Positions 1 to 49,063 of a stretch of 49,063 nt of DNA are shown piece by piece. This DNA is from a virus. The notes beneath the pieces were generated by a model. The model was given only the letters and a program-made list of their open reading frames with translations. It was not told where the DNA came from and did not search any database. The position numbers and the translations under genes are program-made. The first letter of the stretch is position 1. Every line of letters starts with the position of its first letter. The stretch covers positions 1 through 49,063 of the IMG/VR virus record IMGVR_UViG_3300030110_004014; one strand, written 5' to 3'.

Positions 1-257
1 TAGTTTTGTTCAAGCTCTTCGAGAGTATTGCGATAGTTGTCGAGGGCGTCTTCTTTTTTACGAAGCTCCTCTGCATGAATAGCATGCAAGCCGTCAATCT
101 GTTCTTGAAGGGCTGCAGACTGTTCCTCATAAATGCGTACCATCAATCGATGATCGTATCTCATCTTTCCAAAGACTACAAGCGCCAAAAGTACAATGGC
201 AATTTCCTTCCAGTATACTTTAGCGTAAGGTAAAAGTCTAAGTAATATTTGCGGCAT
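1..257 (-). CDS. Spanin-like (Rz/i-spanin type) membrane coiled-coil protein, partial at left edge
   Basis: An open frame begins with ATG at 257, inside a TAATG overlap with the stop of the holin-like gene, and stays open to base 1, so the 3' end lies outside the window. The visible 85 residues start MPQILLRLLPYAKVYWKEIA. A single hydrophobic segment follows (about residues 18-31, IAIVLLALVVFG), then a long charged helix rich in E, Q, K and L with coiled-coil character (YEEQSAALQEQIDGLHAIHA, then EELRKKEDALDNYR). This N-terminal anchor plus periplasmic coiled coil is the plan of inner-membrane spanins. Its place directly after a holin-like gene fits a lysis cassette. The outer-membrane spanin partner would lie beyond the edge. 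It could also be an unrelated membrane-tethered coiled-coil protein. Confidence 0.7.
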   Translation of the reverse strand, partial: MPQILLRLLPYAKVYWKEIAIVLLALVVFGKMRYDHRLMVRIYEEQSAALQEQIDGLHAIHAEELRKKEDALDNYRNTLEELEQN

Positions 258-451
258 TAGCCGGCCTTCTTCAGTCTCTCGACAATATCAACCGCGCCTT
301 GTGTGCCAATGAATACAATAGAAATAGTAACCCAATCGCTGCTGGTCAAATAACCAGTAAATGCCAACATAGATGCGGTTGTCCACACCAACAGCTTGCG
401 GGATGTAAATTTCTCTAACCATGTATCTACAAATGCTTTTGTTCTAGCCAT
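257..451 (-). CDS. Small two-helix membrane protein, holin-like
   Basis: The 64-residue protein MARTKAFVDTWLEKFTSRKL... has a short basic amphipathic N-terminus. Two hydrophobic stretches follow (about residues 20-37, LLVWTTASMLAFTGYLTS, and 40-57, WVTISIVFIGTQGAVDIV), then a basic tail (ERLKKAG). This matches the size and topology of small phage holins, which form lesions in the inner membrane at the end of infection. An AAGGAAG ribosome-binding site stands before the ATG in a leader of about 50 bases. The next gene downstream looks like an i-spanin, which supports a lysis role. No endolysin is adjacent. The only wall-hydrolase candidate in the window is the DUF2272-like protein at 44354-45742. 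The function is inferred from topology and context. Confidence 0.65.
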   Translation of the reverse strand: MARTKAFVDTWLEKFTSRKLLVWTTASMLAFTGYLTSSDWVTISIVFIGTQGAVDIVERLKKAG

Positions 452-502
452 ATTTTAAACTTCCTTTTCTTTTAAACGTGACCTACGTTTCTTTTCTTTT
501 GG

Positions 503-694
503 TCATGTTTTTTTCTTCTCAAGTTCTTTGAGGTATTCTATAATTTCTTCCCGAATGACTTCTTCGATTGCCTCTTCGTCAAGATCTTCTTTTACCTTCT
601 TGCTTTTTCTTTTTGATTTCTTGGACCACTTCTTGGCCATTTCTGGCTCATTAGCCCACATCCATCTTTCTTGTTTTTTTGATTTAAAAGGCAT
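503..694 (-). CDS. Small basic 'MPFKSKxQ' phage protein with acidic C-terminal helix
   Basis: The protein has 63 residues and starts MPFKSKKQERWMWANEPEMA, a small conserved family common in phages (pattern MPFKSxxQxRxxxAxxPExAxxW) with no known function. I chose the ATG at 694 because an AGGAG site (705-709) lies 10 bases upstream. ATGs at 703 and 712 are too close to this site or overlap it, and would also lengthen the conserved N-terminus. The middle is very basic (KKSKRKSKK). The C-terminus is an acidic helix (EEAIEEVIREEIIEYLKE) resembling the N-terminal leaders of the proteins at 5527-5865 and 6174-6587, but at the opposite end. The start lies 2 bases before the last base of the previous gene's stop. 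Confidence 0.7.
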   Translation of the reverse strand: MPFKSKKQERWMWANEPEMAKKWSKKSKRKSKKVKEDLDEEAIEEVIREEIIEYLKELEKKKT

Positions 695-695
695 A

Positions 696-953
696 TCATG
701 CATACTCCTCATACCGAGTCACAAAAATATCTCGATTGTTTGTTAGATCATCTTTTGTTATAGCGTCGGGCCAATCAGATAACGTTAAGTCAACACTGTC
801 GGCGGTGGTTTGGCCAGCATCAATTTTCTCCATCACAAGTTGATGTAAATCATCTTTTGCGTATTGATAAGAAAGCAACGGCTCCCAGTTGTCACCTATA
901 ATGCCAGCTTGGATATCTAAACGAATCGCATTCTCTAATTGTTCCTGTGTCAC
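696..953 (-). CDS. Small hypothetical protein
   Basis: The protein has 85 residues, is acidic and apparently soluble, and starts MTQEQLENAIRLDIQAGIIG. It has no membrane segment or motif I recognise. The start codon is GTG within a GTGA overlap with the stop of the upstream gene, so translation is probably coupled. It is part of the tightly packed run that begins with the SbcD-SbcC fusion. Aromatic and acidic residues (NWEPLLSYQYAKDD, RYEEYA) suggest a small folded alpha-helical protein. Confidence 0.65.
   Translation of the reverse strand: MTQEQLENAIRLDIQAGIIGDNWEPLLSYQYAKDDLHQLVMEKIDAGQTTADSVDLTLSDWPDAITKDDLTNNRDIFVTRYEEYA
705..709 (-). promoter_or_regulatory. Ribosome-binding site deciding the start at 694
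   Basis: The minus strand reads AGGAG here, 10 bases before the ATG at 694. An upstream ATG at 703 would leave only 1 base of spacing, so 694 is the supported start of the MPFKSKxQ gene. Confidence 0.6.
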
Positions 954-1159
954 CGATCAGCCTTCCGCTGAAGTTTATTCACTTGTCGGGAAACTTGTTC
1001 CATGTTGTCATTAAGTTGAGCTACAGTTACGGCCAAATCTTCCATCTCGCCTTCAAGATGATCAAGGCGATGCTGGGTCGTGTAATAAAAACCGCCCAGG
1101 GCGGCTACAACTGCAAGGAGTGGTAACAATCCTTTTATGTTTTCTATCATCGTATTCAT
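950..1159 (-). CDS. Small membrane-anchored coiled-coil protein coupled to the FtsZ-like gene
   Basis: I place the start at the ATG at 1159, inside an ATGA overlap with the stop of the FtsZ-like gene. A longer reading from 1243 would overlap that gene by 88 bases and add a cysteine-rich stretch with no family logic. The 69-residue product has one hydrophobic segment (about residues 10-27, GLLPLLAVVAALGGFYYT) followed by a coiled coil (HRLDHLEGEMEDLAVTVAQL and on to NKLQRKADR). The sequence shows a one-pass protein with a helical domain on one side of the membrane. Two readings are possible: a membrane tether or regulator for the adjacent GTPase filament, or a lysis-related protein similar in composition to XhlA-type proteins. 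No direct evidence separates these. Confidence 0.7.
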   Translation of the reverse strand: MNTMIENIKGLLPLLAVVAALGGFYYTTQHRLDHLEGEMEDLAVTVAQLNDNMEQVSRQVNKLQRKADR

Positions 1160-2310
1160 TGTTTTAATCCATTCATGCTTAGTATCGCAATCAATCCAGG
1201 CACATTCTTTCGCACATAAACGCCAGAGAAAAGTGTCTCGCATCGACCGCCGACATAAGCGATTGCCGACTCAATGTTCTTGCTAACTTTTGGGTCTGCC
1301 ACCATCTCTTCCGAGACTACCAAAACTAACGAACCTGCTGCAGCCTTGCCCTTGGGTGGAGGGCACGCAGAACGATTCATGCAGTTATGAAGAATCACCG
1401 ATCCAAGCTTTCCAGTATTTGGATCTTTTATCATTGTCGAACCTAAAAAGGCACGGCCGTCATTGCTCAAGCAAGTTTCCAAATCTTTACTATCGAAAGA
1501 TTGGATCGGTGAGTCTTCGGTGGAGAGTTTAAGCACCTGAGCAAGCGACTTAGCAAACTGAGTATTTGCGACAGGGTACATGCCAAGCATGCCGATTCTG
1601 CCGCGGAGTAAACGTGTGGAACGCTCGTTATCTAAAATAACATGCGGATATTGTGTGACATCATTTGCCAACGTCAACGCATTACGAGCGATTGTGGGGT
1701 TAAGGTTTTCTTGTGCTGTCGGCCAAGAAACTATATAAAGAACTTTACCAGCAGCTTGAACAGAACGTAAGTAACGCTCAAAGACAGGCTGAAGAGCAGT
1801 AACAGAAGAGCCGGTGCCACCGCCGCCGCCAGCAAGAACAATAAGCCAATCAACTTTTCCGAGTTTAATTCGGAGTGCATCTTCAACGATGGCGCCATTT
1901 TGTGATAGGACCTCCTTGCCATATTCAACGTTCTTGCCGATACCATCTGAATCAGGAATCAGCACAACGTGGTCTTCTTCGACGTTCTTTGGAATATCTT
2001 TTCCTGTGGTGTTAACCAGCAGGGTCTTGTTGAACCCAAGCTCAAGAAAAGCATTGGCCATTTTGTTGCCTCCACCGCCGACGCCAACAAAGCCAATATT
2101 CAATGAAGAGGGTGCTGTGTTTTCTGGTAGGAGGTCTTCATCAGAATATTCCATCTGGAGTCCAAAGTCTTCTACCATGCCGAAATCTTCAGCATCTACC
2201 TGTTCATGATAGTGGTCTTTCTCCTGATTAAAGGAGGGTGGTGGCTCTGCGGGAGGCAGAAAGTCAAATTCGTTTTTGTCTTCTTTATTATCGTTTTCGT
2301 TATCGCTCAT
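1156..2310 (-). CDS. FtsZ/tubulin-like GTPase
   Basis: The protein has 384 residues. The first ~68 are an acidic, low-complexity extension (DNENDNKEDKNEFDF, PPAEPPP). The tubulin/FtsZ GTPase fold then follows: glycine-rich T1 loop at 73-83 (GFVGVGGGGNK), signature T4 loop at 161-169 (GGGGGTGSS), a T6-like segment at 224-232 (VILDNERST), and a T7-like synergy loop at 271-285 with D273-x2-D276 (FDSKDLETCL). In polymers of this family the T7 aspartates complete GTP hydrolysis in the neighbouring subunit, so the protein should form GTP-dependent filaments. It has no C-terminal FtsA/ZipA-binding tail of the usual FtsZ kind. It overlaps the SbcCD fusion by ATGA at 2310-2307 and the membrane coiled-coil gene by ATGA at 1159-1156. 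Other phages use tubulin homologues (PhuZ, TubZ) to position genomes. Interference with host division is an alternative. Confidence 0.88.
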   Translation of the reverse strand: MSDNENDNKEDKNEFDFLPPAEPPPSFNQEKDHYHEQVDAEDFGMVEDFGLQMEYSDEDLLPENTAPSSLNIGFVGVGGGGNKMANAFLELGFNKTLLVNTTGKDIPKNVEEDHVVLIPDSDGIGKNVEYGKEVLSQNGAIVEDALRIKLGKVDWLIVLAGGGGGTGSSVTALQPVFERYLRSVQAAGKVLYIVSWPTAQENLNPTIARNALTLANDVTQYPHVILDNERSTRLLRGRIGMLGMYPVANTQFAKSLAQVLKLSTEDSPIQSFDSKDLETCLSNDGRAFLGSTMIKDPNTGKLGSVILHNCMNRSACPPPKGKAAAGSLVLVVSEEMVADPKVSKNIESAIAYVGGRCETLFSGVYVRKNVPGLIAILSMNGLKQ

Positions 2311-5300
2311 TGGTTTACCCTTGCATATCCTGCTTTCTTTTCAATTACTATTTGCATGTCAACACAATCTTTGAGAGAATCAAGGTGCGAGATCAACAAA
2401 ACGTTCTTAAAATACACCTTAATTAGTTCCAAGATCCGAATAAAACCCTCCATATTTTCTTCGTCCAGTGCTGTGCCAGGCTCGTCGAGAATAAAAACAT
2501 CACCCTTGGGCAACGAAGATACACTTAATAATGCTAAACGAATTGCCATAGCGGCAACTGTTTTCTCTGCACCAGATCCCATTTCAATCGGCCGTTCGTC
2601 ATGAAGAGGATGTTTAATAAAAATATCAAGCTTGTTGCCATTGCTGGAAAAGAAGATTTCAAAGTCCACAATGTTCGCTAGCATTTTAGCAACTTCTTGA
2701 TTGATGACCGGAATCTTCTTTTTAATAATATCGTATGCAATACCATTCGAATGCATGCAGCGCATAAACAAATCATAAGCCGCATATTCTCTGCGTAACT
2801 TATTGCAGTCAGCTTTTGCAGTTTTGATTTCTTCAACTTTCTGTTCTAGAGATCCAATCTCTCGATACATATCAAAAGTCGCAGTCTTACATGTCTCTAG
2901 CTCAACTTCCTTGGTTGAAACAATGTTCATCGTTGTATCACGCTGGGTTATCAAGTGTTCCAGGTTTTCGATGACTTCACGGTTATCATTATAATCTGCA
3001 ATCTTTCCGTTGAGTTGTTCGATTTCTATCTTAAGTTTATCGGCTGCGCTTTGATTACGCTCGATTGTCAGACCCAGAGATTCGATCTGCCTTTCGGTTA
3101 CAACCTTGTCGTCAACAAAAGTATTGTACTTGTCAATCATTCCTGTTACATATTCTGGCTGTAGTGCGTTGATGTTGGTTTCTATCTCGCCATATTGAAG
3201 TTGGGCGGTAGTGCGCTCTTCGAGTAGGACAGGCAAACGACCAACTGCTGCATTTGCATCGCGAATAAACTTACACGATGGAAAACCATCACCACACGGA
3301 ATACCATCCAAGAGCGTCGTTTTCTTTTCAGAAGTCTCGATATCTCCACTTAAGGAGTTGATAGACCTTTTTGTAGTTGATAGCTCATCAGAGAGAACGT
3401 TGATTTGACTTTGTTTCTGATTAAGAGATCCAATATCTAGTTTTGTTAGAATCGCAGCAATCTTTTTATGAGTTTCTTTTGCGTCCTGCAGTTCTTGTTT
3501 ATACTCTCGCGTTTGTGTTTTGAGTGATATCAACTGTTTGTGTTTAGTAGATAAGGCTTTTTTGGTAGCCGCCAAGTCAATCACGGTGGCTGGCATGCTA
3601 TCAATAGCTCCCTGGAGCATTGTGATTTCGCCATTCAAGGACGAGATCTCCTCTTCCAAAAAGGCACAGCTACTCTTATTAGCTGTTAGGCTGACGCGGG
3701 AATCTTCCAGAAGGGAGGTTGAATATTCATATTCTTCATCATAGTTACGGTCTTCTAGTTTCTTCAGGGCACCTCTGGCATCAATCGAATCTTCTTTAGC
3801 AAGCTTAAACTTCCTATCAAACTGTTCCAAGTCTAGGAACTTAGCGATGATTTCTTTACGTCTTGTTGAACCTTCATCAAGAAATGTCAAGGAACCGTGC
3901 TGAGAGGCCAGAGAAGACACGAGAAAGTCTTCCATAGACCCGAAGTGCTTTCTGATGTTAGCGTCCGTCTGGTTGCGTGTGAGGCCGTTTAACGAGGTAG
4001 TTTCTCCTGTAACGACATCATACACCTCAAAGTTCAAATCTGTTTTGGCTTCAACAGTTTCTTCACCCTTAAGGCGTTTTGTCCACTTTGTAGATTTGCG
4101 GTAAATCTTATAGATCTTTTCTCCGACTTCAATCTCTAGCTCTCCAGATCCATAGTCTTTGTTCTGGTTAATAATGTTAAGATTTTTGCGTTCATTCTTA
4201 GACGTTGTATTAAAGAGTGTATAGAGAACACCATCGATGATAGAACTCTTCCCAGAAAAGTTCTTTCCAAAGATTCCGATAATCCCACCAAGGCTGTCAA
4301 AGTTAACACTGTTTCCTTCTCCATAGTTAAATAAGTTGTCCCATTTAAAGTTAAGAAGCTTCCAGTTAACGTTTCTGGAGATCTCCTCTTCTTTCTCTAC
4401 GATCTCGTTGTATTTTCGGTTAAGTTCATAAACCGTTTCCATTGTGGCAGTATCGACTTGAAAGTCTGCAAGATATTCATCTAAGAGTTCTTCTTGAACT
4501 TTGATGTCTCGCAGGTTTTCTGTCATTAAAGAGTTTGTAATCTCTTCTACGTTGCCTCGTTGGCCAGCAGCGCGATTTAGAAACGAGATAGATTCTGGTT
4601 TAAATCTGTGTTTAGCAATCTCCATTGCACGCTTCATGGTGTCAAGTGGTAGATTGTTATTGCTGACTAGTCGCAGGCGAGCACATTCAGGCACTTCGAG
4701 TTTCTTCGGTATGCGACCTTTGGGCGTCAAAGTTATCGTAAAGAATGGGCGAGGATTCTGCAATACAATTGGTTCAATCTCCCAATCATCCTTCGATTTA
4801 ATATCCCAAATGAGAAGACCTTTATCGTTAGTCTCGCCATGATTCTGCTGGACAGTAGAGCCTGCGTACCATACGCGCCCTTCTTCGTCCAAGAACTGAC
4901 GGCGATGAATGTCTCCAAGCATCGAGAAGTCAAAGTCTTTGAAGATGCTGATCTCGTCTTCACCGTTCGCCATCGTCCAGTTCATGTCAGTCTTACAACG
5001 ACTGATCGATCCGTGATAGAGTGCGATGTTGATCTTATTCGTGTCTGATGGCTTAACCCAGTTGTCTCGATCAAACACAGACAGCACGTTTAGACAGAAG
5101 TTATCATCAATATGTGTCTCTCCTGAATCTTTAAGAAGATGTAGTGTTGGCAATGCCAACGCATCTGCAATCGGACTCAGCGCATCTTGACGACTGCTGT
5201 TCTTTAGGTTGCCATCATGATTCCCCAAGATAATATATGTCGGTGCAATCTCCGCTAAGTTGCGAAAAAAGTCCGAACACATCTCAACAAACTCTGGTGA

Positions 5301-5456
5301 GATCTGTGTCTTGGTGTGGGCGATGTCCCCACAGTGGATGATGTAATCAACCTTTTGTTCTCGTAGTGTCTCATACAACTGCTCAAACACGATTTTATAT
5401 TCATAATGATACTTCAAATTTTTGATATGAGTATCAGCAATATGTGCAAACTTCAC
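2307..5456 (-). CDS. SbcD-SbcC (Mre11-Rad50, T4 gp47-gp46) fusion: nuclease and SMC-like ATPase in one polypeptide
   Basis: This 1049-residue protein joins two normally separate subunits. Residues 1-~240 are a calcineurin-like nuclease with D8/H10 (IADTH), D44 and H47 (GDIAH), N79/H80 (GNHD), H148 (YHGS) and H184 (GDIH). A linker to ~360 resembles the Mre11 capping and Rad50-binding helices. The ATPase half has Walker A GKNFSGKS at 397-404, long coiled coils, a central cysteine pair C-GDGFPS-C (C-x6-C, where most Rad50 proteins have CxxC), a signature motif GSGAEK at 960-965 (LSGGE in the family), Walker B VFILDEP at 987-993 and a switch histidine H1024. The expected role is end resection and recombination-dependent replication of phage DNA. 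It is preceded by a strong promoter and a TGGAG ribosome-binding site. Confidence 0.93.
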   Translation of the reverse strand: MKFAHIADTHIKNLKYHYEYKIVFEQLYETLREQKVDYIIHCGDIAHTKTQISPEFVEMCSDFFRNLAEIAPTYIILGNHDGNLKNSSRQDALSPIADALALPTLHLLKDSGETHIDDNFCLNVLSVFDRDNWVKPSDTNKINIALYHGSISRCKTDMNWTMANGEDEISIFKDFDFSMLGDIHRRQFLDEEGRVWYAGSTVQQNHGETNDKGLLIWDIKSKDDWEIEPIVLQNPRPFFTITLTPKGRIPKKLEVPECARLRLVSNNNLPLDTMKRAMEIAKHRFKPESISFLNRAAGQRGNVEEITNSLMTENLRDIKVQEELLDEYLADFQVDTATMETVYELNRKYNEIVEKEEEISRNVNWKLLNFKWDNLFNYGEGNSVNFDSLGGIIGIFGKNFSGKSSIIDGVLYTLFNTTSKNERKNLNIINQNKDYGSGELEIEVGEKIYKIYRKSTKWTKRLKGEETVEAKTDLNFEVYDVVTGETTSLNGLTRNQTDANIRKHFGSMEDFLVSSLASQHGSLTFLDEGSTRRKEIIAKFLDLEQFDRKFKLAKEDSIDARGALKKLEDRNYDEEYEYSTSLLEDSRVSLTANKSSCAFLEEEISSLNGEITMLQGAIDSMPATVIDLAATKKALSTKHKQLISLKTQTREYKQELQDAKETHKKIAAILTKLDIGSLNQKQSQINVLSDELSTTKRSINSLSGDIETSEKKTTLLDGIPCGDGFPSCKFIRDANAAVGRLPVLLEERTTAQLQYGEIETNINALQPEYVTGMIDKYNTFVDDKVVTERQIESLGLTIERNQSAADKLKIEIEQLNGKIADYNDNREVIENLEHLITQRDTTMNIVSTKEVELETCKTATFDMYREIGSLEQKVEEIKTAKADCNKLRREYAAYDLFMRCMHSNGIAYDIIKKKIPVINQEVAKMLANIVDFEIFFSSNGNKLDIFIKHPLHDERPIEMGSGAEKTVAAMAIRLALLSVSSLPKGDVFILDEPGTALDEENMEGFIRILELIKVYFKNVLLISHLDSLKDCVDMQIVIEKKAGYARVNQ

Positions 5457-5481
5457 ATAAACTCCAAGTTAAAATGCCCAG

Positions 5482-5489
5482 TATTTATA
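5482..5489 (-). promoter_or_regulatory. T4-late-promoter-like octamer TATAAATA
   Basis: On the minus strand the octamer TATAAATA, the T4 late-promoter core, lies one base into and just downstream of the sigma70 -10 element, 26 bases or more before the ATG of the SbcCD fusion. A gp55-like sigma factor is encoded at 46029-46742, so late transcription from here is possible. The match could also be chance in AT-rich DNA. Confidence 0.35.
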
Positions 5490-5517
5490 GAATAACATAA
5501 GCAAGCTTGCTTGTCAA
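5489..5517 (-). promoter_or_regulatory. Sigma70-type promoter for the SbcCD-FtsZ operon
   Basis: The minus strand has a perfect TTGACA -35 box (5512-5517), a 17-base spacer and a TATTCT -10 box (5489-5494). The start of transcription is expected near 5482, giving a short leader before the ATG at 5456. The spacer is largely filled by a 14-bp palindrome. This is the strongest host-type promoter I can see in the window. Confidence 0.75.
5499..5512. promoter_or_regulatory. Perfect 14-bp palindrome overlapping a promoter spacer (operator candidate)
   Basis: AAGCAAGCTTGCTT is its own reverse complement and lies between the -10 and -35 boxes of the promoter at 5489-5517, touching the last base of the -35. 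A second inverted repeat overlaps it (AAGCTTG at 5503-5509, CAAGCTT at 5515-5521). No U-tract follows on the minus strand, so an intrinsic terminator is unlikely. Binding by a dimeric repressor or activator is the simplest reading. Confidence 0.45.
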
Positions 5518-5526
5518 GCTTTTATT

Positions 5527-5865
5527 TTAGCCCTTTCCTGGATTTGCAGACTTCTCCGTGGTTTCGATACTTGGGTATTTTTCTTTTACTGCTCGTTGTA
5601 CGGCCTTCACCAAACTATCGAGAGACCCTTTATACCAAGAGGGAGCCTTATCATATTGGCTCGCGCGGGAAAGTGCGTTTTGTGCTTGCGCTTTGCTATT
5701 AATGGGGAAATGGTCTTTATCGTCTGTCACATTAGAACTTTCAGCACTAAAGGTCACATCGCCGCGGTTGCGCACTTTTGCGTTTGGATCTTTTTTTTCT
5801 TCACTAAGGATTATTTCAAGCTCTTCTTTAATAATGTCTTTAAGTTGTTCTTTTGTGATTTTCAT
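5527..5865 (-). CDS. Small protein with KITK-type N-terminal leader and FPI..A..AL-type domain
   Basis: The protein has 112 residues. Residues 1-23 are the leader MKITKEQLKDIIKEELEIIL followed by SEE, an amphipathic helix containing I12-x-E14 and L20-x-E22. This leader is shared with the protein at 6174-6587 and is similar in layout to those at 7862-8338 and 8335-8985. The rest is a small domain, HFPINSKAQAQNALSRASQY then WYKGSLDSLVKAVQRAV, of a type found in other phage proteins (possibly DUF6582-like). I cannot name its function. It ends with PGKG. The ATG at 5865 has an AGGAAG site that lies in the gap and stop region of the upstream gene. If the leader is a T4-style capsid-targeting sequence, the mature protein would begin after residue 14 or 22. 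Confidence 0.75.
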   Translation of the reverse strand: MKITKEQLKDIIKEELEIILSEEKKDPNAKVRNRGDVTFSAESSNVTDDKDHFPINSKAQAQNALSRASQYDKAPSWYKGSLDSLVKAVQRAVKEKYPSIETTEKSANPGKG

Positions 5866-5866
5866 T

Positions 5867-6133
5867 TTAGAGGCTTCCTATTGTAGTTAGCTTGGCATTC
5901 ACTCCGGGGTGTTGCTTCTTAAAATCTGCCAGAGATGCTCTAATGGATTCCTCATCACAAGGACCATCGTACCATGCCTCAAACTTCTCTAAAGCTTGTA
6001 CAGAGTTGAGAACTCTGTCTCCTAATCCTGCGGCAGTGCAGATATCCTTAAAGATCTCGACAGCAGTGGCGGTTTCTTCCGCAGGTTCTTCTGCTGTTTT
6101 AAAAAGTGATGTGATTTTGTCCCAAAGACTCAT
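5867..6133 (-). CDS. Small hypothetical acidic protein
   Basis: The protein has 88 residues and starts MSLWDKITSLFKTAEEPAEE. It has a short amphipathic N-terminal helix, an acidic low-complexity stretch (residues 14-24), and then a globular part with EIFKDICTAAGLGDRVLN and FKKQHPG. I do not recognise a family. An AAAGGAA ribosome-binding site lies before the ATG at 6133 in a 40-base gap. It sits between two genes with KITK leaders, so a packaged or accessory role is possible. Its own N-terminus lacks the I/L-x-E pattern at residue 12-14. Confidence 0.65.
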   Translation of the reverse strand: MSLWDKITSLFKTAEEPAEETATAVEIFKDICTAAGLGDRVLNSVQALEKFEAWYDGPCDEESIRASLADFKKQHPGVNAKLTTIGSL

Positions 6134-6173
6134 TTAAGTATTTTCCTTTAAGTTGATTATCGTGCGGGTTTCT

Positions 6174-6587
6174 TTACCTTCGATATGCAGTGGCACCGTA
6201 GATCTTTCTGTTAATGTATGCAAGCAAATCTTCTTGGATGTGCTCTATGCTCATTGTCGAGTTAACTATTGTCATAAGTTCTTCTTCTACATTTTGTCTT
6301 CTTAGATCCAGTTGAGGTAAATTAAGATTGTCAATTATGTAACTCACCACGTCTTCAGCAGGCGCGTCCGAGATCGAAAGCGCGTCTTTGACAACAGTAC
6401 CGTAGTACGGGGTCTCTTCTTGAAGTGAGGGCGTCTGTCCGACTGGCCGGGCCATATCAGTCGGAGAAGCTGGGTGGCATTTGCCGTCTGCATATTTTTT
6501 ATGCCCCGGTGGACATTCTTCTTCTTGAAGAACCTTGGTAATCTCTTCTTTAATAATCTCTTTAAGTTGTGATTTTGTGATTTTCAT
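6174..6587 (-). CDS. Small protein with KITK-type N-terminal leader
   Basis: The protein has 137 residues. Residues 1-24 are the leader MKITKSQLKEIIKEEITKVL then QEEE, nearly the same as in the protein at 5527-5865. It contains I12-x-E14 and L20-x-E22. Immediately after comes CPPGHKKYADGKCHPA, with two cysteines 12 residues apart, then a proline-rich linker and a helical C-terminal domain (residues 60-130, rich in acidic and aliphatic residues) ending in KIYGATAYRR. No enzymatic motif is visible. The ATG at 6587 has a TAGGAGTC site 6 bases upstream, and the previous gene ends 10 bases away. Confidence 0.72.
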   Translation of the reverse strand: MKITKSQLKEIIKEEITKVLQEEECPPGHKKYADGKCHPASPTDMARPVGQTPSLQEETPYYGTVVKDALSISDAPAEDVVSYIIDNLNLPQLDLRRQNVEEELMTIVNSTMSIEHIQEDLLAYINRKIYGATAYRR

Positions 6588-6597
6588 GCGGCGACTC

Positions 6598-7536
6598 CTA
6601 TACGGCTGAAAGTAAATTCAACAATAAATAGTTATCTCTATCAATAAAAGCCGCATTCTTCTTTCGTTGCGAGAAGACTTCTCTTGGCATCTCGGCCACG
6701 TCTTCATATCCTGCCACATCTATTTTATAAAGTTCCACATCATAACGCAAAAGCGTTTCAATAATCCGGCGCTCTTTGTCAGCAGCGTCTGGATCGAGCG
6801 CCATGTAAACGGGGGTGTCGTTAAAGACAATCTTTCGCAATAATCTTGAGTCGGATCGAAGTGTTGATCCCAATATTGGCACAGCGTTTCCCGCTCTAAT
6901 TGCATCAAAGACTCCCTCCACTAAAACTAAGTCCTCATTCCAATCGATAAATAGTTCGTTAAAAACAATGTCCTTCGACGCTGGTGGGTTCTTGTACTTA
7001 TAAGAGTCTTTTGTATATGATCTCGCAATAAAATAGTTAGAATCCCCATCGTCATCAAACGAGGGAATAACTACTCGACCACGATACAGGCCATCAAAAC
7101 AATAGCCCATCTTCCATTTTACAATATCAGCATAACTTACACCACGTTCATTGAGATATCTCATGGCATAAGTGGCAGTACGCGGTGGTGTTGCGGAGGT
7201 CAGGCTTGCGAACTCTTCCGGCAACTCAAGTTTCTGGGGAGGTTCTTTATCATCTCTATCATCAAAGAGGTCAGCAAAGTCACGCAAATCCATGCGACCT
7301 GCAATCTGGTCCCACCTCTTAAGATGTGTAAAGGAACCAAAACGACGCACAAGACGGCGAATACTGCGACCGCGATAGTCACAAATCCAACATTTAAAAA
7401 CGTTTTTGTCCAAGTTAACAGACAGTTTACGCTTGTGGTGATTACACGCTGGACATCCATATAATAGTTCGTGGCCGCTATCTCTACATCTTCCGAGAAC
7501 TTCGCCTAAGACTTTCTTGGCTGCTGTCTTATTCAT
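6598..7536 (-). CDS. DnaG-type DNA primase with zinc ribbon and TOPRIM domain
   Basis: The protein has 312 residues. A zinc ribbon lies at 28-52 (C28-x2-C31, C49-x2-C52), where the usual CHC2 motif has a histidine. A TOPRIM core contains VLVEGVFDA (E207) and ALDPDAADKE (D248, D250), the acidic residues that bind catalytic metal. The protein is shorter than bacterial DnaG and lacks the C-terminal helicase-binding domain, consistent with a phage primase that makes RNA primers for lagging-strand synthesis. It is surrounded by small genes with leader peptides, an unusual location since no helicase or polymerase gene is nearby in this window. GAGGTAAC precedes the ATG at 7536. Confidence 0.88.
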   Translation of the reverse strand: MNKTAAKKVLGEVLGRCRDSGHELLYGCPACNHHKRKLSVNLDKNVFKCWICDYRGRSIRRLVRRFGSFTHLKRWDQIAGRMDLRDFADLFDDRDDKEPPQKLELPEEFASLTSATPPRTATYAMRYLNERGVSYADIVKWKMGYCFDGLYRGRVVIPSFDDDGDSNYFIARSYTKDSYKYKNPPASKDIVFNELFIDWNEDLVLVEGVFDAIRAGNAVPILGSTLRSDSRLLRKIVFNDTPVYMALDPDAADKERRIIETLLRYDVELYKIDVAGYEDVAEMPREVFSQRKKNAAFIDRDNYLLLNLLSAV

Positions 7537-7548
7537 GTTACCTCGCGA

Positions 7549-7824
7549 CTAGCTGGTTTGGGAATAAGCTTTTAGAATCTCAGCAAGCCTTTCAGGCTCT
7601 ACAGGATACAGTTGTCCTGCTTTAAACTCTGTCAATCCATAGTTTCCTTTTGGATTAATAGAATAATAGTAGTCTTGCGCATTCCGGTATTTCTCATCCT
7701 TCAGCCAATCTACTGTAAAATACGCCCAGCCGTTGTCAGCTATGCGTTTTGCGGTTACTCGGCCTAAACGAAGCCAGCCGCTATGGCCGTTCCAGACCAA
7801 ATCTCCAATCTCAATAGCACCCAA
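7549..7824 (-). CDS. Small hypothetical protein (TTG start)
   Basis: The product has 91 residues and starts MGAIEIGDLVWNGHSGWLRL. The frame is open further up, to a TTG at 7872 that overlaps the previous gene by 11 bases. However, the TTG at 7824 has an exceptionally strong ribosome-binding site, AAGGAGG, 5 bases upstream, and the conserved-looking 'IGDLVWNG' segment starts right after it. The N-terminal half looks like a small SH3-like or beta-barrel fold (IGDLVWN, GRVTAKRIADNGWAYFTVDW) and the C-terminal half is helical. Function unknown. It sits between the primase and two genes with leader peptides. Confidence 0.65.
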   Translation of the reverse strand: MGAIEIGDLVWNGHSGWLRLGRVTAKRIADNGWAYFTVDWLKDEKYRNAQDYYYSINPKGNYGLTEFKAGQLYPVEPERLAEILKAYSQTS

Positions 7825-7829
7825 TGTGC

Positions 7830-7836
7830 CCTCCTT
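7830..7836 (-). promoter_or_regulatory. Strong ribosome-binding site before a TTG start
   Basis: The minus strand reads AAGGAGG, complementary to the 16S 3' end, followed by GCACA and TTG at 7824. This decides the start of the gene 7549-7824. Confidence 0.7.
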
Positions 7837-7861
7837 TTTTAATAATATAACAGATGCGGTT

Positions 7862-8338
7862 TTAGCTGTCAACTCTTTTTACTTCAAGAGGTCTAAAATA
7901 TGCAACGACTGGGATCCCGCCATCTCCGAGAGTGTAGGAAATACCGTCATAAGAGTCGGCGATATCTTCGAGCATCTTGGTCCACTCCATGTCGTTTCTC
8001 AAACCGTAAGTAGGATGTCGATGTTGACCCGTATAATCGTCTGGGTCTGTTCGCAAATCATAAATCCTTTCGGACGGAATGTCGGCAATAAACAAATCAC
8101 CAGTCACGATAGGTTCTTTTCTTTCTGGATCTGTATAATAAAAGGAGCGAGGGTAACGACTACGAGTCCATTCGTTTCGAGAATACGAACCGCGAGATGT
8201 TACAAAGTGTGCTGGATCTACGATAAAACGATTCTTATCTTTAGCCGCATATGCGCGTGTATAATGATAAAGCCTTGTCTTTCCAGGCTCAACATCTTCA
8301 TTTATAAACGTTTGCCAGTTTTCAAATAGATTTCTCAT
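7862..8338 (-). CDS. Leader-bearing protein, possible ADP-ribosyltransferase-like fold
   Basis: The protein has 158 residues. The leader MRNLFENWQTFINED has F11-I12-N13-E14, the same layout as its neighbour at 8335-8985. The body opens with TRLYHYTRAYA, reminiscent of the first strand and histidine of ADP-ribosyltransferase folds. Conserved-looking segments YSRNEWTRSRYPRSFYYTD and LFIADIPSERIYDLRTD follow. It ends with YDGISYTLGDGGIPVVAYF, the kind of closing strand pair often seen in phage ADP-ribosyltransferase-like domains. I see no unambiguous catalytic glutamate, so the assignment is an inference from pattern only. T4 packages such an enzyme (Alt) in its head with a cleaved targeting peptide. 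The ATG overlaps the upstream stop (8335-8338, ATGA). Confidence 0.6.
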   Translation of the reverse strand: MRNLFENWQTFINEDVEPGKTRLYHYTRAYAAKDKNRFIVDPAHFVTSRGSYSRNEWTRSRYPRSFYYTDPERKEPIVTGDLFIADIPSERIYDLRTDPDDYTGQHRHPTYGLRNDMEWTKMLEDIADSYDGISYTLGDGGIPVVAYFRPLEVKRVDS

Positions 8339-8985
8339 TTGCGTGTTAATCTCTCTGCGATTTTAGCTACTACCCATTTGGCGTTACGAGAAAGGCTATC
8401 AAATGTTTCCATCTCGTTTACTTCCTTAAATGTAAAAGGTCTGCCGCGAACTCGGCTCATAAACTCAGCCTCTTGACCCGCAATGAAATCGCCGACAGCC
8501 TCGGTGTTACCAAGGCCAGGAAAGGAGGTATCATTAGTTCCATATAAATAGGCGCCTTCGCCACCTTGAGGTATAATCAATATAGAGTCTTGACAATACA
8601 ACTCTCCCAAATCTTTCATGTCGGCTGCAAAATCAGGACTATCGGGAAGATTTACCACAAAAAAGCTGGACTCACTCACTTCTACGCGTTTTAAAGGATC
8701 TGCGTCGGTAAAGTTTTCAATATAAGAGCCATCAACGCGAGTAACACCATATCCTTTCCTAAGAAGCAGTGCTTTAAGTTCGCGGTTTCTTTCTTGATTC
8801 ATTTTGCGTGAGGATGTCTCCTCTTGGCCCGCAGCAGGCAAATCGGTAATGCACCCCTCCGAATCATCAGGAGCAGCCCTGTGGGCCGTCAGGATGGCTG
8901 TATCGTGCTCTTGGGTGTGTTGGTGAATGCGTGATAAGGAAGACTCATTAAGGAAGCCTTTCCAACTGTCGTGAAAATTAGTCAT
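8335..8985 (-). CDS. Leader-bearing DUF3293-like protein
   Basis: The protein has 216 residues and is the first gene after the promoter at 9011-9039. The leader MTNFHDSWKGFLNES has F11-L12-N13-E14. The body follows the pattern of DUF3293-type proteins: a TAILTAHRAAP strand, NQERNRELKALLLRKGYGVT, an ESSFFVVN strand and LGELYCQDSILIIP followed by a glycine-rich turn. It ends with RVRGRPFTF and a basic helix. The biochemical role of this family is unknown to me. The ATG at 8985 has only a weak ribosome-binding site (AAGTAAGA is the best match), and the expected leader RNA is very short. The N-terminal similarity to the next gene supports the start. Confidence 0.68.
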   Translation of the reverse strand: MTNFHDSWKGFLNESSLSRIHQHTQEHDTAILTAHRAAPDDSEGCITDLPAAGQEETSSRKMNQERNRELKALLLRKGYGVTRVDGSYIENFTDADPLKRVEVSESSFFVVNLPDSPDFAADMKDLGELYCQDSILIIPQGGEGAYLYGTNDTSFPGLGNTEAVGDFIAGQEAEFMSRVRGRPFTFKEVNEMETFDSLSRNAKWVVAKIAERLTRK

Positions 8986-8987
8986 AC

Positions 8988-8997
8988 TATAAATAGT
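8988..8997 (-). repeat. ACTATTTATA element (copy 1)
   Basis: The minus strand reads ACTATTTATA directly before the start of the gene 8335-8985. The identical 10-mer stands before the gene 12435-13430 (13449-13458). Role unknown; the complementary strand reads TATAAATAGT. Confidence 0.35.
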
Positions 8998-9010
8998 TGT
9001 CTTACTTCAT

Positions 9011-9039
9011 AAGATAACACACGCAGTTGTAAAAGTCAA
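9011..9039 (-). promoter_or_regulatory. Sigma70-type promoter for the leader-peptide/primase block
   Basis: On the minus strand TTGACT (9034-9039) and TATCTT (9011-9016) are separated by exactly 17 bases. They lie just downstream of the terminator at 9041-9067 and 26 bases before the ATG at 8985. The end of one transcript and the start of another are thus packed into about 60 bases. Confidence 0.7.
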
Positions 9040-9040
9040 G

Positions 9041-9067
9041 TAAAAACCCCGCCTCGAAGGGCGGGGT
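9041..9067 (-). terminator. Rho-independent terminator
   Basis: On the minus strand an 8-bp stem ACCCCGCC/GGCGGGGT (9060-9067 with 9046-9053) encloses a CTTCGA loop and is followed by TTTTTA. It closes the transcript that runs through the tail genes, resolvase and membrane protein. The complementary orientation has no T-tract. Confidence 0.88.
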
Positions 9068-9160
9068 CGTGATGTCGGTGAAACTTGAGTCATCATTGCC
9101 AGAGTGTGGGCGTATTTTTATCTTACAGTGAGAGGGTCAAGGTTCGCTGTACTTTTAAAT

Positions 9161-9475
9161 TTAATCACAATCATGCGAAATGTCAACCCCTTTTTTCGAA
9201 ATTCTTATCCACCATCCCCATATAATGGGTACTGCAAGCCAGTGAAGACATAAAATCCATGCGGCAGGAATGCCGGCATAGAATGCTGGATGGACAAACT
9301 TTCCGAGCACAGCAAATAATATCGGGAACAAAACGTCCTCAATTATTTCCCATACAATAATAATGACAACCAAAGCAAGTCCGTGTTCTTTGAGTGTCTT
9401 CTTAATACTTTCTGTACTAAAATGTTCGAGCTTATGGCTCAGGCGATGTTTCAGCCAATGATAAAGTTTCTTCAA
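9161..9475 (-). CDS. Small membrane protein
   Basis: The protein has 104 residues and starts MKKLYHWLKHRLSHKLEHFS, a basic amphipathic helix. Two hydrophobic segments follow (about residues 33-61, ALVVIIIVWEIIEDVLFPIL and on; and 66-92, AFYAGIPAAWILCLHWLAVP and on), then a short soluble tail. The start codon is TTG at 9475, with AGGA 8 bases upstream. This places the gene's first 44 bases inside the end of the resolvase gene. No later start keeps the basic helix. Function unknown: it could be a second holin or antiholin-type protein or a membrane-modifying protein. It is the last gene before the terminator, followed by a 90-base untranslated stretch. Confidence 0.65.
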   Translation of the reverse strand: MKKLYHWLKHRLSHKLEHFSTESIKKTLKEHGLALVVIIIVWEIIEDVLFPILFAVLGKFVHPAFYAGIPAAWILCLHWLAVPIIWGWWIRISKKGVDISHDCD

Positions 9476-10025
9476 TGTTGTGTCCTGCTTTAGCGATTAT
9501 GATCGCGTCTGCCATGTCAAAGTATTGAGCTTTAGGGTTTCCATGACGTGTATATTCTACCTTAAAAGCTTTTTCGTTTTCTAAAAGATGCTCCATGACA
9601 ACTTTCTTTGCTTTCTTTCCGCGGGGTATTTTTAGTCCCACCTCTTTTCGTGCGGAAGTTGCACCCACATACTTAGGTTCTATCTCAAAAAGTTCATATA
9701 ACAGCCACGAGACAATACCATTAAATCTTTGTAGTGTTGCCATCGTCTTAGCTGATGAGCCGCCGCTATTAAAAAAGGTAAATGGTTGTTCGATGTATAT
9801 GTGTTTAATTGGATATTCGGCGCCACCATCTAATATGCGCGGGCCGGCATCGTTATAACACTGGTACATTTCATAAATGTCCATTATCTTTTCTTTTATT
9901 GCGAGAGTCTTTGCAAAAGCTCCCTTCTCTTTTCGCAAGTCAATATAATCATAATAGACTAACTCGCCTTCTGCTATTACAGCAAAACCAGTAATACTGG
10001 TTGATACATCTACGCCTAAAATCAT
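9432..10025 (-). CDS. RuvC-like Holliday-junction resolvase / RNase H-fold nuclease
   Basis: The protein has 197 residues. The RNase H-fold acidic residues are in the expected places: D6 in ILGVDVSTS, E79 in IYIEQPF, and D170 with D173 in YFDMADAIIIA. A basic segment typical of RuvC (ATSARKEVGLKIPRGKKAKK) lies before the last motif. The expected role is cleavage of four-way junctions in replicating DNA before packaging. In T4 that job is done by the unrelated gp49. It sits directly downstream of the tail genes and would be co-transcribed with them up to the terminator at 9041-9067. The start is an ATG at 10025. Confidence 0.85.
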   Translation of the reverse strand: MILGVDVSTSITGFAVIAEGELVYYDYIDLRKEKGAFAKTLAIKEKIMDIYEMYQCYNDAGPRILDGGAEYPIKHIYIEQPFTFFNSGGSSAKTMATLQRFNGIVSWLLYELFEIEPKYVGATSARKEVGLKIPRGKKAKKVVMEHLLENEKAFKVEYTRHGNPKAQYFDMADAIIIAKAGHNIEETLSLAETSPEP

Positions 10026-10037
10026 AGTCTTATTATA

Positions 10038-11333
10038 TCAGATATCTATCTTTAGTTTAAATGAAATGTCTTCAGCGTCTTTCTTTAAAACAGGATCGGA
10101 AAGAGTAGCAACACCGATAAGGTTTTTGTTTGCGTCATAAATACCTACTCGGGAAATATATACTTGTCTCTCAAAAGATGCGGAATATCCTGGATAACTG
10201 GAACTGACAAAGTTTTTTAGAACCAAGTCTGATGATTCTTCGTAAATATGGGATGATGTGAAAAAAGTTTTATCCTGACCATACTGTAGAAATGTTGGGT
10301 TGTTAGAATAATTAGCTTCGCCGCGCTTTGCGTGCGCAAACATCGTCATAACTTGTGTTTCAGTGGTGCCATTAAAAGTCAACCGATGCGTTACGTTGGT
10401 TGGAATTTGTGTTTCGCCGCTGTTTGTACCGTATCCAAAATGAAGCCATGACGGACTGACGCTACTTGAAGCGCCGAAAGTAAAAGATGCTTTGCCCATG
10501 GGCCAGGATCCGGTCAGAAGAATGTACCCCTCATTATATAACACGACACCGGCAACTGTCGATCCAGAAGTACTTCCGGTAATTGCTCCATAAGCGCCAT
10601 ATACTTGCAAAAGTTCTCCGTTTTGGCGGCGATCATGTAGCTCTCCTACAACTGCGCCACTGATATACATCTTTAAAGATACTGATCCCGGTTGAATCTT
10701 GGTTCCATAAAATATGGACGGGATCGCAATCATGTTAAGAGGTTGAGAATTGAGATTTCGATAAGAAGAGCTTACTTTATAGTGATTACTCATTAGCCCA
10801 TAATAGTTAAGCCTATTACGAAGAGCTACGTATCGTGTATTATACACTCCGCTAGCTGCAGAAGGTTGTGTTGTAAAATCGCGACTTATTGAGGCAGATA
10901 GGGGATACTCTCCCGTTAATACATCTCCATACATAAACTCATTGTTGTATGTGGTGGCGCCTACAGTCTTAAAAGAACTACGTGCGCTATCTTTAGAGAT
11001 CCACGGGTAAATACGGTTATTGTCGCGCACAAACGTCACAGGTTCATTAACTGCATTCGCTGCTTGTACGGAAGCAGTATAACTACCAGATCGACCAACG
11101 ATACGATCTGAGACGATGCTAGGTCTAGCGATATTATATTCGTAAAGACTGATATATCCTTTAGACGAGGAAACATTACGAACCTCTGCCCCGGTGAGGG
11201 CAGACCACAAAACTTGTTGGCCTGGTACATTATTATATATGGTGCGGCCTTCAAGCATCACAAAGTCACACCGAGGGTGAGCCTTCATGGTGTTCGTAAA
11301 AACTTCCGATGGCTTGAATCGCTTCAAGGACAT
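10038..11333 (-). CDS. Tail or appendage structural protein, related to the next gene upstream
   Basis: The protein has 431 residues and starts MSLKRFKPSEVFTNTMKAHP. It is rich in S, T, N, Y and G with alternating beta patterns, as is typical of virion surface proteins. Its last 70 residues (RQVYISRVGIYDANKNLIGV and ATLSDPVLKKD) match the end of the protein encoded at 11336-12421 (AYITTVGLYNAAGELLAVAK, LSEPLRKD). The two are therefore likely paralogues that share an attachment or assembly domain. There is no signal peptide or catalytic motif. Only 2 bases separate the two genes. The exact virion location (baseplate, collar or fibre) cannot be told from the sequence. Confidence 0.72.
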   Translation of the reverse strand: MSLKRFKPSEVFTNTMKAHPRCDFVMLEGRTIYNNVPGQQVLWSALTGAEVRNVSSSKGYISLYEYNIARPSIVSDRIVGRSGSYTASVQAANAVNEPVTFVRDNNRIYPWISKDSARSSFKTVGATTYNNEFMYGDVLTGEYPLSASISRDFTTQPSAASGVYNTRYVALRNRLNYYGLMSNHYKVSSSYRNLNSQPLNMIAIPSIFYGTKIQPGSVSLKMYISGAVVGELHDRRQNGELLQVYGAYGAITGSTSGSTVAGVVLYNEGYILLTGSWPMGKASFTFGASSSVSPSWLHFGYGTNSGETQIPTNVTHRLTFNGTTETQVMTMFAHAKRGEANYSNNPTFLQYGQDKTFFTSSHIYEESSDLVLKNFVSSSYPGYSASFERQVYISRVGIYDANKNLIGVATLSDPVLKKDAEDISFKLKIDI

Positions 11334-11335
11334 GG

Positions 11336-12421
11336 CTAGTAGTCCAGTCTAACGCGGATCGTCAAATCGTTCGAAGGATCCTTACGTAAAGGCTCCGAAA
11401 GTTTGGCGACAGCTAGTAATTCTCCTGCTGCGTTATATAGTCCTACAGTCGTAATGTAGGCTACTGGATTGTCGGATGCCACATTCTTGACTCTGATCTT
11501 ACTACCATCAACATACGTTGGGTTAGCGCTGTAGTTGAATTTGTTATGGGGAACTCGGCAGAAGTAAATCTTCGAGTTAATCTCGGTTGTGTTGTTGAAC
11601 GAAATGTTCTGGATACGATGGCGTAGTGCATCGCATGCACCTGAAATAGCGGCGCCAGTCAAAGCTTGACGCCAGGATTGAACTCGGTTCAGAGATGGAT
11701 TTTTATAAAAAGAAGTTGCACAAGCTTTGGAAATATCGGCGGTACCGGAACCAGAGAAAACTGATCCTGATACAACAGCGATGCCGGCTTGATAAAATAT
11801 GACACCGTGAGCATTATTAGAGGCGTCATAAAGTACGGCATAATCTCCACCATTTACATTCTTCACTCCTTGTGAACTAACAGAAGCGCTAGCGTCGGTA
11901 AGAGTGGTGGTGCGCGCGAACGATCCAGTCTTGGACCAGTTAGAGATCCCCAACGTAAGCGCGAAGGAATTTCGTTTGATTTGGTCTTTATTAAGAAGTC
12001 GAGAAAAACTGATAAAAAAGCAGTCATGTATAGAACCTGTACCATTTAGGTTGAGATCGCTCTCGAACTTTTTAATACCATCGGAATTTGAGGAAGTGTA
12101 TCCCAACAAAACTTGAGCAAACTGATTATACAGATTGAGCTTCTTTGAGTTTTGAGTATTTGCGGATGACGATAATCCTGATTCTTCATCATATCCAACT
12201 GTCAAATCAAAAATATGATTTGCAGAAGAACTCAAGTAAGGATAATCATACACACTCTGAAACATACCGTGTGTATAGTTTTTAATATTCCCGCCGGCAG
12301 TAAGAGTGCCGTAGGTTCCACTTAAGATTGAACCAGTGATGGGAATTGTCTCATGCAACAACGTCGTGGTTGTTGCGATATCAGATGTTGTATCTAAAAC
12401 TTCAGTGTTTACTACTGGCAT
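11336..12421 (-). CDS. Tail or appendage structural protein, paralogue of 10038-11333
   Basis: The protein has 361 residues and starts MPVVNTEVLDTTSDIATTTT. The middle contains YDEESGLSSSANTQNSKKLN and HDCFFISFSRLLNKDQIKRN, a region found in phage structural proteins. It ends in the shared module AYITTVGLYNAAGELLAVAK. The composition is beta-rich with many serines and threonines. It is followed after 2 bases by its shorter-N-terminus relative. The ATG at 12421 has a GGAG site. Role inferred from position among tail genes and composition. Confidence 0.72.
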   Translation of the reverse strand: MPVVNTEVLDTTSDIATTTTLLHETIPITGSILSGTYGTLTAGGNIKNYTHGMFQSVYDYPYLSSSANHIFDLTVGYDEESGLSSSANTQNSKKLNLYNQFAQVLLGYTSSNSDGIKKFESDLNLNGTGSIHDCFFISFSRLLNKDQIKRNSFALTLGISNWSKTGSFARTTTLTDASASVSSQGVKNVNGGDYAVLYDASNNAHGVIFYQAGIAVVSGSVFSGSGTADISKACATSFYKNPSLNRVQSWRQALTGAAISGACDALRHRIQNISFNNTTEINSKIYFCRVPHNKFNYSANPTYVDGSKIRVKNVASDNPVAYITTVGLYNAAGELLAVAKLSEPLRKDPSNDLTIRVRLDY

Positions 12422-12434
12422 TTATTTTTCTCCA

Positions 12435-13430
12435 TTAGCCTGCGTATCGAATAATTCTAACGGGAATACCCAGACTATTGCCTGTAGTATTACCTGTGAT
12501 ATAAACCATTGTGTCTATATAGTCAAAGTTGTCTCCGACGCCGAAAAGGTTTTGACTAACTGAACCGTACTTATCATAAAGATTAGATCGCGTTACAGTG
12601 CTCTTAAGTTCGTCAAGAATTTTAACTTTGAAGTAAGTCAAAGTGTCTCCCGGACCAGTGATGGCACTATAGTTAGTCACCGCGGTGCCGGTGCTTGTTT
12701 CGTAGAGAGCATTGTTAACAGCCGCCAGACGATAGTTTTTATAGTTATCTAGGTTGCCTGCATTGACGGCCGATACGTTGTCTCTTAGTTGTGTGGGGAT
12801 CTGGAAATTAGATCCATCAGAGTTGATTGAAAAAGCTCCTTGGCCAGTTGGCATCATAATTCCATTAATCAAGCGACTGTCAACACTTAGCGTGTAATTG
12901 CCGTTTGAGATGCCTAGTCCACTAATATAGCTTTGTTTATTGCCTTGGGTTTTGGCCAAATCGGACGTATTAAGACCACCTTCTACATAAAGCGCAGGAG
13001 TTGTGGCAGTAGATGCGTCTTGCATTTGTTTAGAAGTAAATCCGATTGAAGAACTCAACAAACGAGTTGTGGTAGTGGAATTCACAGATACATAATAAAT
13101 ACCATTTTTAATTTCTTGCGTTTCTTGGCGCAGCGAATTGACAACCAAAGAAGGCATATACATAATGTTGGTATTGGTTATATTTAAAAGCCCATAATTA
13201 ATATTAGCATTCGTTTGAGTGAATGCTTGTAAAATAGGGGTTTGTAATATTTCCAAGTCATAATATGCTGACCCAGAAGCATTATTCTTGTCGTACTGTG
13301 AATAGTTAATTTCATCGTCACCTAATGCATATCGAGAAATCTTAAAATTTCCATCGGCGAGACGTTGGCGGCCTATATCTGTAAGCACCGCGTCTAAAAT
13401 AATATCACCAGAGTTGTCCAAAAAAGCCAT
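12435..13430 (-). CDS. Tail structural protein with 'ILDAVLTDIG' N-terminal module (copy 1)
   Basis: The protein has 331 residues. The N-terminus (residues 1-45, including GDIILDAVLTDIGRQRLADG and YALGDDEINY) is almost the same as in the protein encoded at 13493-14488 and related to that of 21396-22493. The C-terminus (VGDNFDYIDTMVYITG and IPVRIIRYAG) also matches copy 2 (SDIYDYIDTNILIEG, VPLRIIRYT). The middle, about 200 residues of beta-rich sequence, differs. Constant ends with a divergent middle point to duplication followed by divergence of the exposed part. The leader contains AGGAGAGG and the ACTATTTATA element. Confidence 0.75.
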   Translation of the reverse strand: MAFLDNSGDIILDAVLTDIGRQRLADGNFKISRYALGDDEINYSQYDKNNASGSAYYDLEILQTPILQAFTQTNANINYGLLNITNTNIMYMPSLVVNSLRQETQEIKNGIYYVSVNSTTTTRLLSSSIGFTSKQMQDASTATTPALYVEGGLNTSDLAKTQGNKQSYISGLGISNGNYTLSVDSRLINGIMMPTGQGAFSINSDGSNFQIPTQLRDNVSAVNAGNLDNYKNYRLAAVNNALYETSTGTAVTNYSAITGPGDTLTYFKVKILDELKSTVTRSNLYDKYGSVSQNLFGVGDNFDYIDTMVYITGNTTGNSLGIPVRIIRYAG

Positions 13431-13448
13431 TAAATGTTCCTCTCCTTT

Positions 13449-13458
13449 TATAAATAGT
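13449..13458 (-). repeat. ACTATTTATA element (copy 2)
   Basis: The same 10-mer as at 8988-8997, here 9 bases or so before the AGGAG of the gene 12435-13430, in a 62-base gap. Both copies are on the coding strand in leaders. The gap holds no clear -35 box and no terminator. Confidence 0.35.
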
Positions 13459-13492
13459 AAGCATTTTGTTTGTGAGCCTTGAAATGCGAAAA

Positions 13493-14488
13493 TTATGTAG
13501 TGGTATACCTGATGATTCTTAATGGTACCACAAACTGTTTTCCGCTTGATGCTCCTTCAATTAATATATTGGTATCAATATAATCATATATATCTGATCC
13601 GCCAAAAATCGTTTGTGAAGTTTGGCCAAAAACTGTAAATCTGTTATTCGCAGAAGTTTTGTCAGCATTTACAATCTGTGGAGTTAATTCAAAATTTAAA
13701 GCCAATACTGTTCCTCGAATATTTTGATACATTGATAAATTAAAATCATGACTTTGACCACGATTATACACCTCATTTAATACACTTGTGCAGATAAAAG
13801 AATTAAAATATTGTGAAACAGTCCCCAGCGATGATTTTTCTACACGCTGTAGGGGCTGAATATTGGTGTATAAACTGCCGCTAGCATCGTTTCTATAATA
13901 AGCTGTTGGATTGCTTATATACACATGATCGATTAGGCGCGAATCGCAGTAAACAAAATATTGTTTATCCAACAAACCAACATTAGTTATGAAACGAGTT
14001 TGAGTCGTAGATGAACCTGTGGGAATAACCGTAGTTGTGCTATGTTGTTCGTTTATACCTGATTCTATTAATAAAACATTATCGTTTGTATTTCCATTTT
14101 GCAAAACTTTATTTTGACCAATAGCTGTTTGCACTTTGGACGTAGTTTCTTTATTAACTGCCAAATAATAATAATCGCGGTATTGTCGAACAGATCCATT
14201 TACTTTTGTATTTACTTGTAAATCAGGAAGATATAGTAAGTCATTGCGAGGAAGATCTAACAATCCATGTTGTATATTAGAATTTTGACCACCAAAAGCC
14301 TCTAATACGGGCGGTGTTGAACTTAATTCAAAGGTTCCGTTAGTGATATTACCCAATTCATAATCCACCTCATCATCGCCCAAACCATAGTGAGTGACAC
14401 TAAAATTTCCTTGAGCCATTCTTTTGCGGCCGATGTCAGTTAAAACCGCATCTAAAATAATAGTCCCAGCATTGTTTAAAAATGACAT
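13493..14488 (-). CDS. Tail structural protein with 'ILDAVLTDIG' N-terminal module (copy 2)
   Basis: The protein has 331 residues, the same length as copy 1. The N-terminal module reads GTIILDAVLTDIGRKRMAQG then HYGLGDDEVDY, and the C-terminal module SDIYDYIDTNILIEG then VPLRIIRYTTT. The middle is beta-rich, with Y- and N-rich strands such as SRLIDHVYISNPTAYYRN, and its SRLI segment has a counterpart in copy 1 (SRLINGIMMP). The DNA here is more AT-rich than in copy 1. The likely role is a multi-subunit tail or baseplate appendage whose ends bind common partners. Confidence 0.75.
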   Translation of the reverse strand: MSFLNNAGTIILDAVLTDIGRKRMAQGNFSVTHYGLGDDEVDYELGNITNGTFELSSTPPVLEAFGGQNSNIQHGLLDLPRNDLLYLPDLQVNTKVNGSVRQYRDYYYLAVNKETTSKVQTAIGQNKVLQNGNTNDNVLLIESGINEQHSTTTVIPTGSSTTQTRFITNVGLLDKQYFVYCDSRLIDHVYISNPTAYYRNDASGSLYTNIQPLQRVEKSSLGTVSQYFNSFICTSVLNEVYNRGQSHDFNLSMYQNIRGTVLALNFELTPQIVNADKTSANNRFTVFGQTSQTIFGGSDIYDYIDTNILIEGASSGKQFVVPLRIIRYTTT

Positions 14489-14492
14489 ATAT

Positions 14493-17162
14493 TTATTCTC
14501 GCTCTAATTTGTAGTTGACATTAATATCTAGTTTTTTGCCTGTTTTTTTAGAAACTAAACGAATTTTGAATTTTTTATTCCATATACTCTCTTGTAAATT
14601 GGCGTTTCCAAGAGAGATTTTGTTTATTTGAGATCCCGCTGTTTGTGTATAGTCTACTTCAGAATCATTTACAATAATTTGGTTAGGATTGGGAACAAGT
14701 TGGAATATCTTTTTAAAAACTTTTGAGGGTTGATTAATTTTAGTTTTTGATGTGACAGATTCTTCAGGATATAAATCAAAAACAGAATATTTATATCCCC
14801 CGTCTGAAACCAATTCTGTCTCTATTATGGGACTAAATCTGCCGGGCCTACGGTGCGCATTTAAGAATCTAAATACATAATAATATTTAGTATTTGTTGC
14901 TACTTTTTGTTCTACTATGCTTGTTGTATAGGGAAAGCGAGCATCTTCTCCAGTAAGTGTCACTGTCTCGATCAAACTTCCATCAAAATCCTTATAACTT
15001 GTAGGCTTGTGCAATATTCGATATACCTCCATGAATCTTGGGTCGGTTGATTTTTGAGTGATATTTTCAGTCTGATATAGAGTATTTGAAAAAAGGTACC
15101 TTTCTCTTTCTGTAGATTCTTCTGAGTTTAACACCGAAGGAAAAGATCTTTCTACGAAAGATTCTCGTTTACAGAAAAATCCTAATCGTTGAGAGTCATC
15201 TAGTTTTTGATAAGGAATCACTTCGGGTGCAACAGGAGGGTGATCTGTAATAGATACATATTTGCTCAACACTGGGACTTCATAAATTCTAATGTAAGGC
15301 TCTAGTACATAATCCATCTGTAGTAAGTGTCTATGTTCTGTCAAGATCTGGGCGTTTTGAGCAAAAGGATTTGAACCAGATAAAGGTTTATATATTATAT
15401 TTAATTTATCATCAGTAAAAATAGTTCGAGGGTCATCTATGGGAAGCGATGTATCTATATTCGTAAACTGAACGCATTCGTATGTCTCATTATTTTGATT
15501 TAAATGAGTTCCAATTTTATCACTGATCTGATAATTTGTATACTGATAGTTCCACCCCACTACGGCAACATAACGAAAAACTTGATATATGTAAGGTTTA
15601 TCGTATTTTAGTTGAGTATCGAAAAAATGGTGTTCTCCATCTTCTACTGGCAAGTCTGATGAATTGAATACATAGGAATTGGAGATCGAAACAATATTTC
15701 TTTGATTTGTTGTTGCTTGTGTCGATATCTTGCTAATGCGATAACCTATTGTTTCGGGTTCACTTGTATGCTTTTCAGTAATCGAAAAAAGAGTCGATAA
15801 ATTTGTACTACCATCGGTCAACTCGTTTTCTAAATTATAATTTTGACGCAAATGATCTACGCAGTCTTTTGTCAAATTCATTAATCGAGAGTTTAATATA
15901 CCTCTATAATAGTTTCCTTCATTTCTTAAAATTTCATTTTCTATTTTTTCTGTAGTGAAAAATTCAAAGTTATCCCCTCGGTTGTGGGTGCTATTTTGAA
16001 AACGATCTATTATCGATGGAATAAGATCCATATACCCCATAGTTTGAGAAGCAAGCAGGGATCGATCTTCAATGGTGCCACTTACGTTCCTAACAGCAGT
16101 AACAACAGAATCAAATGATTGTTCGGGAGTATTATCTTGTGTAACAAAATGTTCCTTAAACATTTTTAAAATATAAGGAGCAAGGTTGTTATTTTTAATA
16201 AGTTGCCCAATCGCACCATCAGAAGACACGCTTGGCCACGAGACTTGAGCATACCAAGGTATAGCACTCAAATTAACGCCATCTTTAGAAAGCATGTTTT
16301 CTTGAAAAATGACATTTTGGAGGCGAGCAGCAGTTAGGTCACGAGCGCTGCCAGAAAAAGTAGTGCTATTGAATAAGTCTAAATATTTTCTATAATTAAG
16401 TTGATCGTCGTAATATAAGTCCGTTTTTGCATTTATTGTTGTATTGTCTGTTGTATTAACAAGAGGGACAAGTGGTGTTTCCTCAACGTTAAACATGGCT
16501 TCTGTAGAATAGTTAGCTAATGGCACCACATCATTTAAGTTAACAAACTCTTCTAAATAATGATTAAGGTGTGATAGGTCTCCTGAATATGCGAGAGACA
16601 GTAAGTAAAAATGTGGTAAAAGGTTTTCTCTAGTTACTGAAGCTTTTTGTTCATATTTCTTATTATAATATGTATATTTATAAGAAGCATTCGTAGAAAT
16701 ATAATTGCCGTAGGCTCCAGAGACTAACTGTTTTAAGCGAAGCAAATCATATGGTTTTTCTAATGAATAGCCGCCTGCCGGCATTGTTCCAATGGTGCGA
16801 ATACCAGGATAGCTGGCACTATCGTAAGTTGTTCCTGCGACGAAACTTCTCCAATGAGCATCATTAGTAAATGTATTGGGATTTCCCACCAACAAGCACG
16901 GGATACTATAATTAGGAACGAATAATTCTGCTGATGCAGTCGGAATAATATTTAAATGTTTAACATACGAGAAAGCAATATATTCATTATCTGTATATGT
17001 TACTTTTCGGCCTGCGGAAGATGGGGCATCCGATAGAGTATAGTTTGTCCCATCTGTTGAAGATGTGGTAATGGTATAGTATCCTCCCAAAAGATTGCGG
17101 ATCTTATCGGGACCTCCTTCAATAATATTAGGGTCTATAAGTTTCCAAGTAATTTTCGACAT
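14493..17162 (-). CDS. Large tail/baseplate-associated structural protein
   Basis: The protein has 889 residues and starts MSKITWKLIDPNIIEGGPDK. It is AT-rich, rich in Y, N and T, with no signal peptide, membrane segment or recognisable enzyme motif. Long mixed alpha/beta stretches include FYLLSLAYSGDLSHLNHYL and several Y-rich strands (YIYQVFRYVAVVGWNYQYTN, KYYYVFRFLNAHRRPG). The latter have the look of fibronectin-type beta-sandwich strands. It overlaps the next gene upstream by a single base at 17162. Its place among tail genes implies a virion role. No family name can be given. Confidence 0.68.
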   Translation of the reverse strand: MSKITWKLIDPNIIEGGPDKIRNLLGGYYTITTSSTDGTNYTLSDAPSSAGRKVTYTDNEYIAFSYVKHLNIIPTASAELFVPNYSIPCLLVGNPNTFTNDAHWRSFVAGTTYDSASYPGIRTIGTMPAGGYSLEKPYDLLRLKQLVSGAYGNYISTNASYKYTYYNKKYEQKASVTRENLLPHFYLLSLAYSGDLSHLNHYLEEFVNLNDVVPLANYSTEAMFNVEETPLVPLVNTTDNTTINAKTDLYYDDQLNYRKYLDLFNSTTFSGSARDLTAARLQNVIFQENMLSKDGVNLSAIPWYAQVSWPSVSSDGAIGQLIKNNNLAPYILKMFKEHFVTQDNTPEQSFDSVVTAVRNVSGTIEDRSLLASQTMGYMDLIPSIIDRFQNSTHNRGDNFEFFTTEKIENEILRNEGNYYRGILNSRLMNLTKDCVDHLRQNYNLENELTDGSTNLSTLFSITEKHTSEPETIGYRISKISTQATTNQRNIVSISNSYVFNSSDLPVEDGEHHFFDTQLKYDKPYIYQVFRYVAVVGWNYQYTNYQISDKIGTHLNQNNETYECVQFTNIDTSLPIDDPRTIFTDDKLNIIYKPLSGSNPFAQNAQILTEHRHLLQMDYVLEPYIRIYEVPVLSKYVSITDHPPVAPEVIPYQKLDDSQRLGFFCKRESFVERSFPSVLNSEESTERERYLFSNTLYQTENITQKSTDPRFMEVYRILHKPTSYKDFDGSLIETVTLTGEDARFPYTTSIVEQKVATNTKYYYVFRFLNAHRRPGRFSPIIETELVSDGGYKYSVFDLYPEESVTSKTKINQPSKVFKKIFQLVPNPNQIIVNDSEVDYTQTAGSQINKISLGNANLQESIWNKKFKIRLVSKKTGKKLDINVNYKLERE

Positions 17163-17890
17163 CAGTAGGATCCCCCGCCGGCGGTAGAAGTGGTGCTTGG
17201 GGTACCTGAAACTGTTTCAGAGCGACTGCCAGTTGTATAATAGATCGGATTTAAAGAGGATAGATTATAAGGTTGAATGTTTGCAGCCGTGGTTCTTTTA
17301 AAGTTGAATCTGCTCGTGTTTGTAGTGTTATAAATAGCTGTCACGCTGGCACTAAACATGGAGGCCAGGAGTTCTACGGAACCAGTGGCTTCTGAGCCAA
17401 ATTTTGATTTAATGCCGGACACTTCATCGTTAAAGTAATTCACCGCATAAGATACCTGATTGCTTCCGCCGGCGATTTCATACAGTGCGGGTCGCATTGG
17501 ACCATAATTTTCATAATATGTGTGATCCGATCCGTCAGCGCTATTCATATAATAATATTTTACAACAGTCATCTCTGACGAAGATAACTCTAAATCATAA
17601 CTTGGTTCGGATTTTTCATAGGTATACTCGGTTTCTTCGTTTTCATCGGTTTCTGGATCATCTGAAGTGATTATATATTCTCGAACAAGCGTGTAGTTTT
17701 GAAATCCAAACAATTCTTCATCATTGGATAGATTACCATCTTCATCTCTTGATATCCAACGAATAAAGGAATAAGATTCTTCATAAGTTTTTGTTATTGT
17801 AGTGAAACTCAGGCCTGTTTGTGCTTCATCAATTGTGATTTCTATATCTTGTTGGACATTTTCTGCAAGTTCTCCGGTTAGTTCTGGCAT
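17162..17890 (-). CDS. Hypothetical structural protein
   Basis: The protein has 242 residues and starts MPELTGELAENVQQDIEITI. The first half is strongly acidic (SRDEDGNLSNDEELFG, SDDPETDENEETEYTYEKSE). The second half is neutral and rich in S, T and Y, and ends in a flexible tail (SGTPSTTSTAGGGSY). Acidic and low-complexity parts suggest a connector rather than an enzyme. The stop shares a base with the start of the next gene. No family recognised. Confidence 0.62.
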   Translation of the reverse strand: MPELTGELAENVQQDIEITIDEAQTGLSFTTITKTYEESYSFIRWISRDEDGNLSNDEELFGFQNYTLVREYIITSDDPETDENEETEYTYEKSEPSYDLELSSSEMTVVKYYYMNSADGSDHTYYENYGPMRPALYEIAGGSNQVSYAVNYFNDEVSGIKSKFGSEATGSVELLASMFSASVTAIYNTTNTSRFNFKRTTAANIQPYNLSSLNPIYYTTGSRSETVSGTPSTTSTAGGGSY

Positions 17891-17896
17891 TTATTT

Positions 17897-18463
17897 TTAA
17901 CCTCCACACGTATAGGGAAAAGAAGTTTCTTCCTGTGTAATATATTTAGACATTCCTGATAATTGTTGTCCTGTCGGTGATGCTTGTGTTTGTTGGTACA
18001 ACGCTGATGTTACGGCTGTAGTGTCTGTCTCTGTTATAGCTTGCATTTGAGTTGCGCTAGCGTCCCTAAAATTTGCAGGAACTGCATCTTCTTCATAAAA
18101 AGGATCAGTAGAAGATTTAAATTTATTTTGAGGGTCACTTGTCATGTTGGTTTCCACAAGAGCATCGTCGGCTATAATATTTTTATTATCTAAAGTGGCG
18201 CTGGATTCAGTGCTGCCAAAACTATAAGATGCGTTATATTCTTTAGCTTCATCTACAGTAACATTAACGGCTCCTAAAGTAGCTGCCGATAATTGAGCAT
18301 CGGTAACGTCTAAATTGGTGGACATTGCTCCATTGTCTCTTGCTACTGTTGCGGCGGCTTTAAGGCTCGCTGAATCCGCTTCGGAACCATTAGCCACAGT
18401 AACTGTTGAATTGTATTTTGCCTCCATGTTAGTCATGGATACTGAGTTTTTATTTAATGTCAT
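17897..18463 (-). CDS. Small alanine/threonine-rich hypothetical protein
   Basis: The product has 188 residues and starts MTLNKNSVSMTNMEAKYNST. I chose the ATG at 18463, which has TGGAGAA about 7 bases upstream and lies after the stop of the preceding gene. A longer frame from 18529 would overlap that gene by 49 bases without a ribosome-binding site. The composition is rich in A, T, S, D and N with almost no aromatic residues until the end (FPYTCGG). It could be an extended, repetitive helical or natively flexible protein. No family recognised. Confidence 0.6.
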   Translation of the reverse strand: MTLNKNSVSMTNMEAKYNSTVTVANGSEADSASLKAAATVARDNGAMSTNLDVTDAQLSAATLGAVNVTVDEAKEYNASYSFGSTESSATLDNKNIIADDALVETNMTSDPQNKFKSSTDPFYEEDAVPANFRDASATQMQAITETDTTAVTSALYQQTQASPTGQQLSGMSKYITQEETSFPYTCGG

Positions 18464-18480
18464 ATCTTGTTCTCCATATG

Positions 18481-21405
18481 TTATAACTTGTCCCAAGTGG
18501 CGTCGTCCGTTCCGGCTGAGATCTCCCATACTTCGTCGGGGACACCCTGGTTGTCAAAGCCCTTCCCGTACGAAGAGTCATCACCATCCGGCGCAGACCC
18601 GCAGCCGGATCCGGGGTGCGAGGTAAAATCGGACTCACCCCCTACAGGGGCGCATTTGTATTCTCGCAGCTTGAACTTGCTTTCGCTCTCGTACATGACC
18701 ATCAAATAGGTTACCCAGTTTCCGTCACCATCTGCTGTCGGTGTTGTGTATTGTAAGAAAAGTCTGCCTTGACCGTACTTGTTATCATATGATTGCGCAA
18801 AATCTTTTATCTCTTCCCAAACTGGGCCGGTCTTCGTCCAGGATGTCATGCCTGATCCAAAAGTATCAGCAAACCAATTTCGACCAACGGTAGTGTTAAA
18901 GTCCTCCAGTTCATCGTCATTAAAATTGATGCCCCATCCTGTCTTCGTATGAGCTTTTCCTTTCGTCCACGATGTCGGAACGTCGGGAACAGTGGAGGTG
19001 TCTTCCTCTTCCTCTTCTTCGACATACTCTTCCTCGTCGAATGGATGGTCGGTATAAGTGGTGGGAAAATCACACCATTCCGTACTTAATGTAATCTCTA
19101 CTTCTTCGGTGTCGGTAACATCGACATCGCCGAACACCCCTGTATCAGGTAAGATGGCACCAAATTGTATTAGGAACTCAGTCAAATTAGCTAAATCTCC
19201 AGAATAGGGAGATATAGTATCTCCAATGAGGCGCGCCGCATCTTGCATGGCGGCTTTATCACCTTCGTAGGTATTGAAAAACATATCTTGCAAGAGAACA
19301 TAAGCATAAGGTACGCTCAGCCATGGGGCTATTTCATTGTTGTTATCATAATAGTTTTGAACTCCTTCTATGAAGAACTCGTTAAACCATCCATCTTCTT
19401 TATTATGTGAACATGCGTCTTCTGCATAATTCCTGTATTCTAAAAGTTTGGCGTGTGCATTTATAAAAATAGTAATAATGTCAACCATAAGTGCGTTGGT
19501 AGTATCGCGAAGGTTAAAGGTGAAAGTATATTTTTCTTCTCCTGTTTCCAAGAAACCTCCCACTTCAGAGTCATAGTAAGTGCCGTATGTGGTTATAATA
19601 TTAAAGTCAAAGCACATTAAACGATAAAAAGTATCATTATTAAAACTAGTCATAACGTCAGCTTTGCTAGTATTGAAATTTCGTAAAGCGTAGTATGTGT
19701 CTCCCAATAATGCCATGCTTGGCACGGGATCTGTCTGGATTAACTGATCAGCAGCTTGGTCTGTGTAAGTTCTTATCTCTAAATCCCTTTGAGTGTTGGG
19801 GCCTGTACTTTCGCCTAGGCTATTAAAGTTTGTATGAAGTTTAAATAGGTCAGTAACTTCTGAGCATTCTCCCGATTCAGAACGACATCCAGCATCTAAA
19901 GACATTAACAAAGTGGCGCTGTCTAAATGGAAATGATTCATCACCACGGATTGTCCAAAGTGGTGAATGATTTTTCTGGGGTCTAAATGTTGAGCCATTT
20001 TACTTTTAACAAGTAGTGCTTTTTGAAAATCAAAAAATACGCGACCTTGATCTCCCCAATATGCGCGGTCGTAACCTCCCTCATCGCTAAGATCTAAACC
20101 TTTTCGATTTAATAAGATCGACTTAGTGTAGATAAAATCTTCGTCAGAATAATCATCAGGCTCCGGTGTAGTCCAAGAAAGGGAGTTGGTATCCGGGTTG
20201 GTGCGAAGGTCCATTATGATAGGATTTGTAAGTTGAATTTTTCGAACACGGGGGCCCGAGATGACTAACTTATTAGCTTGTGTCAATCTTTTTTGTGTTC
20301 TTAAATAAAATCGCCCTATAGGAGTCGCAGAGCTTTTTTCAACGAAGGTGTCAAGAAATTGATTTATTTCTAATAATATGCTCGTGTTAGTATCATTGGT
20401 CTCTAGTAATGTAAGAAAAGTATCATACACCGACTGCAAATCAGAAAGCTCACTTGTAGAAGCAAGGGCTTTAAAAAATCCAACTAAAGCCGGAAGATCA
20501 ACCTCTCCACTTGCATAATACAAGTTGTCTAATCCCTGCAGTGCGTCGTTGTATATATTATTATTATCACCGATATATACCGTGTTTGGGGATTGATTGA
20601 CTTCTTTATCCTTTACAATGATTAGCGAATTGATGTCTGAAGTAAGGCCCGCATAAAGATAGCGCATAGGGTCCTTATCTTGGTACGCTGTTATGATGTC
20701 ATGCTGGCCGTTCCTGGAGGCGAGATCCAAAACCGTACTGAAACATAGTGCGCCAACATTTTGAATGTTATTGTAGGAATATCCCTTGTTGACATAATCC
20801 ATCAGGTCAGTATTAGAAGAGGCATTGTCATCCATCATATTTTGTGCAATGGTAGTGCTTGTAATCAATTTTACTACAGGGAGATTGACGCCATCAAGAT
20901 AATATGTATCAGCCACAGACCAAGTATCTAGAGAGCCCAAAGCATATACATTTGTTTGTAATTCTTGTGGAAATTCCACACTCATTGTTTTTCCTGGATT
21001 ACTTGAGCCAGAAGGCATGACGTATGTCAAAGAAGAGGTAAATGCCGATAATATTGTACGTTTTTTGGTTATTACGTCAGTAAGTGTATTGTCAACAATC
21101 GTATCGTTGGAGCTAGACGTGTATGTATGTTCTCTATCATAAGCCAGCATAATGTAGGGTCTAATGTTCGACATTTTAGGCAAAAGATGGTTAATGTTGT
21201 CGCTTCCATAATGATTTAAATTTAAATAAACTGCAGCTTGAACTTCAAAAGAGCCGACTTCGTTGCCGTTTGTGTCAAAGCCGTCGTCATCTTTTATTGT
21301 AAATTTTTCAATAAAAGGAATTGGTAGTTCTTGACCAAACTTATTGTTACGTTCTGTCTGAGATATATTATTTATTTGTTCACTAAAGGTAGGTGTTATT
21401 GACAT
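18481..21405 (-). CDS. Large structural protein with an acidic linker and a distinct C-terminal domain
   Basis: The protein has 974 residues and starts MSITPTFSEQINNISQTERN. The main part (to about residue 780) is AT-rich, mixed alpha/beta, with no enzyme motif. An acidic hinge (HPFDEEEYVEEEEEED) then leads to a final domain of about 170 residues with many W, G and D (TSWTKGKAHTKTGWGINFND, GRLFLQYTTPTADGDGNW). This ends with two cysteines close together (SGCGSAPDG and an earlier CAPVGG). The DNA for the last ~75 residues is clearly richer in GC than the rest. The domain may be a later addition, for instance a receptor or glycan-binding tip. The gene overlaps the previous one by 10 bases. Confidence 0.7.
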   Translation of the reverse strand: MSITPTFSEQINNISQTERNNKFGQELPIPFIEKFTIKDDDGFDTNGNEVGSFEVQAAVYLNLNHYGSDNINHLLPKMSNIRPYIMLAYDREHTYTSSSNDTIVDNTLTDVITKKRTILSAFTSSLTYVMPSGSSNPGKTMSVEFPQELQTNVYALGSLDTWSVADTYYLDGVNLPVVKLITSTTIAQNMMDDNASSNTDLMDYVNKGYSYNNIQNVGALCFSTVLDLASRNGQHDIITAYQDKDPMRYLYAGLTSDINSLIIVKDKEVNQSPNTVYIGDNNNIYNDALQGLDNLYYASGEVDLPALVGFFKALASTSELSDLQSVYDTFLTLLETNDTNTSILLEINQFLDTFVEKSSATPIGRFYLRTQKRLTQANKLVISGPRVRKIQLTNPIIMDLRTNPDTNSLSWTTPEPDDYSDEDFIYTKSILLNRKGLDLSDEGGYDRAYWGDQGRVFFDFQKALLVKSKMAQHLDPRKIIHHFGQSVVMNHFHLDSATLLMSLDAGCRSESGECSEVTDLFKLHTNFNSLGESTGPNTQRDLEIRTYTDQAADQLIQTDPVPSMALLGDTYYALRNFNTSKADVMTSFNNDTFYRLMCFDFNIITTYGTYYDSEVGGFLETGEEKYTFTFNLRDTTNALMVDIITIFINAHAKLLEYRNYAEDACSHNKEDGWFNEFFIEGVQNYYDNNNEIAPWLSVPYAYVLLQDMFFNTYEGDKAAMQDAARLIGDTISPYSGDLANLTEFLIQFGAILPDTGVFGDVDVTDTEEVEITLSTEWCDFPTTYTDHPFDEEEYVEEEEEEDTSTVPDVPTSWTKGKAHTKTGWGINFNDDELEDFNTTVGRNWFADTFGSGMTSWTKTGPVWEEIKDFAQSYDNKYGQGRLFLQYTTPTADGDGNWVTYLMVMYESESKFKLREYKCAPVGGESDFTSHPGSGCGSAPDGDDSSYGKGFDNQGVPDEVWEISAGTDDATWDKL

Positions 21406-22493
21406 AATTCAGGCTCCGTTACCACTCCGTAAATATCAAAAGGCTTAATATCTTGATTCTCAAGGTCATCACAATTAAAGTCTAGGTCAATATAGTAAGA
21501 ACTCTTATCAAACGTCTGAAGAGCCTTACAGGCTGTTTTATGATCTACATGGGCATCTGTTCTTACATCAAAATAATATTTTACTCTATCTGTATTTTCA
21601 CCGCTAAGAATATTAAACACGTCTACCTCGTCAGGGTTAGACGATTCTGGAACATAGTAGCCATTTTGTAGATATCCTTTTTCTTGAGCGAACATTTTTC
21701 TTACAAACTCGTCTGTGGGAGGACACGTGCCGGCATTTTTACAAGTGCCGGGAATAGAGCCAGTGTTAACAAGATACACTTCCATGTCATAATTTTCATT
21801 CAACAGTACCGTATTCATTTCTTCACAATACATCATAAGGTCGTCGCCTTCTACAACAATAACACGATTATCACCAAACTGTCCAATTTCTGTTATATAA
21901 TCTCTGATGTTAGATCGAAAGCTATCTCCCAGTAAAGCTTCTTTTTCTTTAATTCTAAGAGTATACTTTATATCTACATTTATTTGTGGAATATCAATAT
22001 CATTTAAAATATCTTTCTGTGATGAATCCGAAATTCTTCCTTGTAGAGATACCGCCTTCCAAGCCGGCGCAGTTTGAGCATTGCCATCCAAATAAGCATC
22101 TCCAATTTCATATTTTAAAAATGTTTTGGTAGGCTCATTTAAAGAAGCCGTCAAGTCAATTTCATAATAAGGTGTTTCGGGGCGTAAGGTTACAGTATCC
22201 CCATTTTCATTTGTAACGTTGACGGCATCTCCTCCAGAAGTCGAAGTGTTAACTTCATCATCAGCATCAGTAAATTTTACCAAACCTTCCAAGTATTGAG
22301 TATCTTCCTTAATACGCTTGATAATGTCATTTTGACCTTCAAGAAGTCCAGCATATGCTCCATCATATAAAACATTATCATCATAAAATCCATAATATGC
22401 TGGTTTAAAAGTACCTACTGACAGTAAATGTTTTCCGTAAGGGGTCAATTTAATATCCAATACTTGTTGTTTTTTGTCCAAAAACTTAGCCAT
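21396..22493 (-). CDS. Tail structural protein with a distant copy of the N-terminal 'LT..G' module
   Basis: The protein has 365 residues. The first ~45 residues (QQVLDIKLTPYGKHLLSVG, then YYGFYDDNVLYDGAY) follow the same pattern as the N-termini of the two 331-residue tail proteins: I/V-L-D-x2-L-T-x2-G-x3-L-x2-G-x-F-x3-Y. The remainder is acidic and contains a likely beta domain and a Cys-rich segment (GTCKNAGTCPPTDEF), and it ends with acidic residues (FNCDDLENQDIKPFD). The spread of this module suggests a common docking element. The start overlaps the stop of the 3525-residue protein by one base. Confidence 0.72.
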   Translation of the reverse strand: MAKFLDKKQQVLDIKLTPYGKHLLSVGTFKPAYYGFYDDNVLYDGAYAGLLEGQNDIIKRIKEDTQYLEGLVKFTDADDEVNTSTSGGDAVNVTNENGDTVTLRPETPYYEIDLTASLNEPTKTFLKYEIGDAYLDGNAQTAPAWKAVSLQGRISDSSQKDILNDIDIPQINVDIKYTLRIKEKEALLGDSFRSNIRDYITEIGQFGDNRVIVVEGDDLMMYCEEMNTVLLNENYDMEVYLVNTGSIPGTCKNAGTCPPTDEFVRKMFAQEKGYLQNGYYVPESSNPDEVDVFNILSGENTDRVKYYFDVRTDAHVDHKTACKALQTFDKSSYYIDLDFNCDDLENQDIKPFDIYGVVTEPELCQ

Positions 22494-25400
22494 CAGTAAT
22501 CGCCTCCCTTCTTAATGACATTTGGAGTAGTCATTGTAGTGGGTGTTGTTGTTGATGGAGTAATCGCAGAAAGATCACTACCTACTTGTTTAGATTTCAC
22601 ACTTAAAGTCTGTGAAACTGTCGGCAGGGTAGCTGTTTTATTGCCAGCCGCAACAGTAGGCGTGGCTACCGATCCTATCGCCGTTTTGATCTGTGTGTTT
22701 TCTGGAAGTGTTGTTTCTGCACCTGTACTTTCATTTTGACCTTTTCTGAACAAAATATCACCATCCATCTTAATTAGTTCAACAAAGGAAAGATAATCAT
22801 ATGGCCAGTTGGGTCGCAAATATTCATCTTCTGGTGTTTTCGGGGTTCTCAAAAATGGATCGTTTGAAGCTTGGCCGGCCTGGGCTTTGACGTAATCAAA
22901 GTAATCTGCTTGAGATTTCTGCTTGACCTTGAAAACCATCCATCGCAAATTGTCGGATTCAGATAAGTTGTTCGCAGACATTAACTCGTTATCAGCCAAT
23001 GTGTGACTTACACTATCAGACTGGAAACTAATCTTTTTATAATCGCGAGGAGCCAGGTTCTGCCAGATATACGATAGATCATCTTTATCGAAAGTATAAC
23101 TGAACTCAAAAATATACATAACAACTGGATCGATGGCAGCGTTATCAATAAAATTAAACTGTGGTGGCATAACGTAGTTCTGCATTTTCTGTAGCTGTTC
23201 TCGAATGGAAGATCCTGCTAGATCAAGCGAATCACCTTGAGCGGTGTTAACTACGTTATTCAATGCCGCATCGAATCTCACCTTTGGAATGTTAATAAAC
23301 TTTTTACTGCTTACAGAAGTAGGAGTGATACCTAGGCTAGTTTGAACTCCTTCGGTCACAATATAAGGCACAGCAACAATAGCTTCTTTTACCGTTACAC
23401 TATCTTTAAGTTCTCCAAGGCGTTTTTTAGGTGTTTTCTTGTCGAATCCCACCAAAGATGCAAGAGATTTAACGCCTTTATACGTACTTTGTCGATTCTT
23501 TGCATTAGTTTGCATGTTGTTGTAAACGCTCGGCACGTTAATAACTTCGTAATGGTATTTTAACCAATCGGTAGAGATATCTTCAATCTGCATAAAGATG
23601 CCGGTATTAGGATCTGATGGGATTTCTCCAAATTGATGCCACATACCATACGGTACCGAGGCGGATCCATAAGTTGGCATTGATATATCTGTGCTTCCGG
23701 TTCCCGTAGTTCCGCCAGGCGCCAAGCTTAACTTACGTACTCCGTAATCAGGATTAAAATTCAACATTGGGGTTTCGAATTTAGGTTGAATAACCCATTT
23801 TTTACCACTAGTGGTGTTTCGATCACTTAGTTCATTTCCGAACTTATCTTTTTCTACAAACTGTATTCTTTCAATTCCGAATAAATCAATACTTGCACTT
23901 ATCTGCATAGAATTTTTGTTTATAATGCGAGCAGAATAAGGTGCTTCAGATAGTTGTGCCAACTCTCGCCACCAAACAATATCCGATATAACCGAATCAT
24001 AAATAAATGGACACCTATAAGATATGCCCCCAACCCAGCTAAATGAACCTGTTACAATGGGGCCGGGGTCAAATCGTCTATAGACGGCCGTGGTTTCCGC
24101 CAAGACACGTTCAAGATCATAACTAACAGAAGCGGTTGGTCTAAATATTAAATCAACCCAAGCCTCACCATCAGCATAAGGAGGAGTGAAGGCCGGGTTA
24201 TGGCCCGTGTTACTATCATATATGGTTCCACGATTATAGATGTTTCCTGTAGAAGAAGTGCCTGTTGATACAGAACCAGTCGCTACACCAAGCACAGAGG
24301 GGCCGTAAGCGCTGGGCCGGCTATACATTGTAAATGTTTCCTCAAAGGGACTCGTGCCGTGTGTGGAACTTCCTTGTTGTCGAATTGGGTCTTGTGGTAG
24401 CGGGTAAAAAATTGATCCCGTACCCCATGAGGCGCTTGGATAAGTAAAATAAGGCCGGCCGCCGCCGGGAGAGAACACACCGGCTGGATTGTTCGGGTAT
24501 GCGCTGCCCGTAATAGCTACAGCAGAAATCTCTTGGGTATAGTCGCGCGACCCTGTTGTCGAACGAAACATTTTTATTCTAGCCATATACACATCGCCGG
24601 GGGAAAACTGAAGATCATCAGTAAGAACATCCGACTCTAGTCTGGTAAATTGTGAATCTTTTAAGAAAAACTCGGGTACCGCGCCAAAAAAGTTTTTACT
24701 CAAACGAGAATATACATCGCTTGTCAGGCCGCCTTGTAAAGTAATTGCGCTGGATTTGTATTCATGAGTGTATTTTTCTCCCACAACGTGCAGAGATGCG
24801 CTTGGGTGAGATTCTAAATCAGTAATATCTAAGTTTTGCAAATATTTTTCAGGATATATAATAGTTTCAAACGGTAGGCGTGTATCCCACGTTGTGTTAT
24901 CCACTAATTGGGCGCCTGGAAAACTTCCTGTGTCTCGCTGGGGACAAACTAGGCCCCAGCAGTTAACAGTCGTGTTTAATGGAGATGAGCCTGTAAATAT
25001 TTGTTGTGGGAAAATTCTTGTCGTATTTCCAGCGATAGGATAATCTACGGCCACGCCGGCTTTAATACTATTGTATAGGATTCCAGGCGAAGTCATTGCT
25101 TGAGCCATCATTCTATTTAGACCATATAAGGTGTTTGAAGTTCCTGGCTGACCTTTTGAGGCATCGCTTCCCAGAGTTACATTAAAAAGTGAGGAATAAG
25201 TTTCTACAAATTGCTCTACCAGTTGTATGCTTCTTTGCGCGGGATAAAAACCATTGTATGGATTAAAGCGAATAGCAGCGCTGCAAACCAAACGGATTTC
25301 CGATGCATCTAAAAGGGTTTCACTTTTTACAGTTTTAAAATTCTGTAAGAACTCGGAGTTAGAGTAATCTCGATAGAAAGATGACGAGTTACTTCGGATT

Positions 25401-28400
25401 CCCGTTCCAACAATTTCAAAATCATTAGTTTTCCCAGGATTACTTACTCCACCCTTCAAATAATCTTTGAAATTCTTACTAATTCTAAATTCGGGAACTA
25501 TCGAATAATCTCGTGCTGTAAGCTGAAGCTGCTCTTTAAAGTCTGCATATTTGTCAAACCAAGGCTCAGAAGGATGAGAAACAAAGCTCGAAGTACCATC
25601 TTGAACTTCAATTATTCCTGCCATTCGCGGAGCGTCCCAGAACGCTTCGCCGGCGCCGATTTCAATTTCTTTGGCGCTGTCCATAAAGTTAGACCACGTT
25701 GTCGAACTGGCAGTTGTTGATATGCGATAGGTGTTGATAACCGATTTAGGAGAACCTAGCATATGCTTACGAGCGTATAAGGCTCCAACACCAAATTTAC
25801 CGGCGCGGCTTTGTTCAGCGTCTGTGCCAGGAGGTGCAGACATGCTGAAGCAAGTTGTATAAGTATTCTGTAGCTCGCCAGCATTACCACTTACAAAGTA
25901 GCATGCCCGAATAGTAAGAAGAGAGCTTGTATTAGTAATAAGAGGAGGTGTCGACCTTGTTAAAAACGCATAAGGAGAATCAAGAACAAACATGCTAGAA
26001 TTTATACTGCGTATTGATGAGGTTTGGCGCCAACTATTAGATCCAGCAACACTTCGATCATCGCGAGCATCTCGCCAAAATCCGTTGCTATATCCTGTTC
26101 TTTCGCGGGTGCGAGCTAAAAACTCATTTCGTTGGGATGGAAAGAGGTTTTCTGAATAAATCACCCAGTTAACATTGTAAGCCTTATTTCTGGTTAACTT
26201 AGCCAACTGTTGAAATGGCGTAGTGAATGAGTTGAGAGAAATCGGGAAGTAATCATTTAACTCATTAGTGTTAAAGTAGATACTTTCGTTATTGAACTCA
26301 GTTTTCAAAGTGATATTTTGGACTTTACCTGCCGGTGTACGGCTATCAAAGTTGAGAATGATTGGTCTGCCGCGCATACTAACCGGAGGCATATCATAAC
26401 GTGTGATTGTTTCTCCGTCTGTATTTCTTAGGGAAAGGATGTTGTCTGCGCGTTCTGCTACTAAAATAGGATTGTCGGCGTTGCGGATCTGTTGCCAACT
26501 AGGATGCCCATAAGCTCCGCCGCGGGAAAGTAAAATACTATTCAACGTTGAAGCTGTGGCTAGATTTCGGTAATAAGTGGTCGTTGGCTGGGCTGCAAAA
26601 TCAGTATTAACATAGAATTTAACATTTGCGTTTGTTTCCAAACCAACAGTGTTGGAAGATTTTGTTAAGTGACTTAGCAAGTTTGTATTTAAACGACTTA
26701 ACACATTAGGATAAAACTGTTTTTTCAAGAGAGTTGTGCCTTGAACTTCTGTAACGCCGTAGACGCGATCTCCACTATTATTGATCAACGAACCAAAATC
26801 GCTTGAAGTGATCATATTATAAGCTTCTCGAATTCCCGAAGAATCGCTCAAAAAGAAATCGACCGGCGTAAATCCGTAAATGTTGTTATCGGAAATAACA
26901 TTCCCGGAAATCCAAGCATATTGTTGTGTTGAACGTGGGATTTGATGAGTGACAAAGGCATTGTCGTATAAAGCACCTGATGTATAGGTAATAACCTCAT
27001 CTATCCTGTCTAATGTCCTCACGCAGCCGGCTGGAACCGAGGAAATTTTAGCACTATAATTCTTGGATGCTGAAAGGGCAATGGGAATAAATTTATTTTC
27101 AAAATATCCCATAACTCGGTTGCCAACCCCATAGGTGCCTGGGTTTGCTGGATTAATGTTAATTTGACTGGCACCGCCAGAAGGTTCAAATCGAATCCAA
27201 TCCCAGATTTGGGAAGCACTTGCAGCATATAAAGCAGACGACGTGATGTCACAAGGCACACCACTATTATAAATTTGGGAGATTTCAGCGCTATTTAATT
27301 CTTTTTTCCAAAAAGTAAATTCATCAATACTTGCAGAAAGTTCATAAGTCGTATTACTAACGTTTCCACCTATTACCATAAAATCATCACTCTTTATATC
27401 GTGAAAAGAGAAATTCTTAAAGTTTGATTTAGTAGTTATCTGACTGGCTGAGACATATGAGTCTCTCCCTGAAGAGGGAAGTGTGACCTCTACTGATTGA
27501 GAAACACCATTAATATAAAGTGTTCCTGCAGTAGCTACCTCGGCTGTTAAAGTATCAAGCGTGGCGTTTGTTGGTGGGTTCCATGTAACAGCAAAATGTT
27601 TCCAAGTGCCTACCAAAGATGATGTTAAAATAGGAGTATGGTATAATAGATTAGAGTAAGTACCAACCCCATTAGTTGTTCTTAACCACAGTCCAAATCT
27701 ATTACCAGCGCCAGATCTCAATCTAGTAAATTTCAACAATGCCTGACTATTATAATTTCCAATGTTCCACACATATTCATAAGTTGGAGGACCACTATCT
27801 TCAAATTTTATCCACCCAGTCCAACTAAATCCGCTAGAAGTAATGGCATTTCTTAATGGATCCAGCGCAATTGCTCCGGTTAATAGCAAAGCAGATCCAC
27901 TATTTGCATCACTATCTATAAATTGATATCCTCCAGCATTATTCAGAACATCTCCACTGTAGCGTTCGTAAAAGGCTACTGAAGCTGGTGTGAGGTGAGT
28001 TATATTATTACGGTGATTTTTTTGGAAGGAAGGAAGTTGAGTATACGAGGCGCCTGGATTAGATACAAATAAGGAGTCTCTAAAGAACTTACCCGCGTGT
28101 CGCGACAACAGAGGGCGCAATCCGTAATCTTTAGCGTGAATATCATAAACTCGCGCTTGGACTGGCTTGGAGCCGTACACTTGAGACTGAGAAACGTTGG
28201 AAGGTTGTGAGTGTCCCTTAACTGATAGGTTTCGATAGTTAAGACCATTATATACAGAGTATTCTGCTGCTCGTAAATCTTGATAACCGAATGTCATGGT
28301 GTCCATCCCACCTGGCGCAGCAAAAGTGCCGCGGATGATGGAATGATTGTTGGTTCCGGTAAGATACCCGATAGAGTAATCAGACACAAACTCAAAATGG

Positions 28401-31400
28401 CTGTCAGTGCCCCTACGCAGGTCCAGGAACGTCCGCACGGAGGTTGCCCCCGTCGTGGGTCCTTGGACCACTTGGGACGGCAGAGAAGGCTGATTATCAA
28501 CGAAATGGCGAGGGTTGGAATATGCGCCAACTGACATGACAACTTCATATGGTTGACTGTAGTTTCCTAGGATAGTAGATCCTGTGCGCATGCGAATGTT
28601 TCTAATATTTACAGGACGCTTGGCTACAAAATCACGATAAAGGTACGCTTTTTGAGCACCAGTCATTGGATAAGGTAACGCCCCCACAGCATTAGCTTCA
28701 GGATAAGGATAATCGGGACCAACCATACCGATGGCGCCGGAGTTAGGGCGGCACCCATTATCGTCGACAACAGAGCCTAGGAGGATCTTCCATGCCTCGG
28801 GGCGTGTCAGGTAGTTATCAAGCGTTGGGCCGCTATTGAGTGCAATGTGACGGGACTGATGACCGCCTACTGCATAGTTGGTGAAGGGGCCCTGCATGGG
28901 AACTTCCATTTCTGGGCCATATGTGTCATTGTGAATATTGACTATGTTTATGTTTCCACTTAACTTTCGAGCCATTTCGGCATTATATCCACCCTGTACG
29001 GATGCACTAATGATATTAAAAGGGAAGGCCATACTAGACTTGACATTACTATAGCCTATTCCTTGTTCATACTCGCGACCATGTTGCACACGAACAGTAC
29101 GTTTAACTTTAGCAGCGGGATGCTTAGGAGGATCATTATCAATAGGAATCTTGTTAAGTTCATCTACCATCGATAATAAAACGTTTTCAGGAATAAATCT
29201 TTTTCCGGTGCGATTAACAGGACCCGCAGGACGCAATGCAGCGTAGGTAAAATCTATTTTTTTGCCCGGATCAAAGTTAACACCCCCGTGAATAACAGTC
29301 TTGTGAGGTGCTTCGGTTTCTATAAGGTACTGTTTACCAAATGAAGCTTTTTGATACTTATCAGATTGATATTGAGATCCGCCAGCACTAATGATTGTTG
29401 CTGAAGAACTTAAATTGGGAACAGAGTTGATAACTCTTCTGTATATTTCACGCTGGGCGTCCACTGTGGCGTCTCCCGATGTGATTTCTTCGGCTGTGCG
29501 TTCAGCGCGTTTTTTCCAATAGGTAATGTGTTCGGTTGTTTTACGAGGAGATGATGGAAGTGGAGATCCACCAAGAGATCCGGGGTAGCTCCATTCAGAT
29601 GCACCAGGGGCTCGACCACTGGGATCTTCCGCTTTGGCTTCTAGAGTTGGAAATTTCGAATCGTATTTTGGACGTTCTAAAACATGACTTTCTACAACAT
29701 TATAAAGTTCTGGAACAAAATCCGCAGAAGCAGGCATCAGTTGCTCTATTATCTGACTAAGACCTGCGTCAAACCATTTATAATATTCGATATACTTTTC
29801 TACAGTTGCAATTGATTTAACGCGGCGGAAGAAAGATTCACGAAGAACTTCCATGTTTTTATATCTATCGCGGTATCGGTTGACTGGCTCACCAATAAGA
29901 TTATTGAAATCCCCCACTCCTGCTAAAAAGTTCATCATTTCTTCAGAAATAGCTTGTGAGCGTCCTTTTTCAAAAGTAAACACATAATCTGGCACAGTTT
30001 CTACGACTTCATAGAGAGTATCATCTTCGCTTAAAATCTGAATCATGTCAGACCCTGCGGCTTCTTCGGGAGATAGAATTTGGAAAGTATTGATGCGTTC
30101 TGAAACTACCGGGGCGGTGGAAGAAGTGGGCCACCCAAAACCGTAACCCGAATGCTGATATCCGACAATGCCACCAAGCCAACCAAAATTGTTGCGTGTT
30201 TGTGCGGATCCAGAACTATAATCTTGAACATAAAAGTTGCCAGACGAATCAGATCCCGTTACAGAATCGAAATTCCATTCAAGCGCAAGAGTGTTTTGGT
30301 TTAGTAAATCAAAATAATTGTTTTTATTATCTAATCCTGAAATATTTTCATATGATGCTGAAATACCTGCATTGTCAAAATCGTAAACATGTTGATTTAA
30401 CGACTGATTGTCGAGGTATTTAGACCACACTCTAAGATTAGAAATAAGTGTATCACAATATTGCAGAGTTGCGCCTGTCATATTCCAACGACGGGCACCA
30501 ACATACATACGCTTTGGTGTAGCAAGAAAGTTTGAGCCGGTAGTGGCAGTGATCGATGAGCTAACTTCGAAACTGTTCTGAACTTCTCCTAGGTATGAAT
30601 TTACACCTCGAAAAATAACTTCATATGTGTCAGAAGTAGATCCAGTTACCAAGTAAGAAAGAGGATAATTTTTAGGTTTTATTCTAACAGAAAGATTCCA
30701 CTGGCTATCACCGTAAACATTAGAAAATAAACTACTTGTTAATTCTGGAAAAGGGGTAGGCGTAATAGAGGAACTTAGCTTAAAATATACATCGCGGGAA
30801 TACGCTGATGGTCTTACTGCAAATACTCCAAAGTTGGCGGCGTCAGAAGACAAAAAGTCTGTGTTTGTACCGTTTAAATTTGCCGCGGAGCTAGCGGTGA
30901 CCCCAACTGCACCAAACAATGATACATCAGTAAAATCACGATCAATAGAATCTTCTAAGGAGAAAAATCGAGGAAAGGTGATGTCTGCTTCCGCAGTAAA
31001 ACCGTAAGGTTTTTCTTGGCCAGAGGGAGATGTCGATAGATACCCTCGTGACTCAGCATTGGAAGAACTGACTCTTTGATAAACTGTAGAGCTTATGTTG
31101 GCGGGCTTGTTAAAGTTAAGGTAATTGTCCTCTAATACAATTTGTTTAAGATTGTTTTTAATTTCATAGGTGGTGTTTTTAGCATAAGCTTTAAAGCGCA
31201 CCAGTGAGTCATCTAAATTAAAACATCTTAAAACATTACGAATAGCTTTTTCGGTACCTTTAGATTTAAAAATACTTGCAAGGTTATTATAAAGGTTTTG
31301 ATAGATTAAATCTTTAGTTTGTTTTAAATCTCCTTCAAAGAAACTATCAGCATCGCGGTCTTTCAAGCTTTCAAGAATAGTAGCATCGATAAAAATATCT

Positions 31401-33070
31401 GGAGAGTAAAGTCCTAAAGATTGTGGAAGATGTTGAGCAAATGGAATAGGTTCAGCGGATGCAGATGTGTAGTTTAGCTGCCTAACTTTAGGCATCTGAC
31501 TTGCTAACAAATACAGCTTATCAAAGTAAGCGCCAACGACATGAGATATAATCTTTAAGTTGGTATTAGAGGTGTCTTCATGAAGAGATAACACCCATTC
31601 AGGTGCATAGTTTACAAACTGCGCGTTATTGTTCAGGTCGTGATACGATCCGCTAGCCAACAAATTCGAGCGCGCGGAAACATAGTCTGGGTTGTTGGTG
31701 CGTACTACGGGATCCCTATACTCTGAAGTTGCAGCACCAGCGAGTACGATAGCTGAATTAGTCGAGCGACCATTAGCGCTGTAGCCTGTCCACACACCGT
31801 TGCTTGCGCGGCCTGCATAATCCAAGACTATGGAATCAGTAGATGATACTCCGGTGATACCTTCGTTAAACTTATAATAAACACCCAACGTGGTGTTAGA
31901 GACATCCGTATTAGCACCACCACCGACTTGATCAAACCAATTTTCGCCAATTTGTTTAGCGGTTCTGCGTGCTTTCCAGTATCTAAACTCGTCAATAGAG
32001 CCTGACAGCTTGCCAGCGCCAGTAAGAGAAGCGGGAGCACCCAAACCACTTGATGCAGTCAGAAGTGCGCCTAGGCGCCCCATCATGTTCTTGGGATTAA
32101 GTTCTGATACAACCCCTGCGACTGTGTAAGTATCATTCAGGGCCCCGTTAATATACAGCTTGGCATTGAATGTGCTTCCTGTATTATAAAGAGATAGTGC
32201 GTAATGCTTCCATGCTGTAAAATCGTTATTTGATATAGTTGGACCAATTCGAGATGTCTTCTTGGTGGAGCCAGATTCAACAACAAAAGTAAATGGTTGA
32301 CCAGAAGTTGTAGGATTGGCATCCAAAAAGATAGTAATCCGGCTATAATCTGCGGAGGATGAGGCGGCATTGTTCCATATATCAACAAGAACTTGTCGTT
32401 CTGTCAAAGTGGAAGCGACAGAGCCTGTCTTCATCCAAAACTCTACAGTTACACCATCATCAAAGTTGGCGCGCATGTTAGAAAGACGGGTGCCACTACC
32501 ATAATCTGCAGGCAACCCTGCGAGGCCATACATGCTTCCAGAGCCAGCATAAACATTACCATAATTAAACATACTAGAGTATGGATTCGGGCCCTGGTTA
32601 ACCAATGAAGAGCCTGCGGATCCAGTATTAGGGCCGCCCTTGAAGGTAATATACTCCAATGTACTTGGCATTCCGTAGCCGTTAAGCTGGCTTCCTACTC
32701 TTGAACCCCAACCATCACTACTGAGTTTGACAAAACCGTTAAATCGAGGGTATACATTGTTGAAAATATATTTATCGACTTCCAACATGCTGTTGTAAAA
32801 TTCATTTCTTTCAGCATCAGAACCATCATAAGGATAGTACCCGGAAATCTTATCGAAAGATCCTGAATAGTAAAGTTCAGCAGAACCGAAAAATGCAAAG
32901 TTTCGAGGATCAGTGTAGTCTATTTGAGGTACAAATGTGCGCTGCTCTTCTTGAAGAGCTTGCGCATTACGCATTGACTCTACTGACTCAAAAGCTTCCT
33001 TTTCAGTCTTGTAGTCTTCATAATTTAAGTTTTTATTTGTAGAATCAAATAGCTTTTTGATACTGCTCAT
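22493..33070 (-). CDS. Giant tail protein (3525 aa) with three LamG/concanavalin-like domains
   Basis: This is one uninterrupted frame of 10.6 kb. Three segments have the LamG/concanavalin-A-like pattern: about residues 200-400 (VTVEFWMKTGS, W-K-H-Y-A-L-S-L-Y, KLYINGAL, GSIDEFRYWK), 760-940 (WNLSVRIKPKN, MYVGARRWN, SNLRVWSKYL) and 1735-1945 (FSWTGWIKFED, WKHFAVTWNPP, LYINGVSQ, SIDEFTFWKKEL). Such domains bind sugars or proteins, so host-surface contact or assembly roles are plausible. The rest has no recognised motif and ends in a T/P-rich tail. No signal peptide or transmembrane segment is visible. It lies between the gp6-like region and the appendage genes. A size above 3000 residues is unusual for a tail protein outside tape measures, and its composition is not that of a coiled-coil tape measure. 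Confidence 0.82.
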   Translation of the reverse strand: MSSIKKLFDSTNKNLNYEDYKTEKEAFESVESMRNAQALQEEQRTFVPQIDYTDPRNFAFFGSAELYYSGSFDKISGYYPYDGSDAERNEFYNSMLEVDKYIFNNVYPRFNGFVKLSSDGWGSRVGSQLNGYGMPSTLEYITFKGGPNTGSAGSSLVNQGPNPYSSMFNYGNVYAGSGSMYGLAGLPADYGSGTRLSNMRANFDDGVTVEFWMKTGSVASTLTERQVLVDIWNNAASSSADYSRITIFLDANPTTSGQPFTFVVESGSTKKTSRIGPTISNNDFTAWKHYALSLYNTGSTFNAKLYINGALNDTYTVAGVVSELNPKNMMGRLGALLTASSGLGAPASLTGAGKLSGSIDEFRYWKARRTAKQIGENWFDQVGGGANTDVSNTTLGVYYKFNEGITGVSSTDSIVLDYAGRASNGVWTGYSANGRSTNSAIVLAGAATSEYRDPVVRTNNPDYVSARSNLLASGSYHDLNNNAQFVNYAPEWVLSLHEDTSNTNLKIISHVVGAYFDKLYLLASQMPKVRQLNYTSASAEPIPFAQHLPQSLGLYSPDIFIDATILESLKDRDADSFFEGDLKQTKDLIYQNLYNNLASIFKSKGTEKAIRNVLRCFNLDDSLVRFKAYAKNTTYEIKNNLKQIVLEDNYLNFNKPANISSTVYQRVSSSNAESRGYLSTSPSGQEKPYGFTAEADITFPRFFSLEDSIDRDFTDVSLFGAVGVTASSAANLNGTNTDFLSSDAANFGVFAVRPSAYSRDVYFKLSSSITPTPFPELTSSLFSNVYGDSQWNLSVRIKPKNYPLSYLVTGSTSDTYEVIFRGVNSYLGEVQNSFEVSSSITATTGSNFLATPKRMYVGARRWNMTGATLQYCDTLISNLRVWSKYLDNQSLNQHVYDFDNAGISASYENISGLDNKNNYFDLLNQNTLALEWNFDSVTGSDSSGNFYVQDYSSGSAQTRNNFGWLGGIVGYQHSGYGFGWPTSSTAPVVSERINTFQILSPEEAAGSDMIQILSEDDTLYEVVETVPDYVFTFEKGRSQAISEEMMNFLAGVGDFNNLIGEPVNRYRDRYKNMEVLRESFFRRVKSIATVEKYIEYYKWFDAGLSQIIEQLMPASADFVPELYNVVESHVLERPKYDSKFPTLEAKAEDPSGRAPGASEWSYPGSLGGSPLPSSPRKTTEHITYWKKRAERTAEEITSGDATVDAQREIYRRVINSVPNLSSSATIISAGGSQYQSDKYQKASFGKQYLIETEAPHKTVIHGGVNFDPGKKIDFTYAALRPAGPVNRTGKRFIPENVLLSMVDELNKIPIDNDPPKHPAAKVKRTVRVQHGREYEQGIGYSNVKSSMAFPFNIISASVQGGYNAEMARKLSGNINIVNIHNDTYGPEMEVPMQGPFTNYAVGGHQSRHIALNSGPTLDNYLTRPEAWKILLGSVVDDNGCRPNSGAIGMVGPDYPYPEANAVGALPYPMTGAQKAYLYRDFVAKRPVNIRNIRMRTGSTILGNYSQPYEVVMSVGAYSNPRHFVDNQPSLPSQVVQGPTTGATSVRTFLDLRRGTDSHFEFVSDYSIGYLTGTNNHSIIRGTFAAPGGMDTMTFGYQDLRAAEYSVYNGLNYRNLSVKGHSQPSNVSQSQVYGSKPVQARVYDIHAKDYGLRPLLSRHAGKFFRDSLFVSNPGASYTQLPSFQKNHRNNITHLTPASVAFYERYSGDVLNNAGGYQFIDSDANSGSALLLTGAIALDPLRNAITSSGFSWTGWIKFEDSGPPTYEYVWNIGNYNSQALLKFTRLRSGAGNRFGLWLRTTNGVGTYSNLLYHTPILTSSLVGTWKHFAVTWNPPTNATLDTLTAEVATAGTLYINGVSQSVEVTLPSSGRDSYVSASQITTKSNFKNFSFHDIKSDDFMVIGGNVSNTTYELSASIDEFTFWKKELNSAEISQIYNSGVPCDITSSALYAASASQIWDWIRFEPSGGASQININPANPGTYGVGNRVMGYFENKFIPIALSASKNYSAKISSVPAGCVRTLDRIDEVITYTSGALYDNAFVTHQIPRSTQQYAWISGNVISDNNIYGFTPVDFFLSDSSGIREAYNMITSSDFGSLINNSGDRVYGVTEVQGTTLLKKQFYPNVLSRLNTNLLSHLTKSSNTVGLETNANVKFYVNTDFAAQPTTTYYRNLATASTLNSILLSRGGAYGHPSWQQIRNADNPILVAERADNILSLRNTDGETITRYDMPPVSMRGRPIILNFDSRTPAGKVQNITLKTEFNNESIYFNTNELNDYFPISLNSFTTPFQQLAKLTRNKAYNVNWVIYSENLFPSQRNEFLARTRERTGYSNGFWRDARDDRSVAGSNSWRQTSSIRSINSSMFVLDSPYAFLTRSTPPLITNTSSLLTIRACYFVSGNAGELQNTYTTCFSMSAPPGTDAEQSRAGKFGVGALYARKHMLGSPKSVINTYRISTTASSTTWSNFMDSAKEIEIGAGEAFWDAPRMAGIIEVQDGTSSFVSHPSEPWFDKYADFKEQLQLTARDYSIVPEFRISKNFKDYLKGGVSNPGKTNDFEIVGTGIRSNSSSFYRDYSNSEFLQNFKTVKSETLLDASEIRLVCSAAIRFNPYNGFYPAQRSIQLVEQFVETYSSLFNVTLGSDASKGQPGTSNTLYGLNRMMAQAMTSPGILYNSIKAGVAVDYPIAGNTTRIFPQQIFTGSSPLNTTVNCWGLVCPQRDTGSFPGAQLVDNTTWDTRLPFETIIYPEKYLQNLDITDLESHPSASLHVVGEKYTHEYKSSAITLQGGLTSDVYSRLSKNFFGAVPEFFLKDSQFTRLESDVLTDDLQFSPGDVYMARIKMFRSTTGSRDYTQEISAVAITGSAYPNNPAGVFSPGGGRPYFTYPSASWGTGSIFYPLPQDPIRQQGSSTHGTSPFEETFTMYSRPSAYGPSVLGVATGSVSTGTSSTGNIYNRGTIYDSNTGHNPAFTPPYADGEAWVDLIFRPTASVSYDLERVLAETTAVYRRFDPGPIVTGSFSWVGGISYRCPFIYDSVISDIVWWRELAQLSEAPYSARIINKNSMQISASIDLFGIERIQFVEKDKFGNELSDRNTTSGKKWVIQPKFETPMLNFNPDYGVRKLSLAPGGTTGTGSTDISMPTYGSASVPYGMWHQFGEIPSDPNTGIFMQIEDISTDWLKYHYEVINVPSVYNNMQTNAKNRQSTYKGVKSLASLVGFDKKTPKKRLGELKDSVTVKEAIVAVPYIVTEGVQTSLGITPTSVSSKKFINIPKVRFDAALNNVVNTAQGDSLDLAGSSIREQLQKMQNYVMPPQFNFIDNAAIDPVVMYIFEFSYTFDKDDLSYIWQNLAPRDYKKISFQSDSVSHTLADNELMSANNLSESDNLRWMVFKVKQKSQADYFDYVKAQAGQASNDPFLRTPKTPEDEYLRPNWPYDYLSFVELIKMDGDILFRKGQNESTGAETTLPENTQIKTAIGSVATPTVAAGNKTATLPTVSQTLSVKSKQVGSDLSAITPSTTTPTTMTTPNVIKKGGDY

Positions 33071-33072
33071 TA

Positions 33073-34611
33073 TTAATACTCTTCAACTTTAAATCTAAAT
33101 ACTTCGTCTTGTTCTTCCCAAGATTTTGCATACTCATCATAAAATGCGAACTTAAAGGCATACATGTATCCAGGTTCTAATAGCTTCATATCAAAGTCAA
33201 AATAGTTACCAGATACATCGTAAGAAAGTCCGGTATGAAAATCTGAACCTGTTCCATAAGAAACTGCTTCGTAACCATCCAACAATCGATACACACGATA
33301 AGATGCACTTTGAATAGGCGTCATCGGTGGATTGTTTTTGGCCACTGTATAGATGTTGGGGCTCCAGTTTTTCTTACGCACAAATAAGTTAAAGCGTGCG
33401 GTTTCACGAGGGTAGTAAGAATCTTTGAGATTGGTAATGTTAATAAAATAAGTCGGGGGCTCTAATGTCAAGCCTGTACTAAGAAGTCGAGGCTCGATGG
33501 CTCCTGTAAAATATTGTTCACTGCCGCTCCACCATACATCATATAGAGGTTCAACATTGGAAGACACAATAGCTACAGAAGCACTGTAAATACCAGTGGA
33601 GACATGGCCGCCGGTCACCACATTGGTTCCGTTAAAAAGTGTCAGCTTGCTGCCGGAGGGGCCCGTGTTGTAAGGTGAGGAGCCGGAATATAAACTAACA
33701 TATAGTTTGCCTGTACCAATAGATGGAAGGTTTGTTAAGCGTCCTCGTACAAGGTTATAGAAATAAAGAGTATTTAAGTTGTCGGCGGCGGGGGCGCGAG
33801 AACTACTAAAGTAAAAATGGCCGCGGTCGTCTTCACGAACATCGCTCCATCGAGCTTCAATGGTTGGCCGTTTGAAAAAATATTGTGATCCTCGGGCAAA
33901 AAATCGTTTGGTATAGTTAGAGACTGTTGCTCCGCGAGGATTATTTTGTACGCTTTGGGCGTTTGACGCTAAGACTGTTTTACCGGAGCCTGAAGCTTCT
34001 TGACTGGAGGTTAATTTGATGCCCATTCCGTAGTTGGCAATACCTCCTCCGCCGGAGCCTTTGATCCATCGTTCAACCAGAGGAGTAATATTAATCTCCA
34101 TATCCTCTAAGCCGCTGGCAAAACGTTGTTCGTAGCGATAATCCGCTGAACTCGATAGCCAATCTCCACCACCAGACACAGAGTTCCATGAGGAAGTAGA
34201 GCTTGCACTCATCCAGTTTGAACCAATATTACCTTTTGTGAGATCTTTATAACCTTCCAAGTCTAAGCCAATACCTTCTTGCCATGCAGTTTTCAAAGGA
34301 TTAACTACAATCCTTATGTCAGGCGGAACAGTTTTGGAACTTGGAGCGTTAAATACACGCAAGTAAAAACTAACGCTTCCAGATGCAGGAATTCTTGAAG
34401 CTGTACGATCAGCAGAAATCTCATTAACTGGAAACTTAAGCAAGACTCTTGACAGTTCTTGAGAGGAAGTAGTCTGGCGGCCGTAGATTGAAAAAACCTC
34501 TAGTACATCTGCTGCGCCGGCATTAGAGCCTGTGCCTCGGATGCGAAGATTTGGTTGGAATGCATTAACGATTGTATTATCAGCGGACGCTGTATATCTA
34601 AGCAAAGGCAT
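33073..34611 (-). CDS. Baseplate/tail protein with DNRLRE-like beta-sandwich
   Basis: The protein has 512 residues. The first ~200 follow the pattern of DNRLRE/carbohydrate-binding beta-sandwich modules: MPLLRYTASADNTIVNAF, SRVLLKFPVNEI, SVSFYLRVFNAP, then INITPLVERWIKG. The C-terminal half contains beta strands with VSLYSGSSPYNTG, NLFVRKKNWSPNIY, YRVYRLLDGYE and WEEQDEVFRFKVEEY, which look like further sandwich domains. It follows the gp6-like gene with a one-base overlap at 34611, so a baseplate-distal structural role is likely. No catalytic motif is seen. Confidence 0.68.
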   Translation of the reverse strand: MPLLRYTASADNTIVNAFQPNLRIRGTGSNAGAADVLEVFSIYGRQTTSSQELSRVLLKFPVNEISADRTASRIPASGSVSFYLRVFNAPSSKTVPPDIRIVVNPLKTAWQEGIGLDLEGYKDLTKGNIGSNWMSASSTSSWNSVSGGGDWLSSSADYRYEQRFASGLEDMEINITPLVERWIKGSGGGGIANYGMGIKLTSSQEASGSGKTVLASNAQSVQNNPRGATVSNYTKRFFARGSQYFFKRPTIEARWSDVREDDRGHFYFSSSRAPAADNLNTLYFYNLVRGRLTNLPSIGTGKLYVSLYSGSSPYNTGPSGSKLTLFNGTNVVTGGHVSTGIYSASVAIVSSNVEPLYDVWWSGSEQYFTGAIEPRLLSTGLTLEPPTYFINITNLKDSYYPRETARFNLFVRKKNWSPNIYTVAKNNPPMTPIQSASYRVYRLLDGYEAVSYGTGSDFHTGLSYDVSGNYFDFDMKLLEPGYMYAFKFAFYDEYAKSWEEQDEVFRFKVEEY

Positions 34612-36407
34612 TATCTAACTTTTCCTTTTATATCTGTGGCTGGGTATTTGATTTCGAATATTCCATTAAGAGGAGCAATTAAATAACTACCATCAGGTGA
34701 CAAATTCTTATTAATATTGTATCCCACAGAAGAGTAACTTGCGCCAGTTTTGTTCACAATCTTTACCGATAAAACATCCAAAATATCAGGGACTTTTTTT
34801 AACTCACTGTAAATGTCGCTGATATACATTTGTTCTGCGATAAAAAACCCTTCAGAAAACTTATCTGAGAGTTGAGATATTGCGCTCATCATAACATCAT
34901 TTTTATTTGCGCCGGCAACGGGCTTAATAACAAATTCAATTCCTAAGTTAATAATATATGGATCTAAAATATCTACCGTGTCATTAATCATTCTATACTG
35001 GTTTAGCCAAGTTTTTAAGTTTTTCTTAATAACTGCATTAGTTTTTGTCAGTTTTCCAAAAGAATCTTGAGAAACCACATACATGTTAAGGTTTCGTTTT
35101 AGAGAGTTTTGATCTTTTTGTGTTGATACTCGATAAATAGATCCAAATTTAGCGGGCATCCTATATGCTAAATTTTCATAATCTGCTTGAGTTACCGCGC
35201 GGTTTTGAGTAGGAAATGTGTCAAAAATGCGTCTTTTAAGTTCGCCGTTGGACAGATTATTACTAACACCAACGATAGGGGTCTCGTTGGTTACTTCGAT
35301 AGAGTTCTTCACAGTATCCATCGTCGAAACAGAAAGAGAAGTTTCGTCAGCAAATGCTAACAATAAAGAGTTTACAGAGTTGATAGAATTAGCAGCGACG
35401 TTTGTATTGGTTGGATTTTGAGCACGATAAGTGACCACTAAAGTGGTGTCTGATGGTACTATTCCAAAATTAGAGTTTTTACTTATGCGGGTAGGATCAA
35501 ATGTGGTATCGGTTGTATAGGATTTTCCAAATATATTCATTGCCACACTTTGTGGATTTGCGATAACGTCAGAAGAACCCTCTTCTCCAGATCCAAACTG
35601 GAGATAAACACCATTTCTTTCTCTTACTACTACAAATTTTCTTGATACGAGCAGGGGTTTTAAAATAGAAGGCACATTATCATTTTGATAATTATCGTTT
35701 TTTAGTTCTTTGTAGACCATATCTTGTGCAAGATAATCAACTTCATAATATTCATTTCCTTCGCTATCGAATACAGACAAGATTTCAACCATATTTGGAT
35801 TGCCAATCTTTATTGTTTTAAATCTTTGATAGGCGCCGCACTCATATGTGGAGACTCCAAATTGGCCAGATACAACATTTCCATATGCTTTGATAGCATA
35901 ATAGGTAGGAGCACCAGTAGTAGCATCTTGGCGAGCAACGACAATAAGATTTTTGGGATCTTTAAAATCTACATTTTCAGTAAGAACATAGGAAATGCCG
36001 GCACCCGAACCAACGACAGTTCCTCGTTGTAGTATTGGAATATATTCTTCGTTAGGACCCAGGCCGGTGCTTTGAGCAGGAACCATTATATAGAATGCAA
36101 CTTTGCCATATGTCGAGGCGCGTCCAGGAGATTTGTAGCCTAAAACGCGGCCATGTCGAATAATATTATTTCTTTCGAAGGATGTATCCAAGAAAGATTC
36201 ATTAATATTGTAATCCATATATAGAGACAACTGGTCTCCAACGTATGCAACGGCATCGATCATCATTGCACCAAATGATGATTCGCTAAAATCTTGAAAC
36301 TGGTCGGGGTAATATCTCTGAACTAAATCTAATAAGTCGCTGCGTATTTCTGTGAATTCTCGGTTTAGATAATTAACCGGCATTATTTTTTTAGTACTAT
36401 CTGGCAT
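34611..36407 (-). CDS. Baseplate wedge protein, T4 gp6/J-like
   Basis: The protein has 598 residues. The N-terminus carries the hallmark segment of gp6/baseplate-J proteins: DLLDLVQRYYPDQFQDFSES then SFGAMMIDAVAYVGDQLSLY, followed by ESFLDTSFERNNIIRHGRVLGY. The middle has the beta-domain insertion typical of the family (GTVVGSGAGISYVLTENVDF). The later part has RRIFDTFPTQNRAVTQADYEN, matching the C-terminal J-like region. In T4, gp6 dimers form the ring that holds the baseplate together and drives the hexagon-to-star change. It follows gp25 by 15 bases, and gp25 and gp6 pack together in contractile baseplates. The ATG is at 36407. Confidence 0.87.
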   Translation of the reverse strand: MPDSTKKIMPVNYLNREFTEIRSDLLDLVQRYYPDQFQDFSESSFGAMMIDAVAYVGDQLSLYMDYNINESFLDTSFERNNIIRHGRVLGYKSPGRASTYGKVAFYIMVPAQSTGLGPNEEYIPILQRGTVVGSGAGISYVLTENVDFKDPKNLIVVARQDATTGAPTYYAIKAYGNVVSGQFGVSTYECGAYQRFKTIKIGNPNMVEILSVFDSEGNEYYEVDYLAQDMVYKELKNDNYQNDNVPSILKPLLVSRKFVVVRERNGVYLQFGSGEEGSSDVIANPQSVAMNIFGKSYTTDTTFDPTRISKNSNFGIVPSDTTLVVTYRAQNPTNTNVAANSINSVNSLLLAFADETSLSVSTMDTVKNSIEVTNETPIVGVSNNLSNGELKRRIFDTFPTQNRAVTQADYENLAYRMPAKFGSIYRVSTQKDQNSLKRNLNMYVVSQDSFGKLTKTNAVIKKNLKTWLNQYRMINDTVDILDPYIINLGIEFVIKPVAGANKNDVMMSAISQLSDKFSEGFFIAEQMYISDIYSELKKVPDILDVLSVKIVNKTGASYSSVGYNINKNLSPDGSYLIAPLNGIFEIKYPATDIKGKVR

Positions 36408-36422
36408 GTTTAGTTCCTTCTA

Positions 36423-36788
36423 TTAAATAGTGAATTCAAGTAGATCTTGGAATCCTAAATCGGGAATTGAATAAGTTATTTTTATATTCATCGTAGGAGA
36501 ACCAGTTGGACGCGTTACCTGAACGTCTTTTACCGTGATAACCGGTAAATAAATTTTTGCTTGTCGTTTGATGCGACCCATAACTTCATCCTGAGTTACA
36601 GAGGCAAAATTTTCAAACAAAAAGGTTTTTAGCCCCACTCCATAGTTGGGATCCATCACTCTTTCACCGGGAATAGTAAGCAGTAACATCTTAAAATTTT
36701 GTTTAATCGTTTCTTGGAAGGTCTTCAACATTGTAAAACCATCACCCGAATCAAACATTATTGGTACTTTAACTCCAAAAGAAGACAT
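36423..36788 (-). CDS. Baseplate wedge protein, GPW/gp25 family
   Basis: The protein has 121 residues, the normal size. The family signature is clear: LLLTIPGERVMDPNYGVGL with E42-R43, P47 and Y49-G50, then KTFLFEN, and ASVTQDEVMGRIKRQAKIYL. In T4, gp25 nucleates sheath contraction from the baseplate. An older 'lysozyme-like' label for this family is not supported by its role. The gene lies between the 2169-residue protein and the gp6-like gene, the conserved gp25-gp6 order. The leader contains AGAGG and an AT-rich ATATTTATATAG stretch. Confidence 0.93.
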   Translation of the reverse strand: MSSFGVKVPIMFDSGDGFTMLKTFQETIKQNFKMLLLTIPGERVMDPNYGVGLKTFLFENFASVTQDEVMGRIKRQAKIYLPVITVKDVQVTRPTGSPTMNIKITYSIPDLGFQDLLEFTI

Positions 36789-36818
36789 TTTTAAACCTCT
36801 ATATAAATATTCACTAAA

Positions 36819-39800
36819 TTATTTCTTACACTTGTTTCCGTTAGCATCAAAAGGATTTGAACGAATTTTTCGTCGTTTATACCAAGGAAAAAGAGATATT
36901 CCAGGACTAGGAAACATAAAAGATTTTAAATTCTTTATCATGCGAGCACCTGGATCGAACTGGTCAAAATCCTTACTAGGATCAAAATCTCTTGCAAAAT
37001 AGTAAGTTTTAAACAACTTTTTGATACGTGATTTAGAGTTTCTTAGTAACACTTTATCCCACTCGTCCCAAGTTACTGTAAATAATCCAAAGATAGGATT
37101 ATCTTGACGATCAAAAAAGTTAGCCCAACCTTCCGATGAATCTGAGTAATCAGGAGTATAATCTCCATTATCAGCGTTGGGGAATTTAACTTTTGCTCCC
37201 GGTATCTGTTGAGTATCCGAATATAATGTTACATCGCCCACTGTTGCCGCGTCAGATCCAGCGTATGGATCGTCGGTACTATCCGATTCCATAACACGGT
37301 TTACAGAAGAAAAGAACGTCGGCTTACCGACACCAGGCGCAACAGTTGTTTCACCAATTGATGCTAAGAAACTCATATCGGTATAAACTGTCAATGTAGA
37401 GAGTGCTTTAGTAATCGGAAAAAGATACTCATATATTAATTTAAATTTAGGATCTTCTACGAGATGATTTATTAAACAAAACAACAAATCGCTATTTGCT
37501 GTTAGATGTTGTATCTGTCCAATTTTTAAATCTAAAGCATTAATCTCGACAGTCACCAACTCTTCTTTTGCTCCTGATACTAAAATAGAAAATTGTAGCC
37601 CGTATCGCACTCCCAGTTCGCCTGTGATTCCTATCTGTCGTTCTTCAAGAGTTTCCTCATCCATTTGCATTACTGGTTGCATTGTTCCGGGATATACTTC
37701 TGAAATATTGAGGTTATTATCATTTGTGTTAATAATAGTGTCAATAGCTGTAGTTGGAGCGTATTTATTGCCGTTAATCGCGATGTATTTTTCTATAACA
37801 AAAGGTGTTGATCTCTGGGACGTGTTATAAGTTCCTGTTCCGTATTCTACAACATCTCCAATGGGAACTATAATTTTATCTGCCATGACTTGTAGTTCTT
37901 CGTGAGGTTCATCTGTGTGATATTCACCCTGCATGTATATAGTATCCCCTTCGTCGTCCAGGTGAGCATGATAATACCCAGTATACACTTCTCCCGTAGA
38001 AGCTACACTAAACTCGGAACCGGCAGTATATAAAGCCGATCCAGATGTGGGAAGATCTGTATATTCCTTTACAATTTCTTTATGAAGGTCTAAATCAATT
38101 CCACCTTGAGTAAGTTCAGTCAAGACATAGTAGCCCATATTTTTATAAGCAGGGGTTCTTTTTTGAATTTTAAGATTTTCAATAAAACGTTTTCCCATTT
38201 CGTTTAGTTGAATGATCACCAACTCCTTTAAGATTAATTTTGCATCTTCCTCGGTAGCTTGAATAGCTTCGTAATTTTTTTCTTCACGATAACCTGTAAG
38301 AGTTTGAAATAATGGAATTTGTTTACTTTTTTTAAGATCCCAAAATAAATCTTTTGAAGGATATTGATATATTTCCTGCATATCGTTAAGACGCATAAGT
38401 GCTTCAACTATTCCGGCTGAAGGTTTTGGGATTTTTTTAGATTCTAAAAGATAACTATAATATTGCACTGATTGTTCTAAAAATCCGTACCAGAATTCCT
38501 CATCTTTAAAAGGATTAAAAAATTCAAAAAATCCTATTTCAGCGTCTTTTAATGAATGTTCCATATCCTCTACAATAAACTGCGCGAATAGGTTTCCGTA
38601 CATATGCGGAAATGATGGAGCAAATTTAGTAAACACACTCGCAGCTTTAACAAAATGCGTAGAAGCATATATTCTACACGCAGCATCAATAAGGCCGTAA
38701 ATACCACTTCGAGAGGTACGATCTAAAATTCGATTATATGGAAGTTCCAATACACAATCTTTAGGAGAAGCTAATCGTTTGTCAAGAGGCATTGAAGAAT
38801 ACATGCTGTTTATTTTATCACTAATATCTCCAAAATTTACCAGATCTTCTTTAGATGGCTTGCATGGACTTACTTCAGGAAACATAACTTCTGCAAATCC
38901 ATACCAACCTTCGTTTTGCATAGGCTTAACATAGACTGCAGGAGAAGTATATGTTCCTCCATAAGTGGTCGGGTCTAAATAAAAGATACGAATATCGTCT
39001 GGATTATCTTTGTTTTCATATTGATCTCTGGATAATCCTAAAATAGCGTTTTCATTTCGAAGTTTTTCTCCGCCAATAGTGGCTTTTGAATATAGAGTGC
39101 CACCAGGGCTGTCGGTTTGTCCATCATCTACAACATAGTCTGCATCTTCAGGACTCAGTGTTTCAAACTGCGCGCCAAATGACCACGCCTCATCATTGGA
39201 AGCAATATCGGATTTTAATCGAGAAAATATCGCCGACATAACTTCATCATGAAAAGTTTTTAATGTACTGTTATTATAAGTGGAGCCGTTCTCCTGAAAC
39301 ATTTCTCCCAACAAAACAACCTGCGGAGAATATTCGCTTAATGTTTGGAAACAATCCATAAACTTGGGATATGAATCTCTATTTTCTAAAACATATCCCA
39401 AAGTATCATCTACGGTCATAAATTCGAACACTTGATCTTCGATTATTGATTCTTGCGCAGAACCCAATAAAGCTTGTTGACCCAAGTCTAAAAGAGTGGA
39501 TGTGGCAATATATTTAAATCCTTCATTGGTGTATTCTACAATCCGCATGCGTGTCGCATCCAAAGGTTTTTCTAAAGTTCCCACATTCTTATATGCTTCT
39601 GTTTCGGAATTATAATCCATATCAGAAAGATACAATTCAAAATCATATCCCAAGCCATACCATCCTTCTAAATTGCTTATAGGGGCGCCGGAACCCAGTC
39701 CATTAAGATTGTCTCTGAACTGTAGGGTGATGTCCGGGGTTTCCTTGCGACCCTTCCTGTTGATTACAAGCCATGGCTCAGAATCTACATATTTTGTATA

Positions 39801-42800
39801 ATAGTTGATATTATATCCAAAATCGGGAAGGCCTATAAGATTAGGATTATCGTATACAGCAGTTCCAACTCCTCCACTCCATCCTAAATTTTTATATGAT
39901 GAAGAGTTTTGAATTGTATCAACGGGAGCATTGGTAGATGAAAAATTGGTTTCTAGTTTTCTGTTCATGTAATCGCGCAACCATTCTGCTACTGTGGTGG
40001 GGTAATTGTGAAATTGAGTTTTTGTCGGAGAAGGATCGCTAAAAATAAAAGCAATGGGGCCAAGAAGCAGAAGGGCCGGGTTGCTTGCTACTGCTAAACC
40101 GCTATAATCATTTGGCAGACTTTTGTCTGTGATAAAATCTACTTTACGGGGATCGTTCCCCACTAATCGGTGGTGTGTTGTAAGGGCGCGCCCCATCGTA
40201 TCAGATAGAATCATATTAATGAGGCCCCAATCGCCCCACATCGGACCATTACCAAGCATGTCTTTGGCAAAATCTAATTTTAGTTGCTTTAAAGAGCCAT
40301 CAATTGCACTTGTTGCTGCAGCTATTTGAGTTTCATTTTCGAAAGGAAAAAATCCATTATTGCAGCCTGGCTCTGAAACTTCGGGAGGCATCTCTAACGG
40401 GACACCTCCTAGAATGTCTTCTAAATCATTAGCTGCTTCTGCGGCTGATTCTTCACACATTTGTTTAGCTTGGCTTTCTGTAGCGCGGCCCTCTAACAAC
40501 GCAACTCGTAGATTACAATAATCTTCTAAGTCATCTGGAGTCGCACACAAAGTAGGATTTGCTGGCAGTTTATCATTTTCTGGAATATTGTTTAGAAAAT
40601 CTTTTATATTATCTCTAACATCTGCTGGAAATAAAAAACCTACATTTTTATAAAAATCTTTAATAGCTTGTTTGTTTGGTAAGCCCTCGCGAAATTGTGG
40701 ATATTCATGCTCAATTAATCGATCTATAATGGTAGCCGAAATATCAGACATTTTTCCATCAAAGGCCTCCATCATCTCTCTGCGGGTCATGCTTGAAGAT
40801 TGATCCGACAAGAAATCCGCAACTGCAGTTTCGTCTGTCAGCGCGGCGCCGCCGGGTCCCAAGGTTGCAAAAAGTTCATCTACTGTATCTGACACCTGTT
40901 CAGGAGTAGAATCTGGGCCACATATTGCGTCTCCAACGATGGAGGCAAAATCTGCGTTTCCGCTAGCAACAGATTCTATTATAGCTGTCCCTGTCGACGC
41001 ACCAATCTCTATAGCCTTACAAGTTGAGGTGCCTATAATACTACATAATTTTTGTGTTAAATTTTGTATCAGAGAAACTAAAATTTGTTGCGCGGCAAAT
41101 TCCCCCACATCTATAGAAATTTTTCCCCAATCTTGCCATGGTAAAAACCACTCAAACGGATTCTGAATAGCTGGAAGTGTAAAATCTTTTTTGCTTCTAT
41201 CGCACGGATCATAATTCGTCACATTGTTTATGAACCCCAGAGCGCTAGGTTGAAACAAGGGTGGTCGTGGACATTCGGGGTTAATCAACACATTAGCCAA
41301 CATTGAAACACCAGGCATTCTATCTAACAGCGGCACAACAACATCCAATAAAGAATCTTGCATAACATTTACTAAAGCATCTGCGTAGAGGCCTAAAAGC
41401 GTACTACGATCTAAAATACTTTGTGAATTGCTAGCAACATCAAACTGTTGAGCAAGAGTTCTTCTGCCACCAGTATCCGCCGAAAGAGCATCGCCACTTG
41501 AACTAGTTGTGTTGTCTTCTTCTTCTACACTAGTAGCTCGTTCACGGGAGACAACTCCTGGGTCAGACCATGGCTGTGGCACACCTTCGGTGATTAGTCG
41601 ATCTATCTGATCTACATCTAACCCAAGACTATCTGTATCTCCAGCTTCAAGGTCCAAAAGTATTTTTTCTTGTATTGCCATCTGCTGATCAGTGGGGAGA
41701 AAAGCTAGCATAGAACCAAAGTTTTCCAGACTCATATTTTTTATTGCCGATTTAATATTGATGCTGAGAAATTGTTCGAACGACATATTAGCAGCCAAAC
41801 ACTTAATCGCATCACCTTGGATTTTACTAATTCCACACCATTTGATATCTCCAAAAGCTTGAGACCAAATATCGTTTAAAAATTGCTCATCACCGCCGCC
41901 AAAATAATTGCCTACTTCCAAACCGGCACATATTGCAGTAAAGGGAGTTTTTTCTTCTTCCAATTCCTTGTAAGCCTGTTCCGTTGCAAAAGCGATAATA
42001 TCTGTCTCTTCTTTTTTGTCGGGATCGTATATTAAACCAATTTTTGCATCTAATTCTAATTTTTCGTCATTGGTAGCTATACACATATTCTTCACATAAC
42101 GATATGCAACTGCATCACCAATACTAAATTGATCATCTAAGATGTCTTGACCAAGAGATTTTGCCTCTGTTGCTAATGCATCTAAGACACAACCTTCAGT
42201 GCCTTGTTTGTTTTTGGGCCAATCATGAACCTCTTCTATTTCGGGATAAGTGTGTGCAACAAGAAATTCACTCCAAGAAGGAGGTTGTCGAGCTTTAATT
42301 TCATCAGTCATGGTTTTTAAATTTATAAAATACCCCATGGCCGTTGGGTCATTAAATACATCATGCTGAACTAAAGGTTTTAATTTGTTGTTTTTATAAA
42401 CAACCGGCGTATCACCACACCCTTGTACATAAGCTTCTATAGTGATTAGTTTGTAATCTTCATCAAAGGTAAAGGTTATCTTGTTGACCATTTTCTTAAA
42501 AGAGAAGTAATCCCCCATTGATAGGCCAGTAAATATATTGTATCCTTTAGAGTTTAAAAACTTATCAAGATTTTTCAAGATAGACATTAAATAATCGCCA
42601 TTTACAATTCCTGATCCATACAAATCCATCTTGGAAATAGAATAAAGCTTTCCTGAATCTTTAAAAAGCATATTGGTATTATTGATTGCATTTGCTACTC
42701 GGTAAAACCTAGAGTAAAGCCACATAGTTTTTTGAACTGTTCGCAGCATAGGATAAATTTTATTAGCGTTGTAGGTTACCACTCTTGAGGCGTCAGAGGT

Positions 42801-43328
42801 TTCCTCTTCCTCTTCTTCTTCATCTTCCGCTTCTTCCGAGGCAGCCTTTAAGTGAGCAAAATCTTCATATTTAATACAATAAAGTAATTTAAGGCGCGAT
42901 TTTGCGGCGGTACCTAAATAATATTTTTGATGTTCAATAGAATCTTTAACAAGAGCCCGCGATTCGTCGCTGTCTTCTTTTTCATAATTTGTTAAAAGAG
43001 AAGCAATGGCCTCTTCTTGATAATACGAAAAAAGTGCTTCAATATATTGTTCTTCACTTTGTGAGGATGTGTAGTCTATATCTTTGTCGGAACTTCCAGG
43101 AACAATACTGGTTTCTTCTGTGTTCACAGTGACGTAATATTTACATTTTTTTTCATTAAACCAAGGTTCTTCGGTAATTTGTTTTTTCCAGTTGGGTGCG
43201 ACGTAACTTAAATTTGGCTTACATTCTGGGCACTCTGGTGGTTGTTCGACAAAGGGCAAATCTGGGCACACATCTGGTACCAGATTTCCTGTTTTGTCTT
43301 GATATTTTAAAAATTTAGATTCTGCCAT
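36819..43328 (-). CDS. Giant baseplate-associated protein (2169 aa)
   Basis: A single 6.5-kb frame starts MAESKFLKYQDKTGNLVPDV with a Cys-rich N-terminal segment (PPECPECKPN, a possible metal site). It ends with a basic tail (RIKKLFKTYYFARDFDPSKD and NPFDANGNKCKK). Acidic low-complexity runs occur near residue 168-178 (AEDEEEEEEETSD) and a QQILVSLIQNLTQKLCSI helix near 760. No enzyme domain is recognisable. The position, between hub/spike-type genes and gp25, fits a wedge or inner baseplate protein. No similarity to T4 gp7 or gp10 can be claimed by eye. It may be a tape-measure-like scaffold, but extended heptads are not visible. Confidence 0.75.
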   Translation of the reverse strand: MAESKFLKYQDKTGNLVPDVCPDLPFVEQPPECPECKPNLSYVAPNWKKQITEEPWFNEKKCKYYVTVNTEETSIVPGSSDKDIDYTSSQSEEQYIEALFSYYQEEAIASLLTNYEKEDSDESRALVKDSIEHQKYYLGTAAKSRLKLLYCIKYEDFAHLKAASEEAEDEEEEEEETSDASRVVTYNANKIYPMLRTVQKTMWLYSRFYRVANAINNTNMLFKDSGKLYSISKMDLYGSGIVNGDYLMSILKNLDKFLNSKGYNIFTGLSMGDYFSFKKMVNKITFTFDEDYKLITIEAYVQGCGDTPVVYKNNKLKPLVQHDVFNDPTAMGYFINLKTMTDEIKARQPPSWSEFLVAHTYPEIEEVHDWPKNKQGTEGCVLDALATEAKSLGQDILDDQFSIGDAVAYRYVKNMCIATNDEKLELDAKIGLIYDPDKKEETDIIAFATEQAYKELEEEKTPFTAICAGLEVGNYFGGGDEQFLNDIWSQAFGDIKWCGISKIQGDAIKCLAANMSFEQFLSINIKSAIKNMSLENFGSMLAFLPTDQQMAIQEKILLDLEAGDTDSLGLDVDQIDRLITEGVPQPWSDPGVVSRERATSVEEEDNTTSSSGDALSADTGGRRTLAQQFDVASNSQSILDRSTLLGLYADALVNVMQDSLLDVVVPLLDRMPGVSMLANVLINPECPRPPLFQPSALGFINNVTNYDPCDRSKKDFTLPAIQNPFEWFLPWQDWGKISIDVGEFAAQQILVSLIQNLTQKLCSIIGTSTCKAIEIGASTGTAIIESVASGNADFASIVGDAICGPDSTPEQVSDTVDELFATLGPGGAALTDETAVADFLSDQSSSMTRREMMEAFDGKMSDISATIIDRLIEHEYPQFREGLPNKQAIKDFYKNVGFLFPADVRDNIKDFLNNIPENDKLPANPTLCATPDDLEDYCNLRVALLEGRATESQAKQMCEESAAEAANDLEDILGGVPLEMPPEVSEPGCNNGFFPFENETQIAAATSAIDGSLKQLKLDFAKDMLGNGPMWGDWGLINMILSDTMGRALTTHHRLVGNDPRKVDFITDKSLPNDYSGLAVASNPALLLLGPIAFIFSDPSPTKTQFHNYPTTVAEWLRDYMNRKLETNFSSTNAPVDTIQNSSSYKNLGWSGGVGTAVYDNPNLIGLPDFGYNINYYTKYVDSEPWLVINRKGRKETPDITLQFRDNLNGLGSGAPISNLEGWYGLGYDFELYLSDMDYNSETEAYKNVGTLEKPLDATRMRIVEYTNEGFKYIATSTLLDLGQQALLGSAQESIIEDQVFEFMTVDDTLGYVLENRDSYPKFMDCFQTLSEYSPQVVLLGEMFQENGSTYNNSTLKTFHDEVMSAIFSRLKSDIASNDEAWSFGAQFETLSPEDADYVVDDGQTDSPGGTLYSKATIGGEKLRNENAILGLSRDQYENKDNPDDIRIFYLDPTTYGGTYTSPAVYVKPMQNEGWYGFAEVMFPEVSPCKPSKEDLVNFGDISDKINSMYSSMPLDKRLASPKDCVLELPYNRILDRTSRSGIYGLIDAACRIYASTHFVKAASVFTKFAPSFPHMYGNLFAQFIVEDMEHSLKDAEIGFFEFFNPFKDEEFWYGFLEQSVQYYSYLLESKKIPKPSAGIVEALMRLNDMQEIYQYPSKDLFWDLKKSKQIPLFQTLTGYREEKNYEAIQATEEDAKLILKELVIIQLNEMGKRFIENLKIQKRTPAYKNMGYYVLTELTQGGIDLDLHKEIVKEYTDLPTSGSALYTAGSEFSVASTGEVYTGYYHAHLDDEGDTIYMQGEYHTDEPHEELQVMADKIIVPIGDVVEYGTGTYNTSQRSTPFVIEKYIAINGNKYAPTTAIDTIINTNDNNLNISEVYPGTMQPVMQMDEETLEERQIGITGELGVRYGLQFSILVSGAKEELVTVEINALDLKIGQIQHLTANSDLLFCLINHLVEDPKFKLIYEYLFPITKALSTLTVYTDMSFLASIGETTVAPGVGKPTFFSSVNRVMESDSTDDPYAGSDAATVGDVTLYSDTQQIPGAKVKFPNADNGDYTPDYSDSSEGWANFFDRQDNPIFGLFTVTWDEWDKVLLRNSKSRIKKLFKTYYFARDFDPSKDFDQFDPGARMIKNLKSFMFPSPGISLFPWYKRRKIRSNPFDANGNKCKK

Positions 43329-43339
43329 ATTAAGGAGTC

Positions 43340-44308
43340 CTATGTACTAATCACATTTGAGCTTGCAAGAAATTTATCACCATGAGTTGATAAATAAGTT
43401 TGTTTAAACTTTCTTTTTAATGTATATCTTATGGGATGTAGCTTAGATTTTGCTGTTATTACCTGCTGAGCCGTAGCTTGCATATTGCCGGCGGCGACCG
43501 TTTGGCCAATAAACGGTATAGTTGAAACGACTGTCGAGGTTTGAGTATTAAACTGAGTTTGCAGGAGCATATAATTATCAATAGCTCCGCATAAAGAGTC
43601 TAGAGTTTGTACTAGATCATAAAACGCACTTACAATATTTTCGCCGCGGCCGACACCTTGCAGTGGGTTTGGTTGACCTTGTTGTGTAGGTTTTAATGTC
43701 TCTGGATCGATATTACCGGCATTTAACTCAATTTTAGGAACGGGTAGTAGTTCCATTCCTTTGGAATTTGTTTCCGTTGATTCTCCGTCAGGAGTTCGGG
43801 CGCCCGTTACAATTTTAATACCTTCTCGGCCAATAATACGCACACCATCGGCTTTAATTCCAATACCGGAACGGCCTTTGCTTGAACCTATCATTCCCGA
43901 AGCTATACCAAAGTTATCGTCAATATCAGTGGTTTCACTAATAACAATACGGGCTGCATCAGCTTTGAAGGAAGGGTTCACAAAGGTTCCGTGGGCTGGT
44001 TTTACTGCCGCCATACGACCGACCACTAAATCTACAGATGCTGCATGTTGGGCGCCCTTTGCCATATAGCCAGTTCCCATAATCATGTTTGGCCGGTCGC
44101 GACCTAAAATAATTTGAGCATTATTAAGTTCACCTATAATCTCTTCACACGGCGCTTTAATGTAATTAAGAACCGGCTCAAATGGGCGACCACCTAAAAT
44201 ACCTATTCTTCGACTAAGAAGCAAATTTGCCATAGTGCCAGTAGTGACAACATAAGCTTGGCGCTGTTCGTCAGTTAAGCTGTCTAAGTCGAAGATTTTA
44301 ATAGGCAT
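43340..44308 (-). CDS. Beta-rich baseplate hub or spike-like structural protein
   Basis: The protein has 322 residues and starts MPIKIFDLDSLTDEQRQAYV. The middle is glycine-rich and beta-patterned: GYMAKGAQHAASVDLVVGRM, KADAARIVISETTDID, SGIGIKADGVRIIGREGIKI. Short alternating strands with repeated glycines suggest a stacked beta fold as in spike shafts, but this is an inference. The C-terminal third is more helical and ends with a basic segment (RYTLKRKFKQTYLSTHGD). It follows the putative wall hydrolase and precedes the giant baseplate protein, the usual place of hub and spike genes. Sequences of this look occur in uncharacterised phage structural proteins. Confidence 0.62.
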   Translation of the reverse strand: MPIKIFDLDSLTDEQRQAYVVTTGTMANLLLSRRIGILGGRPFEPVLNYIKAPCEEIIGELNNAQIILGRDRPNMIMGTGYMAKGAQHAASVDLVVGRMAAVKPAHGTFVNPSFKADAARIVISETTDIDDNFGIASGMIGSSKGRSGIGIKADGVRIIGREGIKIVTGARTPDGESTETNSKGMELLPVPKIELNAGNIDPETLKPTQQGQPNPLQGVGRGENIVSAFYDLVQTLDSLCGAIDNYMLLQTQFNTQTSTVVSTIPFIGQTVAAGNMQATAQQVITAKSKLHPIRYTLKRKFKQTYLSTHGDKFLASSNVIST

Positions 44309-44353
44309 GTTGTTTCTCTTTGTAAAGTCTTTATCTATATTGTTTTACTCAAA

Positions 44354-45742
44354 TTACGTGGTGAGCGCTACCTCTTTAGCGTTATATTTCATAGCCACAT
44401 AATAAGCATTTTTATTGCGACGGCTGTTGCGAACTGGTCTATTATCTTGTTCATTGTTACTATAATTTCCGTTACCATCTAAAGTAACTTCCCTATCATT
44501 GATGGCCGTATTACTGATGTTTCCTCCAGTTAAATAGGCTTTGTTCCCATCAATTTTCCAAACGATATCACCATGAGAGTTTGGGAGTTCTCGAATTCTG
44601 TTTGGATCTTTATAAACTGTAATCAAAATATCGCCAACCTCTGCTTTAACTTTTCCGCTACCAGATTCTCTGGCATCAAGTCGGTAAACTTTCCATTTAG
44701 GATTTAATGCCATACTACCAACCATATAATAATGATGCGCAGACTGCCCATTGAACATTCCTTGAGCTTTTTTTATTTTATCGTTTGTTTGATCATACCA
44801 ATTAAAATTATCTGCTACCGCGCCGCCATTGGCTGCGTTAACGGCAGCGACATGCATGATGTAAGTAATGTAAACGGCTGACCAATGAGCAACACCACCG
44901 GAAGACCAAAAAACATTAACTTTTGATTCCTTATTAATTTGGTCGAAAGACTTATCTTTACGAGTACCGCTAGAAATAAACGTTTGAATCCAATATGCTA
45001 AAAACTTTTTGTATTCAGGGCTATCTGAATTTGCCTCAGAACGACTAGTGCCGGCAGCAAATTCTTTTTTGCCATTCCAAAATTCTATCTCGGCAGTGGT
45101 CATCGCGACGATATAATTTTTCCACAGTTGTGACATTTGGGAGACTATTTGTTTATTTATTGGAGGATAGGTTCCTTTTGATTTTACTTCTTCAATGTCT
45201 TTCTTTTCTTTTGAATTGGCGGACATGGCCACCTCTTCCCAATCTAAATCTTGTAATGATTTACAATTGTTAACATTGACTAAGATATCCAAAGCATCAT
45301 TTTTGTGAAGAAGACCATTGAAATAACCTCCAGCTAACGAAAAAGTCTTACCGTTATGATTGGGCGCTAAAGTAACTTGCACAACATCCCCAATATTAAC
45401 GTCTGTGGCTATCTTTTGTGTTGATTCAAACAATGGAAGAGTGGCAATATACTCCATAATTGCTGGATCATTGGCAAAATCGGGAGTACATAATTTTGGC
45501 CATAGTTTTTTAATATCTACTTCTTTATTATCTATCTGAAGCGGTAATCCATAAAACTCTATTCGGCGCTCGGTCATGTCTTCTGATTCTAGAACAGTCG
45601 CCGGCGCAGCCATCACTTGCACTGTGGCAGTCGTAGCATTGGCTAAATCATTTCGATTTAGCTCGGTGGTAATAGCAGACTGAGCAATAATGCTTCCGGC
45701 GTTTTTGGGATCAGAATAGTAATCTGGATCAATCGCGCTCAT
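44354..45742 (-). CDS. Putative tail-associated cell-wall hydrolase (DUF2272-like)
   Basis: The protein has 462 residues. The N-terminal part includes a beta segment (NIGDVVQVTLAPNHNGKTFS). From about residue 275 it follows the DUF2272 pattern, a CHAP/NlpC-P60-like family: HWSAVYITYIMHVAA at 286-300, HHYY at 336-339, GDILI at 370, SHGDIVWKIDGN at 389 and LTGGNISNTAI at 404. The residue in the place of the nucleophilic cysteine is S288, as in other members of this family. The expected role is cutting peptidoglycan during DNA entry or as part of the hub. It lies directly upstream of the hub/spike-like gene, arguing for a tail lysin rather than a free endolysin. An endolysin is still possible, since none is seen near the holin. 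Confidence 0.62.
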   Translation of the reverse strand: MSAIDPDYYSDPKNAGSIIAQSAITTELNRNDLANATTATVQVMAAPATVLESEDMTERRIEFYGLPLQIDNKEVDIKKLWPKLCTPDFANDPAIMEYIATLPLFESTQKIATDVNIGDVVQVTLAPNHNGKTFSLAGGYFNGLLHKNDALDILVNVNNCKSLQDLDWEEVAMSANSKEKKDIEEVKSKGTYPPINKQIVSQMSQLWKNYIVAMTTAEIEFWNGKKEFAAGTSRSEANSDSPEYKKFLAYWIQTFISSGTRKDKSFDQINKESKVNVFWSSGGVAHWSAVYITYIMHVAAVNAANGGAVADNFNWYDQTNDKIKKAQGMFNGQSAHHYYMVGSMALNPKWKVYRLDARESGSGKVKAEVGDILITVYKDPNRIRELPNSHGDIVWKIDGNKAYLTGGNISNTAINDREVTLDGNGNYSNNEQDNRPVRNSRRNKNAYYVAMKYNAKEVALTT

Positions 45743-46032
45743 TAGCTTTCTCCCTGTATCATATCAAAAAGACTATTTTTATCATCATCGCTTAGCTCTA
45801 ATGTTTCAGATTGTCCTTTTTGACGCAAAGTAATAATCTTGACCAGTTGTTCATTAGAACGTTGTAAGGTTTCGACGTGCTTTGCAGCTACAGGGGAAAG
45901 GTATTTGTTTTGTGTAGAGTCTTTAGCTATCTCGTTAGCTACTTCATTTAAAAACTCTCTAGCTAATTTTCTATCGTTGCGCACGTTTTCAAGTGCTTCA
46001 TCGTAAAGAGATTCTAAATCTTTCACACTCAT
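45742..46032 (-). CDS. Small helical protein, possibly terminase small subunit-like
   Basis: The product has 96 residues and starts MSVKDLESLYDEALENVRND. I chose the ATG at 46032, in an ATGA overlap with the sigma-factor stop and with AGGAGA 3 bases upstream. A frame from 46050 lacks a ribosome-binding site. The protein is nearly all helix (AREFLNEVANEIAKD, HVETLQRSNEQLVKIITLRQ). Proteins of this type sit next to packaging or structural genes in several phages and are sometimes called small terminase subunits. No DNA-binding motif is visible here, so I treat that as a weak suggestion. Confidence 0.6.
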   Translation of the reverse strand: MSVKDLESLYDEALENVRNDRKLAREFLNEVANEIAKDSTQNKYLSPVAAKHVETLQRSNEQLVKIITLRQKGQSETLELSDDDKNSLFDMIQGES

Positions 46033-46742
46033 AAGTCTCCTGACTCCCATCCTTCCTTAAAAACGCCATATTTCTTACGAAATTTCTTAAGCGAGTTGAC
46101 AATCTGCTTGGTATTTAAGCCTGATATTTCTCTAAGGTATAAATAAATAGCCTTTTTGTTAAAAATTTCTATATCTTCGCGAGACTCAAATAATACAATA
46201 ATTGCTTGATAAACTTTGAGATCATTTTCTTTCATCTGGGTGGTGTCCCAAGAAGATAATTCTGAGTAGAACGAATTCCAAAATTCTTCTTCTAATCTCT
46301 CTGTTACATAAGACTGGGTAGTAGATAAAAATTCTTCTTCATAAGCTTTGGAAATATTATCATAATCTACTTCACGTTTATTTTGTTTTTGTTGTTTTTT
46401 GACCTTATGGATAAACCAGTTTTTAGTAATCACAGAAAAATACGAAAAAGCTTTAGAGCCTTTACTCGGATCATATTTATCTAAAATGGTCATTAACCAA
46501 ATTTTACATTCATCACGTAATGAATCGCAATTTGGAAGGTTGGTAAACTTATAAGTAAATACAATCTTGTCAACCATCTCATTGAAGGCTGGGCGTATAT
46601 ATTGAATGTATAAGTCTGTTCTTTCTCGCTGGCATGAAGATTTTGCGTATCTTATGATAGCATCTTCGTGCTCCTGCGTAAAATAATGATTCTTACGCCG
46701 ACGCGATGTCCGGCGTCTCTTCTTCGGTTTCTCGGTTGTCAT
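46029..46742 (-). CDS. Phage sigma factor, T4 gp55-like
   Basis: The protein has 237 residues. A highly basic N-terminus (KPKKRRRTSRRRKN) precedes a sigma region-2-like helix set, about residues 45-120, with DEC, then YDPSKGSKAFSYFSVITKNW and FIHKVKKQQKQNK. This matches the core of gp55 and sigma70 region 2, which binds RNA polymerase and the -10 element. The C-terminal part (YLYLREISGLNTKQIVNSLK) looks like a helix-turn-helix, a region-4-like element absent from gp55 itself. It should redirect host RNA polymerase to phage late promoters. The 5' end overlaps the preceding gene by 50 bases, and the 3' end overlaps the next by ATGA. Confidence 0.78.
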   Translation of the reverse strand: MTTEKPKKRRRTSRRRKNHYFTQEHEDAIIRYAKSSCQRERTDLYIQYIRPAFNEMVDKIVFTYKFTNLPNCDSLRDECKIWLMTILDKYDPSKGSKAFSYFSVITKNWFIHKVKKQQKQNKREVDYDNISKAYEEEFLSTTQSYVTERLEEEFWNSFYSELSSWDTTQMKENDLKVYQAIIVLFESREDIEIFNKKAIYLYLREISGLNTKQIVNSLKKFRKKYGVFKEGWESGDL

Positions 46743-47049
46743 CTTCTATATCTTCTTCTTGTTCTTCAGCAGTCAACGTATATATCCATTCAAATGTTTC
46801 TAGTTGCTCATTTAATGAGACGGCATGATTTAACAATGCCTGTAGCGTTTGATCGCCATAGAACGTTTCCATTTCGTATACGGATTGCAAATGTTTAGCA
46901 AAACCATCAGTCATGTCTTGCAGATCCCCCAGTTCTTCAGAAAGAAACAAGAGTCTAGACAAAACTCCGCGGGTGTATGTAAAAAGAACCACGTTTATTA
47001 AAATAGATAACGTGGATACAGCAAGCAGTATTATTTCAAGTCGGCTCAT
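46693..47049 (-). CDS. Small membrane coiled-coil protein with acidic tail
   Basis: The product has 118 residues and starts MSRLEIILLAVSTLSILINV. The ATG at 47049 has AGGGAAG about 5 bases upstream. A longer frame from 47088 adds a basic leader with no ribosome-binding site. A single N-terminal membrane segment (residues 5-26) leads into a helical, coiled-coil-like domain (FLSEELGDLQDMTDGFAKHL). The C-terminus is very acidic (EEQEEDIEDDNRETEEETPD). The start overlaps the end of the zinc-ribbon gene by 14 bases, and the last 50 bases overlap the sigma-factor start. It could be a membrane-tethered regulator. Function unknown. Confidence 0.65.
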   Translation of the reverse strand: MSRLEIILLAVSTLSILINVVLFTYTRGVLSRLLFLSEELGDLQDMTDGFAKHLQSVYEMETFYGDQTLQALLNHAVSLNEQLETFEWIYTLTAEEQEEDIEDDNRETEEETPDIASA

Positions 47050-47293
47050 AATCTTCCCTTTGTTTTTTTTCTGTCTCAAGGAGTTCACGATTTAATTCGA
47101 TATACTCTTTAGTAAGTTCTCCAGTTTTCCGAGACTTATCTTGAGACTTGTTTTTATATTGTGGGGTTGTCAATAATCTTTCCATGGTATCGCGAGCACG
47201 GCATGCCAAGCATTCATTCACTTCTTCATTATAAAGATGAAAAATAGTGGCTTCAGCTTGACACGCAGTGCATCTATAGCGATATCGTGGCAT
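47036..47293 (-). CDS. FmdB-like zinc-ribbon protein
   Basis: The protein has 85 residues. It starts MPRYRYRCTACQAEATIFHL with C8-x2-C11 and C28-x2-C31, the two knuckles of a zinc ribbon as in FmdB-type regulators. A basic helical tail follows (ELTKEYIELNRELLETEKKQ). It is two genes ahead of the sigma factor and may act as a small transcription or translation cofactor, a role that zinc-ribbon proteins often have. That role is inferred. The gene ends inside the next gene. Confidence 0.75.
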   Translation of the reverse strand: MPRYRYRCTACQAEATIFHLYNEEVNECLACRARDTMERLLTTPQYKNKSQDKSRKTGELTKEYIELNRELLETEKKQREDYEPT

Positions 47294-47294
47294 T

Positions 47295-47525
47295 TTATTC
47301 CTTTACCATATTGGTAAGGTCTTCTTCGTTAATTGGCTCTTGGTTAGACACTCGAACAGTTGGCGGGTTTTTAACCATCAGTCCATCATCTGTATTAACC
47401 AAATCAAATCCTTTTAGAATTGGAACAATATCCAATTCATTTAAAAGAGATTCCTGTAAAGCCATCATAACCGCGCCTAGAGCTTGGTTAGAAAGCTTGT
47501 ATGTATCATCAGTGTTGTTATTCAT
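47295..47525 (-). CDS. Small conserved-looking hypothetical phage protein
   Basis: The product has 76 residues and starts MNNNTDDTYKLSNQALGAVM. The ATG at 47525 has GGAGG 5 bases upstream and overlaps the stop of the epimerase gene. The core (ALGAVMMALQESLLNELDIV, then PILKGFDLVNTDDGLMVKNP) resembles a small family found in phages with large genomes. A helical N-terminus is followed by a short beta part (LMVKNPPTVRVSN). Function unknown. It is followed after 1 base by the zinc-ribbon gene. Confidence 0.7.
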   Translation of the reverse strand: MNNNTDDTYKLSNQALGAVMMALQESLLNELDIVPILKGFDLVNTDDGLMVKNPPTVRVSNQEPINEEDLTNMVKE

Positions 47526-48372
47526 ATTTACCTCCAAAACACTTTTGTAGACCTGTAGCTAATGAAGTTTGTGCTTCCCAGCCCAGGATTTTAAGATTTT
47601 GTGTATTTGCGCGCGAGGTGGAGATATCTCCGGTGCGAGCGGGAGCACTTTCCCATTGAGGAGAGTGATATCTTTCAACCTCTCTCTTAATATCAGACAA
47701 TGAAGTCTCTATTCCAGTTCCAACATCAAAACTCATGCCATTAAAACGACCTTCATATTGCATGCAAAAAATATTTGCATCTACAATATCGTCTAAATGC
47801 ACAAAGTCTCTTGTTTGTTTGCCATCACCATCAAGACGCAAAGGCTTCTTATCTTTCAACATTTGCATCCATGCAGCAATTACTGTAGAATATGCACCGC
47901 CAAATGGTTGATCTTCTGAATAAACGTTGAAATACCGCAATGAAACAGTATCTAATCCATAAAGCTTCGCATACAAGCTACATTCCATCTCAGTCATCAA
48001 CTTATGTAAGCCATATGGGCTAGAAGCGCCGTAAACGGCCGCAGAGCTTGCGAAGATCACACGCTTAGCATTGACCCTCCTAGCAAAGTCAAGGACGGCT
48101 GACGAGCCGTGTACGTTGTGTGAGAGAGATTCTGAAGGATTCTCTACACTCCAAGCCACACTGGGCTTAGCTGCAAGATGAAAAACATAATCAGGCTCAA
48201 ATTTTAGCCATGGCTTATTATTAAAGAACAAATGTTTACGGATATCTATGCCCTCTTGTGGGCCGGTGGCTCGGATGTCTATTCCAGCAACTTTATGGCC
48301 GGCCAGTTCAAGCTTATTAATAAGACGTGATCCGATGTATCCTTTATGTCCTGTAACCAAACATTTAGCCAT
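47518..48372 (-). CDS. NAD-dependent sugar epimerase/dehydratase (short-chain dehydrogenase family)
   Basis: The product has 284 residues. I chose the ATG at 48372 (MAKCLVTGHKGYIGSRL), which has GAAAGGA upstream and overlaps the previous stop by 8 bases. A frame from 48435 adds 21 residues before the nucleotide-binding motif. The Rossmann motif is G8-x2-G11-x2-G14. The catalytic triad region is S109/S110 and Y120-x3-K124 (SSAAVYG, SPYGLHK). Further family marks are RYFNVYSEDQPFGG, DGKQTRDFVHLDDIVDAN and FDVGTG. The overall look is of UDP-hexose 4-epimerases, but substrate cannot be fixed. It pairs with the SIS-HAD gene upstream, so a nucleotide-sugar or heptose pathway is likely. Confidence 0.87.
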   Translation of the reverse strand: MAKCLVTGHKGYIGSRLINKLELAGHKVAGIDIRATGPQEGIDIRKHLFFNNKPWLKFEPDYVFHLAAKPSVAWSVENPSESLSHNVHGSSAVLDFARRVNAKRVIFASSAAVYGASSPYGLHKLMTEMECSLYAKLYGLDTVSLRYFNVYSEDQPFGGAYSTVIAAWMQMLKDKKPLRLDGDGKQTRDFVHLDDIVDANIFCMQYEGRFNGMSFDVGTGIETSLSDIKREVERYHSPQWESAPARTGDISTSRANTQNLKILGWEAQTSLATGLQKCFGGKYE

Positions 48373-49063
48373 CGAGTTTTTGAATCCTTTCAAAAGCTGA
48401 ATTCCAATCAGTAAACTGAATCGCCTTATCATCAATATAATAACGAGCGCGGGGCTTCTCGGCTGTAACTTTACTTACAAACTTAGCCATGTCATGTTTC
48501 TTAAGCCATTCCCAAATAAGTTCTGTCCCTGTCTTGCCGTTAATTAAGCCACGGTCGGGCTTTGCTTTACAAGTATAAATGATTACCGTGTGATCGGCTG
48601 CAAGCCGTTCTAGAGCCTCGTAGGCGCCTTCAACGGGATCGTCGTAGATAGTACCGTCGTAGTATCCCTTTGAGTTCTTATGGATAACACCATCAAAGTC
48701 AACACCAACGTTAATCTGTTCGTCTGGGTAGCTATGTTTTCGAATCTTGCCGCCCTTCCAGTTCAACTTTTTTAGAGCTTCGGGACTGTTTTCTCCGATT
48801 GGAGGACACACATTGCCGGAGCCATGCGTGAGTTGGTATGTTAACAGAAGTGTAAGAACTTCGGCTGTATGATAGAAGTGCGCTCCGAGAATCACCTTTG
48901 TTAGATTATCAATCTCCATAGGGATATCCAGAGAGGTTATCATAGCAATCTGCATTCCATTTGCAGAAGCCCATTGTAGGGCTTTGAGAATATCAATCGA
49001 ATTTCCAGATGAGGAAATACCCAAGACCAGAGATTTTCGCATCTGTGACTTTGTTCTTGTTGA
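48365..49063 (-). CDS. SIS-HAD fusion protein, partial at right edge (phosphosugar isomerase plus phosphatase)
   Basis: The frame is open to the window edge and the first ATG at 49042 is not a credible start, since the visible protein begins inside a SIS domain, just before LVLGISSSGNSIDILKALQW. The visible SIS half ends at YHTAEVLTLLLTYQL. After a linker rich in K and G comes a HAD-like hydrolase: GVDFDGVIHKNSKG (nucleophile and acid aspartates), VIIYTCKAKP (motif II threonine), a conserved lysine and YYIDDKAIQFTDW (motif IV). SIS domains of this type isomerise phosphosugars (GmhA converts sedoheptulose 7-phosphate), and HAD enzymes remove phosphates (GmhB). A fused isomerase-phosphatase would carry out two steps. 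The order is SIS then HAD. The overlap with the epimerase gene is 8 bases. Confidence 0.82.
   Translation of the reverse strand, partial: STRTKSQMRKSLVLGISSSGNSIDILKALQWASANGMQIAMITSLDIPMEIDNLTKVILGAHFYHTAEVLTLLLTYQLTHGSGNVCPPIGENSPEALKKLNWKGGKIRKHSYPDEQINVGVDFDGVIHKNSKGYYDGTIYDDPVEGAYEALERLAADHTVIIYTCKAKPDRGLINGKTGTELIWEWLKKHDMAKFVSKVTAEKPRARYYIDDKAIQFTDWNSAFERIQKLDG

Follow-up and report, generated by a model that had tools for sequence, protein, structure and literature searches.

Shared N-terminal leaders on unrelated proteins of marine T4-like phages are probable capsid-targeting peptides

Introduction

In bacteriophage T4 the proteins IPIII, IPII and IPI carry the capsid targeting sequence MKTYQEFIAE, and both this sequence and the propeptide of Alt, an ADP-ribosyltransferase, are cut by gp21. 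The rules given for the targeting and processing residues of T4 concern positions 4, 7, 8 and 10 (PMC9026906). A comparable arrangement is described for the ejection proteins of the giant phages phiKZ and SPN3US, where a set of head proteins with propeptides is found together with a distant homologue of gp21; however, these propeptides are mostly longer than 100 residues and end in A/S/G-x-E, unlike the leaders considered here (PMC5694885). Published work on T4-like cyanophages further reports enzymes in the virion, namely an S-adenosylmethionine (SAM) hydrolase, a kinase, a Cas9-like protein and a cytidylyltransferase in S-CREM2 and an NMNAT in S-SCSM1; the passages concerned give these proteins as virion-associated and do not link them to a common leader.

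Here we analyze a stretch of 49,063 nucleotides (hereinafter the window) from an uncultured marine T4-like phage, in which four genes begin with one of two leaders, A and B. Like the T4 capsid targeting sequence, both are short N-terminal peptides on unrelated small or enzymatic proteins and end in [LI]-x-E. Leader B additionally holds its targeting and processing residues in the same register as T4 and probably belongs to the known T4 kind, from which it differs in being 14 residues long and in its near-invariant Trp (ExWxx[FY]LxE). The new part is leader A, which is longer than the T4 sequence, aliphatic and has two overlapping sites. The lineage that carries these leaders shares the S77 protease and Gp23 with T4, whereas its set of leader-A cargo is far larger and extends to jumbo phages in which about 20 genes are tagged.

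Results and discussion

The tagged gene run and its cargo

All four reading frames named in the original prediction are present, on the minus strand, and its reading of their N-termini is correct: I or L occupies residue 12 and E residue 14 in 4/4 proteins, and both longer leaders have an L-x-E at residues 20-22. It also rightly noted that matching N-termini precede differing bodies, the four of which are unrelated by sequence. Leader A (MKITKxQLKxIIKEE) begins a 112-aa protein (5527-5865; MKITKEQLKDIIKEELEIILSEE), where it occupies codons 1-14 (5824..5865; MKITKEQLKDIIKE), and a 137-aa protein (6174-6587; MKITKSQLKEIIKEEITKVLQEE) with the leader in codons 1-14 (6546..6587; MKITKSQLKEIIKE). 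In the former, the candidate cuts lie after E14 and after E22 (L-S-E, at 5800-5802), and the body is devoid of recognizable domains, with weak matches only. In the latter, the second potential cut follows an L-Q-E ending at 6522, and the body opens with a small CPxG...C motif. This mini-motif is also seen in the S-CREM2 virion protein gp15, a weak link involving a motif too rare for testing. Leader B (...WxxF[LI]NE) begins a 158-aa protein (7862-8338, codons 1-14 at 8297..8338; MRNLFENWQTFINE) and a 216-aa protein (8335-8985, codons 1-14 at 8944..8985; MTNFHDSWKGFLNE), in the second of which it is followed by a conserved junction, SSLSR.

The original prediction places the four genes in one operon. 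A promoter-like site (9039-9011), a strong terminator-like hairpin on the minus strand upstream of 8335-8985 (9045..9068) and a further hairpin (5521-5503), all consensus matches only, suggest a single transcription unit. As a correction to the prediction, the run also contains genes lacking a tag, namely a small gene (5867-6133, minus strand), a DNA primase gene (6598-7536, minus strand) and one at 7549-7872. Elsewhere in the window, a small protein on the minus strand (503..694) has a C-terminal end (EEAIEEVIREEIIEYLKELE) resembling leader A, and is possibly a C-terminal version of it.

Two of the cargo proteins had been taken to be enzyme-like. The body of the protein at 8335-8985 matches the PF23780 S-AdoMet lyase family above its curated cut-off (37.2 bits against 28; E 3.3e-9), which by homology identifies it as an S-adenosylmethionine lyase that differs from the family in its head-type leader; a PDB sequence search with this protein gave no convincing match. 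Its homologue in the cyanophage S-CREM2 has a similar leader and shares the junction xE|SSLSR, and the cyanophage virion enzymes resemble the window proteins more generally in their M-x-x-F-x-x-F-L-x-E leaders. The protein at 7862-8338 is without convincing matches in sequence searches, including those against the PDB. The top PDB matches of a structure search with its model are nearly all ADP-ribosyltransferases and include 6kyf, an entry described as an anti-CRISPR protein (TM 0.48/0.54), although the best E is 0.036 and the pLDDT of the model 69. The fold is probably ADP-ribosyltransferase-like, paralleling T4 Alt. Homologues of this protein retain M1, E14 and a YH motif down to 21% identity.

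Two leader families in a T4-like lineage

Searches for further proteins with either leader recovered each of them in >120 IMG/VR stretches. For leader A the attached bodies are mostly different and have no known domains, and in 224 body-nonredundant proteins the conservation falls to background at residue 22-23. In eleven gene-called T4-like contigs, 53/58 matches of a leader-A HMM are N-terminal, a region with 12% of the residues; given this bias and the recurrence on mostly different bodies, the recurrence of leader A is not a chance phenomenon. The jumbo contig G005 has >20 matches. Outside phages the leader is all but missing: across 257 Gb of GTDB contigs it occurs in 5 stretches, coming from three metagenome-assembled genomes, of which two also hold S77. 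A tblastn search of isolate phages with the short leader-A query returned no match, probably reflecting the limit of short, low-complexity queries, and a DNA pattern search found it absent from seven isolate genomes. No description of its sequence was found in the full text of 5.4 million open papers, a type of search that figure-only sequences and subscription journals escape. Comparison with the N-terminus of a conserved gene adjoining the protease (MKKSELKKVIKPLVKECIHEVLIEE) gave an hhalign probability of 20.6%, and we do not propose homology between the two.

The conservation of leader B stops at residue 14-15 (E14-E15) in 153 body-nonredundant proteins. Its profile has W at -6, F/Y at -3, L/I at -2 in 92% and E at 0, most of these residues having been demanded by the scan itself, and both window genes conform to it. 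The cargo among 87 leader-B bodies comprises zeta/P-loop kinases, protein kinases, NUDIX, NT5C, GNAT and HAD domains. IMG/VR scans for close relatives of both window leader-B proteins detected these in one contig only.

T4-like lineage markers are present in 20/20 leader-A contigs examined: S77 was found in 12, including all 10 that bear Gp23, and in the remainder the marker is a T4-type portal or a gp6 homologue, while the HK97-type Phage_capsid domain was found in none of the 20. The gp6 of the window itself is 59-64% identical to that of S77-bearing contigs. The closest relative has its tagged genes between SbcCD and the terminase/portal genes, just upstream of the latter, and leader-B genes are placed between portal, protease and scaffold. 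A sister contig has the same locus and the same leader with different bodies. The expectation that the genome encodes a prohead protease is supported through the relatives that have head genes, which combine a gp21-type (S77) protease with a T4-type portal and Gp23, but not by the 49-kb fragment, in which neither head genes nor a protease gene were found.

The processing motif

Of the 224 leader-A proteins, 135 (60%) have an [LI]xE motif within residues 17-31, as against 17% of equal-length windows from the bodies; the strict motif is missing from 40% of these proteins, a share that falls to 21% once V/M/F is accepted at its first position. There is coupling between L20 and E22 (odds ratio 6.9, p 2.6e-11), and A/G/S/T follows the last leader-A site in 41% of cases, compared to 23% behind the same motif in bodies. 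All 10 major capsid proteins of the phages with leader A contain LTE|G together with L[LV][RK]E|[SAG] or a similar site, whereas the residue after the first leader-A site is E15 rather than a small residue. Leader A has hydrophobic but aliphatic residues ahead of each E (L8, I11, I12, E14, followed by L16, V19, L20, E22) and is not aromatic like the T4 sequence.

This lack of aromatic character leaves room for a different role for leader A, though not for leader B: it might be a docking or localization helix for another phage structure, such as tubulin-like filaments, rather than a head signal. Consistent with this, a tubulin-like gene located among the leader-A genes shows unusual conservation (90-93% across most contigs), and leader-A proteins are so far not among known virion proteins. 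However, leader A shares the terminal [LI]xE, with coupled residues, its genes cluster with the head module, and among the contigs tested it is confined to T4-like ones. Moreover, none of the called genes of G005 matches the window tubulin-like protein despite the many leader-A copies in this contig. We hence regard such a helix as unlikely.

Virion evidence from cyanophages

According to published mass spectrometry, the S-CREM2 homologue of the SAM lyase is present in purified virions with 19 unique peptides, and the virion proteome contains it along with five more proteins with T4-type leaders (together gp6, 12, 13, 14, 136, 154). If the canonical structural proteins are set aside and S-CREM2 proteins of 75 aa or more are considered, 6/7 with the T4-register pattern are in virions versus 22/122 without it (p 4e-4), the pattern being partly tuned in that M and F at -2 were admitted after the data had been seen. 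A looser pattern fixed beforehand gives a weak enrichment (p 0.04), which is not significant for longer proteins. In S-SCSM1, the virion NMNAT as published begins with MKSFLQFLKE|AA, in agreement with our prior prediction; the pattern occurs in only two annotated genes of this phage, one of which, SSCSM1_30, is absent from the published virion protein list.

These proteomes also bear on the possibility that the leaders do target the prohead while the bodies serve as core or scaffold components and are lost during maturation by degradation or expulsion, rather than being injected effectors. Some leader-B genes occupy the positions of T4 core genes, the leader-A bodies have no known domains, and gp21 is described as cutting T4 core proteins into pieces (PMC9026906). 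Against this, the recognizable leader-B bodies are accessory enzymes, the cyanophage proteins with such leaders persist in mature virions, and the cargo differs among sister contigs, which is not expected of essential core genes. Accordingly, a core or scaffold role appears quite improbable.

Origin and action of the leaders

The first 45 nucleotides of the two window A leaders are nearly identical, differing at codons 6 and 10 only and diverging from codon 16. A remnant of whole-gene duplication could account for such DNA identity, but we reject it as exceedingly improbable because the bodies do not match: identity ends with the leader, and no relationship links the bodies, whether within the window, in sister contigs or across hundreds of proteins. 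An equally faint prospect is that conservation of the start reflects an element in the DNA or RNA, for example one involved in initiating translation, as might be read from a within-genome leader codon identity of 0.59-0.77 (about 0.45 expected) in contigs other than the window; yet in these about 1/4 to 2/5 of the identical residues have different codons, what is conserved is hydrophobic positions and an amino-acid motif, and two different peptides share the end motif.

We consider it quite probable that leaders A and B are cleavable peptides by which a marine T4-like lineage of wide distribution targets proteins to the capsid, and that the cargo stays in the head and is injected. The T4-like propeptide reading of the original prediction is well supported for leader B and likely for leader A. 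It draws support from the S77 protease in relatives, the L-x-E|[SAG] sites of the capsid proteins, the tagged genes in or next to the head module and the S-CREM2 virion proteins with T4-type leaders. In the proposed mechanism, each leader would, while the head is being built, dock the attached protein onto the core of the prohead, and the S77 (gp21-type) protease, which like the motif is documented in the lineage, would then cut after the leader [LI]-x-E. The mature body would stay in the head, as published virion proteomes show for leader-B-like relatives and as we infer for leader A, and by analogy with T4 would be injected with the DNA. Leader B would be the direct equivalent of the T4 targeting sequence, with aromatic residues at -6 and -3, L/I at -2 and E at the cut, while leader A may represent the same plan in aliphatic residues, repeated once (L8xxI11-I12xE14 and L16xxV19-L20xE22). 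On balance, we favor leader A as a second, undescribed class of capsid-targeting signal, consisting of two overlapping h-x-x-h-[LI]-x-E units and serving as an exchangeable adaptor in uncultured marine phages of the T4-like type, including jumbo ones. New proteins might join the injected cargo when recombination provides them with a leader, some 45 nucleotides in length. The window would encode four cargo proteins, two of them small and the others a SAM lyase and a probable ADP-ribosyltransferase, and these enzymes may affect the new host immediately, for instance by depleting the methyl donor of restriction-modification.

Conclusions

To our knowledge, injected phage proteins are known for a handful of isolates. 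If the above proposal is correct, two tags found on hundreds of unrelated ocean-phage proteins would turn the discovery of injected proteins into a sequence search, and for a great many environmental phages the injected proteins could be read from the genome. The leaders would also supply new peptides with which proteins could be loaded into phage heads, and the tags point to candidate counter-defense and take-over enzymes, including the SAM lyase, the ADP-ribosyltransferase-like protein, kinases, NUDIX and HAD proteins.

Two modular leaders on unrelated proteins

The four window ORFs carry their leaders precisely as the original prediction described: leader A (MKITKxQLKxIIKEE) opens the proteins at 5527-5865 and 6174-6587, and leader B, of the WxxF[LI]NE type, those at 7862-8338 and 8335-8985. 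The first 15 codons of the two A leaders differ only at codons 6 and 10, with divergence from codon 16. The proposed single operon holds insofar as all four genes lie in one minus-strand run, bounded in a sequence scan by hairpins at 9068-9045 and 5521-5503; however, three untagged genes share this run, and hence the common feature is the leader rather than the operon.

DNA pattern scans of IMG/VR recovered many further proteins with either leader: the leader-A pattern matches at least 120 stretches, with several copies in many contigs, and the leader-B consensus MKLLxENWRx[FY][LI]xE also at least 120. Removing proteins with similar bodies left 224 leader-A and 153 leader-B proteins among the matches listed, in which the relative entropy per position reaches background just past residue 23 (A) and is at background past E14-E15 (B). 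Conservation inside the search-pattern positions is built in, whereas neither the abrupt end nor leader A's second site nor the lack of conservation in the bodies is. An [LI]xE occurs at residues 17-31 in 60% of leader-A proteins, compared with 17% for windows taken from bodies. L20 is coupled to E22 (p 2.6e-11), and the site is followed by a small residue more often than such sites in bodies are. We regard both tags and their modularity as demonstrated. Leader A is almost restricted to phages: 257 Gb of bacterial and archaeal contigs yielded 5 stretches. These come from three metagenome-assembled genomes, and two of the three encode the gp21-type prohead protease (S77) as well.

Leader-A-like sequence is also seen at protein C-termini (e.g. 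MKITREQLKEKIRIIVKRVLNEA): at window 503-694, in the SAM lyase of Microcystis phage Mel-JY01 (L122) and at 122627-123025 of contig G022. As T4 Alt is likewise processed at its C-terminus, the tag may also exist in C-terminal versions. Two proteins combine an initial leader A with a second copy mid-protein, resembling two-part precursors (G009 82643-83911, L180; G022 106766-107824, L295). A basic segment, NIYKWCPxGxKCxPEKKKTKWWKGR, is found in tiny leader-A proteins (46-residue ORFs in L011, L027, L036 and L112) and forms the C-terminus of larger ones (L052, L093).

A T4-like lineage with a prohead protease

The tags belong to a T4-like lineage that has both the protease and its motif. The gp6-like baseplate protein of the window is 59-64% identical to proteins of four S77-bearing contigs (G002, G007, G022, G024), the first two of which also encode a T4-type portal and the Gp23 major capsid protein. 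Among 20 long leader-A contigs, S77 is present in 12, ten of which also have Gp23; the remainder have a T4-type portal or gp6 homologue, and none of the 20 has an HK97-type capsid family. Contig genes were predicted by a simple ORF caller. The predicted protease is found in relatives; a search for head genes in the 49-kb window fragment itself found none. All ten Gp23-type proteins of the lineage carry two candidate cuts (arrows), LTE↓G at about residue 10 and L[LV][RK]E↓[SAG] at about residue 58, as would be expected for a protease of T4-like specificity; T4 gp21 cleaves after L/I-x-E (PMC9026906). Leader B has the spacing of the T4 targeting sequence, where targeting falls to residues 4 and 7 and processing to residues 8 and 10 (PMC9026906), in agreement with the T4-like end originally proposed.

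The nearest relative, G021, shares the gene order of the window (SAM lyase, ART-like gene, primase, several leader-A genes, SbcCD, one leader-A gene, the tubulin-like gene, a last leader-A gene), and after its last leader-A gene come genes matching the terminase and portal of other contigs by position and size. At the equivalent place, the leader-A bodies of the two differ. The portal and protease of G009, G020, G022 and G035 have leader-B genes between them or alongside.

A conserved protein of ~130 residues starting MKKSELKKVIKPLVKECIHEVLIEE adjoins S77 in the head modules read (e.g. G002 70992-71381; L164 10992-11381); it appears leader-A-like by eye only, and profile comparison gave no clear match. 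The tubulin/FtsZ-like protein (window 1156-2310, minus strand; Pfam Tubulin score slightly under the cut-off) is 90-93% identical in most related contigs, its neighbours mostly only 50-80%; tblastn of isolate phages returned no match for it.

Leader-B-like proteins in cyanophage virions

The 8335-8985 protein is a SAM lyase by Pfam; phages of Alishewanella, Microcystis, Campylobacter and Synechococcus and a marine single-cell virus encode homologues of it. The leaders of these homologues vary in length, and x-E directly precedes every body starting SSLSR. Prevotella Lak megaphages (Lak-A1, L127, and other Lak records) have a homologue whose N-terminal extension is longer and ends in LNE↓KSLNR.

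Leader-B-like homologues are present in virions. The SAM lyase of Synechococcus phage S-CREM2 was identified by 19 unique peptides in virions purified on CsCl (PMC10665884). Re-reading that proteome, we found an [FL]xxF[LMF]xE leader at the start of virion proteins gp6, gp12, gp13, gp14, gp136 and gp154; by a pattern partly tuned on these data, 6 of 7 proteins of at least 75 residues with the leader were detected, versus 22 of 122 others (p 4e-4). For S-SCSM1, the virion NMNAT starts MKSFLQFLKE↓AA, a leader foretold before inspection; of the two annotated genes with the pattern in the whole genome, one is listed as a virion protein, a count consistent with head targeting and without significance by itself. 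The Cas9-like virion protein gp12 of S-CREM2 (OR473000.1; L441 7704-10313) has a T4-type leader, RFASFMAE↓A, and is possibly an injected nuclease.

Cargo and its proposed route

The recognizable members of a set of 87 leader-B bodies comprise P-loop/zeta-type kinases, protein kinases, NUDIX, NT5C, GNAT, HAD and an M23 peptidase; leader-A bodies are short, with no known domains. The 7862-8338 body, in a fold model of moderate confidence, is probably ADP-ribosyltransferase-like, its structural matches including PDB 6kyf, described as an anti-CRISPR protein. T4 Alt is a head-packaged ADP-ribosyltransferase (PMC9026906).

For both leaders we infer the route: the leader would dock the protein onto the prohead core and then be cut, in leader A at one or other of its two candidate sites, and the cargo would be injected. 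For leader A, the same holds for all that goes beyond sequence pattern and genomic setting. A tag for injected proteins is already a known concept, since T-even internal proteins are routinely identified by their N-terminal signal (PMC12373910). The new elements are leader A, the Trp-type leader B, the scale on which uncultured marine phages carry both, and the tie between such leaders and known virion enzymes.
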